A program made the position numbers and the translations under genes. A stretch of 64,000 bases of DNA, taken from Liolophura sinensis. Taxonomy: Eukaryota; Mollusca; Polyplacophora; Chitonida; Chitonidae. Shown here in pieces: positions 1 through 64,000 of the stretch. Where the stretch lies: assembly GCF_032854445.1 (NCBI RefSeq), contig NC_088300.1, forward strand, positions 22,985,608 to 23,049,607, read 5' to 3'. The notes beneath the pieces are model-generated. The model was not told the origin of the DNA. It made no database searches and saw only the letters and a list, made by a program, of their open reading frames with translations. Each line of letters opens with the position of its first letter. Within the stretch, counting starts at the first letter, position 1.

Positions 1-469
1 AGCTTCGTTAAGATGGGTCATGTTGTATGGTTGAGTGACATAGAAATATAAAAGTTTACTGTACATGTATTATGACGTCATACCGCTGACCTAAGATTGG
101 AGTGTCATGAAACATATGTTTCTTTTTTAACGTCATTGCGTCTGGGTGTAAAATTTATAAGATGAAGAAACAAAAGCGATATCTACAGACTCTGCGAAAT
201 AACACTTTTATCACTGAAAGGAATTTTGATAGTTCACCTTTAGATAAATAATGAAGCAAAACAAACTCCAATTCTTTTATTTGTAGACATTAACAGAATG
301 AGATGATATTAGTCGGGGAGGTAAACCTACCGGCCAATGTGTTGCGTGACACACTCGATGTTGTTTGAAAGGTCATCTCTATTTAATATGTATATTTACA
401 CATCGCTCGCAACTAACAGTGGGATAGAATAACTGATCACATGCAGTTTGTGATCTGTAGTACATCCTA

Positions 470-640
470 TCTAAGGCAGTGTGTCATAGCGTAGTGCTTA
501 AGGGGCTAGCCTCTCATTTGTGGTTGTCGTGAGCTCATGCTGGTTTCCTCTCTGACAGTATATGGAAACCTGCAAATGGTTGTGGGTTTTCTCCGGGCTT
601 TGCCTGCTTTCCTCCCACTGTAGTTAAATTAAATTAAAAA
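470..640 (+). mobile_element. Diverged SINE copy
   Basis: It has the recognisable order of the family on the + strand: degenerate head, 'agctcatgctggtttcctct', 'ggttgtgggttttctccggg', then a shortened AT-rich end near 625-640. The usual 'caccataatgctggcc...attcttgagta' core is mostly missing. Confidence 0.7.
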
Positions 641-1915
641 TTAATTGCTAGGTCACATGAAACACAGGTTCAATCCCATTCTTAGACAGGGACTTTTAGA
701 CGGTGCTCTATTGTGTGGTCTTGCATGAAGTTTACTAGAGATCACTTGACTTTAGTCAGTTTACTACAGGCACTCTGGTTTCCGCCACCCACGTAACTGA
801 CCGCCGCAATCCTATGGGTGAAAATTTCTTCAGCATAATGTAAAACAAAAATCAAATAAATATTGACATATTCACTCTGTTTATGGTCATAAAAACCATT
901 GTAGACAGTAATAGGTTCATGCATGCCTTTTCATTTTCTGCATTTCAGTCAGTACACACACATGAAATATCACTGTATACATGCACTTAATCTAATGCTA
1001 CAAAGTTTGTGTAAAAAATTCCATTTTAACATTTAAACTTTCAACTTAGGTGTAGATCTAGTGCTTTGTGACCAAGGTGGCCCTGGATGCTGGGAGTGGA
1101 GTGAGCTATTGAGGCTGTAGTGTAAGGCTTAGCAGATGTCCTCTTAGCTCTTGACAGTTCTCCTGGGCAGCTATGATGGAGAACCTTTCTGTTGATGTAA
1201 GGCTGGGTTGAATTGGGCAGTCTGCCTTCTCTGTTGTGTAATTGTCCTTTGTCCATCCATTCCCCCTCCCCAAGCAGCATAAGCCTGGCCGTAGCAGATA
1301 AGGCGTGCAGAGAATATCTGCTTTCATTCTAACCTTAAGCCTCTGTAAACTTGCTGTTGCTGAGAGATCTTCAAGGTGACAAGCGATTGACAGTTTGGGT
1401 TAATTCATGGGATGACCCAAAAACAAACAGCTCCAGTACTGTTGGTTCTGAATTATGACATCATAATTTCCCTTTGCATAGCGCCTTTATGAAGGAGAAG
1501 TTGTGATCTCGCTGCTGGTGGTAAAGATAAATATTTCATGCTAACTGACAGGAAATGTAAACTGCTTTGAGACCAGATAAAATGTTATGATTTAATGCAA
1601 CCAAATGATAGCTGATGTGGTATTTTTTTTTTTCATGTATGTTGGTGACCAGGTTGAAATTCTACACTGATACATCTTTACATGAGTTGTTATACTTATG
1701 AAATATTGCGCTGTTAACTGGCTATAAATAAAATTTGTAATGAAAAAAAAAAATTTCATTGACTTTCCGTATAAAATACAGCATCAGCCTGTCTTAATGT
1801 TGTTGTAAATAAGCAATTTTGTTTGTTGAACAACTAGTTTCTTGTGGTACATGTACATTTTCTGGCAGAGTAATTGTGATCCTTATATTGATAGCAGCAA
1901 GCCTCACACTCTATA

Positions 1916-2235
1916 TTCACTCTATAGAAATCACAGTGATCCTCACACAGAAATCACTGTGATCCTCATACACAAATCACAGTGGTCCTCACACAGAAAT
2001 CACTGTGATCCTCATACACAAATCACAGTGATCCTCACACAGAAATCACTGTGATCCTCATACACAAATCACAGTGGTCCTCACACAGAAATCAAAGTGA
2101 TCCTCATACACACAAATCACAGTGATCCTCATACACAAATCACAGTGATCCTCATACACAAATCAGTGATCCTTATACACAAACTCCATAGATCCTTATA
2201 CACAAATTCAGTGATCCTCATATACAGAAAATAGC
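1916..2235 (+). repeat. Minisatellite, about 23-bp half-units in 46-bp pairs
   Basis: Alternating 'atcacagtgatcctcacaca' and 'atcactgtgatcctcatac' half-units. Each contains a self-complementary core (ATCACAGTGAT / ATCACTGTGAT). The 3' end decays into 'ccttatacacaaa' copies. Confidence 0.9.
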
Positions 2236-2990
2236 TGTGATCTTCTATATAAACTGTACAGTTGTACTCTCAAATGCTTTTTGATGTCATTTCATTAAAA
2301 TTGACTTTCTTGAGGCATGTTTGCCTTATTTAATGTTACATTTGCACTATTATGACATCACTCAGGACAAATTTTATGAAAGCTTCTGAAGGATTTGGTT
2401 TGGAAGACACTAAAATGGTATTTTTCGTAGTAAAATCCTTTGAACCATGTTCTGTATGGTTTCCTTCAGATTATGAAAACAATCACCCCAGTTTGTCTTG
2501 GAACTGGAGTAGCTTTTTGAAGTATTACATCCGAATGTATTGATTATTGTTGGAATTGTTATATAACTAGCGATTCTACACGATTAAGTTTTGTGCAGAT
2601 CAAATGCTCATACTCACCTGACCCAACTTAAATTCACTGTAATTGTGATTATATGCATTTTAGGAATACTTGGCAATGTGTTTTTTAAATATTTTACATA
2701 GATTTCTGTTTCTTAGTTTTATATAGATTTCTGAGTCTTATCTTTTTATAGATTTCTGTGAAGTTTATATAGATCTCTTGATATTCCGGATTTATAGTGT
2801 TAATTCTTTGGTGGTCAAACAAAATTTATTTCTAATTTTTTATATATACAGTATTTGTGTAATCTCACAGCCTTGAAAGTTTTTGACCTGCATGAACAGG
2901 TTTGAATTTTCTTGAATATGATGGTTTTTTTTTTTTTTTTTTTTTTACATTTTACAGTAACCAAGATCATTTTATTCTGTACATTTTCAG

Positions 2991-3158
2991 GTTGTCTTGG
3001 CCAGTGTGTCTGACCTTGAGAGCGGGTTCTCAAGAGATTTGTTCATAGCCTGGTGCACAGATGCCAAAAACAGCGTGGTTCTGACCAACAGAACGTCTCC
3101 AGGAACTCTTGCAAGATGGCTGATAGACAACCCAGACAACAAAACAGTAACCATGGAG
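2991..3158 (+). CDS. CPSF2: CPSF2 exon (first in window)
   Basis: Acceptor ACATTTTCAG before 2991, donor GAG|GTCAGT after 3158, phase 0 at both ends. It encodes the end of the beta-CASP region ([32 protein letters not shown]). No upstream CPSF2 exon is visible in 1-2990. Confidence 0.93.
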
Positions 3159-6100
3159 GTCAGTAACATTACTTCTGATTGCTGAAGTTGTTGTTGGTGT
3201 TTTTGTTGGTTTTACCATATTACAGATGTTTGGTGAATTCAGTACACAGTATAAAGGTGCATATCAAAACAGATTCTCTGCTTTTCTCCCACCATAATGC
3301 TGGCCTCGTTATATAAGTGAAATATTCTTGAGTACACCATAAAACACCAATTGAATAAATAAATAAATCAACACAAATTTTAAGTTATAATTGAAACTGA
3401 GAGTAACTGATTGACCAGAAGATATTTCAGGTTCCTGTAGTAACTAACAGAAAATATCTGATGTTCCAGCTGAATGACGCTACTTTTCACTAGATAATCT
3501 TGTATGTCGCAGTTCCTATGATTCACAGACGCAAAGCTGATAAACCCGGACGGATTGTGTGTCAATCTCTCTTTTTATTGTCTTTAGAACCATGCTGAGA
3601 AAAGCTAACTTTGGAGATTTTATTGGCTTTTACATTTACCTGGATTGGTGTCCTTGGTGAACTATTTTTACATGCCCTGAGCTTGAGGTGTTAATTATGT
3701 GTGTAGATAACGGGTCTTCTCTGATAACATCACAAATGTGTATAAGACCTACATGACGGTGACCCTCTTCACAAAGAGGGTAAACAACAGATAATGCAGC
3801 CCTTTTGTTTGCAGAAGTGTGAATCTCATCTTAATACTATGCATTTGTGTACACTGCCGATTCCACCGCATTCAATTATTTATGACATGTTATAGATTAT
3901 GTTTTATTTGTGATGATTGTCTACAAAAGCAAGCCGATATACTGTCTACAAATTTACTAGTGCCGTCAACAAAGTTTGAAGATATTCTTTTTTATCTGCT
4001 GTTTGGTTGAAAAGAGCAACGGCATGTATATTTTAAAACATTACCTTGGTGTAAATGCTTTCTGATGCAGTCCTAACGTTGAGTAAGAATTGGCCATGTT
4101 TAGTTTTGGATTCAGGTATTAATGAAGAGTAAACCTGTCACTGCAGCCATCATTCTGACCGTGTACAAGTACATGTACACTCTACATAACTGGTGCAGTG
4201 CAACCTCAAATAACCTCAACCGTATGTATTACACTAGAGTATGGAAATCCATGCACTTTGATATTCAGCTGAGTTACATAAACTACGAGTGATGTTATAT
4301 GTGGATGTCATGTAGGTTGTACTACAGAGGACAGATGCCAAGATAGCACAGGGCCCATTTCATGAAGCTTCCTAACCTGTTTTTGCTTAAGCAAATGTAT
4401 ATTGCTGCAAAAGCAACACAATACTGTACCTTTTGTAGTGTTTGGCTTATGTTTTTTTAAGAAACTCTCCATGATATGTAAGACTACAAACTTAAGGAAT
4501 TTACTGAACTTCAGAGCCAAGGGCTGGTATTTATCTTAAACTTTATGTCAAGTGTTCAAACACAGCTACAAAAACTGTGCTTTAGAAACTTTGAAATTTG
4601 TACACTGATTCTTTAGTGCAGGACAATGTATTAACCACAGTTTGAACTCTTTTTCTGTTATGAGTTTGGCTCTTTAAGGAATTGCAATTAATTTATCACA
4701 GATGTTTAATATCACATTTACAGGATATTAGATTGTAACATGCAGATATGCATACTTTTTTCAAATTTCAGAAACTGTTGGTTTATGGCCAGGATGTGCA
4801 ACATGTTAAACATTTGACAGCATGCACGATAGATATGTACGGATTTGCACAGCACATTGGTAGAAGATCATTGAGTCCACATGATGGCCTGCAGTGGCCA
4901 CACTGAAGTATTGTCTACCACTTATCGTCACCATGGCCTCACAAACATGGGGAGCGCGGAATCTACAAATGGCCTTTCCAAAGCCAATTTAAACCAGCAT
5001 CTTGTTTGCCTTGCACCTGAAGGGCAAGCACATTAAACCACTTTCCATGAGGGACTCCGGCACAGATAGCAGAAATTGAATGCGTTACCACACTATGTAC
5101 ATATGAAGACCCTAATCCCTCAACCTTTTCACATGTGATAGAGCAAATCTCAGTGCAATTTATGCACATTTCTAATTTGATTTTGGATACAAAACTACTT
5201 ATTTGGATTGGCCAGTTTCAGGGCTTCATAAAAATTATAAGTTCAGCAGTTTACATTGAAGAATGCCCCCAGAATATTTTTAAATAAACACTTTGCAAAC
5301 ATGCGCAGCATTTGAAAAATACGTATACATGTAGCTAGTGTAACACGGCTGAAATATTATGTTTGTGAATTGAGCCAGTTCTTCCACTTGACTTTGTTTT
5401 CTAGGTGGAGATAACAGAAAAACTATTTTAGCTCTTGGCTGTATTTGCTGGAATAACGTAAGCATGGTTATTATCTTATGTGGTGAATACTGGTAATAAT
5501 CTGCCTAAAAAACACTTCACATGTCAGTTTTCATTTGGACTTAATTGCTTGTGGCCATCAGATTTCTTTCTAAGGATCCTTTCTTTTCTTTAGTTTTTTG
5601 TTGTTGTTGGCACGAGTCTACACATCATGATGACTTGAGGATACAACATAGAGTTTGGAAGACTTGACCAAAATAGATACATCTATGTCTAGATAATATG
5701 ATTACCTCTCACTACTGATTTGGTTTTTTTTGCCTGTGTTGTGGTGGAACTCTTTGCTTTCAGCGGCTCTGTAATTGTGATTGAAAAGACTGGATCAATA
5801 TTAATAATAAAGGTCTATCTGGACCGAGGCCTAATAAAAACAGGTCAGCCATTACCCAGTGTTAAAGACAGCGGAAAAGCTCATTCCGTAGTCAAGTCTC
5901 ATAAAGCCGGAGTAGAAAATGTCAAACATGTTCAAGTATACACTTCCTGATTTCTCGTTTGTCATCGGTGTTGCATGCTAAATCTCATTTCTCCTCTGGA
6001 ATTGATCTTTTTACCAGAGAGAAGACTTCAGATATACATCACTGTGAAAAGATGCTCAGACTTGAGACTTGTTTGTGTTAAATACTTTGTTGATGTTACA

Positions 6101-9100
6101 AAGCATTGCCAATCATGAACAATTCACAGGGCATTTCAAGCTCTCTTCTCAATGTCACAACAAGAAAGCAGTTGCTGAAAGATTTAAAAAGATAAAACAT
6201 AAAGACAACACAACATTTGTTTTAAACATATTTTATTTGGATCACAGAACCAAACTAAGCACAATACGTACAGTATTGCCCCTTGGAGGCAAACATGAAC
6301 TTAACAGTTTACAGTAAACATGAATTTAACAAATGGGAAGAAATCTATATATTGAACTGACTTAACAGTAGAGGAGTCGTAGTATGTTGGCTGTCATATA
6401 ATTTCCATTAAAATAATGAACAGTAAACATTTACAGTGGGCTGATAAGTCTATTTGTATAAAAGAGATAAGACAAGAAAAATGACACAAGTAAACTTGAA
6501 TTCTTAGATTAAAGATGAGTGAATTAGTAGCATATGAAACAGTAGAATTAACAAAAATGGGAAAGCATTGGTTCATTAAGAGCTGATATGAGCATATGAC
6601 CTGTTGGAAATGTACAATGTACACATGCATATATATACAGGAACATTTTTTTTAGCCTGTTACACAACTACTGGTACACAACTACTGGTACACAACTACT
6701 GTTACACAACTACTGGAACACAACTACTGATACATATTTGTTATACTGCTGTGATGCGCCTCTGACAGTCTTTGTGCGTGCCAGTTATTTTTAAACATTT
6801 TATTTTTAAACATTTTATTTTTTATCTTAAACACCAACATCCCTTCTTCTTTTCATCTTGTCTTTTGATTCTTATAATCCTGTTACATCATAATTGCTGT
6901 GCTGTGTTGTTCTGAATTTTATGAGTAGCAATTAAGTTACTTCAAATGCAGTATAGCCAATTCGAGTTTAATAATTGCATAGGATTCAGATTAAGCAGGA
7001 CTCACAACCATGCTTCCCATGTCACCAGTTGTCTGCAATATATTCACACCAAGCAATATGTGAAGAAAAGTGATCAGAGAATAATAACAATTAAAATGAT
7101 TGTAGCAGGCAAACAGGTGAGTCTGAATTGGAGCAAAGATCAAAGAAAACAAGCCAGAAAATTAAAGTACATCTTGATAGGATTCCAAAAGCTTGCTGTA
7201 TGTGACCTTGGTGAGCCTTGCCTGGTGGATGTAGTGCTGATTGGACAGTTGGGTTTATAGTGATATTAGTACGTTGTACATCATGTGTGTTATGGGTGAG
7301 AATTAGGAAGGTTAAAATGTACGGGGGTGGAGAAAACTGACAAGTATTGGCTCAAAAAATCAATGTTGTGAGTCAAACAGGTTGAATTAGCTTTCTGTGG
7401 GAATTCATACCTGAGGGTATGTACACACTTGAATTTTTTTTTTTCCTAAAAGAATTTTACTGTTTGATGTGGGAGAAAAAGTGATTTCAGTTTCCCCCCC
7501 AAGATTTTACTTTTTTTTTTTTTTAAAGACCTTGTTTGATGTGAAATGTTGAGATTTTTTCTCTGCCTTTTTCAAGCAGTCTGACATGGTTGTTGTTTTT
7601 TACCATTGTTTAACCATATTGTAAAAAAAAGTCTCTGTCAAACAGTGTCTATTTAAGCATTATGGTGTGATTGATTCCTGGCAAGGGATCACAAAGTGAT
7701 GGAGAAAAAATCCTCAGGCAGAGTTTGTGACAGTTGACCCAAAATGTGACATGTGCACAGCTTGTGTTTGTTCCCTGTTTTTGTATAATAGTTTATATAC
7801 CTGTGGAATTGAACTCCTCTTAGCTAGCTTCATTGTAAATTAAGTGCCTCAGTGGCAGTGTGGGTAGTGTGCTAGTGCAGCACAATGACCCATCATGAGC
7901 ATCATGTTGGCTTCCTCTCCGGTCATTGTCAAAGCTCTGTCATCAAAGCTCAAAGGTTCTGCGGTTCCTCCCAACATAATGCTAGCCACCGTATATTTGA
8001 AATACATGCATTCTTGAGTACAACATAAAAGTCCAGTGAAATAAAATAAATAAATAAATCAGACTAAATTCCACATTTTTCGGAAAATACTAATTACCTA
8101 TAGAGTCGTAGTATTTCAACCTCTATAAAACCGTTCATTGTAAAATCATGACTGCTCTACTAGTAATGTGATATTAATGTAAAACTACCTGTATGTGCTG
8201 TTTGAAGACAGATTGTAACACAGTGTGACAGTTACATGTAAATGTAACAAAATGTGACAAAAAATATATCAGCAATATATACCACAGTGTAATATGATAG
8301 AAGCTCAACAGAACACATGTAGTCAACATTAGTCTGTCAGGTAAGATAACTAAATGGTTGAACTCTACATGGTCATGAAAATCTCTTGTCTGTCAAAGCC
8401 ATCACCTATCCTAATGCAAATCCTCCTGTTTAGTGGCACACTATTTTTGTCAATGCATGGACTTGCATTTTAAAGATATAAAATCAAATGTTTGCCATAG
8501 AAAGAAACACAAACAGGTGTAGAAAGGATTAAAGCCCTCGGTCTGCTTTTCCTACAGTCTGCATCCATCACAACCTGAATGATGAGTCTGGTGTCTGTAT
8601 ATTCTGTCCACCAACCTGTCATTTCTTCCCATCTCGAGTACACTGTCAATATTGTCTCAGGGATAGACTATCAGCGCCCTGAAGACGAACCCACAAACTT
8701 TCACAGTTGTGTTAATGGTGGACTTCGGTTCAAACACTTGTATGATTGGCATTCCAACATAAGGGATACAAAGCCCCATTGTTTATTTATGGCAGGGAGT
8801 CATAAATATTCATGCTGAGTAATCATGGTAACCACAAGATGGATTCCTTCTGGGAGTTGTCTTCTGTTGTTGTTACACACAAAAAGCTTCTTGGAAAAAT
8901 GTTGAAGATCTGCAGCCTCCACTGCACCAGCACATCAGAGGGTTCATCAGAATCCCTAGTATGAATTGTTAATAGCCTTAACTCATGTATCAAGTGATTA
9001 AAGATAAGTCTTCTGTTAAAATACATGCAGCAATCAGTTGCCAGTTTAACCAGTGAAGTGCATATTTTTAATATCCTATAGCAGCACTGTCAGTAAGTGT

Positions 9101-12100
9101 CATGAATACATGCTGCTATAGAATATATATTTACGCATGCAGTTTCTTTTTATTTTTACTGCATTTGATGTAAAATATCATGCAAAAAGCCCATAAAATT
9201 TGTAAAATATTACTTTTATAGTTTTCCAGTAGGATATCGTACTGCCTTCCAAACATCTTTTATTTATTTATTTGCTAGGTGTTTTACGCCATATTCAAGA
9301 ATATTTCACTTATGTGACGACCAGCGTTATGGTGGGAGGAAACTGGGCAAAACCCAGGGGAAACCCACGACCATCCGCAGGTGGCTGCCAGACCTTCCCA
9401 CTTAGGAACTGAGAGGAAACCATCATGAGCTGGACTTGAACTCACAGCTACCGCATTGGTGAGAGGTTTCTGGGTCATTACGTTGCGCTAGCACGCTAAC
9501 CAACTGAGCCACGGAGGCCCCCTCCAAACATCTTTCAAAACACATCTCTAATGTAAATGATCGTAAATAATGAGTGACTTTTGCGTGTGAAATTTTCAGT
9601 AATTACAGTACAGATGAAAGATTTATTTTACTACAGGATGATGCCATACCTTAAGCACAAAAACAAAAAATATTTCTGAGATACCCAAATGAACTAAAAA
9701 TAAAGTACGTTTTTAGAGGCAATGAAATGTCACAAAATATTGCTTTGGGTGCTGAAACATACTGTTTTCCAGTAGAATATCACCCCATGTTCCAATCAAA
9801 CTTCTAAAAACATTTCTAAGATCAATAGAACTCTCAGAATCAGGAAAAATGAGCAAGTTAGTCATGGACAAACTTTCTGATCATTTAGGGTATATTTTGT
9901 TGAATTTTTCAGATATCTCTATTTTCAGACTTTTGACTCCTTTGTACTGATGTTCTTTTCCATAACAGGACTTGCTGAAAAAGGGAAAGCTTGTAGGAAG
10001 TTTTCAAACTGATTGAAATGTAATCTAACAGTTTAATTTTTTTTTTTGTTTTTTTTTTTACCGTGCACAGGATTATACTTGTTAATGTCTAAGCATGGAA
10101 TCTAATACATTTTTATGACCAGCAACACAAAAGTTTGCGTGATCAGGCCTGTAATTCCATATACTTTTGTGAACATTACACACCACACGGCTGAAAAGGA
10201 AGTCATTTAACAGTTGTAACATTATGAGAAAAATGAAAATCATTAACCAAACACGTATGTGTGATACTTACTGACAAAGTGCTGCTGCAGGATATTCACA
10301 AGGAAGTCATTATGGGAACCTATAAAACAAATTGATAAATATTTTATAGTTTGCGGGGGGATGAGATTGTCCTTGAGACAATTAAGGCTTTTCTCTAGAG
10401 CAGCAATTCAAGATAATGAAATGGTTTGAACGTCAGTAGTGGTGTACATTCTATCTGTTGTTTGTTTGGAACCAGATTGATAGCTGCAAAAAAGCACTGT
10501 TCACCATTAAGGTTTTTCTCCTGGAAAACAATGTGGGAGACAGAATGGCCATATTGCCATACTGTTGTATGTACTGATCGTTTGATGTCAAACTGATAAC
10601 AGTTTTAAAAGATCAAATAATACACAAAGTGAATGATGAAAGCTAAAAGTTGCTCCACAATGTCAGGTAAAATATATATCTGATAGCCAAAGTTTTTTGT
10701 TCCTGTTTCTTTGTAAAAAATATCAGCATGATAGTATCATGTGTGTTTGACATTTTGTGAGGCCTATCGAATGACCTCTGCTGATTTATTCACATGTACG
10801 GAATGTTTTATTCATGCAGTGGGATCTCTTCAGTGGCTGTTACCAGATTTTCCGTTTCACTGACTTTTCCGTGATGTTTCTCAGAGTCTCAAGCAGACCG
10901 TGTACTGCCTGATGAATGCATGTTAAAGAATCCTGCATAATGATTACTCTGGACAGGGGATCTAAAGCAGAGAATTTTTCATCTCAACACATTTACAGTA
11001 CCACTATATATAGACCCAGTTCCATGTAGCAGTACACCTGCAAACACAGAATGCTTTTCTGTGAACCCATTAATGGCCTTTGATTGGCTAAAATCACAGA
11101 TCTCTATAGTCCACTGTTTTAGTGAGGACAGGTCCCTGCTGCCTTCGTCTGTGTAATTCAGACAAAGTGTTCATAAAAAACTCTTCCTGAAGGAACCCCT
11201 AGGCCTTTGGCTGATCTACACCCGACTGTATTAAGTTTGATGTTTTTACAAGGAACAATGTATTTTCAGCACCCATATCATGAATATTGGGTGATACTTA
11301 GAGTGGAATCTGATTTGCCCCAAGGAGTATGCAGTGAAGCATCATAATACAAAGCAATAAATTTAGAATTGAATAGAGATATATTCAAGAAACTTAAGTG
11401 TTGGAGGATCAGTTTTATAATAGGATGACATGCGAATATTGTATTTGCTTTTCTCTTTATGGGTAAAACATTAAACTCGAGGAGATGAAAATAAATTTAA
11501 TCCTAAAATACACGAAAAATTAGAGGAAATCATTTGATGCATTTCACTCACATGCACATTTAAGCTGTAAAATTTGTTCAGTTTTTGATGTCAGCTACAA
11601 TAAAATTCTGATGGAAAAGGCTGTAAACTCAGGATTTGCCAAGTAGAAAAAAGAATTCACAGAATAAACATTTTGGATAAAATGATGTTGATGATGGTGA
11701 GTTGTTAAAATGCTCAGATCATGCACTATAAAAATTGCCTTAATATTTTATTTTCTGTGACATTTTTAATATCTGCTTTCAACAAACAATACAATTAACT
11801 TAAATCAATTAACTACAATTAAATCTATACCCAGATAGTTTTGCAAGTTTTAGCTGTTTGTGCTAAAACCATCATGTTATGTCCTTTCACATGTGAGAAG
11901 GTCTGCCAGCAACCTGCACCCCGATGCTGGTCACCTTTGTATATGTGAAATATTCTTGAGCACGGCGTAAAACATCAATTAAATAAATAAATAAATAAAT
12001 CAAACGTTATGGATATTCAATCAGCAGAAATCATTTGAGAAGAAAATTTTTCCAACTACATTCTGTGTAGATCCTTGTGTGGTATCTGGTATAACTATTT

Positions 12101-15100
12101 GTTATTTATTGCAACTAGAACCTTGCGTGGCATGTGGTTACAATTTGTCATTTATTGCAACTAGACCCTTGTGTGGCATCTTGTTACAATTTGTCATGTA
12201 TTGCAACTAGACCCTTGTGTGGCATGTGGTTACAATTTGTGATGTATTGCAACTAGACCCTTGTGTTGCATTTGGTTACAATTTGTGATTTATTGCAACT
12301 AGACCCTTGTGTGACATCTGGTTACAGTTTGTGATTTATCACACAAGTATAATATATACATGTGTAAGCCAGATAGGTGTTTTGAGACGGGTTCCTCAGT
12401 ACACATGTGTGTAGCGTGTCAGAGGTGGGATAAACAAAAGCACATGATCATTTTATGCCAATGGCACAACTTTACATTCTTCAGCGACAGCCCAAAATTC
12501 AACTCAAATCCAATTTCTTAAAATATATTTTCCCTTAATTTTTGACTGGAAACTGCCCTTGAATCCATGTTAAGTCTCAAATGTTACAGTAAATAGAATA
12601 AAATACACAGATTTTGCTGAACTGTTTTTGACTGCAGAGGTTCCTAATGCTTTAACACAGTCACATGGATTTGTTTGTCCCGCAGCAATGAGATCTTTGA
12701 TCATGCTCACTGGAAACAGCTATCCAGCTTATTATTACCTCTCTAATCCCTCAACTTATTCAAATATAAAAGAACAACTTTCAATGCCATTTATGGACAG
12801 TTTTTATTGGATTTTGGAGACAAAACTCCATTGGTTGGATTGATCAATATCAGGGCTTTACAAAAAGTATAATTTTATCAGCCCACACAGAATAATGTCT
12901 TTGAAATATGCTTCAATAAACACCTTGCAAACGTGTGAAAAGTTTGAAGACTTACAGTACATCAGATTTAATATACCCCTGGTCTAAATGTTGACCATTG
13001 AGAAGTTTGTATGCTGAGACAGCTCGCTGCTGGATCCACCAAGGTTCAGATCCATCAAGGTCTGGATCCATCAAGGTACATATCAGTTAATAAGTGAGGA
13101 TGGTTTTCACCACCTGATTGCCTTGACCACCCTCAAATAAATTAATTATTCTTTACGTAAAATATCAATCAGTTAAATAAAAGATGCACATGTACTTCCA
13201 AACACATATTTGATTATACCCAGAAGGCCTTTCCTTTCTAATACAGGGATTTAGACCTCAGTGACGCATGTATAAGTTCTTTCCCATTGTGCATGTGAGT
13301 TTTTATCACAATTTATATAATACATGTATGGATTTCTGCTAGGAAAATTCGTGATCAGCAGTCATTTTCCGATTCACTCAATCCTATCTTTATGGTATGT
13401 AATAACTGATAGTTATGAGTAAAAATCAAAACTATCCTTAAAATGACAAAGAGGGACTGGGGTTGGCGCACTAGCTCAGAAGTGTCACCAGGTGTATGTT
13501 TCGCTTGGATGTGTTTTTTTTTCAGACCTTCATGCCTTCCGGGAGCATTCACTGTACGCTCTTATCATGGATAATGTTAGAAGGCCTGTATTTATTTATT
13601 TATTTATTTATTTGATTGGTGTTTTACGCTGTACTCAAGAATATTTCACTTATACGACGGCGGCCAGCATTATGGTGGAAGGAAACCGGGCAGAGCCCGG
13701 GGGGAACCCATGACCATCCGCAGGTTGCTGACAGACCTTCCCACTTACGGCCGGAGAGGAAGCCAGCATGAGCTGGACTTCACAGCGACCGCATTGGTGA
13801 GAGGCTCCTGGGTCATTACGTTGCGCTAGTGCGCTAACCGACTGAGCCACGGAGGCCCCTTAGAAGGCCTGTGATCAGTCAGGATAATAGCCTAGTACTG
13901 CTTCAGCAATGCATAGAGCTTAAAAGCTACAGTTTCACACCACGGTCATTGGTTATACAGATATGATTTCCAGCTCTCAAATTGAAACCAGCAAAAATAG
14001 CCCTCTTGCATGAGGCTAGAATTTAAGAAGACATGAATCTGTCACACTGATTGTAAATATAGACATTTTGATTAACTGATATACAATATAAGAAGCTGTT
14101 TTGTAATCAGTAAGTCATTCCAGCTTTATAGTAACTACAGTAAAGTGGAACAACCATTTCCCTGTATCGATTTTGTGGCGGAAATTCAACCAAACTGAAA
14201 TCTTTTCCTTTTTGACATCAGTCCAGTTGAAGGCTTTTCATTTTTTTTCCCTGTTGATACTCACAGCAAATATTATTGCATGTTTACTTCAGCTATAAGG
14301 TAGAAATATTTATGTGTATGAATATAGGGGATAAATTAGAGACATTCAAACATGACATTCCATGTTGAATGCATGGGTGATATTAAGAGTTGACTGATAT
14401 AAAGCAGTGACACCAGTATCAGACATGCCCAATACTGACAAGTTTAATATACACATAACCTTTACCACACATTTACAATGCACCTTTGCTAAACGTGTCC
14501 AATGTTGATAAGTTACACCTTTGCCAAACCTGTCCAATGCTGACAAGTTACACCTGGCTAAACCTGTCCAATGCTGACAAGTGACACCTTTGCTAAACCT
14601 GTCTAATGCTGACGAGTTACACCTTTGCTAAGCCTGTCCAATGCTGACGGGTTACACCTTTGCTAAACTTGTCCAATGCTGACAAGTTACACCTTTGCCA
14701 AACCTGTCCAATGTTGATAAGTTACACCTTTGCTAAACCTGTCCAATGCTGACGAGTTACACCTTTGCTAAACCTGTCCAATGCTGACGAGTTACACCTT
14801 TGCTAAACTTGTCCAATGCTGACGGGTTACACCTTTGCCAAACCTTTCCAATGTTGATAAGTTACACCTTTGCTAAACCTGTCCAATGCTGACAAGTTAC
14901 ACCTTTGCTAAACCTGTCCAATGCTAACGGGTTACACCTTTGCTAAACCTGTCCAATGCTGACAAGTGACACGTTGTACCCGACATGTACAGTACTGACA
15001 AGTGACACCTTGTGCCCAACATGTACAGTACTGACAAGTGACACCTTGTGCCCGACATGCTCAGTACTGACAAGGGACACCTTGTGCCCGACATGTACAG

Positions 15101-18100
15101 TACTGACAAGTAACACCTTGTACCCAACATGCTCAGTACTGACAAGTGACACCTTGTGCCCGACATGTACAGTACTGACAAGTGACACCTTGTGCCCGAC
15201 ATGCTCAGTACTGACAAGGGACACCTTGTGCCCGACATGTACAGTACTGACAAGTGACACCTTGTGCCCGACATGCTCAGTACTGACAAGTGACACCTTG
15301 TGCCCGACATGCTCAGTACTGACAAATGACACCTTGTGCCCGACATGCTCAGTACTGACAAGTGACACCTTGTGCCCGACATGCTCAGTACTGACAAGTG
15401 ACACCTTTACCAGATATGTCTAATACTGACCATGTACACCAAATATCCAGTGGTGACATGATACACCATTAGGTGAAATGTCTATTACTGACAAGTTACA
15501 ACTCTGCCAGATATATCCAATACTGGCAACTGTACCTGTAAACTAATATGTTCACCAGGCAATATTCACCACTTTACCCAGTGTGTTCAGTACAGAAAAT
15601 TTAATGGCTTCACCTTGCTGAGAACTGCAGTGTGCTGACTAAGACTTAAACAGTACCTGTAGACTTTGTTGCAAAATTGGGGCTGAGGTGGTTTAATGGC
15701 ATGACAGCTCAGCGCAATCACCCAATATGGTTGCTTTGAGATTAAGTCCAGCTCAAACTGGCTTCCTCTCTGGTCGTGTGTGGTAGGTCTGTCAGCAACC
15801 TGTGGAAGGTCACGAGTTTCCCCCTGGTTCTGCTTGGTTTCTTCCCACCATAATGCTGGCTGATGTCACATTAGTGAAATATTCTTGAGTACGGCATAAT
15901 TAAACACCAATTAAGTAAATAAATAAATTGTTGCTAAATGACACCAAGTATTACGGCATCAGCTAAGTACTGGTTGGCACAGTGTCTGTACTCAGACTGA
16001 GGGATGTTGATTATGCCAGATGTCTTCGGTATGGTCTTTCAGAAAGACAGCACATTGCTACATTGTGACATGCAGGTCTGGTACAGTGTGACACCATTGT
16101 AGCATAACTGGAGTGTCATCATTTTACTTTAAACTGTATGAAAATACATGTATTATATACCTCTGATTGCAACGTGTTTCAGGTACGGAGAAGAATAAAG
16201 CTGGAGGGAGCCGAGCTGGAAGAGTATTTGAAGAAAAAACAAGAGAAGGAGGCTGAAGAGGCTAGACTGAAGTCAGAATTGGCTAAAAAGTAATCACACT
16301 CTTGATGTGTTTATCACATTATATGAAAGTGCATATGGATGTGTTGTTGAAAGTTGTGTGTGGGTGTTGTAATGAGCAGGTAAATTACTGACCTTGCTGG
16401 ATACCTGTGGACTTGTTTGGGATTATTTGCATAGGGAAGATGTTTGACAAGCTCTGTTTTGTAGCCAACAAGGTTTTAGAGTCTAATGTGGTCAAAAAGT
16501 ACATGTAACACTATAAATTATACCTAATTATTTGAGGTGTAGAACATTGTAATCAGTGCTTTAAAAACAACATCATGGACCACTGCCCTTTGACCTTTGA
16601 AGAAATTGACCTTGTAATAAATGTAGTCATTTACCATTCGGCAGCAATTTGAAACGTTTTTGTGTAGGCACTTCAGGATGGGATTGGATCGTAAATTGTT
16701 ACCCTGAAATCATTCCAAGAGCTTGAAGAACTTGTGGAAGCTGTAGCTTCGGAACTATTAAATATAATTACTGCTGTGTTGTTATCTGCAGAGAGCTTGA
16801 AGGTTTTGAGTCCAGTGATGAGAGTGACAATGAGATGGATGTTGATGGAATGTTCCAGGGGTCCACAACCAAGGGCAAACATGATCTCATGTTAAAAGCA
16901 GAGGTGAGGGAGTGCATGACTCTAAAAAGAAAAAAGTTAGAAACAGTTTCCAATTTATTTCTTTGCAACATTTCGCTGTACAGTCTAACATCGCTGTCAA
17001 GATCTTAAGATAGTTGTATAGATGCAGAGTGGTAATTGTAGAAAAAACAATGATATAGTAAGATATCCAATCATTGCACGATGTACATGTTTGTGAGTAT
17101 GTCAGTTAAGGTTTTGGTTGTATCTTGATATGGTTTACAACAATGTCACAATGTACATGGATGTGTCGCAAAGAAATTAATCAGAAATTGTTGTCAAAAA
17201 AGAAATGCTGTGATGTTTACCCTAAGTCCCCAACCTTTTTGCATGTGGAAGAAGAACTGTCAGCATAATTCGTGCACCTTTTTTAAATTTTGATTTAATT
17301 GATTCAGATCTACATTGATTGGATTGGTCATTTTCAGGACCTCACACATAGTATAATAATATCACGCTGCACACAAAAATGCCTTCAGAATATGTTTATA
17401 TAAACATTTTGCAAGAATTACAGTGTGTGTTATTACTTGTCATGTGCCGTACTGTCAAGTCTGTCATTTAAGCTGATGATTATGTGCACAAAAGACTAGT
17501 GAGTATTTAAAGTATAAAGGGCCTATTCTACAACAACATTTGTGACTTGAGTCAAAGTTTAAAGCATTGTCACAATGTTCAGTTTTCGCTAATGGAAGTT
17601 GAAATCGACACATTTGTCTTAAGATAACATGGTGGTCAAAATTTCAATTTACAAGTCTAAAAAACAAGCTCTAAAATCATATTTCAAGTTTTGACTTAAG
17701 TCAATACTGGCTTTGTGGAATTGCCTCCAGGTACTCAGTCTGTTATGCAGTCAAATGAGCGAAAACTTCTCTTTTTAGGGCAAGTCCAGAACAGGCTTTT
17801 TCAAACAAGTGAAGAAATCGTACCCAATGTTTCCCTATCATGAAGAGAGGATTAAGTGGGATGAGTACGGGGAAATCATTAGGTAAGGCTGAGCTGCAGA
17901 GATAACATTTGTTCTCGGCTGCCTTCATTGATTCAGCTGTTTGAGAAACATGCCAAATTACTGCCAGGCCATTTAAAGTGAGCGCAGTAACAGAAGTGCA
18001 TCTCTGCACCAAGCCCTGCAAGAAAGCAAGGGAGATAACTGGTTTTGTTGCTTTCGTGTTATAGAGTTATACCCCCTGTCCTTGAGAATAATAATAAAAT

Positions 18101-21100
18101 TATTATGCAATGGATTTTGAACATTTGCCTGATTCTGTATTTTGTATAATTAATTAAAATCAAAGAAATCTTAAATATGTATCAGGGATTTAGGTGATTT
18201 TTTTTTTGGTTGCTCTCCTTTCCTATTGATTCCATTCTTGTTCAACGCTAGGCCTGAGGATTACATGATAGCAGAGACCACTCCAGCAGACGATGAGAAG
18301 GCAATGGTAATTATGACATCACAGTCATATGATACGACAGTAAACATCTACCACATATCTTGAGTAATCATTATGGCCATATGTAAATACATTTTATTCA
18401 TATGTAAATATACAAAGCACAGGTTAAATTAACTTGTCTGGGTGTATATTTAGACTTCAGTTACCCACACATGAAGCATTTATGTCACGTTAGCAAGTTT
18501 AAAATGTGGCTATTTAAATGAATGGATCTCTCAAACTGTTGAAGCATTTATGTGACACTGAAAGCACTGTATAATATGCCAGAAAAAGAGGTGTCATTAT
18601 CAGTGAGACAAGAGGCATCTGGTCACACATAATATCTGAAGTAGAGTTGATTAAGTCAGTAGCTGACTTTATGGAAATATAACTTCTGTAAGCATGCATT
18701 CATGGCTGATTTCCCCGTATTCCTAAGACTGAATCCAGAAACAAAAATTTCACCTTTTTATGTTTCCAGGAAACTGGAGCCCCAGCTGATGAATCTCAAC
18801 AAGGTATTAGAATTGAAACTTTTGTAGCTAGGATATAGAGAAACTAACTATTTAACATGTGCTTCTTTCAAAACTTATTCTTCATGCAGTCTTGTTAAAA
18901 ATATTGATCCTAACATGTCACTGTATTTATGCTCTCATTATATCCCTTCCATATTAGAGCCCTGCTGACTCATATGGTTAAAACACTAATTCATGCTTGA
19001 CCAGTTAGGTCGTGTGTTCCAATCCGGTTCTTGCCAGTGTCTCTGCAGCTTTAGGTTTTCTCAGGCATCTGATGCTTGGGGGTGGTTTATGCCGAACAAT
19101 CTTGTTTGCTCCACCATAAACCAGACCCGTGTTGTATAAGTGAAAAATCCTTGAGTAGGGCATTAAACACCAACCAAAGAAATTAATATATAATATGGGA
19201 AAGCACCTGATTTAAGGCAAAATTTTGGCAGATGTATATGCATGTATTTTCACAGTAATGAAAGTACATGTAATGTGTAATTTGTTAACATGAAGCTTTG
19301 CGTTCTTTAATATCGTACCTGAACTGGTTTGGACATTTTCGCATATACTCAGCATTTCTCTCACTTCAGATGTGACGGAAGTCCCCACCAAGTGTGTCTC
19401 AGCCACGGTCACTTTGGATATTAACGCTAATGTACAGTTCATAGACTTTGAGGGTCGGTCAGACGGAGAGTCTATCAAGAAAATCCTTCAACAAGTCAAA
19501 CCCAGGCAACTGGTAATGCCTTCATTTGATAACATGTAATCAGCATGCAACGAACTCACACTATTTACTTCAGGCAAATTTAACTGGGCTTTACCCACAG
19601 TTATTAGCGTTCACAATGGAATGGGAACTTGTTCAGGAATTTGTGTGAAAACTGTGTAATGTTTTGTTCATTCCTTCCCTTGTGGATATAATTATTTAAT
19701 CGTTGGCAAATTGAAAACATATTATCCATGTATTACAATAGAACAGTGGTCAACTGACTCAGAACTTGAAAAGGTGTTTTATACTTAACCTCATTTTGTT
19801 CCAAGGAAGTTTAATAAGATAGCCCATAACATTGTGGCAGAAAGCCTAGAAGAGGAAAATGATGCCATTTGTGTCATGTTTCTCATACCAGGATGTTACA
19901 GTCTTTGTCAGTATTTGTAGTGTAAATTGGGAATCTGCCAGAATCTCTTTATCTTATGTATTTGGGCCTTTTGAATCAGGCATTTGATTAGCGGTTAATG
20001 TTTTGATGTTGATCACATGTACACGGTATTTCTGTTTTGGTCAGATTTTGATCCATGGAGATGAAGAATCAACTGACTCTCTGGCAGAGTTTTGCCGTTC
20101 TCAGGGTGTGGTCCAGGGGAAAGTCTTCACCCCCAAAGTGATGGAGGTAGTGGACGCCACCACAGAGAGTCACATCTACCAGGTGAAGCTTAAAGACTCC
20201 CTGGTCAGCGCCCTGGAGTTCTCTAAGGCACGTGACGCAGAACTGGCATGGGTGGATGGTCAGTTAGACTTCAGTCACGCCCGCACGGACACGACAGCCA
20301 TGATGGATGGGGAGGAAGAGACAGAGAAGGATGGCCATGGTGAGGATAGGACTGAAAAGTGTGAGTCAGATAACATTCCCACGCCCTGGACTCACTTACA
20401 CAAAATTTTGGAATATCAGTTTCTCATAATGTTATCGTCTGCAATAGAGGAAAAGTTATTTATGAGAAAATTCATTTGCAAAGTTTTAGGAAAGTGTCAC
20501 ATGTTGTGCAGTGCAATTTTGGGCAAAATATAGTCTACTTCACTATTTGATTACAGCAGTGCCAGCAACAGGGGAGGTTTCATCTGCAGATCTTGTCCCG
20601 TCTTTAGAAGCTTTACCCATTCATCTGGTATGTACCTTTTGTTGTCCTCTGACTTCCTTTTGACATGGAAATGTTTATAAATATATGTTGGATTTGATTG
20701 GTTGAGCGACTGCATAAATATTGACTCCATAGTGTTTGTAATTTAACCTCAAAGAGAGCTTGCTACAACCTATTGTGAAAAGCAATTTGATGCTTAAGTC
20801 TTGTGAACTCTGTATGTATCATTGGAGGTTGGAACATTGCTTTGTGTTAATTTGAAATACCCCTGTGTTAACATTATTATAAGAATGTGCAGTTTTGTCA
20901 TGGTGGATGAATAGAGTCTACCAACAGGTATACGTAGTGAGCATTAAGAGTGGAAGATTGTATATCATGAAACTGTAAACATGAACATGGTGGAGTTGTC
21001 CTTTTCAAAAGAAAAGTTTAAAAAGTCTTACAATTTCACAAATAGATCATTTTGAAATGGAAATTTTGGTTGTAGTGGTTTTAGATAGTCTTTTACTCTT

Positions 21101-22504
21101 ATCCTTTTTAGGAAAGGACAATGTATTTATTTATTTGATTGGTGTTTTACGCCATACTCAAGAATACTTCACTTATACGACAGCGGCCAGCATTATGGTG
21201 GGAAGAAACTGGGCAGAGCCCGGGGGAAACCCACGACCATCTGCAGGTTGCTGAGAGACCTTCCCACGTACAACCAGAGAGGAAGCCAGAATGAGCTGGA
21301 CTTGAACTCACAGCGACCACAAAGGACAATTTAAATGCCAGCACAGTAGAGACAGTGGTGTGATTTTAATATATTGTTTAATTCGTTGTCGTACAATCTT
21401 GAGCATGTATATCATTACCTATTACCTGTACATTACCATTACCTATACATTACCATTACCTATTACCTGTACATTACCTATTACCTGTACATTACCATAA
21501 CCTATACATTACCATTACCTATACATTACCTATTACCTGTACATTACCATTACCTATACATTACCATTACCTATACATTCAGCTTGGCATTTCAGTGAGG
21601 CAGCACAATAAATGCGTTCTGACAGAAATAAGTTTGAAACTTACATTAAAAACTTGATCAATTACTTTGGTTCTGTGGATGTTGTCTTCTTTGTGCATTG
21701 TGTGCTGTGTCATAATGCCATGTCTCTGTTGGGAATCCTTATCATGTTATGCAAAAAAAACAGAAATAGGAGTCTGTAAAGACCTATAGAACATGTATGT
21801 GTTGTTCTCTATCAAAAAGATACAAGTTGTTTAAGTCTTCCTTGCCTGTTTTCAGATACCTGGTCACACATCTGCTTTTATTAACGAGCCAAAGCTGTCC
21901 GATTTCAAGACAGTGCTGTTACGAGAGGGGATTCAGGCAGAATTTGTGGCCGGAGTGCTGATCTGTAACAACCAAGTGGCAGTTCGCAGAGTAGGTATTC
22001 TCTTAACAGCCTGACAGTAGAAAATATTTCATTGAAATTTTCATCAACTAATAGCTCTCCATTACGAACTGTAGTACATTTGTTATTTGTTAGTTCAAAA
22101 AAAAAAAAAAAAGTTAAATATAGTTTACTGTAAATCACATCATTGTACATGATATTTCATCCAGTTAATACAGTACAGTGATCATTTGGTGAAAACTGAT
22201 AGGAGATTTACTATAGTCCACTATTATCGATTTGGTTGATCAGTTATAGTGTAACTACACACACTAAAATAATTAGATTTTTTTCATGTTGTATGTAATT
22301 TATGTGGCAGAAATTTTGTGTCAAATATCTTTTTTTGTTAAACTCATTTAGGAAGTACTAGTTTAATCAGCTCTGTTATTTTAAATGATTTCTTTTCACT
22401 GTATTTTTCAGAATGAAGCAGGCAGAATACAGTTGGAAGGATGTCTGTGTGATGATTATTACAAAGTGCGGGAACTTTTGTATGGTCAATATGCAATAGT
22501 ATGA
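2991..22504 (+). CDS. CPSF2: CPSF2 (CPSF100) cleavage and polyadenylation specificity factor subunit 2, 3' eleven exons (5' partial)
   Basis: CPSF2 is the catalytically inactive metallo-beta-lactamase/beta-CASP partner of the CPSF73 nuclease in the nuclear pre-mRNA 3'-end processing complex. Eleven exons join in one frame: 2991-3158, 16183-16289, 16792-16903, 17779-17882, 18252-18306, 18770-18803, 19370-19512, 20045-20360, 20557-20627, 21856-21990, 22412-22504. They total 1338 nt (445 codons plus TGA), and each junction is AG/GT with a matching phase. The product follows the remembered vertebrate protein throughout: [11 protein letters not shown] near the start, a Lys/Glu-rich helix ([13 protein letters not shown]), an acidic stretch ([13 protein letters not shown]), [55 protein letters not shown] and the C-terminus LLYGQYAIV. 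The family is about 780 residues, so roughly the first 340 (the nuclease-like fold) lie left of the window. Identification is firm; exact ends rest on splice consensus. Confidence 0.96.
3270..3366 (+). mobile_element. SINE 3' fragment
   Basis: Only the core and tail remain: 'cccaccataatgctggcc', 'agtgaaatattcttgagta' and the A/T tail 'aataaataaataa'. The tRNA-like head is missing. Confidence 0.85.
5109..5305 (+). repeat. Unnamed interspersed repeat, copy 1
   Basis: It resembles 12742-12937 and 17220-17416 in the same order: 'cctaatccctcaacc', 'ttgattttggatacaaaac', 'ggattggccagtttcaggg', 'ataaacactttgcaaacatg'. No coding capacity, and no terminal repeats recognised. The full boundaries are unknown. 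Confidence 0.75.
6656..6735 (+). repeat. 14-bp tandem repeat (about five copies)
   Basis: Units of 'tacacaactactgg' with single-base variants ('ttacacaactactg', 'acacaactactga'). Confidence 0.9.
7848..8061 (+). mobile_element. Diverged near-full-length SINE
   Basis: The head ('gcctcagtggcagtgtgggt') is followed by 'gttggcttcctctccggtca', a rearranged middle and the 3' core ('ataatgctagccaccgtata', 'attcttgagtacaacataa') with an AAATAAATAAAT tail. Confidence 0.85.
9261..9522 (-). mobile_element. Full-length SINE with 13-bp target-site duplication
   Basis: On the minus strand the element begins with a tRNA-like head (box A-like 'tggctcagttggttagc', box B-like 'gagttcaagtcc'), then the core, and ends in ATAAATAAATA. 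It is flanked by perfect copies of 'tccaaacatcttt' at 9248-9260 and 9523-9535, which define both ends. Confidence 0.95.
11884..12000 (+). mobile_element. SINE 3' fragment
   Basis: Starts at 'aggtctgccagcaacctgc' and keeps 'gtgaaatattcttgagcacg' and the tail (aaat)n. The head is absent and the 'cccccgggctctgcccgg' part is deleted. Confidence 0.85.
12067..12345 (+). repeat. 46-bp minisatellite (about six copies)
   Basis: Units containing 'actagacccttgtgtggcat' and 'ggttacaatttgtcattta' recur every 46 bp, with substitutions increasing toward both ends. Confidence 0.92.
12742..12937 (+). repeat. Unnamed interspersed repeat, copy 2
   Basis: Same orientation and landmarks as 5109-5305: 'ctaatccctcaac', 'ttggagacaaaactccattg', 'tatcagggctttacaaaaag', 'aataaacaccttgcaaacg'. 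Confidence 0.75.
13590..13859 (-). mobile_element. Full-length, well-preserved SINE with 13-bp target-site duplication
   Basis: This is the best copy in the window. Read on the minus strand it runs from 'ggggcctccgtggctcagtc' (tRNA-like head) through the core to a long (AAAT)n tail. Perfect 'ttagaaggcctgt' duplications lie at 13577-13589 and 13860-13872. The intact duplication and low divergence suggest a fairly recent insertion. Confidence 0.97.
14480..14975 (+). repeat. 35-bp minisatellite (about 14 copies)
   Basis: Units of the form 'cctttgctaaacctgtccaa' + 'tgctgacaagttaca', period 35 bp, with recurring sequence variants (gacaagtt / gacgagtt / gacgggtt). Confidence 0.95.
14976..15420 (+). 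repeat. 36-bp minisatellite (about 12 copies), continuous with the 35-bp array
   Basis: Units of 'actgacaagtgacaccttgt' + 'gcccgacatgtacagt', period 36 bp. Because 36 is a multiple of three, long frames stay open on both strands (12-residue repeats); this is a by-product of the period, not evidence of a gene. Confidence 0.95.
15683..15930 (+). mobile_element. Diverged near-full-length SINE
   Basis: Head ('ggctgaggtggtttaatggc'), 'aagtccagctcaaactggc', 'aggtctgtcagcaacctgtg', 'cccaccataatgctggctga', 'tgaaatattcttgagtacgg' and an AAATAAATAAAT tail are in order on the + strand. Confidence 0.9.
16183..16289 (+). CDS. CPSF2: CPSF2 exon
   Basis: Acceptor GTGTTTCAG, donor AAAAA|GTAATC; leaves in phase 2. 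It encodes [20 protein letters not shown] and the following Lys/Glu/Ala-rich helix. The protein is continuous with the exon ending at 3158, so the 13-kb gap is one intron. Confidence 0.94.
16792..16903 (+). CDS. CPSF2: CPSF2 exon
   Basis: Acceptor TTATCTGCAG, donor GCAGAG|GTGAGG. It encodes the acidic linker [17 protein letters not shown] and [12 protein letters not shown]. Confidence 0.94.
17220..17416 (+). repeat. Unnamed interspersed repeat, copy 3
   Basis: Same orientation and order as copies at 5109 and 12742: 'cctaagtccccaacc', 'ttgattggattggtcatttt', 'caggacctcacacatagtat', 'cttcagaatatgtttatata'. It lies in the intron between CPSF2 exons 16792-16903 and 17779-17882. Confidence 0.7.
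17779..17882 (+). CDS. CPSF2: CPSF2 exon
   Basis: Acceptor CTTTTTAG, donor ATTAG|GTAAGG; leaves in phase 2. It encodes [19 protein letters not shown] and [14 protein letters not shown], one of the best conserved parts of the family. Confidence 0.95.
18252..18306 (+). CDS. CPSF2: CPSF2 exon
   Basis: A 55-nt exon between acceptor CAACGCTAG and donor GCAATG|GTAATT. It encodes [19 protein letters not shown]. Confidence 0.9.
18770..18803 (+). CDS. CPSF2: CPSF2 micro-exon (34 nt)
   Basis: Acceptor TGTTTCCAG, donor CAACAAG|GTATTA. It encodes [11 protein letters not shown] and supplies the phase change (0 to 1) needed to join the flanking exons. It is supported by that phase and by splice sites, not by conservation. 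Confidence 0.82.
18958..19185 (+). mobile_element. SINE-related element with a divergent head
   Basis: The 3' end matches the family ('gtataagtgaaaaatccttg', 'gggcattaaacaccaacc'), but the 5' two thirds differ strongly from the other copies ('gccctgctgactcatatggt', 'cgtgtgttccaatccggttc'). It may be a second SINE family sharing the tail. Confidence 0.6.
19370..19512 (+). CDS. CPSF2: CPSF2 exon
   Basis: Acceptor TCTCACTTCAG, donor CAACTG|GTAATG. It encodes [18 protein letters not shown] and [19 protein letters not shown], a core segment of the C-terminal beta-CASP/KH-like region. Confidence 0.95.
20045..20360 (+). CDS. CPSF2: CPSF2 exon (largest in window)
   Basis: Acceptor TTTTGGTCAG, donor GAAAAGT|GTGAGT; leaves in phase 1. 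It encodes [54 protein letters not shown] and an acidic low-complexity tail. The open frame reads past the donor to about 20533, but the next exon needs splicing at 20360. Confidence 0.94.
20557..20627 (+). CDS. CPSF2: CPSF2 exon
   Basis: Acceptor TGATTACAG, donor CATCTG|GTATGT. It encodes a weakly conserved linker ([11 protein letters not shown]) and SLEALPIHL, matching the 'TLEPLPPHEV' area of the vertebrate protein. Confidence 0.9.
21123..21320 (-). mobile_element. 5'-truncated SINE with 10-bp target-site duplication
   Basis: Core and tail are well preserved on the minus strand but the tRNA-like head is missing. Perfect 'aaaggacaat' duplications at 21113-21122 and 21321-21330 show that it inserted in truncated form. 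It sits in a CPSF2 intron, antisense to the gene. Confidence 0.93.
21405..21582 (+). repeat. Degenerate CATTACC tandem array
   Basis: Imperfect copies of 'cattaccattacctata' and 'cattacctattacctgta'. Lies in the intron before CPSF2 exon 21856. Confidence 0.9.
21856..21990 (+). CDS. CPSF2: CPSF2 exon
   Basis: Acceptor CTGTTTTCAG, donor CGCAGA|GTAGGT, phase 0 both ends. It encodes [37 protein letters not shown] and NNQVAVRR. Confidence 0.95.
22412..22504 (+). CDS. CPSF2: CPSF2 terminal coding exon with stop
   Basis: Acceptor TGTATTTTTCAG. It encodes [20 protein letters not shown] then [10 protein letters not shown] and a TGA at 22502-22504. No AATAAA lies in the 250 bp after the stop. The first clear one I see is at 25088-25093; if used, the 81-bp array would lie in the 3' UTR. 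Confidence 0.95.
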
Positions 22505-22759
22505 TAAATAAGGTCATTATTTGATTTGACCTTGAAAGCTGGCACACAAATCTAATCATATCACTTCGTCATCGAGATTGCCAAAGTCAAAAGCAAAGTC
22601 TGTGTCTTCAGTACCTCTGATACATGTACATATTGTAAGGTTCTAGCACCATCATCAAAACACATGTTCAGCACTTCCATATTTTCAAAGTGTACCAAAG
22701 TTAGTCAACAAATTGTTGACAGGAGTTTGACAAGTTTAATGATCTGAATATGTGGTTCC

Positions 22760-24560
22760 ATTTCCTCCCTTTCTAAAAATCAGAGTGGTTGTTAGAATGG
22801 TGTGAAGGGGTTTAGGTGTCGCGATCAGCAAATTGGTTCCATACCCACCAATTCCATGAATCAGAGTGGTTGTTAGAATGGTGTGAAGGGGTTCAGGTGT
22901 CGCGATCAGCAAATTGGTTCCATACCCACCAATTCCATGAATCAGAACGGTTGTTAGAATGGTGTGAAGGGGTTCAGGTGTCGCGATCATCAAATTGGTT
23001 CCATGCCCACCAATTCCATGAATCAGAATGGTTGTTAAAATGGTGTGAAGGGGTTCAGGTGTCGCGATCATCAAATTGGTTCCATACCCACCAATTCCAT
23101 GAATCAGAGTGGTTGTTAGAATGGTGTGAAGGGGTTCAGGTGTCGCGATCATCAAATTGGTTCCATGCCCACCAATTCCATGAATCAGAGTGGTTGTTAG
23201 AATGGTGTGAAGGGGTTCAGGTGTCGCGATCAGCAAATTGGTTCCATGCCCACCAATTCCATGAATCAGAGTGGTTGTTAGAATGGTGTGAAGGGGTTCA
23301 GGTGTCGCGATCAGCAAATTGGTTCCATGCCCACCAATTCCATGAATCAGAGTGGTTGTTAGAATGGTGTGAAGGGGTTCAGGTGTCGCGATCAGCAAAT
23401 TGGTTCCATGCCCACCAATTCCATGAATCAGAGTGGTTGTTAAAATGGTGTGAAGGGGTTCAGGTGTCGCGATCATCAAATTGGTTCCATGCCCACCAAT
23501 TCCATGAATCAGAGTGGTTGTTAAAATGGTGTGAAGGGGTTCAGGTGTCGCGATCATCAAATTGGTTCCATACCCACCAATTCCATGAATCAGAACAGTT
23601 GTTAAAATGGTGTGAAGGGGTTCAGGTGTAGCGATCATCAAATTGGTTCCATACCCACCAATTCCATGAATCAGAGTGGTTGTTAGAATGGTGTGAAGGG
23701 GTTCAGGTGTAGCGATCATCAAATTGGTTCCATACCCACCAATTCCATGAATCAGAGTGGTTGTTAGAATGGTGTGAAGGGGTTCAGGTGTCGCGATCAT
23801 CAAATTGGTTCCATGCCCACCAATTCCATGAATCAGAACGGTTGTTAGAATGGTGTGAAGGGGTTCAGGTGTCGCGATCATCAAATTGGTTCCATGCCCA
23901 CCAATTCCATGAATCAGAGTGGTTGTTAGAATGGTGTGAAGGGGTTCAGGTGTAGCGATCATCAAATTGGTTCCATACCCACCAATTCCATGAATCAGAG
24001 TGGTTGTTAGAATGGTGTGAAGGGGTTCAGGTGTAGCGATCATCAAATTGGTTCCATACCCACCAATTCCATGAATCAGAGTGGTTGTTAGAATGGTGTG
24101 AAGGGGTTCAGGTGTCGCGATCATCAAATTGGTTCCATACCCACCAATTCTATGAATCAGAACGGTTGTTAGAATGGTGTAAAGGGGTTCAGGTGTCGCG
24201 ATCATCAAATTGGTTCCATGCCCACCAATTCCATGAATCAGAGTGGTTGTTAGAATGGTGTGAAGGGGTTCAGGTGTAGCGATCATTAAATTGGTTCCAT
24301 GCCCACCTTTTCTAAGAACCGAAGTGGTTGTCACAATGGTGTGAAGGGGTTCAGGTGTCGCGATCATCAAATTGGTTCCATGCTCACCAGTTCCATCAAT
24401 CGGAGAGGTTGTTAGAATGGTGTGAAGGGGTTCAGGTGTAGCGATCATCAAATTGGTTCCATGCCCACCTTTTCTAAGAATTGAAGTGGTTGTTAAAATG
24501 GTGTGAAGGGGTTCAGGTGTCATAATCATCAAATTGGTTCCATGCCCACCAATTCCATGA
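22760..24560 (+). repeat. 81-bp minisatellite (about 22 copies) just 3' of CPSF2
   Basis: Tandem 81-bp units contain 'gaatggtgtgaaggggttca', 'ggtgtcgcgatcatcaaatt' and 'ggttccatgcccaccaattc'. Internal units are nearly identical; the units near 24290-24560 are more diverged. With a period of 27 codons, both strands stay open: one minus frame runs 24610-22736 (624 codons), while + frames are cut where 'gtgtcgcg' becomes 'gtgtagcg'. No initiation context, homology or codon signature suggests a protein. Confidence 0.96.
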
Positions 24561-25087
24561 ACCAGGGTGGTTTTTATGTTTAAAAAAAGTGTACTCCAAA
24601 GTCTCTTCACTTTCTTGCTCTTTATATTTCTGTGAAGAAAAGATTTCTTTCAGTATTTCACATTTCTTTCCATATTTCACATTTCTTTCCAATTTAGAGT
24701 TTGATATCTCAGTTGAACTTTTTGGTACAAATACAACTGAAAACAATCAGTGGTAAAGAATATTTTAGTAGTACTATTTGTAAGAATTTTTAGAGAAAAT
24801 TCCCTTTCAAATATTATACTTTGTGTTTATATACATTTGATATTATTCTGGAAGAAGGTTTAACTGGCATTTCAACCACCTGGTTTTAAAGTTTAGAATG
24901 ACTGATATAGTATAATTATGCTGTGGATCATGACAAATCATTTTCAAAAATACTGGATTCTTCAGTTAATGAAGGGCACAGATTTGCTTGTTCTGCATGG
25001 TTTACGGCTGCTCAAGTGAAACTGTGTAATCGTACCATTTGAATCATTTGTTATTGTCTCCTTCATTATTGTTACATGAACAGTGTA

Positions 25088-25093
25088 AATAAA
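25088..25093 (+). terminator. Candidate poly(A) signal for CPSF2
   Basis: AATAAA 2.6 kb after the CPSF2 stop, the first canonical hexamer I noticed downstream. Use is unproven; a variant hexamer closer to the stop is equally possible. Confidence 0.25.
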
Positions 25094-25404
25094 CATTGTA
25101 GTAGGAAATACATGTATACATTTATGTTTTTTGGTTGCCTTATTTTCATCAAATTTGCCTTATTATGTGGGGATTTTCATGAAGTATACTGGATACCACT
25201 TTATCTTCCACCAATATAACAATATAAGTTGCCAAAGGTCGGTGGTTTTCTCTAGGCATAAAGCTTACTGCAATCCTATAAGTGAACAGATATAAAGTAA
25301 TATAAAATTTAAGCATGTATTACATTAAACAACAATTAAATAAATTTAAAAGCAGTCTCTATTAAATTTAAACCCTACCATGATTACAAGTGATTTTATC
25401 AGTT

Positions 25405-25515
25405 GTAATCACCACCCGGTTTCATTCCACCATAATGCTTATTGCTGTGACATAAGCGAAATACATGTATTCTTAAGTATGGTGTAGAACATCAGTCAAA
25501 TAAATAAATAAATCT
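25405..25515 (+). mobile_element. SINE 3' fragment
   Basis: Keeps 'ttccaccataatgcttattg', 'gcgaaatacatgtattctta' and an AAATAAATAAAT tail. Confidence 0.8.
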
Positions 25516-28080
25516 GTAACACTATTTAGCATGTTAGAATATATTGGGGTATTAAATTCTAGCGCAAAGAACAGAATTACCGTACACGAGATGTAGGAGC
25601 CTCTGACAGATAATCAGACAACTTTGGAGAAAGCTCCTCCGATCAGACCCAGGACATCAATTGTGAGAACCTCCGTGTTGCATTGTTTTCCGCTGACCAG
25701 AAGGGGATACATGTATGCCAAGTACTGGTCGACCTACTTTCACTTTCAGTACGCTGCGCGGCTGGATGGGGCGTCATGTCTGCACTTTCTGCTGCAGGAG
25801 ACACCTTCATGATGTAGTACATGTTCATGGGAGTAAATGCTCAATTTGAGGTTAAACCCCAAGGTAACCTCATAGACACATTGATTAATAGCGATGTTCC
25901 ATACTTGTTCCACATCTGATTTCATTGGGACTGACTGTTAATCGAATAGTAGTTGCGGACATAGAGAGTTGCAGGTACTATAACCTACAAGCAATGGCAA
26001 AGGAAGATGTTTCAGAGAACTGTTGGTTTGAGCCTGGGACTAGTGATAAAATCGTTGTGGTTTCCTCAGTGGCGTTTTACTTATCAATTTTCAGGAAACA
26101 TCTGACAATCTCCAGCGTTCCAAAGAACACGGTTGGATGGCGTGATTCACAATGTAGGAAAGCAATTCACACTATCCCAGTCCTTATCAATTTACCTTAC
26201 TTTTAAGACACAGATGTTTTGACACCAAAGTAGCTCTTTAACAAAACGTCGTAAGTAACTGGAAGTTTCCTGTCTGTGCCTAGACAGATCTCTGACACTG
26301 TTAGAGAAGTCCATTTTTTCACTGCACAAACGCCACTATTTTCTACAGGGTTTACAACTACTGCTGTTTTAGTGTTGAAACACCCGTAATACAAGAAACA
26401 CGTGATCTAGGTAGGGTTCACATATTATTTAACAGGATTGTGCGCCATTATAGCCATTTTACAGTAAAAATACCTGGACTGCAGCGTGCTAATTGCCAGC
26501 TCTTTCATCCGTAATTTCATAGGAAGTATTGTAATAAATACGTGTATTCCATGGTGCAACATTATCTCTGTATGTATGTCTATGTAACTTAATGCTGAAT
26601 ACAAAGCGGTTGTTGGAACATGTAGTGGAAGGACAAATGAATTATTATTGATTTGGATTTGGACTGGATGATTACTTATCCTAGTTACATCTGTAACATC
26701 ATGGTAAGTAGGATCACATATATCTGTTTGGGATGTAAATATCAGTCTTACCAATCAAAATACCAGTCTTTGTTGAAATCTTCAGTATTCAGCAATTCAG
26801 ATACCCTAATTCTTCTAATTTTTAGGACAGGTATTAGTGCTGAGAGCAAGTATTACATTTCTTTTCCAGTTTTTTGAAAGTTAAGTATATGAATATGTTA
26901 TTCATTAGATGGACTAACCATATAACCCCCCCCCCCCCCTAAATATTCCTGCTACAGTTACATGTATATTGACTAAAAAGAGCAGACCAGGTGTCTCAAA
27001 TATTACAAGAATTAGATTACTGCCTTTTTCCCTTGGTGATAAGGAAAAACCCAATAGTAAAGGGTTGTACATGTACCTGAAGACAGGCAGTGGTCTCCTG
27101 CGGAAGGGAACTTCAAATACGCGTAGTTTAAATCATAAGACAAGACAATGCATCTAGTTGATCATTGGTTTATTATAGCAGATTCATACGTGGGTTATCC
27201 TTGTCTAGTGATTGAAACGAATTGTTAGAATACATATCAAAATCCCTCAGCCATGCACACAACGCTAAAATAAACAGTTACAAACCATGCACGACGCACG
27301 AATAAACACTTACAAACCATGCGTATTAAACCATATTATTTTGTCATAGACAGGGCCGTCAAATCTGTGTTCCTTAGCTTGCACGATTTTGATTCAACTT
27401 TAACTATTTTTGCCAGCAATATATTAACCGGCTATATCTATTCTTTGTGCGTATCTTCGACTATGTCGAAAGTAAACAATATGTGAATATGTACAACCAA
27501 CCTTGTGAACGAATGATTTAAGAGTCTACGTAACCTGAAACTATTGGCACGAACGACTCATTTTACCGTTAAATCGGGAAGCTTTCCCTAGTGAGGTAAT
27601 CGGGCCAAAGCTGCGTAGTCTAAAGTGTTCGTTCTTCCATAGATATGACCAGTGGAAGGCAAGCTGAATGGCGACATTATTATTGTGTTTTATATCTTGT
27701 ATTATCAGAGAACAATGTCCAGTCTCTCTTGACATCGAGTTGCTATTGCTCTGGAAAAGGCACCCCGTTTGTCAGTTTTTATTGGTCATGAGAAGTCTTA
27801 ACATTTTTTGTTTGTTACGTAAAGGCATTTGAAATCAATTTTCTTCGTTAAATCCACTTGTCTTTAAAACACTTTAATAAATATTCTCCTGTCGCGAAGA
27901 TAATGGTTTTTATTTAACTTTCTACTGGACTTATTTAAATGAGCTGGCAATGGTTTGTCTTTCATTTCCCACATTTGTTTCAAGATATGATATTAAGGAG
28001 ATGATATTAATAGTTTATCTTCCACTTCCTATATTTCTTTACATGAAGTGGCACAGATTTGACTTTTTATACGCAATGAC

Positions 28081-28216
28081 GTGAACCTTTGGAATAAAAC
28101 CCTAACTGAGGTAAATTGATAAGAGGCCGAATTTCACCGGTTACGTTTGTCCGTTGCTAACTACCCCACTATCGTCGCTGCTCTGGCTTTACTCTCTAGA
28201 CTGAAGTCTTTATATT
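28081..28216 (+). repeat. Unnamed interspersed repeat, copy A
   Basis: Resembles 55694-55830 in the same orientation: 'aataaaaccctaactgaggt', 'caccggttacgt', 'gctgctctggctttactctc', 'gaagtctttatatt'. Confidence 0.75.
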
Positions 28217-28343
28217 GTATTAGTTCACTATTTTCATGAATGGTCTGTTTGATTAAATGAATTGCACGTATATGTACGTTTTGCAGCTGAGATCATGTTG
28301 ATTATGTTTTGGTACTTCATTACAAAACTGATGAAATATATTG

Positions 28344-28349
28344 TTTATT
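28344..28349 (-). terminator. Candidate poly(A) signal for the hyaluronidase gene
   Basis: AATAAA on the minus strand, about 270 nt past the stop codon. Confidence 0.4.
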
Positions 28350-28620
28350 TATGGAGAAGATTGTATTGCATTTGCCACACCCTACATTTCCGCCTAATAA
28401 CATCTAATCTTATTGCCAAATTCCAGCCAAATGTGAATTGTCTTAGTTATTTCCCCACATGTGCTAGGTCGTGCTTGATACACGTGCTATTTCAAAAGGT
28501 TTACCGTTCCCAGTACGTGAACTTATACATCAAACTGTGTTAAGACCTGAATTATAATTGCCACTTCCCGAAGTGCTATCGCGCTCTCTTCCACGCCCCT
28601 ACGAAATTGACCAACAACTT

Positions 28621-28992
28621 TCAATTATCTATATCCTTCCACTCACACCGTGTACCGCGCCATCCTTCGAAACAGCTGCACCGAAACGCCTGATCGTACC
28701 TCCGCTGGTGTTTGGCGAACATAGAGACAAACCCGTGCTTGTAATGGTGTGGCCTTGTTTTGGACGGGAAGTGTTTTTTACGTACACATCTTCCTCGTCC
28801 TTCACACAGAGTTTTGCTGCAGTCTGTCACAAATCTCTGTAAGGTCATCAAAAAAGGTCCCAGCATTTTCTGGACATATTTTTTAAGCTGGACACACTTT
28901 CGTTTTCCGACTGTGTTAGCGTATTTCTCCCACAAAACTATACCTGATGACCCAGATGTAGCTGCTTGTCCAATGGTTCCTTCCAAATCATT
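28621..28992 (-). CDS. Hyaluronidase exon 5 with EGF-like module and stop
   Basis: Acceptor TTTCTTCTGAACAG, phase 0; joins ...FLLSR to NDLEGTIGQAATSGSSGIVL. Encodes residues 644-766, the end of the barrel and the Cys-rich EGF-like tail. TGA at 28623-28621. No hydrophobic GPI-type tail follows. Confidence 0.94.
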   Translation of the reverse strand, partial: NDLEGTIGQAATSGSSGIVLWEKYANTVGKRKCVQLKKYVQKMLGPFLMTLQRFVTDCSKTLCEGRGRCVRKKHFPSKTRPHHYKHGFVSMFAKHQRRYDQAFRCSCFEGWRGTRCEWKDIDN

Positions 28993-31900
28993 CTGTTCAG
29001 AAGAAATCGAAAATAAAGACAAAACAAAAAACGAAAAGGATAGCACATCACATGAACTATTTACGCGATATGAACAGAGATGGAGTATTTTTTTCCCACA
29101 CCCATGGCTAACAACACAATAACATAAGGAAACCACCAGCTCTACCATGAATAAAAACATCCCGCTGCAACGTCTTCACGACGTTCTCGCCCCACGCCTA
29201 TGCTACGTGCAGATTACAATCTCTTGATTAGGTAGGCTTTTAAGTTATATTTACTCAATCCTGCTCTGTTTTATTTTCTTTTTTCTATGCCAATTGCAAA
29301 TTATACCATTAACTTGATAAAATTATCTTGAATTTGTACGCTTAAAACTGTCCCATTGCTCTAGTCCAATGTTACCCAATGTTATGGATATACGAATTCA
29401 CGTTTTCGGGTTTGGAACGTAAATAAAGTCACGTGGTGCTGTTTGACCATTCAATAACGGTGGGGATTCGTTGCGTGACCTTTGGCCGAGCTAATTCTAG
29501 CTCTTTTCTTCATGCTGAGAGTTTGTTTGCGCCCTAAAGATCGACCCACTTGACCGTATAATGCAACATTACCAACTAATTTTATATTACACATAGGCTA
29601 CCACAGTTAACTACCTTGTCGTACCTTGTATTAACTGTTACTCTCGCACAGGGCAGACAAGATATTAACGTAACTTACCCGTGACAGAAGGAAGTTCATA
29701 TCGCTGTTGCTGACCCCAATGTAACTTACCCGTGACAGAAGGAAGTTCGTATCGCTGTAGCTGATCCTAATGTAACTTATCCGTGACAGAAGGAAGTTCG
29801 TATCGCTGTATCTGACCTTAATGTAACTTACCTGTGGCAGAAGGAAGTTTATATCGCTGTATCTGACCCTAATGTAATTTACCCATGACAGAAGGATGTT
29901 CGTATCGCTGTATCTGACCATAATGTAACTTACCCGTGCCAGAAAGAAGTTCGTATCGCTGTATCTGACCTTAATGTAACTTACCCGTGGCAGAAGGAAG
30001 TTTATGTCGCTGTATCTGACCCTAATGTAACTTATCCGTGGCGGAAGGAAGCTTGTATCGCTGTATCTGACCCTAATGCAACTTACCCGTGACAGAAGGA
30101 AGTTTGTATCGCTGTAGCTGATCCTAATATGACTTACTCGTGACAGAAGGAAGTTTATATCGCTGTATCTGACCATAATGTAACTTACCCGTGGCAGAAG
30201 GGAGTTTATATCGCTGTATCTGACCCTAATGTAACTTACCCGTTACGGAAGGAAGTTTGTATCGCTGTATTTGACACTAATGTAACTTACCCGTGACAGA
30301 AGGAAGTTTGTATCGCTGTATCTGATCCTATAGTCTGTTTCTTTTAGAGACTCGCCTATTTTCAGCTGTTTGTAAAATCAGTCATACGCTGCCAAAATTG
30401 CCTTTAGTCACTGACATATAACAAAATAAGATCTACACATTGACATATTTGAAGTTCACATTATTGCTTGGAAAATGAAGTTAGAACACTTTTTCCAATG
30501 GGATACCGGCGGGTTTTCTTTCCACAGCAGGTGGCGCTAGTGTGAATTTGGAGTTGCACGTCACAAGTCTTTTGTTGCGCGACGCCAAACATGTTGCGTG
30601 CAGCGGTTTCATCTGTGACGTATTTGGTCTACCCATTGTGACATCGCGCTGTTGACGCTGCAGTGGAATGTCCAACGTCAATGAAATGACGCAATACGTC
30701 CCACTTCGGACTTCTGCCGGTATCCCATTCATAGTGTTAAAGTTTATAAGCCCCATTTCGACGGCAAGAATCCACTGCCTCGAGTGACGTCATAATTATT
30801 CCAAAACCAGTGGCATGCTGGATTTTGGGCGGAGTTAGATATGTTTTCACGGACGGCGACACCAGTTACCTAAACTGCTATCGATTTTACTTTAAACCCT
30901 CTTTCTGACGCTGCCATATTTTAAATTCTTTACACGTATAATATAACCCTAATCAATGTGTTTGATTTTATTTGTTGTGGTCTATGGTTTCACGGCAGTA
31001 TGGTTTTAAAGCTGGATATTGCGAAATTTTGTTATAAAAAACATTGTAGTCTATTCGCTGAGAGTGTAGTGTAAGCTGTGTTACTGCAAGGACTTTGTCC
31101 TAACTGCAAACATATTTCAACATATCCAAGTGTAGAGCTTGTGCTGTTAGGTATCACTGGCTAAAGGCAATTTTGGTAGCGAGTATGACTGACGAAGTTT
31201 GTATCGCTGTATCTGACCCTAATGTTACTTACCCGTGACAGAAGGAAGTTTGTATCGCTATATCTGATTCTGGCATAAGGTAGAACTGGAGTCCTTGCTC
31301 TGTTCGTGTGTGTTTTTTGTATCCTGTAGCCCTCCTGAAGGATACCCTTGATGTGACCTGCCCGGTACTTGGGGCGGAGTTTTTGAGTGAGGTATATTGA
31401 CGGGTAGAGAGCTCCACTGGCTCGAAACAGCCACCACAACCTGTAGGGAAGAGTGATGCTAACGAAGTCACACTGGCTCTGAACAATCACTGCAATAAAC
31501 CTGCATGGGCGAAAAATGTTTAGAAAGGGGACACGTGTAGACCGGCTTAAAGTCGCATTCCGTGATTCTGAACAATCAGGACAACCTGAAAAGAAAGTGT
31601 TTAGAAGCTGGCACATACTGAGGGGTAGAGTCAGACTGGCTCTGAACTATTATCCAAACCTGGAAAGAAAACTGTTTAGAAGGTGACACATACTGAGGGG
31701 TAGAGTCAGACTGGCTCTGAACTATTATCCAAACCTGGAAAGAAAACTGTTTAGAAGGTGACACATACAGACCCGTATAATCACACTAGCTCGGAACTGT
31801 TCTACGAACCTGGCAAGAAAAGTGTTTAGAAGGTGACACATACAGATCCGTATAGTCACACTGGCTCTGAATTATTATGCGAATCTGGAAGGAAATGTGT

Positions 31901-34900
31901 TTAGAAAGTGGTATATTCTTCTTTGGTTCGGTCGGTGTGTGCCATTGGGTTGCAAGGCAATCACATTCCTGAATATCGTTGAGATTTTGGATGAGAGGTC
32001 TCTTGGGAAATAACCTGTTAAAGGTGACTATACAAATCCCAAAGGTTCCACATGTTTGCTGAAGATGACATTGCAAAGACGACTTATCTTTGATTTATTT
32101 GATACATTGTACCAGCCATAATTTACTGAAGAACAATTCACAGAAGAAAGTACGAGTACCTGTCGTTTCTTTTGGTTTGCTTCTTGTCACAGTAGTCTTG
32201 ACCGTTTCGGAAATTATAGCAGTCTGGGAAAAGGTAAAATCCCCATTTGGCCAATGGCCGGAGGTCTTTCGCCAGGGACAGGGTGGCTGTAATGAAACGC
32301 CTGTAAAATATCACAAAGATGAAAATTGTTATTAATTTATACCTTTGCAACATTCCGTAGATGCAGTAAAAAGTAAACTCCACAATTTGTTACAAATGAG
32401 GAATAAAAGTGTGCTCGAAATGAACGTAACTGGTTAAAATGCGGTTTTCAGTCCAGTTCACTTTACCGTTAGGCCTGGTTGCCATTGGATGAGTGAAATA
32501 ATCTAGATTATGATGGGAAAGTCCGATAAAATTAATTGACAAATGTGTTAAAGATTCTGTTAAACTAAAAGCACTGAAGGCAAGTAAATAATAATTACAT
32601 TAGAACAATTGCTTTATGTTCGGGTGGGTTGACAAATCATTGTTACATGTTCTTCTTTTGTTTTATTGTCATTTTCTTCCGGACGAAAGAGACCAGACCC
32701 CAGAATCACGAAGAGATCTTAGACTTGTGTCAAAATTTCAATCATTAAATTTAGTATGTTTGGTATGTTTATTCTCGATATTTTTGCTGAAAATTGCTTT
32801 ACAATAACTTGCGCTGAATTTGCGCTGTCAAGCAATAATTTGATCTTGTTACGTAAGAAATAACTATTTTAAAGTGATTTTGAAATTTTGACTTAAGTCT
32901 ATGATCGCTTCGTGATCCCCGGAACCTGTATCCTACATTGGTAAATGAATAAAGTAATTTAGCTTAGACTGTTCTGATATAGTTTAGTAAAGGCACTGTT
33001 TTTGAATTTCACATGATTAACATCAACTTTGTACGTACATGAGAGTTAGTTGTTTTGTGTGGCTTTTGCTTGAAGAACATCTAACCTTGCAGATATGTCA
33101 AACTCTTTCTTGGCGTATGCCTTGACCGTGGTATAGTTCCAGGATGGGTACTGTTTAGCAATCGCTTTGACAGCCCTTTCTTTGTACATGCGATGAACAC
33201 CCCAGTTACGTCGAAATATCGGCCGCCAGGACTCCCAGTCTATCACACCATACCCACTGAAGTTTGCGTTCGGAATCCGCTTTTCTATGTCACCTCGTGC
33301 TTTAGCCAGGTGCATGTCCATATTGGCTAACTGAAAAAACAACAGTTTTTTTTCTTGATGAAAGTTTCCTAACAAAATCATTTTAAAAACTCCAAAATTC
33401 CAAAAACTCCGTTATCACGACTCCCAAAGTCTTAAAATGGTTTTATGTTGTAGCTAATGCAGATCAACTTTTTTAGTCTATGATTTGTAGAAATTTGTAC
33501 TTTTGGACAGCCATTTTTGGAAGTCATGACCTTGAAGTCGAATCCTGGAAATCTGTGTAACCTGTACCTCATATTCTTTTGCAGTTACATTTTTAATAAC
33601 TAACTGTGCCTTTCTCCCCGGCCGTGCGTGGGATGGCCTGTCATTAACCTGCGGATAGTCGTGTGTTTCACCCTACCATAATGCTGGTCGCTCTCGCATA
33701 AGTTATTTATTTTTGAGTACGATGTAAAAATACCAATCAAATAAATAAATAAATAAATAACGGTTTTAATTTCGGTTATTGTCAAGATAGTACGTCTATC
33801 TTAAGTTTAGATATTTTAGACAAACCTAGTTCGCCAGGAAACCGAATTTTTAGATGGATCCCATAAGGATAAACATATTTTAGTCATTTGCATTTAGGGT
33901 GTTTAACCATGCTGTAAGAAGATTGCTTCTTGTTCATACTGGGGTAAACACTGGTGGTTTCGAGTTTCCGTGTCAACGCTCTCGTTGTTGCAACCATCTA
34001 CTGTACCAGCACTATATCTTGATGAGTACTGGAAGTAGTATACAGCCTAAAGAATGTATAATTCGCTGCACTTGCCAAAAGGCTTTAACAATTACGTCGA
34101 GTACATCTGTCCTGCTTTAACCTCTTGCACGTTACAAAATCACTGGAGCTTTTCACAGGGATTTCACATTTCTGCAGAGTCAGGACAAATCTGGCATCGG
34201 TTCCACGCTGACACGGCTCTATTTATATAAATACATGGGTATGTGAAAGTCGTTTGCGGCTGATGGGACCTGACATTTGCACGATCGTGTGAATGTCTCA
34301 GGCGTGGAAGCCGAGTTGTACTAGGGTAAAACAACACCATCAAGTCGAGTGTACCGGCTTCTTCAGGCTAGATTACCCACAGGCCTCGTACCTTTATACT
34401 AAAACAAAAGGTATATTGGTGTAAAAGCGAAGCATAGGCTATAGGTGTGGATAAAAACACCCAACATACAGCATGTGCACCTGCATGTTGGTGTTCATGC
34501 ATGAAAACAACAGATATGTGTTATTTCTAGCTTTGCTGTATCGCTACGCCTATATGAACTCTATATTATAAGACAATAGTTTCAGCTTGCAGTGTTCATA
34601 ATGAATAACTGTTTGCAATGAACAATTCCAATCAAAGTGCTACTGGGAGACATCCACAACTTATATAAGCCTACTAGCATGGAACACCATCTGAATACTG
34701 ATTTCACTCATTTGCATGGAAATTTCCCCCCTTTTTACCCCTGGTTTCAAAAGCGTTCGCCTCGAAAACCAGATAAACCCATACTGTTTCCTGCTCTCAC
34801 CACGATATGGCGGAAGTACTGTAGATGAGACGTAGTCAGAAATATTCATTCACTCGCACGACTACATGCGCTGATTAACTTATGTAGCCTAATTCAGCAC

Positions 34901-37900
34901 TAACATTTGATTTTTAAACCTTATCTAAGATGACCAAATGAAATGCTAACCTGCAATCAATTTTATTAGATCTTTTGATGAAATGACCTCCGCATTTTAC
35001 TAATAAATTGGGATAATAAGCTTGACCAAAACCAGATTGACAGAATCTTTAGTTTTGTTTTCGCCTAACAACGATTACGTGACTGTCTCGTCATCCCGCT
35101 GACATCATTCTGTATAAACATCGGTCTTTCACTGAAAGGAAAGTAGCGCATGGAAAACTCCAACTATACTCCAGTTTAAATCACGAAGCTAAATTTAAAT
35201 CAAACCTAGTCTTAGGGGTAAAGCAGTTTACTAACCTCAAATTGTGTATTACGCTAGGAATTCTCATTTTAATACTTAAAGGAGAAGAAAACTTAAAAAA
35301 ATGACACTGTAGGCTGAAAAGATCACATTTTTATCTATCTGGTGGTGCCCGCTGCATAATTTTGCGACTTTTCCTCGCCATACACGTAAAGCTTGAAAAC
35401 GGCAAAGCTAGCATAAATCGCTGTCCATGGCGCACTTCATCTTTAACACCCTGTAATTTATGCTTGGGGTGGGTTGCCTCTCAGCCAGTGAGAGTCGATA
35501 AAACTGTCCGCTTGTTCGCGTAAACTCGGAACCTACGTCCAACATTCCGGTTTTCCGATCGTCAAGAGGAAAACGAACTGTATTGTTTGCTACCTTCTGG
35601 GAGGAAGAGTTCTACAGGAAATGTACCAATGCACTTCGGCGGCTTCCACCGGCAATTCTCCTCCTAAGAAGAATTAGTTCTTAGGCAAAATGGAATAGCC
35701 CACAGCGGATGTTTTTGCTGACTTTATTTGTAATTTATCAACTTGAGGTACATATTAGAATTTTTTATGGCATGCACCTGCGAGGAAATGCATACTCTTT
35801 TCAATGGTATTTGATTGATATTTAAATTTTCTTCTCTTTTAAAGTTGTCTCTTCATTTCATCAGTTTCATCACAAAATTGAAAGTTAGGCTTTGTGCCCT
35901 TGGTGGGAAGGTCTGCCAGCAACCTGTGGATGGTCATGGCTTTCCCCCGGGCACTGCCCGGTTTCCTCCCACCATAATACTGGCCGCCGTCGTATAAGTG
36001 AAATATTCTTAACTACAGCGTAAAACACCTTTCAACTAACTAACTAACTAACTAACTAACTAAATAAATAAATAAATAAATAAATAACATGGCGTATGAC
36101 CTAAGAAATCCTCGTGCTCACTGGGCATGGTCAAAAGAATCCACCCAAAGGTTGATGGTACGTTTCCAACGTTTCAAATGTGTATGCTCTGTTTGTATTG
36201 CTTAACCGATATAGTCCGCTTAGCTCGACAACTGATGTATTTATTTATTTGTTTATCACGAATATTTCACTTATCCACGGCCATCCACAGGCTGCTGACA
36301 GATCTTCCCATGCAAGTACAAGCGGCGAGGAAGACAGCATGGGGTGGACTAACTCATAGCCAGAGCATTGGCGAGATGCCCCTGAGTCTATGATGCACAC
36401 TAACCACTAGGCCACGGAGGCCCTAACAACTGATATAGAATTTGTAGCTATTTTCTTCAAATCTTGTAACATCTGCTCCATTGTTTACAACAGAAATGGA
36501 TGAGGGATATATCCTTATTTAACCTTGAGTACATGTTTGTAGAATGCGGTTTTTAGGTCATACAAATGCTCTCACACTCCAGTCTAAAGGAAAAACGGTG
36601 TGGCCGGAATGACCTGCATTATTGGGTAAAGAACAGATTTACCCAAGAAAACGAACTAACACGTTTAAACGAGGCATTAAGCGAGATTTCTTAACGGTCG
36701 TATGGTAAAGCACATCTGTGTATGATTTGTGTTTACGTTTATACAACCCAACGTTTTTGCGTACGTAACTTCTACTTTCCTGTTCATGTGTGATTAATTG
36801 ATTTGACGTGTGCTTTTTATTAGGTACATATATAATGGCCGTTATATGACATCAACTGTCCGAGTTAAGTAATTTTTTCCGGGTGTCACTCTTTGTTGTC
36901 CGTCTTACTTAGAAGATCGTGAGATATAGAAGGTATATTACCATATATATTTAATATAAAAGATGACAACTTACAGAGTATGAACAATGCAGAGACGGGT
37001 GTTTCATTGCTGGCAAATGGTCACATGTAACCAGTGAAATACGGTTCTTGTCAATTTACTTAAGTTCAGGTCTTGTTCTAATTGCTCTCCTAATGCTTAA
37101 AAAGTAACAAGTTACACGCTCTGGCCCTAGCATCATAGTTTAAATATAATTAATAATAAAATTGCAATGACGATAAATACAATTAATTGGACGTCACTGG
37201 TCTAGAAATACTCAAAATGCTGTTCTGTCATCACATTTTACAAACAATCACATAAGGCTGCATCTGGCACCGTTCTGTTCTCCATTTTCAGTTTAATCAA
37301 CACATGAGCAACTTGGCAGTTCAAATGTCTACAGTACAGGGTAACGGTTCATCAATGTCAGCTAGATGGACTTAATTCTCTGCACCAAAATCATTCAACA
37401 TTGAGCAGTTCCTCTATAAACAGTCCTTCTGTACTTCTGATTTCTAGGACAGCAATTGGATACAAAAAATGGCGGAAGGCTAAACGGACTTTGGCGGTTC
37501 TTACCTCTTGCGTTACCTCCATCGGACAAAATGGCGGAAAATTAACCTGACTTTGGCGGTTTTTACCTCTTGCCTTACCGCCATCAGACAGTGCCTTCAC
37601 GAATACAACTTTTAATACATGCTGACAGACTTTTTCTCGATTCCAATATTTTCTACGTCGAATATTGACCAAGAGAAAAAAATTAGTATCATTGTGTGTT
37701 TGTAACTTCGCTCCTTGGAATAAGGATTACGTTAAGATTATATAGAAACTATCTAGTCAAGAGAACAAACACTTTGCACTGGAAACCACTGCAATGTTAC
37801 TTAATCTTCACTTGGGAGAAGGCCCAACTAAACTGCATGACTGCTCAAAGTCTGCAAAAAACATTAATTTGGCAAGAGTTCCACTTCCTTGCCTCTGTAA

Positions 37901-40452
37901 ACATCGCAATTTCTAACCTTTTTACGCCTTTCTCGAGATTATTTTTCCTGTGCAACCGCAGACTGAAAAATGACCGCAGAAAACCACAGTAACATCGACT
38001 GAGTGACTGTCGATTTGAACACACGAGCTCAAAACTCGTTGCTGAGATTGAAAATAAAACCAAGTGCAACCTGACTAAGTTTTTGAGTTTTGCATATCGA
38101 ATTTAGTTTGAAATGATTTCGCGTTTGAATCCTAGACAATTTCTTGTTTGACGTAGATATGATACAACACTGGATTCAATTTAGATTCGAGCACATCCAG
38201 TGACTGCAATGGAATTTACGCTAGCAGGTGATCTCCGCTGGGAAGCTGTACGGTCATTTGCTCTTGGGATGATTGTGGTGGGTATATAACAGGTGCATAC
38301 TCAGATCACGGCCTCTGGGAGTGTAGCCTCCGTGGTGGGACCAAATCATAGCAGGTGCCCTTAATATTGGAACAGTGGGCTGTGTAGGTACACCCAGAAA
38401 TCACGTGATTATATTATTAGAGATGTAACTACATAGACGATAACCGTTATGTCTTAAATATGTATTTCCTAAGCTGAAGAATATAACGTACTGTATGAAA
38501 TCAAATTTTAGAATGTATATAATTTCCAAAGGCCTAGAATTCATGCAATATATCCATTATACACCTAGTGATAGTTTTTATTTATATATTTCATTAATAT
38601 TCATGGTTATTTCATTTATTCGAAGTCTGTATGATTATTTACGTATGCATGGGTAGGGAAAACACGTACTTTGTCAAACGGTCAAAAATGGTAAACAGAG
38701 TGTGACCCGTAACAATGTTTTATACCACTCAGCTCTATGCATTTTGGACTTACCTATCAATCATACGCGCATGTAGTCATCAATCTCGCTGTGAGTTCAT
38801 CCGTAATGGACGTTCCAGGTCAATAGTAACACAAAGAACACAAAGTACCAAAAGCTAAGAAAGTATATGAAGTATGAAATAAAGACCGAATCATTCAATC
38901 TATCTCACATTGTTATACGTATGCCCTTGAGTTGGCCCGCTATGTTTTCGCTTAGGCTGGGTGAAATATTTCGTTTAGATTGGGTAAAATATCTCAGTTC
39001 GCTATATACTTAAATTGGCCTCTGATATGTTTAAGATTACAGATTGAAATTTCTTCGTAGCTTGAATTCAAAAGATAATCCCCTAACAATAACAATGGAT
39101 CATGAGAGAGTTTTTACCTGAGGTATTCCGCCATTGACCACCTCTCCATCCGCCAACAATCGAGGATAAAAACCAAGGTGATTGGCGTAAAATATAACGA
39201 TTTCCTCTCCGTAGAAGTGTTGATGAGTGTTGTGAAGTATTCCGTATTTGGTCAGTTTAGGAAGAATTCCATACCGAGTTCCACACTTCTTCGACGGAAT
39301 GTTCCAAATAACAAGGAAGGGCTTGGGACTGGGCGGTTCCAACTGACGAGTGGTCATAGCGCTCAATAGGCTATCCGTTGTAACGACAGTCCTATTCTTT
39401 CCCTCACTGGTCTCATTTTGACCACTATCTGCTTTAGTCGTTTCCTTCGTCTCATTTGGTCTAGAAATATGAGTATTATTTGCTACCGGAACTGTTGTTC
39501 TCTTTGTGGTTGGCGCCGGTATGTGTCCAATATCGTTATTCTGTGAAGACGTGGTTGTTGTTGTTGTAACGAGGTAGGTCAGTGTACTCTGTGGGACATT
39601 GGACTCGCTAAATGGGACATCCAACACTTCGGGATCATTGGGAATTTCATTTTCAACATTATTGGAGTCCAATCCTTCATCGGACATGAATCCATACAAT
39701 GCATTATTTGGGCCTTCTGCAGACTTCTTATCCTCCACATCGTTGGGGTTAAATATCACTGATGTCGGTTCTTCAATGCGACGACGTGCCACCGTGTCTT
39801 CAAATCGTTCCGGAACATTGACCCGTCTCGAGGTTCCGTTTCCACTAGCTTCTTCGACAGGAGGCGCATGTCGGGTAACGCTGTTGACTCTTGTAGCTAG
39901 ATCTAGAAACTGACTGGCAGATTCTCCATTAGAGCGGTTGACATTTGTTGTAACGCCTGTAACGCCGCTGGAAGATTTCCCAGTAGCGTTGTTGACTCTT
40001 GTAGTTACGTCTACCAACGTGTAGGATTGCCCAGCAGAACTGTTGACTCTTGTGATGACGGCGTCGGAGTGGTTTCTCTTGGTACCTGCTGGGGGTTCGC
40101 TTACGCGTCTGTCTGCAGACTCGGCATTTGTTATAACTGTTTGTTTTGTACCTATCCTTTCTGGTGTTAACGCTGGCAAGGATATTAACTGCAAAACTGA
40201 TGACGTACTTTTGCCATCGTCCCCATTTAATTTACTCGAAGCAAGTGTTGTTACGCCCATGGTATAATGATTACTTTGTCCATTTGAAGTTTCCAACATT
40301 GTCGACGGATGGCTGGCATGTTTTGCTGTCAATACATCCAAAGCACAGCATACATTTGCAACAAGAGCTAACCTTATAAATGTAAGCATCGAAAACCAGG
40401 AAGGTGTTTTCGATCTGCATTTCGATCTGCGGCGACAATAACTACTTGGCAT
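28621..40452 (-). CDS. Hyaluronidase (glycoside hydrolase family 56) with long N-terminal extension, five coding exons
   Basis: Exons (minus strand): 40452-39118, 33330-33086, 32300-32160, 31440-31233, 28992-28621. Phases agree at every junction (0, 2, 2, 0); total 2301 nt, 766 residues. GH56 enzymes cleave hyaluronan/chondroitin. Landmarks: FLVIWNIPS (about 379-387), FYANHLGFYP (about 421-430), NGGIPQ ending at 445, the acid/base motif GVIDWESWRP with Asp476 and Glu478, WGFYLFPDCYN (546-556), ALYPSIYL (584-591), SSGIVLWE with Trp664, and a C-terminal EGF-like module (CEGRGRC, CSCFEGWRGTRC). Active-site residues look intact. Residues about 1-38 have a basic N-terminus and a hydrophobic stretch (signal peptide or type II anchor); about 45-375 are Ser/Thr/Asn/Val-rich with degenerate 'TRVNxxxG' repeats, unusual for the family. 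Exon 4 lies between arrays of its own splice junctions. The Met at 40452 is the first in frame I could support. Confidence 0.93.
29650..30335 (-). repeat. 51-bp minisatellite made of hyaluronidase exon 4 end plus splice donor (13 copies)
   Basis: On the minus strand each unit reads 'agatacagcgatacaaactt' + 'ccttctgtcacgg' then 'gtaagttacattag'. The first part encodes RYSDTNFLLSR, the true end of exon 4, and the second is the intron 4 donor. Thirteen units start about every 51 bp; eleven keep GTAAGT or GTAAAT at the donor position, two have GATAAGT. The reading frame is kept across most units (17 codons each). Confidence 0.93.
30379..31191. mobile_element. Putative non-autonomous DNA element with imperfect terminal inverted repeats (813 bp)
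   Basis: The left end 'cagtcatacgctgccaaaat' + 'tgcctttag' is matched in inverse by 31145-31191 ('cagtcatactcgctaccaaa' + 'attgcctttag' on the minus strand). Weaker inverted similarity continues inward to about 110 bp ('gatctacacattgacatat' vs 'gctctacacttggatatg'). No clear target-site duplication and no transposase. It lies between exon 4 with its partial unit and the 51-bp array. Confidence 0.7.
30486..30740. mobile_element. Putative nested MITE with 14-bp perfect inverted ends
   Basis: 'aatgggataccggc' at 30497-30510 is perfectly inverted at 30716-30729. Imperfect similarity extends outward ('aacact' at both ends). It lies inside the 813-bp element. Confidence 0.6.
31192..31232 (-). repeat. 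Partial 51-bp unit directly after exon 4
   Basis: Right after the true donor the minus strand reads 'gggtcagatacagcgataca' then stops matching at about 31196, at the edge of a terminal-inverted-repeat element. It shows the array originally began at exon 4 itself. Confidence 0.85.
31233..31440 (-). CDS. Hyaluronidase exon 4 (flanked by arrays of its own junctions)
   Basis: Acceptor CTCTTCCCTACAG, donor TCACGG|GTAAGT; enters phase 2, leaves phase 0. Encodes LWWLFRASGALYPSIYL through ARIRYSDTNFLLSR. The last 36 nt and the donor form the first unit of the 51-bp repeat seen at 29650-30335, and the first ~45 nt resemble the units at 31444-31920. Confidence 0.94.
31444..31920 (-). repeat. ~75-bp minisatellite resembling the hyaluronidase exon 4 acceptor and exon start (six copies)
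   Basis: On the minus strand units run 'acagttttctttccag' then 'gtttggataatagttcagag' + 'ccagtctgactctacccctc'. The true exon 4 junction is 'actcttccctacag' then 'gttgtggtggctgtttcgag' + 'ccagtggagctctctacccg'. All six copies keep CAG at the junction position (31500, 31585, 31660, 31735, 31809, 31886). Similarity to the exon is about 70% by eye; units carry in-frame stops after the junction. Confidence 0.8.
32160..32300 (-). CDS. Hyaluronidase exon 3
   Basis: Acceptor TATTTTACAG, donor GACAG|GTACTC, phase 2 at both ends. Encodes RRFITATLSLAKDLRP and WGFYLFPDCYN, highly diagnostic of GH56. Confidence 0.95.
33086..33330 (-). CDS. Hyaluronidase exon 2 (catalytic acid motif)
   Basis: Acceptor GTTTTTTCAG, donor GCAAG|GTTAGA, entering in phase 0 and leaving in phase 2. 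Encodes residues 446-526, including VIDWESWRPIFRRNW with the catalytic Asp-x-Glu. The open frame extends beyond both splice sites, but the neighbouring exons require these boundaries. Confidence 0.95.
33605..33762 (+). mobile_element. SINE 3' two-thirds
   Basis: From 'gcctttctccccggccgtgc' through 'ccataatgctggtcgctctc' to an (AAAT)n tail; short head and altered '...ttatttatttttgagtacg'. Confidence 0.85.
35908..36088 (+). mobile_element. SINE 3' two-thirds with expanded tail
   Basis: 'gggaaggtctgccagcaacc', 'tttcccccgggcactgcccg' and 'tcctcccaccataatactgg' are followed by a tail expanded to (AACT)n then (AAAT)n. Confidence 0.9.
36237..36425 (-). mobile_element. SINE with internal deletion and 9-bp target-site duplication
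   Basis: Has the tRNA-like head ('gggcctccgtggcctagtgg' on the minus strand) and the tail, but most of the core is deleted. 'acaactgat' duplications at 36228-36236 and 36426-36434 bound it. Confidence 0.9.
39118..40452 (-). CDS. Hyaluronidase exon 1 (signal/anchor, mucin-like region, start of GH56 domain)
   Basis: Encodes residues 1-445 and ends at NGGIPQ with donor CAG|GTAAAA, phase 0. The hydrophobic segment is WFSMLTFIRLALVANVCCAL. The middle has many Asn-x-Ser/Thr sequons and repeats such as VTTRVNNATGKSS and ITRVNSSAGQS. A later Met (residue 22) would give a more conventional signal peptide. Confidence 0.9.
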
Positions 40453-41999
40453 TTTTTTCCTCCGACACCGAAAAGTTATCCACGCCCTGCCTTCATCAAC
40501 TCAAACTGCAAGCGTTTGATGCAGGTAAACAGTTCCAGCCTACAGCAGGTCAATCTGCTACGCTTGAAAGGCAGAAATGACAACAACAACCACGAGAGAA
40601 TGCAGCATATATCCAATCTTCGAATGGATCTTCAGGAATGCGCAGCAACGGGGATCAACCTGCGTGCACTGCTGATAAACAGCCACCGCTGTGTTTAAGT
40701 CAAACGTTAGTCTTTACACCTGCATCACTGCATCAAGTTGAATGGCTCGCTAGATTATTACTGATGGAGAAGTCTCTGGGAAAGTGAAATTGTGAGCGGG
40801 AAAATAGTACGCGTAAACAAATGTTTCTTATGTGAACCGCATGCTGTGGTTTTTACGCAGCTATATTGGGAGTTGTGTCTTTAAGAGCGTATCTAGAACA
40901 GGTGCGTTGGTTTAATATTGAGCACTACTGACCCAAATTCGGCGCGTTAGTGGCCCGGATAGGCGCCTTAGGAGAAACTCTGTAGGCAGAGAAATGCTAT
41001 TTATACATAAACCTCGACCCAACCCCTAGTAACACAGAGAAAAACGATGAATGTTATATTTTCCCAAGACTGTCTTAATTAACAGCGTCTGGTCTTCAAC
41101 GAAAATAAAACCCGTAGTTCATTAGTTCTTAATTCTTTTGGGAGGATCGGCCTACAGAATACGTCCAACTGGCATTTGTTTGGAACACGGAAAGACAAAA
41201 CAAAACCGAGGAATATAATATAATGTCAACAAAAACCAGTCACTTTCGTTTGTTTTTCTCTCGTTTTACCTTTCTTACTTCACCCAACTGGAAATAAACA
41301 ATTTATTTTCTTCCAGAAAGGCACGCCATTGGCATTTTCACCAATGATACATTCTCCATTCTTTCCCAGGATTGTCTCTTTTATTGTTCTATACATTCTA
41401 AAAATACATACAATTTGTCACACCAAAGCTAACAAATTTCTTTGCCTGTATCTTGAAATAATTGCATCGGAATCTTTTTTTGGATAAACCGCCGAGAGCG
41501 ACCCAACGGATTGAGCCAGTTCATGCCAAAGCCATAAGCGCGGGGAAAGGTGCCAATCTGGCTCTTTCCTGATTGCTCGGAATTTGCATACGCGACCTCA
41601 TTTGGCATAAGACACAAACATAGGAACCGTTCACGCTACCTGACCTCCCCGAAACCGAAGACCTGTGACACGCAATACTCACGTATAGGACTACCAGAAG
41701 TAAAGGATATCCTTGATTTAAAAGAAGGCAAAACAAACATGCCGCGTAAACACGGCCTCCAGATGTTTGAATGAAGTTTGAATTGTTACCGTATGTCGCT
41801 GATGTTAAACTGGGGTACGACTTGTGAGGTGTTCACTGGCGTATCCAGCCTTCAGACATGTGTATACAATAACAAACAGAAAGGTTTGGCCAGAATTCTA
41901 CTCACATCAGTGTTACAAACTGACTCTCCCTCAGGGCCAAGGGGAACACGTGTGATCTATACAAATGGGATACTCAATGTAACTTCTTAGGGAAGCTTC

Positions 42000-42578
42000 G
42001 GTAACACAAAACACATTCATACTACACAACATCTGTGCTGACAATAAACTATTGAAGTACTGAAGGACGTTGTTAACTCTATTTTTTCTTCGCTTGTGCA
42101 ATGGCGGTAAGTTTTATTGCTGGAGGACAACGTACTGGAAATATAACACCGACCTGTGCAAAATAATGACGGAAACAATAATGGAATATATATTACATAA
42201 AGATTTAATGCTATTTTTGAACCTGTTTAGAATTCATTAAATAGAAACAAAACTGAACAATATGTGTACCTCAATATACATACTGATCATACAACCCTGA
42301 ATAAACTCGGCTTTTAAATTGCATACAGAAACTTTATATCGTCTCTATATACGAAAGTAAAATAAGGAAGTGCATGGATACCATAATGTTGTATTTATTT
42401 ATCTGATTGATATTTTACACCGTTCTCAAGAATATTTCACTTAAACGATGGAGTATTGGAGTCCAATCCTGGAAAATGGAGTAAGTAAATATGCTCAAGC
42501 TAAGAGATTTCTACTTCCAGCTGCAATAGTTTATTGTCAGCACAGATGTTGTGTAGTATGAATGTGTTTTGTGTTACC
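42000..42578. repeat. Perfect 55-bp inverted repeat bounding a 579-bp segment
   Basis: 42000-42054 ('ggtaacacaaaacacattca' onward to 'aaactattg') is the exact reverse complement of 42524-42578. The 469-bp spacer includes a SINE fragment. No target-site duplication is evident. Confidence 0.93.
42392..42452 (-). mobile_element. SINE tail fragment
   Basis: 'tgtatttatttatctgattg' then 'tctcaagaatatttcactta', matching the 3' end of the family on the minus strand. Confidence 0.8.
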
Positions 42579-44804
42579 CCTTTTGGACAATTGCACTCAT
42601 CGACGCTTCGTGCTCCCCACTTGTGAGTAACGTATACCGGTAGCTGTTTGGTATAATCATCTTAAATAAGTTGGGGACCCGAGGGCCTTGTTCATTAGAA
42701 TGTAATCTTTTGCTGACAAGTAATTGTGGGTATGTCGGTTATGCCACTAATTACATCAGTAAAAACACGTGTTACGTTTCACAAACAGTGTGCCTGAACC
42801 AGTCAAGCAGATATATGGTCTTTTACCTGAAGTGCACAACAGTTGTAAAATCTGTCAATTTTTCGTTCCATGAAGGTTTTTTCCTTTTGTTAAGGTCAGT
42901 GATATTTGCACTTTGACAGGCCCGATGTGCCTCAATGCATATTACATGTTATACACTGTGTAACTGTGTAGCATTAGCTGATACATGTAATTCTGTATAT
43001 ATAGGGACTATATCAGAATTAACATAGACACAACCACATTACATTACTTCTGGAAATTATATCTGTCTGCATGAGTTCACCTTTTACAGTCATAAGACAC
43101 GTTTGCTTATTTCTTAATCTGAACACTGCGTAAAACATCAATTAAATGAATAAATAGAGAAAGTCTTATCCTGCGTACATGCAAACACTAATCCTGCACA
43201 AATGCACACACTAATCCTGCACAAATGCACACGCGAATCCTGCACAAATGCACACAATCTCATTATAAGTCTTACATTAGAAATAAGAATAAACAGCACA
43301 ATACTCATAAAAATATTCATTCAGATTTTTAAAGTTCCGCTATTCATAACCTATAACAGTTTATTCCGATTAATAATTGTGACTTTAATTCTTTAAGTAA
43401 AACACAGCTTGGAAATACAGGTTCTGTTGTATATTTCACTCAGTTGTTTTCTCAAGGTACGAGTCAAAGTCGTTTACGCCTCCTGAGTTCTGGCTTGTAT
43501 AAAGACATCTAGTAACACCTTAGCGCACAGGATCGGAATAATCTGAGGAATAGCCGCATTACGCTTTCATAGTTTGTTCCACCGGAATACAGGGACAACC
43601 CGTAATTAATTCCTTTCTTCATTTGCTGAAGTAAAATAAAAAGTGTGTGCTAATATAGATTAAATCACACAAAACATAGCATTCATATTTATATGTTTTT
43701 ATACTAAACAGACATATTATGTAGGGCTAATGCTTGCATGGGCTCAACGAAAAAATGTTGGAAGTTTTCAAGTTTTTTTTACCGTAATCAGGAATAACAA
43801 AGCTGTGTAGAAACGGAGGATATAGTTTCAGTGTGGCCTGCGGAATAATCCTGACTACACATATAGGCCTACTTAAAAATTAAAATTGATTACAGGCTAT
43901 AGAAGCAGGCGTTTTCAGCAAAGCTGCCTTTTCCCCTTCACCATCCATGTTAAGATACCTATTCTACTCCAGCTGCACATTCAACAGAGGGAGGGAACTT
44001 GAGTCGCTGAGAAAAGAAATCATGCGGTTTTAAAGACGTGTGGTTATTGTGTAGTGCAGTTGCAGGATAACAAAGTATTAGCGCCATACATGTGGGTCAG
44101 CTGATGCGCTGATGTACCGAGCAGTACTGAGCCACATTCATCAATGGTACACGGTAGGTCAAACGGCCATATCTGTGACTATCAGCTGCAAAAGGTTAGG
44201 TTTTAAACGACGCCATAGTCAGATTTTTAGGATTTATATTCACGGTCTGAAGATGCATATACTGTAACGTACTGGATGAAATGAATTTTCTTCTGACTCC
44301 GGCGAGAGCAAACCTGTAATACTGATACTAATTTCAATAAATCGAAGCAGTGCAGTGGTTTGTGTAAAAAAAAAAAAAAAAAAAAAAATGTTATCTGTCC
44401 GAAGTTACACATTACCCGCAACAGACACTTTTTTAAATCATGGCATGGCCAAATCACTGGAAATTCCCCCATTGTTTGTATCATGCAGTGTGGAGAAATA
44501 ACACTAAACTTTTATTGGGAACAAAAGGAAACAAAGAAAAAAAACATAATTTGACTGGTATTTTATGAACTATGCTCTAGGTGGGTTTACATACCAGTTA
44601 CCAAACTGAATAAAACTATGTGAATAGATTTATAATTTGTTTTACCCAGCTTGTCAGGCTAATCTGCTGCCTTCGTACGCACGCTTTGCTTATTTTATAA
44701 TAATATTATGCATTGCGTGTAACATTTACATGCTAATTGATTCATTTTAAATATGATTTCATTTTTTACATCAAAATAAAAGTCAGGTGGTAATAACGGT
44801 CAGC

Positions 44805-44940
44805 CGCAGTTGGACACAGACCCCCATTACAACTTCCGTTTTTCGGTAGGGTTGTAGTTCTGTGAATTTTAGGGTATAAAGTCTTTTTTTGCTCCCAGGC
44901 GTCCATTTTTGGTGCACATGTGCATGCTTGGTATTAAAAT
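44805..44940 (-). repeat. Unnamed interspersed repeat, copy 1
   Basis: Shares with 49683-49830 the landmarks 'acttccgtttttcgg', 'gaattttagggtataaagtc' and 'tttttggtgcaca'. The two copies are similar but diverged. Confidence 0.65.
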
Positions 44941-45373
44941 GCTGGAAACTGTCTAAACTTTGAGGAGGTATGAGCTTTATTGATGAAAGTTTGAAATTCT
45001 GGGCGAGAGGACACGAGGTGTGAGGTAGTGATGAGGCTGCGAGTGACGTCCCCTTGGCGTTGCTAGGCACGCCTCCCAGCTGCCGGCATGGAAAGGTCCA
45101 GATTTTGACGGTCAACCTATGTCAAGATTTTTATGGCTTCTTTCTCACAGGCTGGGCCAGGTATGCACCAAAGCTTATTGGCCACGGAATGTTTGGGACT
45201 GAACTACAGCGCTAGACGTTAACAATGTCGCTTATGGAAAATTAATGGGGGTCCGAGGCCAGTTTGCTGCCGACAGGCCGATACACAAAAACTGAAACGT
45301 CATTCATTTACGCGCACTTGCATCGGAGAGTATTTATATCCCCTTTACTCACGCGTAATGATTCATTTTCAGC

Positions 45374-46429
45374 ATGGCTTCCAACCTGGCAAGCGGTACT
45401 GCATCTTCCAGTTCACGAGGTGATGGTGATCAAAACCTGGAAGATAAGAAAAACTTAGTGACCGATAAACTGCAGAAGAGGGAAGAGGAGCGTCTTGACC
45501 TTGTTCAGAAAAGGAGAGACGAGAAAGAGAAGGAATCTGCTGTCGATGAAGATGCGCAACTTTTCACTGTCAACTTCGCTCGGGAAAGTAACGCGATAGA
45601 GAGAGATTTAAAATTGTGCGATTCCGTAAAGAAATCCGAACTACCGGCTTATTTTGACAGAATGTCAGTGGGTGTGCAAAACCTGCAGAAATCCTTGTCT
45701 GACGCTACACTTTACCTTCCAGCCTACGACGTGCAGCATACCCAGGAAACCATCATTAAGCTTCAGGTTGACATCCATAACAAAAGAGGCGAACTCTTAC
45801 CTAAAAAGAAGTTTGCTTTCAAATCTAAGAAAAAAACTTTAGACAAACTGGACCGCCCTGCGTCTGGTAAAACTGGGGCATCGGCAGAAGAGAGGAATGC
45901 AGATATCGACGATATGACAATAGAGCTGGCCGACTGTAAGTTTGTAGACAGAAATGGTGAAATGTTGGGGATGTCTGGCAACGCTATCAAAATGAAGGAT
46001 GTGGCCTTAGCTAGGTTGTCGGACTGCAGGGTGAAGCTGCAGGGATCACCCAGTGCTGTGCATATAAGGGCCCTAAAAAACTGCCATGTTTTCTGTGGCC
46101 CTGTTAGCGGATCTATTTTCATCACTGATTGTTCGAATTGTGTGTTTGTGTTGTCATGCCAACAGTTGCGTATCCACACAACCACCGAGTCCAAATTTTA
46201 CATTCATGTGACAAGTCGGGCCATTATAGAAGATACAACAAGGGTAGAGTTTGCGCCCTACAACTGGAAATATGATGGCTTGGATGATGATTACAACATG
46301 TCAGGCCTTGACTTATCAAGGAACAACTGGGCATACATAGATGACTTTAACTGGTTAGCGAGCGATCAGCATTCCCCTAACTGGTCACTCATTGATGAAA
46401 AGGACAGAGTTCAAGCTTGGGATGTGTGA
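45374..46429 (+). CDS. TBCC: Tubulin-specific chaperone C (TBCC, tubulin cofactor C), intronless
   Basis: TBCC is the GTPase-activating cofactor that with cofactors D and E releases native alpha/beta-tubulin heterodimers in the cytoplasm. The 351-residue frame is complete and close to the family's usual length. An N-terminal charged helical region (about 25-145) corresponds to the spectrin-like bundle; a Lys-rich linker (144-160) leads to the TBCC/C-CAP beta-helix domain (about 180-340). The arginine finger motif CQQLR is present, with Arg266. Further signatures are HVTSRAIIED, VEFAPYNWKY, NNWAYIDDFNWLA and SPNWSLI. The start at 45374 is the first Met of the frame and gives a family-like N-terminus. 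A single-exon TBCC is also the vertebrate arrangement. Confidence 0.96.
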   Translation: MASNLASGTASSSSRGDGDQNLEDKKNLVTDKLQKREEERLDLVQKRRDEKEKESAVDEDAQLFTVNFARESNAIERDLKLCDSVKKSELPAYFDRMSVGVQNLQKSLSDATLYLPAYDVQHTQETIIKLQVDIHNKRGELLPKKKFAFKSKKKTLDKLDRPASGKTGASAEERNADIDDMTIELADCKFVDRNGEMLGMSGNAIKMKDVALARLSDCRVKLQGSPSAVHIRALKNCHVFCGPVSGSIFITDCSNCVFVLSCQQLRIHTTTESKFYIHVTSRAIIEDTTRVEFAPYNWKYDGLDDDYNMSGLDLSRNNWAYIDDFNWLASDQHSPNWSLIDEKDRVQAWDV

Positions 46430-48613
46430 CTATTGCTCTATTATATGAGTTTACCTCTAGTGTGCCATGTGATTTATATGTATCATTGTATGTTATGAAT
46501 TGTTGCATCTGACAGTTATAATATTGTGGGTCAGTTCAACCAAAAATTCAACTGTTCTGTATTTAAGACTGCAGACTCCGTGGGGAATCTATCCATTATC
46601 TAACAACTGCAAGTTTTATTCTGTCAATCTGATGAAATTAAGATCGTAATTTACATTTAGGAGTACCAATTTAAGCTACAACATTTCCACAGCTATGATT
46701 TAACTACGGTATTAAACCATTATTTCGCCATGCTACAGAATCAGATACGCCTGGTCGGAGAGTAAGTTTGATTGAACAGCTATATATATATCTTCCAGCC
46801 TGGCAGTAGGTGACTCTTCCAGCCAGGCAGTAGATGACTCTGCTCTATAAATAGAAATCAGAAACTGGCTGACACCCATGAGTCACACACTGTAGTCCTG
46901 TCTATGTACAAAAAGAAAAAAAAAATATGGACAAGTCAAGCTTAGTTGCTTAAAGACAGCAATTACCATTAATTTCTGCTTAAAGTCGGCGTTGTCTAAA
47001 CTTCAAAGAAAGACCAAAGGTTCTGATAATATAGTTTGTCAGCTATATTTTCATGTGAATCTTTTGCAGAAAAAGTAATATTTATTCACACTGTTCCTGG
47101 TAAAGTGACATCTGTATGGTCAATTGCTTGAAAAATAAGATTTATAATTTTTTTTTCGAAATGCCTCATACCTGTAAAATTAATTTCCAATCCAAGTTTT
47201 TTGACTTCTCTTTAGTAGACAAAATTTGACTTCACATTTCATGTAAACCTTGATGATGTATTATATCTATGTTATGTATTACCGGACAGAGTGGTAAATT
47301 TGCCTGCTTTTCCGAATGGGGGATTGCAGGAGGAAATGGTTACCTTTAGATTATTTGCAAAAGCTGCAAACACCTGATGTATGTTGATAAACATCTGCTT
47401 GTTTGTATTTCATAATCATATTGAGAACTTCATATGTAAGTGACATTAGGTCAGTGGTACCATTGATTCATGTTTTGTCAATATGAGTGATGGATTTATT
47501 TATATGGATAATTTCCCAAGGTAATGAATTCCTAATAATGCTAGATAACACATATATGGAAATAATAGAACTCTAAGTATAGACACGTAGGGTGTGTAGG
47601 CCCTACTTAGTTTGTAGTGTATTTACTGTTTAGTTTCCCATACATAGGCTTATTTTGTCAGTACACAACCTGGCCCCTCCCATCTCTTACCTAGCCACAA
47701 CCAATTGTCTGCCATTTACCAGTTACAACATTTGCTTTTAGGATTCTATAATTTATATATGGATAGAACTGCTTTTGTTTATCTTATCTGTTATTTTATA
47801 TGTTAAAACTTCTTATAGATCAAAAGATTAAATTTTTTAAAATCCATTATTTTTTTCAAAACTACGTAAATGTATTGTGGTAATCAAACACTTGTAGAAA
47901 ATAGTATGGCGAAAACATTTTATCTTAAAATCTTGTTCTTTTATCACTTTTGCTCATGACAAAATTAGAAAATTGACAATTAGAATGTGAGTTTTAAGAT
48001 TGAAATGACTTGGTGTTAATCTCTTGATGGTGACTTTGTTGGTATCTGATTATTTTCTGACTACAAGTCTAATATACAAGATCCATGGGTTTATTCAAAG
48101 TATATCCAGAGATTTGTGACTAGAAGGCGACAACTCAGGAAGGTTCTAAATTGGATTCTTGGGTTACCTCCCTTGATCCAGGACACAGCACGTTGCCTTC
48201 GTGTTGAATCGGATATCGAAGTGACTATGTCACAGGTCATCGCATTCACAGTGTTAATTTTGACCCTGCGTGACCAGAGGATTTCAGCCAATGAAATCCT
48301 GTCCCCATGCAGGCGCCTTTTGAATAGAGGTGGGTCATATTTTTATTCGGGCTTAGGATAAAGTCAAGTTTATACATGCCCTTGCCATTCATTATCATTT
48401 ATTAAGTTGGTACAAAAACAAATATTGGATGTCAGTTATTAGGCATTTATTTGTTTGTTTGTTTCAGTAGGCCCTATTTATTTTTTATTTATCTGTCCTG
48501 TATGTCTTTTGGTTGAAATTTCACACCGTGCTGATTTTCGGTTTACATTTAACTGTTCTGGCTGTTGGTTATGTTTATGTGGTGGAGGTATGGTTTGTGG
48601 TGGCATGAAGCAG

Positions 48614-48947
48614 GTTTCCTCATGAACTGATAAATCCGCGGCCGGACCTGAGAGTTGGATTCGAAGGTGTGGCCGCAATGGTCTACGACTTTAATCATGC
48701 CCCAGAACCTGGCGCGGCCCGTCGCGGAATGTATAAGGTGCTTGAATTCAATCCCATGTGGGCTACACACGAGCAGTGGGCTCAAATCCGCCTGCAGGAA
48801 ATGTGTAGGTTTCCCCGCACTCACACTGTTCGCGAGGCACTGGTGACTTTAAGTCGTCGACGCCGCAGTTTAACGTTCGTTGAAAACCACTTGTCGTCTA
48901 CCAACATGTACAAAAGTGTAATCCCAAACAACGATAACCATTTATAA
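48614..48947 (+). CDS. Possible terminal exon of an unrecognised gene
   Basis: After 'gcatgaagcag' an open frame runs 110 codons to a TAA at 48945-48947. It encodes FPHELINPRPDLRVGFEGVA, MVYDFNHAPEPGAARRG, FNPMWATHEQWAQIRLQEM and an Arg-rich segment ending VIPNNDNHL. The region is richer in G+C than its surroundings, with codon-like third positions, which suggests coding. I do not recognise the family. An in-frame Met lies at 48678, so it could also be a small single-exon gene. The open frame at 48116-48361 does not join it in frame. Confidence 0.35.
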
Positions 48948-49682
48948 AATACCAGTCAACCAGCGGTTGGCATCTATTGCTAGCAATTGTGTGTCGGACT
49001 CTGAGCTCGCTGGGTCTGAAACCCGAGCTCAAGAATCTGTGCCATATTCAGAAAGAGTATAATCCCTAATAATGACAATACTGTATATAACTTACCAGAG
49101 ATCGATGCTTAGTCTCACGGACATATCGTGACGCGATTAAGGTATTAGGGTATCAGTTAAGTAAAATGCCGCTTTTTTTTCCCTTTCCTGAAGATCCACA
49201 ACGCTTGTGTGGTCATTTATCTTCTGCCAATATGCCATGCAAATCTGTACATTAAGCATGAGAGATCTTGACAGTATACGTTACCAAAGTTGATTGGTGA
49301 GTGGTTTACCCTGAATTTTCCACCCATGAAATAGGCTGCCGTAGCAGGTGAAAAATTTGTGAATATGGTGTTAAGCAACAATCCATCGGATAAATTACTA
49401 AATCCATGCATAAGTCAATCAATCAGTCAATTTGTATGACGTCAGAAACTGTATTACTCCATTACAACCAAGTTTCATTCTTTTTGTGTTTTAAAACACA
49501 AGGCTGGATTTGGTCTTTAGTCTGTCATTCTTCGCGATATATTTGAAAACATGCACACGGTGTATTAAGACCACTGTGTGATATGGCCCTTCAGCTACAC
49601 CCAAGTAAATCGTTGTAAAATGAGTTAAAACAATAACTAAAACAAATTCAAAAGTGATGTCTTATGCAGTAGCTCTGTGTTA

Positions 49683-49830
49683 TCAGGAATCTGGACCCAG
49701 TTAGCACTTCCGTTTCTCGGGAAATTACAGGATGTAATTTTGTGTATTTTAGGGTGTAAAGTCTTTTTTCCTGTCAGACTGCCCTTTTTGGTGTACACTA
49801 TTTTTGATGTATGATACTTTTTAGAAAGCT
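49683..49830 (-). repeat. Unnamed interspersed repeat, copy 2
   Basis: Partner of 44805-44940: 'cacttccgtttctcggg', 'gtattttagggtgtaaagtc', 'ctttttggtgtacac'. Overlaps a meaningless minus-strand open frame. Confidence 0.65.
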
Positions 49831-51250
49831 TGAGAATCCTGTTTTCGATTGAAATATGTTTTAGCCAGGCGCTGTCTTGCCCTTTAATACACTCGTTTGT
49901 CACAAATTTCATTGTTGGAACAGCAACAGATAACAATGGAACCGAGGGAATACAGATCTCGTGTGATAATGCGTAGAGAGCCAATTCTGCACCTAGCTCC
50001 GATGGAGGAGTTGAGAGTAACAATACTGATGATTGTCTTTCACTTTATCAATATCCTTTCCTTTGCAGAGCTGGGTTATTTGATATTGCTATAATTGAGG
50101 CACTATTATGATTGTTGTCCAGGTAAAATCATTACCTCCTGAGACCGCAAAGTCGTTAATTTGACCTCAGGTTTTAGCTCTTCTGGGGTTTTGAGTGTAC
50201 CGAGGGCGATAACTGATATGAGTTTTTTCATGACTACAACATAAGTATTGACATTACACCAATGTTATTATGTACATACAGATTAACGTCATGTAAATCA
50301 GATACGTGACAAACGTTGAAATAAAAATGTTCAATCTACTTCCCCGTGGTCAAGGTATATATAATCCATGGGCCAATGTCCAAAATTTCACATATTGGTA
50401 CCACCCAGGGTGGCCAAATCTCCTTGCTATTTTTAAGCTGGTAGATGTCTTTAGTTCATGTTTTGATGCGATAGCCCTCGCAGATGGGTGGCGTTGTATG
50501 GGTTATGCCCCTTTAATTAACATTTTGTTCAATGTGCTAACTCATATATTTGCCAACAGTCATTCAATAACAGCGCTATTTGAACCCCAATCAACTCAGG
50601 AACAGAGTGTTTACCTTTTAGAATACTTCCTTAACTAATTCAAACTAACCTTCTCAAACATAATGGCAGATTAGTTTACGAAATATGTCATTTTAGCCCT
50701 CTCTGGATTGGGAGAGGAGTGAGGGGCGAGAAGGATTGAATCGGCAGTTTTCTTTGCAGCCATAATATGAAAGAAGATAGACAGTCTATTGTGGTTGTGT
50801 TAACAACTGACTATTGACTTCGGGTAAAAATATCCAACTGGTAAATTCCAAATGGCACACATAACCCCAAACACCAAAGGCAACTGCAAGACTATTGATT
50901 CTTTCTCATTTATCTGTCAGCGGGTGCCTTGAATGTTTAATCAACATCGTGCTCCTTAATTTGATGTCTTAATTGCATGGTGGCTTAAATTACTGCTATT
51001 TATTGCTCTATATATGTATGTCTATGCATTTTAATGTAGGAGTTTAGCTGACTGCATTTATCAAGTGGTAAAAACCTTGTGTGACGTCACTGTTCACAAT
51101 ACGGTCAGAAAAGGGGACTCAAGTATCCAGTGTTTTAAAGCCAATTTACTAGGTTGTAAAAATTTGAAAAAAAAAAGGAATTCGTCTGGCATACACTCCA
51201 TAATAGTAGAATACTGTTCTCGTGTAAATTTAACGAAAAGGACGTTATAT

Positions 51251-51550
51251 GAAAGGAGTTAAAGGCGTTCAAGCATTTCAATTCTAAGGTGGGCTTTATG
51301 GACCATACTATCAGAGTTCAGGAACTCTGACGTCACAAGAAGTCTTTCCAACTCTAATCAGGGCACTGGCTGTTGGAATAACTCTTTTTACCCATGAGTA
51401 AACGATTAAACTGGAATAATGTTCCTAAAAATTACTTCCTTCTGTGGAACATCAGGAAAAAAGGTGATGTGACGTCAGAGTTTCTAGATACCGTCAGTGT
51501 GGCTCATCATAGTATTCGAACATTTGAATGCCTTTCAACACCTTTTTAAA
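51251..51550. mobile_element. Putative MITE with long imperfect inverted repeats
   Basis: The left arm 'gttaaaggcgttcaagcatt' ... 'gaactctgacgtcaca' is mirrored by the right arm, where the minus strand reads 'ttgaaaggcattcaaatgtt' ... 'gaaactctgacgtcaca'. Arms are about 80 bp around a ~130-bp centre. No coding capacity. Confidence 0.7.
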
Positions 51551-52958
51551 AATGGGGAAAAATAAATAAAAGTATTTTTATGCATAGTTTTCAGTTGTCT
51601 GTATGATGAATCTTATTTCCTATTTTAGCTTTCTTTAATTTAATCAACCTCCAAGTTACAAATTATTGTCAAGTCTAAACATACAAACATGCATCCCCCA
51701 GGTGGCTATTTTAAGCCACGCAGATTTCATTTCAACTTACTATTTTATTCTCCTACGTCATATGTTTCACATTTATAAATGAAAAATTAAATGATAAAAT
51801 GTCAAGCTTGGGACATCTGAATCTTGAAAAAGGAGTATTGTGGTTTGTTTTCGTTCATAAAAGAGCTATTGTTACAGTTAATTCATGATTTGTGGTGAAA
51901 CGCTCCTCGTACTCAACATTACCAGTTTGCTCCATAAAGCTTACCTTAATACGATTGAAATGTCTAATATATTATATTTTTAAATTTTTAAATTTTTTTT
52001 TGGGCGTATCTAATGATTAGGGTTTGTTTTATGATTATTCTTTGTAGAAAACACCATAAATACATCGACCATAGCTCTTGCTTCTCAGCTCAAGGTATAA
52101 TGCTTCCTTTGTTGGTAATGAAATGTTTGAACGGAAGCGGATAGACATTATTATTTGAAGTTCTGTTATACGAAATCGTGTACTTGCAAAAAGAAACAAA
52201 GGAAATATTCTGTTTTTGTGCATGTATAATAACTTAATCAATTAATCAATTCAACGTGGAAAAGGCTGTGAAAATTGCTTCTACTTAGCGTTAAATTAGG
52301 GCACTAACGTCGTCAGTAGTAAGAAGTTTTTGTGTCAACTCAGTCTGTGAAGACGTAGAAATCCACTCCGGTGCAACGTTCAAGTAGCTGTACACACACT
52401 TCATTTTATTTTGGAATTTATCACAAAAGCATAGTGTTTTATTATCGAAAATTGACACTTAAAGGGATACAGAATCGATCAAACAAACAAAAAGAGAGGC
52501 GGAAAAATAGGAACACGTGAGCCTCTTACGATGGCTCATTATCATAAAAATTAAGGTATTGCAAGGGTTTTATTCAGTTTGTCACGTAATTGTGCGCATA
52601 TGGTGACTACTGGTGCAGCATATCTTACAGCTTGAGGAACCTATGCTAATGTGAACGGAATTTAACAGTACGCAGAATCGCCAGTGCGACTTACGGATTG
52701 CGTTATAAGGAATCGTGATGTGTACTAAAGAAAGTTATTCCTCGTACTCGAAAGTAACCAAAAACTGAATATTTAACAGAGAGAAATTATATTTCACTAT
52801 GGTTGGAGGACATGATTGTTCTGGGATTTTGTATATACAGCGACATGAGTTATTCGTATAGTGACAAGATAACATCTGGGCAGAATTTATTGAGGCAGGG
52901 ATTTTGATACATATACTTCATCTGTGTTTGTAGGAAGGCTTCGCAAATCATTAACCGA

Positions 52959-53034
52959 ATGACAAGTGCATCTGACAGAAGTCCGGCGCAGCTGGAATGT
53001 ACGTTTGTAACTGTGTTGCTTTGTTTAGCATTGG
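52959..53034 (+). CDS. Lectin gene exon 1 (signal peptide)
   Basis: ATG at 52959; encodes MTSASDRSPAQLECTFVTVL and LCLALG with donor TTGG|GTAAGT, phase 1. The hydrophobic core and the frame match to exon 2 support it. Confidence 0.82.
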
Positions 53035-56000
53035 GTAAGTATGAAAGTCACCTTCAACATCTTACCAGGCCGACTACGGTGCAAGCTACATTGAAAAAAA
53101 TAATCTGTTAATTTTAACAGAAAGTCTGTTGTCTGAGTGATGCTAGAACGTATTCTGTTCTTATAACACAATATTGTGTCATATTCAACATAATATTCCC
53201 AATCTATGTTGGATTAATAGAATATGTGTGTTACATTTAACCGAGTAATTTGCTGTAATAGCAGATTACATTTTGACGTCACTGGGACAACATATTTTCT
53301 GTTAAATTTAACAGATCGGTTTTTGGAGTATATATTGTCAGTTTGTGGTTCGACGTCTAATGTGGACGTGGATAATGTGGCGTGCGTCATGTCATGTAGT
53401 TGTGTGACCGTCGAATATGAGTTTCCGTCAGATTGAAACACGTATGCATATGGCCTTGTCAGTCACCTGTTAAGGGTTGGTATTGTAACTGATTTACATT
53501 TATCTAGCATTAACTGCTTTTTCTTACCTCTCTGAATTGCTTGTCTTCACTTGGAAATGAATGTTTTTTTCTGTCCTCTTAGAGTTATCTGATCTCCACT
53601 AGGTCTTCACATTGGCTGGATTTCACTTTGCAGGAACTTTTTTTTGTTCTCTGGCATTGGCTGGTTTTCACTCGACATTAACTGGTTTTCTGTCATCTAG
53701 GCATTCGTTGATTTTCACATGGCACTGATTTTTTGTTGTCCTCTGGTATTGGCTGTTGTTTTCTGTTTTCTGGGCAGAATTGTTATCTGTCACCCCGTAT
53801 TAGCTCTGACTAAACAGTTCAAAATGTCAATCGTTCTGTCTGTCTGTCTGTCTGCTGTCGCTCAGATGACATTTTCATATATGAAATCTACACTGCTTTC
53901 AATTTCCGGAACAATTGTCAACACGTAAAACTCATTGCTGCCTGTAGCAAAGCTGTTCAAAGCAATGAACTCTTTGTTCTTTCCTTTATTACGTCACAAT
54001 TATCTGCGCACGTGTGCTCACAAACACCTGGGTAGTACTCAAGCACTGCAGCGTCAGGATGTGACGTGTGTTCTAGTGTGATTTGGACCCTTTTGTGATC
54101 AACCTGCGGATGATTGTGGGTTTCCCCCGGGGTCTGCCCGGTTTCCTCCTACCACAATGATGGCCGCCGTTCTGTAAGTGAAATATTATTGAGTACAGTG
54201 TAAAACACTAATCAAATAAATAAAAATAAATTTTAATACTGGGACAGGCACTGAACGAGAGGCCTGGGTGTAAGACCACACGAAATACTGTACAAGGATG
54301 TCACGCCAAATTTGCGAAAAGAAGATACTGAAGAACTGTATAATGTTGCGATTTAATTGTTTTTACGAAGCTCTCTGCCTGGAATCGCAGCCTCTCAGTT
54401 TTTGATTCTTTTTGTCCGTTTTTCCCCTCTCAATAAGGGTCCAGTTTGGCTTTCACGAACAGATCCATGTCTGGAATCCCAGCCTCTCAGTTTTTGATTC
54501 CTTTTGTCCGTTTCCCCCCTCTCAATAAGGGTCCAGTTTGGCTTTCACGAGCAGATCCATGTCTGGAATCCCATCTTCTCAGTTTTTGATTCCTTTTGTC
54601 CGTTTTCCCCCTCTCAATAAGGGTCCAGTTTGGCTGTCACGAACAGATCCATGTCTGGAATCCCATCTTCTCAGTTTTTGATTCCTTTTGTCCGTTTTTC
54701 CCCTCTCAATAAAGGTCCAGTTTGGCTTTCACGAACAGATCTATGTCTGGAATCCCAGCCTCTCAGTTTTTGATTCCTTTTGTATGTTTTTCCCCTCTCA
54801 ATAAGGGTCCAGTTTGGCTTTCACGAACAGATCCATGTCTGGAATCCCAGCCTCTCAGTTTTTGATTCTTTTTGTCCGTTTTCCCCTCTCAATAAGGGTC
54901 CAGTTTGGCTTTCACGAACAGATCCATGTCTGGAATCCCAGCCTCTCAGTTTTTGATTCTTTTTGTCCGTTTTTCCCCTCTCAATAAGGGTCCAGTTTGG
55001 CTTTCACGAACAGATCCATGTCTGGAATCCCATCTTCTCAGTTTTTTATTCTTTTTGTCCGTTTTTCCCCTCTCAATAAGGGTCCAGTTTGACTTTCACG
55101 AACAGATCCATGTCTGGAATCCCATCTTCTCAGTTTTTTATTCTTTTTGTCCGTTTTTCCCCTCTCAATAAGGGTCCAGTTTGGCTTTCACGAACAGATC
55201 TATGTCTGGAATCCCAGCCTCTCAGTTTTTGATTCTTTTTGTCCGTTTTCCCCTCTCAATAAGGGTCCAGTATGGCTTTCACGAACAGATCCATGTCTGG
55301 AATCCCATCTTCTCAGTTTTTTACTCTGTTTTTTTTCCTCACTAAAGCTCCTGTTTGCATTTCACGAGTCATGTCTGGAATTTTAGCGTCTCTGTTTTTG
55401 ACCGGCCGTTTTTTTCCCTCTCGTTAAGGATCCAGTTTGCCATTCACGGGTGATAGAGTCATGCAATTCACCCTCTACACCAACGAGGTCACGTGGCCTG
55501 ACGCCAGGGCAATCTGTGCATCTACTGGAGCAGTATTGCTTAATCTGGAGGTCCCTTACAAAAATACGATATTAAAAGAGCTGTTTGAATTGGAGGCTTG
55601 GAAAACTATTTTAAGGTAAGACATGATTATTGTTTATTTCCCAAAGAATCTCGTATGCCATTGTGCTAGTAGGCGTATACTTTTTAAGCATTTACATGAA
55701 CAGTTAGAATAAAACCCTAAATGAGGTAAATTGACAAAATGCCAGACTTCACGGGTTACGTGTGACGATTGCCATCTGTCATCATGGCTGCTCTAGTTTT
55801 ACTCTCCATGCTGTAGTCCTGTATTTATAGTCACGGTACTTCCAAGTATGACCAGTAGTTTTTAATTTATTGCTTCAAACTCCATTCTCGAGTTTAAAAA
55901 TAGTTTTGCTAGGTTTGGCGAGTGTATCTGTCCCCCTAAATTCTACAAACATATGTTGTTAATAATTTTATACCCGCTGGTCCATGCCAGGGATTTATGC

Positions 56001-59000
56001 CTTTGAGGTTTTCTTCTCAGGCCTTGCAGCTAATCTACGTGTACATTAATATTCTAATCCTTATTGTCATTCTTATACATACTCCAAATTTGATAGTATG
56101 AGGCATTTTTCTTCATTTCAGTAATATTTTTTAATGGAAGTAATGCTCTAATAAGTTTTCAATTTATGATGTGTGAATACAAACCCATTTCTGAAACAAC
56201 CGTTTGCTCAAGGCTCTAAAGTAAAGTAACCTATAGCATACATAACGAAAATGTTGAAACGTTTCTGGTGTTTCTGAAGACCAATTTCCAAAACAGCGTT
56301 CAGTAGCGTTCTAATTAGAAAGTCTGATTAGTATGCAATTACGACGGCTTCATAACAAGAGAAATCAAAGTATTCGATAGAGACGCAAGAAATGTTCTAA
56401 GCAACTGAATTAAATCACTATCCAATCGTGTATCATGCAAACTCATAAGTTGTTCCTAAACCATGAATGACATGTTTCGCTTTGATTGCAACTGTTCATT
56501 ACACCCAACGTGGCGTTCTTATTAAATGGGATGGATTTACAACCCCTAACCCCGTCATATAACCCTTAAATCATGTAATATGCTGTTTAAAGATGACAAC
56601 GATTTTCTCTACTCAAAAAATTAATGTGTTAATTATGCTGAATTTGACAGAATATTATTTTATAATAACAGAATACATTCTAGTATCACTCAGACAAAAG
56701 ACTTTCTGTTAAAATTAACAGATTAATTTTTTGAGTGTTTCTCATGCGACCAAGACATTTGTGAAACGTCTTGTAAACTTAGGTAACGTCTTTGTCCCAA
56801 AGTAAGACGATTAAAAGCTAATCAACCGTGCACTGTCAGGTTACATAGTCTTCCCCATACGATAAGCGAATTGATGAATCCATGACGCTCTGTAGGCCTA
56901 CATGCACTCGGACCATGTTTTCAGTTATATGGGCGGCCAGTTTAATTGTTCACGTGAAGCTGATAAAAGGCATCCAAGCCTACCCATGTAGATCTAGCTA
57001 ATAGTATTGTCAGAATCTTGGATCGACCCTAAAGGTATTGTCGCACAATCCGCTTGAGTCCTGGAAATCAGTTTATAAGCAATTCAGGCCTGTCCATTGG
57101 CTGATCGGTTTTTCTGTCTGACAGAACAACATGTCGCATAGGACACCTATAGTCAGACTTTGATATCGAGGTAAAATTCAAGGATCTCCTAGACCGTATT
57201 GAATTTTTATGTTTACTTGGGTTTAACGGTCTTTTTAATATTATTTGATTGGTGTTTTACGCCGTACTTATGAAAATATTTCACTTATACGACGGCAACT
57301 AGCATTATGGTGGGAGAAAACTCCTAATGCTGGAAGACGGTCCCAATGTAGATGGCCAGTGCTAATGGAGGTGACCGATCCCAGTGTGGAAGGCCAGTCT
57401 CACTGTAGAAAGCCGGCCCCACTGTAGATGGCCAATCCTAATGCAGAGAACCGATGTAGAGAAGTAGAAGGCGAGTCTTAATGTTGCTAGCCGCTCACAA
57501 TGTAGAACGCCAGTCCTAATGTAGAATACCAGTCCCCTTGTAGAAAGCCGGTCCCAACTTAGATGACTTGTCCGAATGTAGAATGTCAAGACCGGTCCCA
57601 TTGTAAAGGCGAGGTCCCAATGTAGAAGGCCGCTCCCAATGTAGAAGACCGGCCCCATTGTAGAGGAGAAGTTCCAATGCAGAGGCCCAGTTTTAATGTA
57701 GAAGGCCGGTCCCAATATAAAAGACCGACCCCATTGTAGAAGAATGTCCCAATGTAGAAGGGCAGTCTTAACGTAGAAGGCCGGTCCCAGTGTAGAGGGC
57801 GGGCCAAAATGTAGAAGGCTAGTTCCAATGTAGAAGGCCAGGTTTTAATGCGGTAGGCCAATCCTAGTGTAGAAGGCGAACCCGAATATCGAAGGCCTTT
57901 CTTAATGTAGAAGGCAGATCCCAATGTCTATAAGAATACCAAGACACAGCCCCTCGGCATACTAACCTCTTCTGACCGACCTTTATGCTCTTCGTCTGAG
58001 CCACACGCAAGGACTTATCAAGGCTGCATGCTGATTTTAACGTCTTGTCCTGATTACCCCGAAACTAACTCTTGCATGAGACGGTGGCACTTAACTCTCA
58101 ACAACACAAATCCCGACCGTGAGGAAGCAGGGAAGGTTGGTTGTGAACAACAAGCGACCATCGAGTGGTTTTAGAGATCGGTCACTTAACAGCTGTACAG
58201 CCAGCTCGGCCACTGTTATGGAACGAGCTCAAACTAATCGAGCTATAAAACAATTTTAGGCTAAAACGAATAATAAAAGTTGGCGTATGTTTAATAAAGA
58301 GTCGTAGACTGTTTGCATTAAAAATATCTGTGCTTACTGATGATATGTTAACTCGAATGAGGTACGAACTGAAAAAAACAATGTGACAGAAAGAAATATC
58401 AAAGCCGGGTAAGTAGCCTACATAGTTCCAAAATGTGCAGTATTAGTCTGTGTATTCTTACGTACCGGTAGTCCAGGCCTCGCACTGGTCATGCCTAATA
58501 CTCCTCATGGCTCGCATTGGTCACTGAGTTAGCACTAGTCATGACTAGCAGTGAACCTGACCAGTACTGGTCATGCCCCACTCAAATCAATTTCTTGGTA
58601 ATTGTTTTCGTAAATTGTCTTTTCTGGATTAGAATACCACAAGTTAACGTGTATTTATTTCGTCTCTGTTACATTGAACAACATATTACATGGACACTTT
58701 CGATGCTGGAATTGTAGTCATTTAGTCAGTTGAACTTGACAATTCAATTATTAGCGAGCATAGAGATCAAATTTAAATAATACTGATATTCTTTCGTCCG
58801 TTTTATTTTTCAGAGCAAGTGAATATTCTGTGTGGATTGGTTTCTATGACATTTTTCCTCCTCACGAGCTGTTCACGTGGACAAACTCATGTAAAATTCT
58901 CGACCCCAGCGCTCATGGCTACTCTTTCCCTCAAACCTCAGCTGACATGCGCTGTGGAGCGTCAAATCTAGAAACGGCAACATGGCGGATAGAGGCCTGT

Positions 59001-60208
59001 ACCAAAGAGAAAATGTTCATATGTGAATCGCTATCAGGTATAGAGGAGAATGAATGGGAGTTGGAACTGGGGGGTGTGGAATAGTGGGAGTTGTTAGGGT
59101 AAAAATGTAAACCTTATGCACTATCATTGTTTTGAGAATACTCATTTATACTTTTATATCTAGGATTGGCATTTTGATTGAGTATTGGTTAGAGGCATAA
59201 AACCCCGACTACATATATAATGGGAGTGAAGAGAAGCAGGCTTCAAAGTGAACAAAGGGCGTTCATTTTCCGCGCGGATTTCGATGTCTTCCACTCAGAA
59301 ATCTGTGAGCCATGGTATAAATGAAAAACGCTTGAGTATTGTGTTAAATAACAATGAAATAAATTTCAATTATGCCGGCAATCAAATATATGAAGAAAAT
59401 AAATCGTAAAAAATGATCTGTCCTTTCTGGTTTATAGCGTGCTTGTCTACGCAAGATCAGTCAAGTCATTTATTTATTTATTTCATTTATTTTAATTTAT
59501 CTATTTTTTGGATTGGTGTTTCACTCAAGAATATTTCACTCATTTATTTTAATGCCGTATTTATAAAGCAATCAAGCTCATGGCATAAAGGAATCGGAGT
59601 GCCCACAGTAAACAAACCTCCTTGGTCAGAGAAACAGTTGACATTTAAATATTTCAATTGGATCAATGCTTATTCCTTTCTATTAAATGATGACCGTAAC
59701 TGGAAATTCCAAGGCAAACTCTTTCATTTATTTTCCTTTCTTCCATTGAATATATCTCGCAGGTGTATGTCCTTCCATTTTAACTTTTTACATATCCGTT
59801 TTCTTGTAAATAATAATGATAATAATATTAAAATTAATAATAATAATAATGATAATGACCCAACATTTGGCCCGAATGTCTCAAAGGCCCATCTTCCAGA
59901 AAATCTCACTGTCTGAACATGGGCAGTACTTCATTGCTGTTTTGATGTCTTTGTTTCAGAAAAACGGTGCAATTACACCGTTAGGCCAGGGATAGTTCTA
60001 GAGCCGGTCTCTGTGTACACAAATCAAGATGGACCTGCCGATTGGGAGTACTGCTTGGATTCTTGCAATGTAGATCCCCACTGTTGGGCCACTCTTTATC
60101 TACCAGCGCAATCTTCCTCTTGCCTCTCCTACATAGACACGTACCCCACGGATTTAATATACAGTTGGCCTTATTTTATGGTGACATACGAAAAGGATTG
60201 TGTGGAGG
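52959..60208 (+). CDS. Secreted C-type lectin-like / PAN-apple domain protein, four 5' exons (3' partial)
   Basis: Exons 52959-53034, 55429-55615, 58814-59037 and 59960-60208 join in phases 1, 2, 1 and leave in phase 1 (736 nt, 245 codons plus one base). Exon 1 encodes a signal peptide (CTFVTVLLCLAL). Exons 2-3 form a C-type lectin-like domain: TWPDARAICASTGAVLLNLE, VWIGFYD, FTWTN, and CGASNLETATWRIEACTKEK followed by FICES. The EPN/QPD and WND calcium-site motifs are not seen, so canonical sugar binding is doubtful. Exon 4 encodes a Cys-rich domain resembling PAN/apple (EYCLDSCNVDPHCWATLYL, SSCLSY), bounded by phase 1 introns on both sides, as in exon shuffling. The gene continues beyond the window. 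Roles in innate recognition or adhesion are inference only. Confidence 0.87.
53089..53225 (-). mobile_element. MITE-like copy (inverted relative to 56611-56736)
   Basis: 'aatctgttaattttaacaga' then 'aagtctgttgtctgagtgat' matches the reverse complement of the element at 56611 over most of its length. Confidence 0.75.
53226..53332 (+). mobile_element. MITE-like copy, head-to-head with the preceding one
   Basis: 'gcagattacattttgacgtc' ... 'ttctgttaaatttaacagat' matches the right part of 56611-56736 in the same orientation. Together with 53089-53225 it forms a long imperfect palindrome. Confidence 0.65.
54100..54232 (+). mobile_element. SINE 3' fragment
   Basis: 'aacctgcggatgattgtggg', 'tttcccccggggtctgcccg', 'gatggccgccgttctgtaag' and the A-rich tail. 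Confidence 0.9.
54365..55380 (+). repeat. 92-bp minisatellite made of the lectin exon 2 acceptor and exon start (about 11 copies)
   Basis: Each unit contains 'tttttcccctctcaataag' then 'ggtccagtttggctttcacg', paralleling the real junction 'tttttttccctctcgttaag' then 'gatccagtttgccattcacg'. AG-ending copies of the tract lie near 54433, 54526, 54618, 54710, 54801, 54894, 54985, 55077, 55168 and 55260; a degenerate copy is at 55343. The rest of the unit is 'tctggaatcccagcctctca' + 'gtttttgattctttttgtcc'. Confidence 0.93.
55429..55615 (+). CDS. Lectin gene exon 2 (first half of C-type lectin domain)
   Basis: Acceptor TTTCCCTCTCGTTAAG, donor TTAAG|GTAAGA. Encodes GSSLPFTGDRVMQFTLYTN, then TWPDARAICASTGAVLLNLE and ELEAWKTILR. 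The first ~35 nt and the acceptor are the last, most diverged unit of the 92-bp array immediately upstream. Confidence 0.88.
55694..55830 (+). repeat. Unnamed interspersed repeat, copy B
   Basis: Partner of 28081-28216: 'aataaaaccctaaatgaggt', 'ttcacgggttacgtgtgacg', 'gctgctctagttttactctc'. Confidence 0.75.
56611..56736. mobile_element. MITE-like element, 126 bp, 24-bp terminal inverted repeats
   Basis: The left end 'actcaaaaaattaatgtgtt' + 'aatt' matches the reverse complement of the right end with one mismatch. Two related copies lie at 53089-53332. Confidence 0.82.
57240..57312 (-). mobile_element. SINE 3' fragment
   Basis: 'ttgattggtgttttacgccg', 'atttcacttatacgacggc' and 'agcattatggtgggag' on the + strand, then it breaks off at the start of the 19-bp array. 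Confidence 0.88.
57312..57935 (+). repeat. Degenerate 19-bp minisatellite (about 32 copies)
   Basis: Units of about 'tgtagaaggccggtcccaa' recur at 19-bp spacing (for example 57621, 57640, 57659) with many substitutions. Confidence 0.9.
58814..59037 (+). CDS. Lectin gene exon 3 (second half of C-type lectin domain)
   Basis: Acceptor TTTTATTTTTCAG, donor CTATCAG|GTATAG. Encodes SEYSVWIGFYDIFPPHELFT, CKILDPSAHGYSFPQ and the closing Cys-x-Trp-x-Cys pattern ending MFICES. Confidence 0.92.
59038..59959 (+). other. Lectin gene intron 3
   Basis: Includes a SINE tail fragment at about 59465-59550 ('gattggtgtttcactcaaga') and an (AAT)n/(AATG)n run at 59812-59860. Confidence 0.8.
59960..60208 (+). CDS. 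Lectin gene exon 4 (PAN/apple-like domain)
   Basis: Acceptor CTTTGTTTCAG, donor GGAGG|GTAGGT. Six or seven Cys in a PAN-like spacing, from KRCNYTV to EKDCVEG. Symmetric phase 1-1, a shuffling-competent module. Confidence 0.85.
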
Positions 60209-60430
60209 GTAGGTATTTCATGGTGGTGACATGGTTTTATAGGGATTTACTTTTATTAATAAAAACAAGCTTTTCTAAGCAGTGACCCTGCCTTAGGACA
60301 AATCTTGTTCTAAGAATCCAGATATGTTGAATCCATTAGATAGATGATTTATGACTGCAAGGAAATGGAACTTTTCGCTCTATTTCATTTGCTCTTCTGT
60401 GTCTAAGAGCTGTTTTCCTCAAATTGCGAT
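60209..60430 (+). other. Start of lectin gene intron 4
   Basis: Begins with the donor GTAGGT after exon 4. Unique-looking sequence up to the satellite-like array; no further exon is seen before the window ends. Confidence 0.6.
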
Positions 60431-63400
60431 CAGCTTCTTTCCTCCATATGCCATGAACATAAATGTCCACACGTCCATTTTCTGTTAAACACAAACCTAA
60501 ATGTCCGTATGTCCAGTTTCTGTTAGACACAAACCTGAATGTCCGTATGTCTTTCCTCCATAGGCCATGAACATAAATATCCGCATGTCCATTTTCTGTT
60601 CCCCACAAAAGTAAATGTCCACACGTCCATTTTCTGTTAGACACAAACCTGAATGTTCACACGTCCATTTTCTGTTAGACACAAACCTGAATGTCCGCAT
60701 GTACAGTTTCTGTCGCATACAAACTTAAATATCCGCATGTCCATTTTCTGTCCTCCACAAACCTGAATGTCCACACGTCCACTTTCTGTTAGACACAAAC
60801 CTGAATGTCCACACGTCCACTTTCTGTTAGACACAAACCTGAATGTCCACACGTCCACTTTCTGTTAGACACAAACCTGAATGTTCACACGTTCATTGTA
60901 TATTAGACACAAACCTGAATGTCCACACGTCCACTTTCTGTCCGCCACAAACCTGAATGTCCACACGTCCACTTTCTGTTAGACACAAACCTGAATGTTC
61001 ACACGTTCATTGTATATTAGACACAAACCTGAATGTCCACACGTCCACTTTCTGTTAGACACAAACCTGAATGTCCACACGTTCATTGTCTGTTAGACAC
61101 AAATCTGAATGTCCACACGTCCACTTTCTGTTAGACACAAACCTGAATGTCCACATGTCCACTTTCTGTTAGACACAAACCTGAATGTCCGTATGTCCAT
61201 TTTCTGTTAGACACAAACCTGAATGTCCGTATGTCCATTTTCTCTTAGACACAAACCTGAATGTCCACACGTCCATTGTCTGTGAGACACAAACCTGAAT
61301 GTCCACAGGACCACTTTGTGTTAGACAGAAACCTGAATGACCACACGTCCATTGTCTGTTGGACACAAACCTGAATGTCCGCATGTCCATTTTCTGCTAG
61401 ACACAAACTTGAATGACCACACGTCCATTACCTGTTGGACACAAATCTGAATGTCCACACACCCACTTTCTGTTAGACACAAACCCGAATGTCTACACAT
61501 CCATTGTCTATTAGACACAAACCTGAATGTCGACACGTTCATTGTCTATTAGACACAAACCTGAATGTCCACACATCCATTGTCTGTTAGACACAAACTT
61601 GAATGTCCGCATGTCCAGTTTCTTTCACCACAAGCATGAATGTCCCCATGTCCAGTTTCTGTCCCCCACAAACCTGAATGTCCGCATGTCCAGTTTCTGT
61701 CCCATACAAACTTAAATGTCCACACGTTCATTGTCTATTAGACACAAACCTGAATGGCCATTCATCCATTGTCTGTTAGACACAAACATGAATGCTCTCA
61801 TGTCCAGTTTCCGTCCCCCAAAAACCTAATTGTCCGCATGTCCAGTTTCTTTCCCCAACAAACCTGAATGTGCGCATGTCCAGTTTCTGTTCCCCACAAA
61901 CCTCATTGTGCGCATGTGCGTTTTCTGTCCCCCACAAACCTGAATGTCCCCATGTCCAATTTCTGCCCCCCCCCCGCAAAACTGAATGTGTCCATGTCCA
62001 GTTTCTGCCCCCCCCCCTGCAAACCTGGATATGCGCATGTCCAGTTTCTACTCCCCACAAACCTCAATATGCACATGTGCGTTTTCTGTCCTCCACAAGC
62101 CTGAATGTGCACATTTTCATTTGCTGTCCCATACAAATCTGAATGATCACATGTCCATTGTCTGTTAGACACAAACCTGAATGTGTACATGTCCATTTTC
62201 TCTTAGACACAAACCTGAAAGTCAACACGTCCATTGTCCGTTAGACACAAATCTGAATGTCCGCATGTACAGTTTCTGTCTCCCACAAACCTGAATGTTC
62301 CCATGTCCAGTTTCCGTCCCCCAAAAACCTAAATGTCCGCATGTCCAGTTTCTTTCCCCAACAAACCTGAATGTGCGTATGTCCGGTTTCTGTTCCCCAC
62401 AAACCTCAATTTGCACATGTGCGTTTTCTGTCCCTCACAAACCTGAATGTCCGCATGTTCATTTGCTGTCCCATACAAACCTGAATTTCCACTCGTCCAT
62501 TGTCTGTTGGACACAAACCTGAATGTGCACATGTCCATTTTCTGTTCTCCACAAACCTCAATGTCCGCATGCCCAATCTCTGTTCTCAGCAAACCTGAAT
62601 ATCTGCATGTCCATTTTCTATCCCAAGCAAACCTGAATGTGTACAGGTCAAGTTTCTGTACCCCGCAAACCTGAATGTGCACATGTCCATTTTCTGTCCT
62701 TCACAAACCTGAATACCCCCATGTCTATTTTCCGTCCCATAGAAACCTGAATGTGTACATGTCAAATTTCTGCGTTCTGCAAATCTGAATGAGCACGTGC
62801 CCAGTTTTTGTCCTCAACAGACCTAATTTTCCACATGTCCAGTTCCTGTCCCCAGAAAGCTGAATGTCCGCATGCCCATTTCCTGTCCCACACAAAGTTG
62901 AATGCGCGCCTGTCCATTTTTTGTCCCCACAGACCTGAATGTCTGCATGTCCATTTTCTGTCCCCATCAAACCTGAATATCCGCTTGCCCAGTTTCTGTT
63001 CTCCACAGACCTGAATGTCCGCATGTCCAGTTTCTGTCCCCCACAAAACTGAATGTCCGCATGTCCAGTTTCTGTCCCCCACAAACCCTAAATGTCCGCA
63101 TGCGCAGTTTTTGACCGTGACAGGCCTGAATGTTCGCATGCACAATTTTCGTCCCTCACAAACCTGAATGCCCTTATGTCTAGTTTCTGTCTCCCACAAC
63201 CTGAATGCCCGTATGTCCAGTTTCTTTCTCCCACAAACCTGAATGTCCGCTTGCCCAGTTTCTGTTCTCCACAGACCTGAATGTCCGCATGTCCAGTTTC
63301 TGTCCCCCACAAAACTGAATGTCCGGATGTCCTGTTTCTGTCCCCCACAAACCCTAAATGTCCGCATGCCAAGTTTTGGACCGTCACAAGCCTGAATGTT

Positions 63401-64000
63401 TGCATGTACAATTTTCGTCCCTCACAAGCCTGAATGCCCGCATGTCCAGTTTCTGTCTCCCACAACCTGAATGACTGCATGTCCAGTTTCTGTCTCCCAC
63501 AACCTGAATGCCTGCATGTCCAGTTTCTGTCTCCCACAACCTGAATGCCCGTATGTCCAGTTTCTGTCTCCCACAAGCCAGAATTTCCGTATGTCCAGTT
63601 TCTGTCTCCCACAAGCCTGATTGCCCGTATGTCTAGTTTCTGTCTCCCACAACCTGAATGCCCGCATGTCCAGTTTCTGTCTCCCACAACCTGAATGCCC
63701 GCATGTCTAGTTTCTGTCTCCCACAAGCCTGAATGTCCGTATGTCCAGTTTCTGTCCCCCACAAGCCTGAATGCCCGTATGTCCAGTTTTTGTCTCCCAC
63801 AAGCCTGAATGCCCTTATGTCCAGTTTCTGTCTCCCACAACCTGAATGCCCGTATGTCCAGTTTTTGACCGTCACCAGCCTGAATGTTTGCATGTACAAT
63901 TTTCGTCCCTCATAAGCCTGAATGCCCGCATGTCCCGTTTCTGTCTCCCACAACCTGAATGCCCGCATGCCCAGTTTCTGTCTCCCACAAGCCTGAATGC
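60430..64000 (+). repeat. 38-bp satellite-like tandem array (more than 90 copies, runs off the window)
   Basis: Consensus about 'cacaaacctgaatgtccgca' + 'tgtccagtttctgtcccc', period 38 bp. Subtypes occur in blocks: 'ctgttagacacaaacctgaa' units dominate 60620-61600, 'ctgtcccccacaaacctgaa' units 61660-63360, and 'ctgtctcccacaa' units with 'gcccg' 63430-64000. A poly-C variant occurs near 61970 and 62010. Long open frames on both strands follow from three units making 114 bp. Confidence 0.97.

Follow-up and report, generated by a model that had tools for sequence, protein, structure and literature searches.

Why should the end of a conserved exon, together with its splice donor, be found many times over in the intron that follows it? 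This question is raised by a hyaluronidase gene of the chiton Liolophura sinensis. The gene lies in a 64-kb stretch of contig C6, called the window here, and the assembly that was searched comprises 609 Mb in 632 contigs. The original prediction held that a minisatellite in intron 4 of this gene consists of thirteen copies of the exon 4 end plus its donor. The explanation that fits best is that this array and a second one on the other side of exon 4 are, with fairly high probability, mirage minisatellites, that is, arrays in which an exon-intron boundary would have been duplicated in tandem and then expanded inside the intron. The species bears its present name after the correction PMC12441733. 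Eight molluscan haemocyanin matches agree with a chiton and led to the rejection of amphioxus as the host; the absence of a GFP family is a weak argument, as the controls gave no signal for it.

The gene encodes a GH56 hyaluronidase on the minus strand and extends from 28621 to 40500, first known exon to last exon, as judged by PF01630 matches of the exons and an open frame at 39100-40500. Exon 3 (32160-32300) was located by a PF01630 match and by reading its splice sites, and taken alone it has no Pfam match at E 0.01. Exon 4 (31233-31440) contains 69 whole codons and one base of a split codon. It is a real hyaluronidase exon, as it matches PF01630 positions 211-277 with an E value of 2.6e-13 and the PH-20, bee, wasp-type and HYAL1 chains with E values of 7e-6 to 2.4e-4. 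Exon 5, which includes the stop codon, is found at 28621-28992 (PF01630 positions 281-331, E 1.7e-10). Two hyaluronidase paralogues are present on the same contig and their exon 4 has the same extent; the predicted end of exon 4 at 31233 and start of exon 5 at 28992 hold by both PF01630 and the paralogue comparison. The minus-strand open frame at 39100-40500 has 466 codons, and in it a long stretch rich in Ser, Thr and Asn precedes the first GH56 part. A TGA is marked inside the Pfam-matched stretch at the end of this frame.

The donor-side array was called by TRF at 29666-30330 with a period of 51, 13.0 copies, 87% matches and 0% indels. In register with the gene it is made up of 13 full units on the minus strand (29668-30330), each with about 36 nt of the exon 4 end and 15 nt of the intron 4 start. 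A profile built from the 13 units finds, apart from the array, the true exon 4-intron 4 junction (31222-31272, best matched at 31268-31222, E 1.7e-15) and a partial copy next to it (31221-31191, E 1.4e-8), with no other match in the window below E 1. When the junction was searched against the genome, 14 matches were obtained among the best-scored candidates, all of them at the hyaluronidase locus. The TRF call, the register and the profile bear out the claim of thirteen copies and show that the 51-bp unit, as judged from its sequence, is the end of exon 4 with its donor. The likeness is less close than the predicted figure of about 95%. Over the 47 bases in common, the numbers of positions at which the units agree with the true junction are 45, 41, 41, 41, 43, 40, 41, 41, 40, 41, 42, 43 and 39 (mean 88%), and the mean pairwise identity among the units is 0.878.

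As in a mirage, the unit extends over an exon-intron boundary and includes the splice signal, and the series also starts at the authentic boundary. Read from the exon, the order is the junction, the partial copy, a transposable element and the 13 units, which gives 15 boundary copies in all. Since the unit equals the junction and the junction adjoins the partial copy without a gap (31191-31272), the exon end is itself the first unit of the series. It had also been predicted that the reading frame is preserved. The unit is indeed 17 codons long and the frame is open, but unit 2 has a TAA and no protein constraint is visible: the variable columns number 10, 10 and 6 at codon positions 1, 2 and 3, and the concentration of changes in third positions that is expected of a protein-coding repeat was not found among the 13 units.

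What is the element that separates the array from the exon? It has inverted repeats and is found at 30332-31192 on the minus strand, where it cuts the partial copy; its ends, which are approximate, were placed by genome matches, by the inverted arms and by comparison with seven other copies. At least 203 matches to it exist in the genome, the best 40 of 2362 candidates having been scored. A second element with perfect 14-bp inverted ends is nested in it at 30495-30729 and has separate matches of 90-91% elsewhere. Several of the ends of the seven other copies read ACTATA (both ends of L004 and L008, one end of L006) and others vary. The exon-side end of the present copy is without the outer part of the inverted repeat. 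Its array-side end reads GACTATAGGATCAG, and TTAGGATCAG is also the sequence found from unit to unit, which fits an insertion at TA within the array. We infer that the element was inserted into the array and that a deletion followed; a target duplication is putative.

As the element and the array touch, it could be proposed that the 51-bp repeats are internal or terminal tandem repeats of the element that merely resemble the exon. This is extremely unlikely. The junction unit matches only the hyaluronidase locus among the best candidates scored, although the element family is so numerous, and the exon 4 end is conserved coding sequence. An origin of the array from the element was rejected because no 51-bp unit occurs in the other element copies among the best candidates scored.

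A second array, missed by the original prediction, is found at the other edge of the exon. It has a period of 75 bp and 4.4 copies (31583-31910, minus strand), and its unit probably joins the last part of intron 3 to the first part of exon 4, acceptor included, to judge by alignment, register and frame. Two degenerate copies of the unit (31459-31602, minus strand) are present between this array and exon 4. The 75-bp profile runs through both of them (E 0.0072 and 2.6e-4) to exon 4 itself with a window-wide E value of 0.049. In a local alignment of the unit with the exon 4 start (score 18), the paired stretch takes in the AG with 15 bases of intron and about 55 of exon, and the AG|G of the unit is set against the AG|G of the exon. 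The distance of the acceptor copies before 31884, 31809, 31734 and 31659 from the true acceptor (31440) is in each case divisible by 3, and all four copies read FRAS in register with the FRAS of exon 4. A further in-frame acceptor copy, before 31500, falls within the degenerate units. The four units are nearer to the start of their own exon 4, with scores of 0, 7, 12 and 12, than to that of either paralogue (-7, -6, 3 and 3 for one and -10, -9, -1 and -1 for the other).

The derivation of the 75-bp unit is weaker than that of the 51-bp unit, on account of the E value of 0.049 and of a randomisation in which 2000 first-order shuffles of the exon 4 start gave a mean score of 8.8 (s.d. 1.4) and a maximum equal to the observed score. 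On these two grounds it may be suggested that the 75-bp array has no relation to exon 4, that it resembles the exon by chance and that only the donor side is a mirage. This suggestion is distinctly improbable, as the splice sites of unit and exon coincide, frame and FRAS are kept, and the resemblance carries on through the two degenerate units up to the exon. With the derivation from exon 4 preferred, both edges of the exon have probably been multiplied.

TRF gave 24 rows with a period of at least 15 in the window, which represent 18 distinct arrays. Only the 51-bp and 75-bp arrays have a match to unique sequence other than their own degenerate continuations; for the remaining arrays the outside matches are degenerate continuations beside them. 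A 38-bp array of about 93 copies is present at 60462-63999 and runs up to the window edge. When the arrays of the paralogues were compared with the exons, no exon match was found at the threshold used, and both paralogues are without an exon-derived array. The paralogue L003 has a 51-bp array of 19.9 copies and a 50-bp array of 4.8 copies in its intron 3 (2499-3513 and 1701-1940). No exon parent was found for either, and the 51-bp array is of unrelated sequence. Since the exon 4-exon 5 boundary is common to the two paralogues and these lack an exon-derived array, the exon end is read as ancestral and the array as derived.

Could the copies have consequences for splicing? The donor GT is kept in 11 of the 13 units, as had been predicted; ten have GTAAGT and one GTAAAT, and the GT is lost in two. 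The true donor is CGGGTAAGT, and this exact 9-mer is present in eight of the units. Pairing with the U1 end was computed as -13.0 kcal/mol for the true donor, as -11.4 or -12.1 kcal/mol for nine array donors and as -5.5 to -6.5 kcal/mol for the other four. On the acceptor side, the nearest copy, before 31500, keeps an open frame in phase with exon 4 and would lengthen the exon by 20 codons; the frame is likewise open over 177 nt from a non-homologous AG before 31617. From such features it may be proposed that the arrays are functional, either as a decoy or regulatory bank of splice sites or as a U1-binding cluster, and that they tune hyaluronidase splicing or protect the intron. The retention of GTAAGT in ten units is also predicted by such a role, and it counts against reading the arrays as neutral mirages. 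However, stops follow five of the six homologous acceptor copies. Translation carried on beyond the true donor would also end 23 codons later, within the element; array donors therefore cannot extend exon 4, and the extensions by 17-residue repeats that had been envisaged are impossible in this allele. Moreover, variation affects donor columns and other columns alike, exon-derived arrays are absent in both paralogues, and the mirages of amphioxus reportedly leave splicing undisturbed (PMC3087553, PMC3902484). A functional role seems quite improbable for these reasons.

It is also a known idea that tandem duplication of a segment holding AG|GT can create new splice sites or introns. Seen in this way, the arrays would be an intermediate of intron gain or exon shift by tandem duplication of the Rogers type, with copies recruited as new exon edges. 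Such a model was proposed for amphioxus mirages (PMC3087553), and the in-frame acceptor copy before 31500 would suit it. No intron has been made here, as the position between exons 4 and 5 is shared with the two paralogues, and most copies would yield stops. An intermediate of this kind is very unlikely. Among the fates that had been considered for the array (a bank of decoy donors, exon extensions or tolerance in the intron), tolerance in the intron is the best supported.

If both arrays are mirages, the following course of events may be pictured. A short segment across each boundary of exon 4 would have been duplicated, and slippage or unequal exchange would have expanded the duplicates, on the donor side to the present series that counts the junction and the partial copy. 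The transposable element would then have been inserted in the donor array, a deletion would have removed its outer end and part of one unit, and the second element would have become nested in the first. The arrays may be tolerated because the copy joined to the exon keeps working as a splice site; the remaining copies are intronic and would be nearly neutral.

Are there other such loci in the genome? These were looked for with a pattern of three donor octamers, AGGTAAGT, at a spacing of 35-65 bases, with the reversed pattern as control. The survey is limited to a single donor form within a narrow range of spacings and does not pick up the hyaluronidase array, whose donor is CGGGTAAGT. The genome contains 899 matches to the donor pattern and 665 to the reversed pattern, and a 193-kb sample that includes the arrays holds 5 and 9 single octamers, respectively. 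No excess of donor arrays was found in the first 82.5 Mb of C1 (14 donor vs 17 control arrays). As donor-octamer arrays are no commoner than control arrays, the simplest cause is random birth of arrays across exon edges, and the hyaluronidase array is most likely a neutral by-product of frequent minisatellite birth.

Among the matches listed there are 21 donor arrays up to 93.4 Mb of C1, 20 of which were examined (the one at 93.39 Mb was left out), and 17 control arrays up to 82.5 Mb, 14 of which were examined (those near 3.55, 8.81 and 33.53 Mb were left out). Open frames next to 17 of the 20 donor arrays (L042, L048 and L049 left out) and 10 of the 14 control arrays were searched with Pfam, and one locus in each set scored above the family cut-off. 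In the control locus, L063, about 115 nt separate the array from the end of the open frame of a GPCR exon that precedes it. Another control array, L066, also repeats GTAAAT/GTAAAC sites and has no Pfam match. The donor locus, L045 (C1:3201500-3205000, minus strand), is a Core-2/I-branching enzyme gene. Its upstream open frame matches PF02485 with an E value of 1.2e-29. The exon that ends in the array matches the same family (E 3e-6) and is aligned to residue 79, with the exon end at 81; a PDB match (E 0.004) also stops at this point. The exon end and donor recur there as a 46-bp unit in 39 copies that match the exon unit at 35-44 of 46 bases, and the GT is kept in 36 of them. This array is a homology-confirmed mirage.

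An IKK-like kinase gene, L050 (C1:34951800-34954700), very probably carries another. The exon end plus 12 intron bases form a 65-bp unit in 22 copies at 1385-2901, up to the end of the stretch, and GT is present in all 23 units, junction included. The upstream exon matches IKK-beta with an E value of 2e-11. The exon that bears the array matched nothing alone; when it is joined to its neighbour the alignment extends to residue 107 of 112, with the score rising only from 46.9 to 48.1 bits. Six more arrays (L041, L047, L052, L053, L058 and L059) resemble mirages on visual inspection, in that the first unit is similar to the terminal part of an open exon and its donor, and none has a Pfam match above cut-off. 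At L056 a lone copy of the 64-bp unit (774-854, E 3.3e-15) is found about 240 bases from its array and is possibly the parent sequence. In a sample of 30 p450 loci, some overlapping, with 25 TRF rows, no array matched a p450 exon stretch.

A codon-usage test on the 90 nt before the first donor of the 20 arrays was weak and was set aside as evidence; two of the four true hyaluronidase exons score below zero in it. For its training, 4 of the 30 p450 loci had been omitted beforehand and 10 of the remaining 26 were dropped for stops in the frame read. Two of the 20 arrays gave p < 0.05 (L053 and L058), and the homology-backed L045 and L050 gave p values of 0.12 and 0.53.

That a mollusc has such arrays on one edge of an exon and probably on the other as well, and a mirage in at least one further gene, means that mirages are not confined to lancelets. 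The chiton provides a second genome, with published RNA, in which it can be asked whether the splicing machinery simply ignores exon-edge copies as noise or whether these contribute to alternative splicing and intron gain. Mirages may even be general in chiton genomes, produced by a junction-preferring process that recurs in distant phyla, and may constitute a stock of spare splice sites for edge shifts. This broader idea is unlikely; if it were true, the in-frame acceptor copy before 31500, with its 20 codons, would be the first step of such a shift. A search of the open-access literature, covering mollusc cases and papers that cite the Adh work, found no report of mirages outside lancelets, which is no proof of priority.

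The phenomenon itself is known. The idea of a splice-junction duplication is sound in that the unit derives from the exon end, but it is not new, since such arrays had already been named mirages in amphioxus (PMC3087553). That report describes them in the globin genes BflGb6 and BflGb9, at both kinds of boundary; RT-PCR suggests normal splicing and the mechanism is termed unclear. PMC3902484 adds PGBD5 and troponin C. The two papers also report mirages in Adh, units that are 81-100% identical in BflGb6, and normal splicing together with length variation. The chiton arrays are similar in that tandem units extend (on the acceptor side probably) across an exon-intron boundary, many of them with AG/GT, lie in the intron beside that boundary and can affect either kind of boundary. 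They differ in that the chiton is a mollusc and not a cephalochordate, both edges of a single exon are probably involved and the donor series is split by an element.

Duplication of a boundary is in itself known outside amphioxus, in a potato gene (PMC4974935) and in human segmental duplications (PMC2812944). The first of these papers describes tandem duplication with a new intron in potato RdRp, vertebrate ATP2A1 and fission yeast. Local tandem duplication multiplies splice signals there as in the chiton, and the potato copy also comes from an intron-exon stretch. In the chiton, however, the intron is old and no new intron is evident. The second describes internal tandem repeats that modify genes in human segmental duplications, and there too minisatellites can sit at exon-intron boundaries. 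Those repeats alter the exon/intron structure of recent paralogues and are often coding, whereas the chiton copies are intronic.
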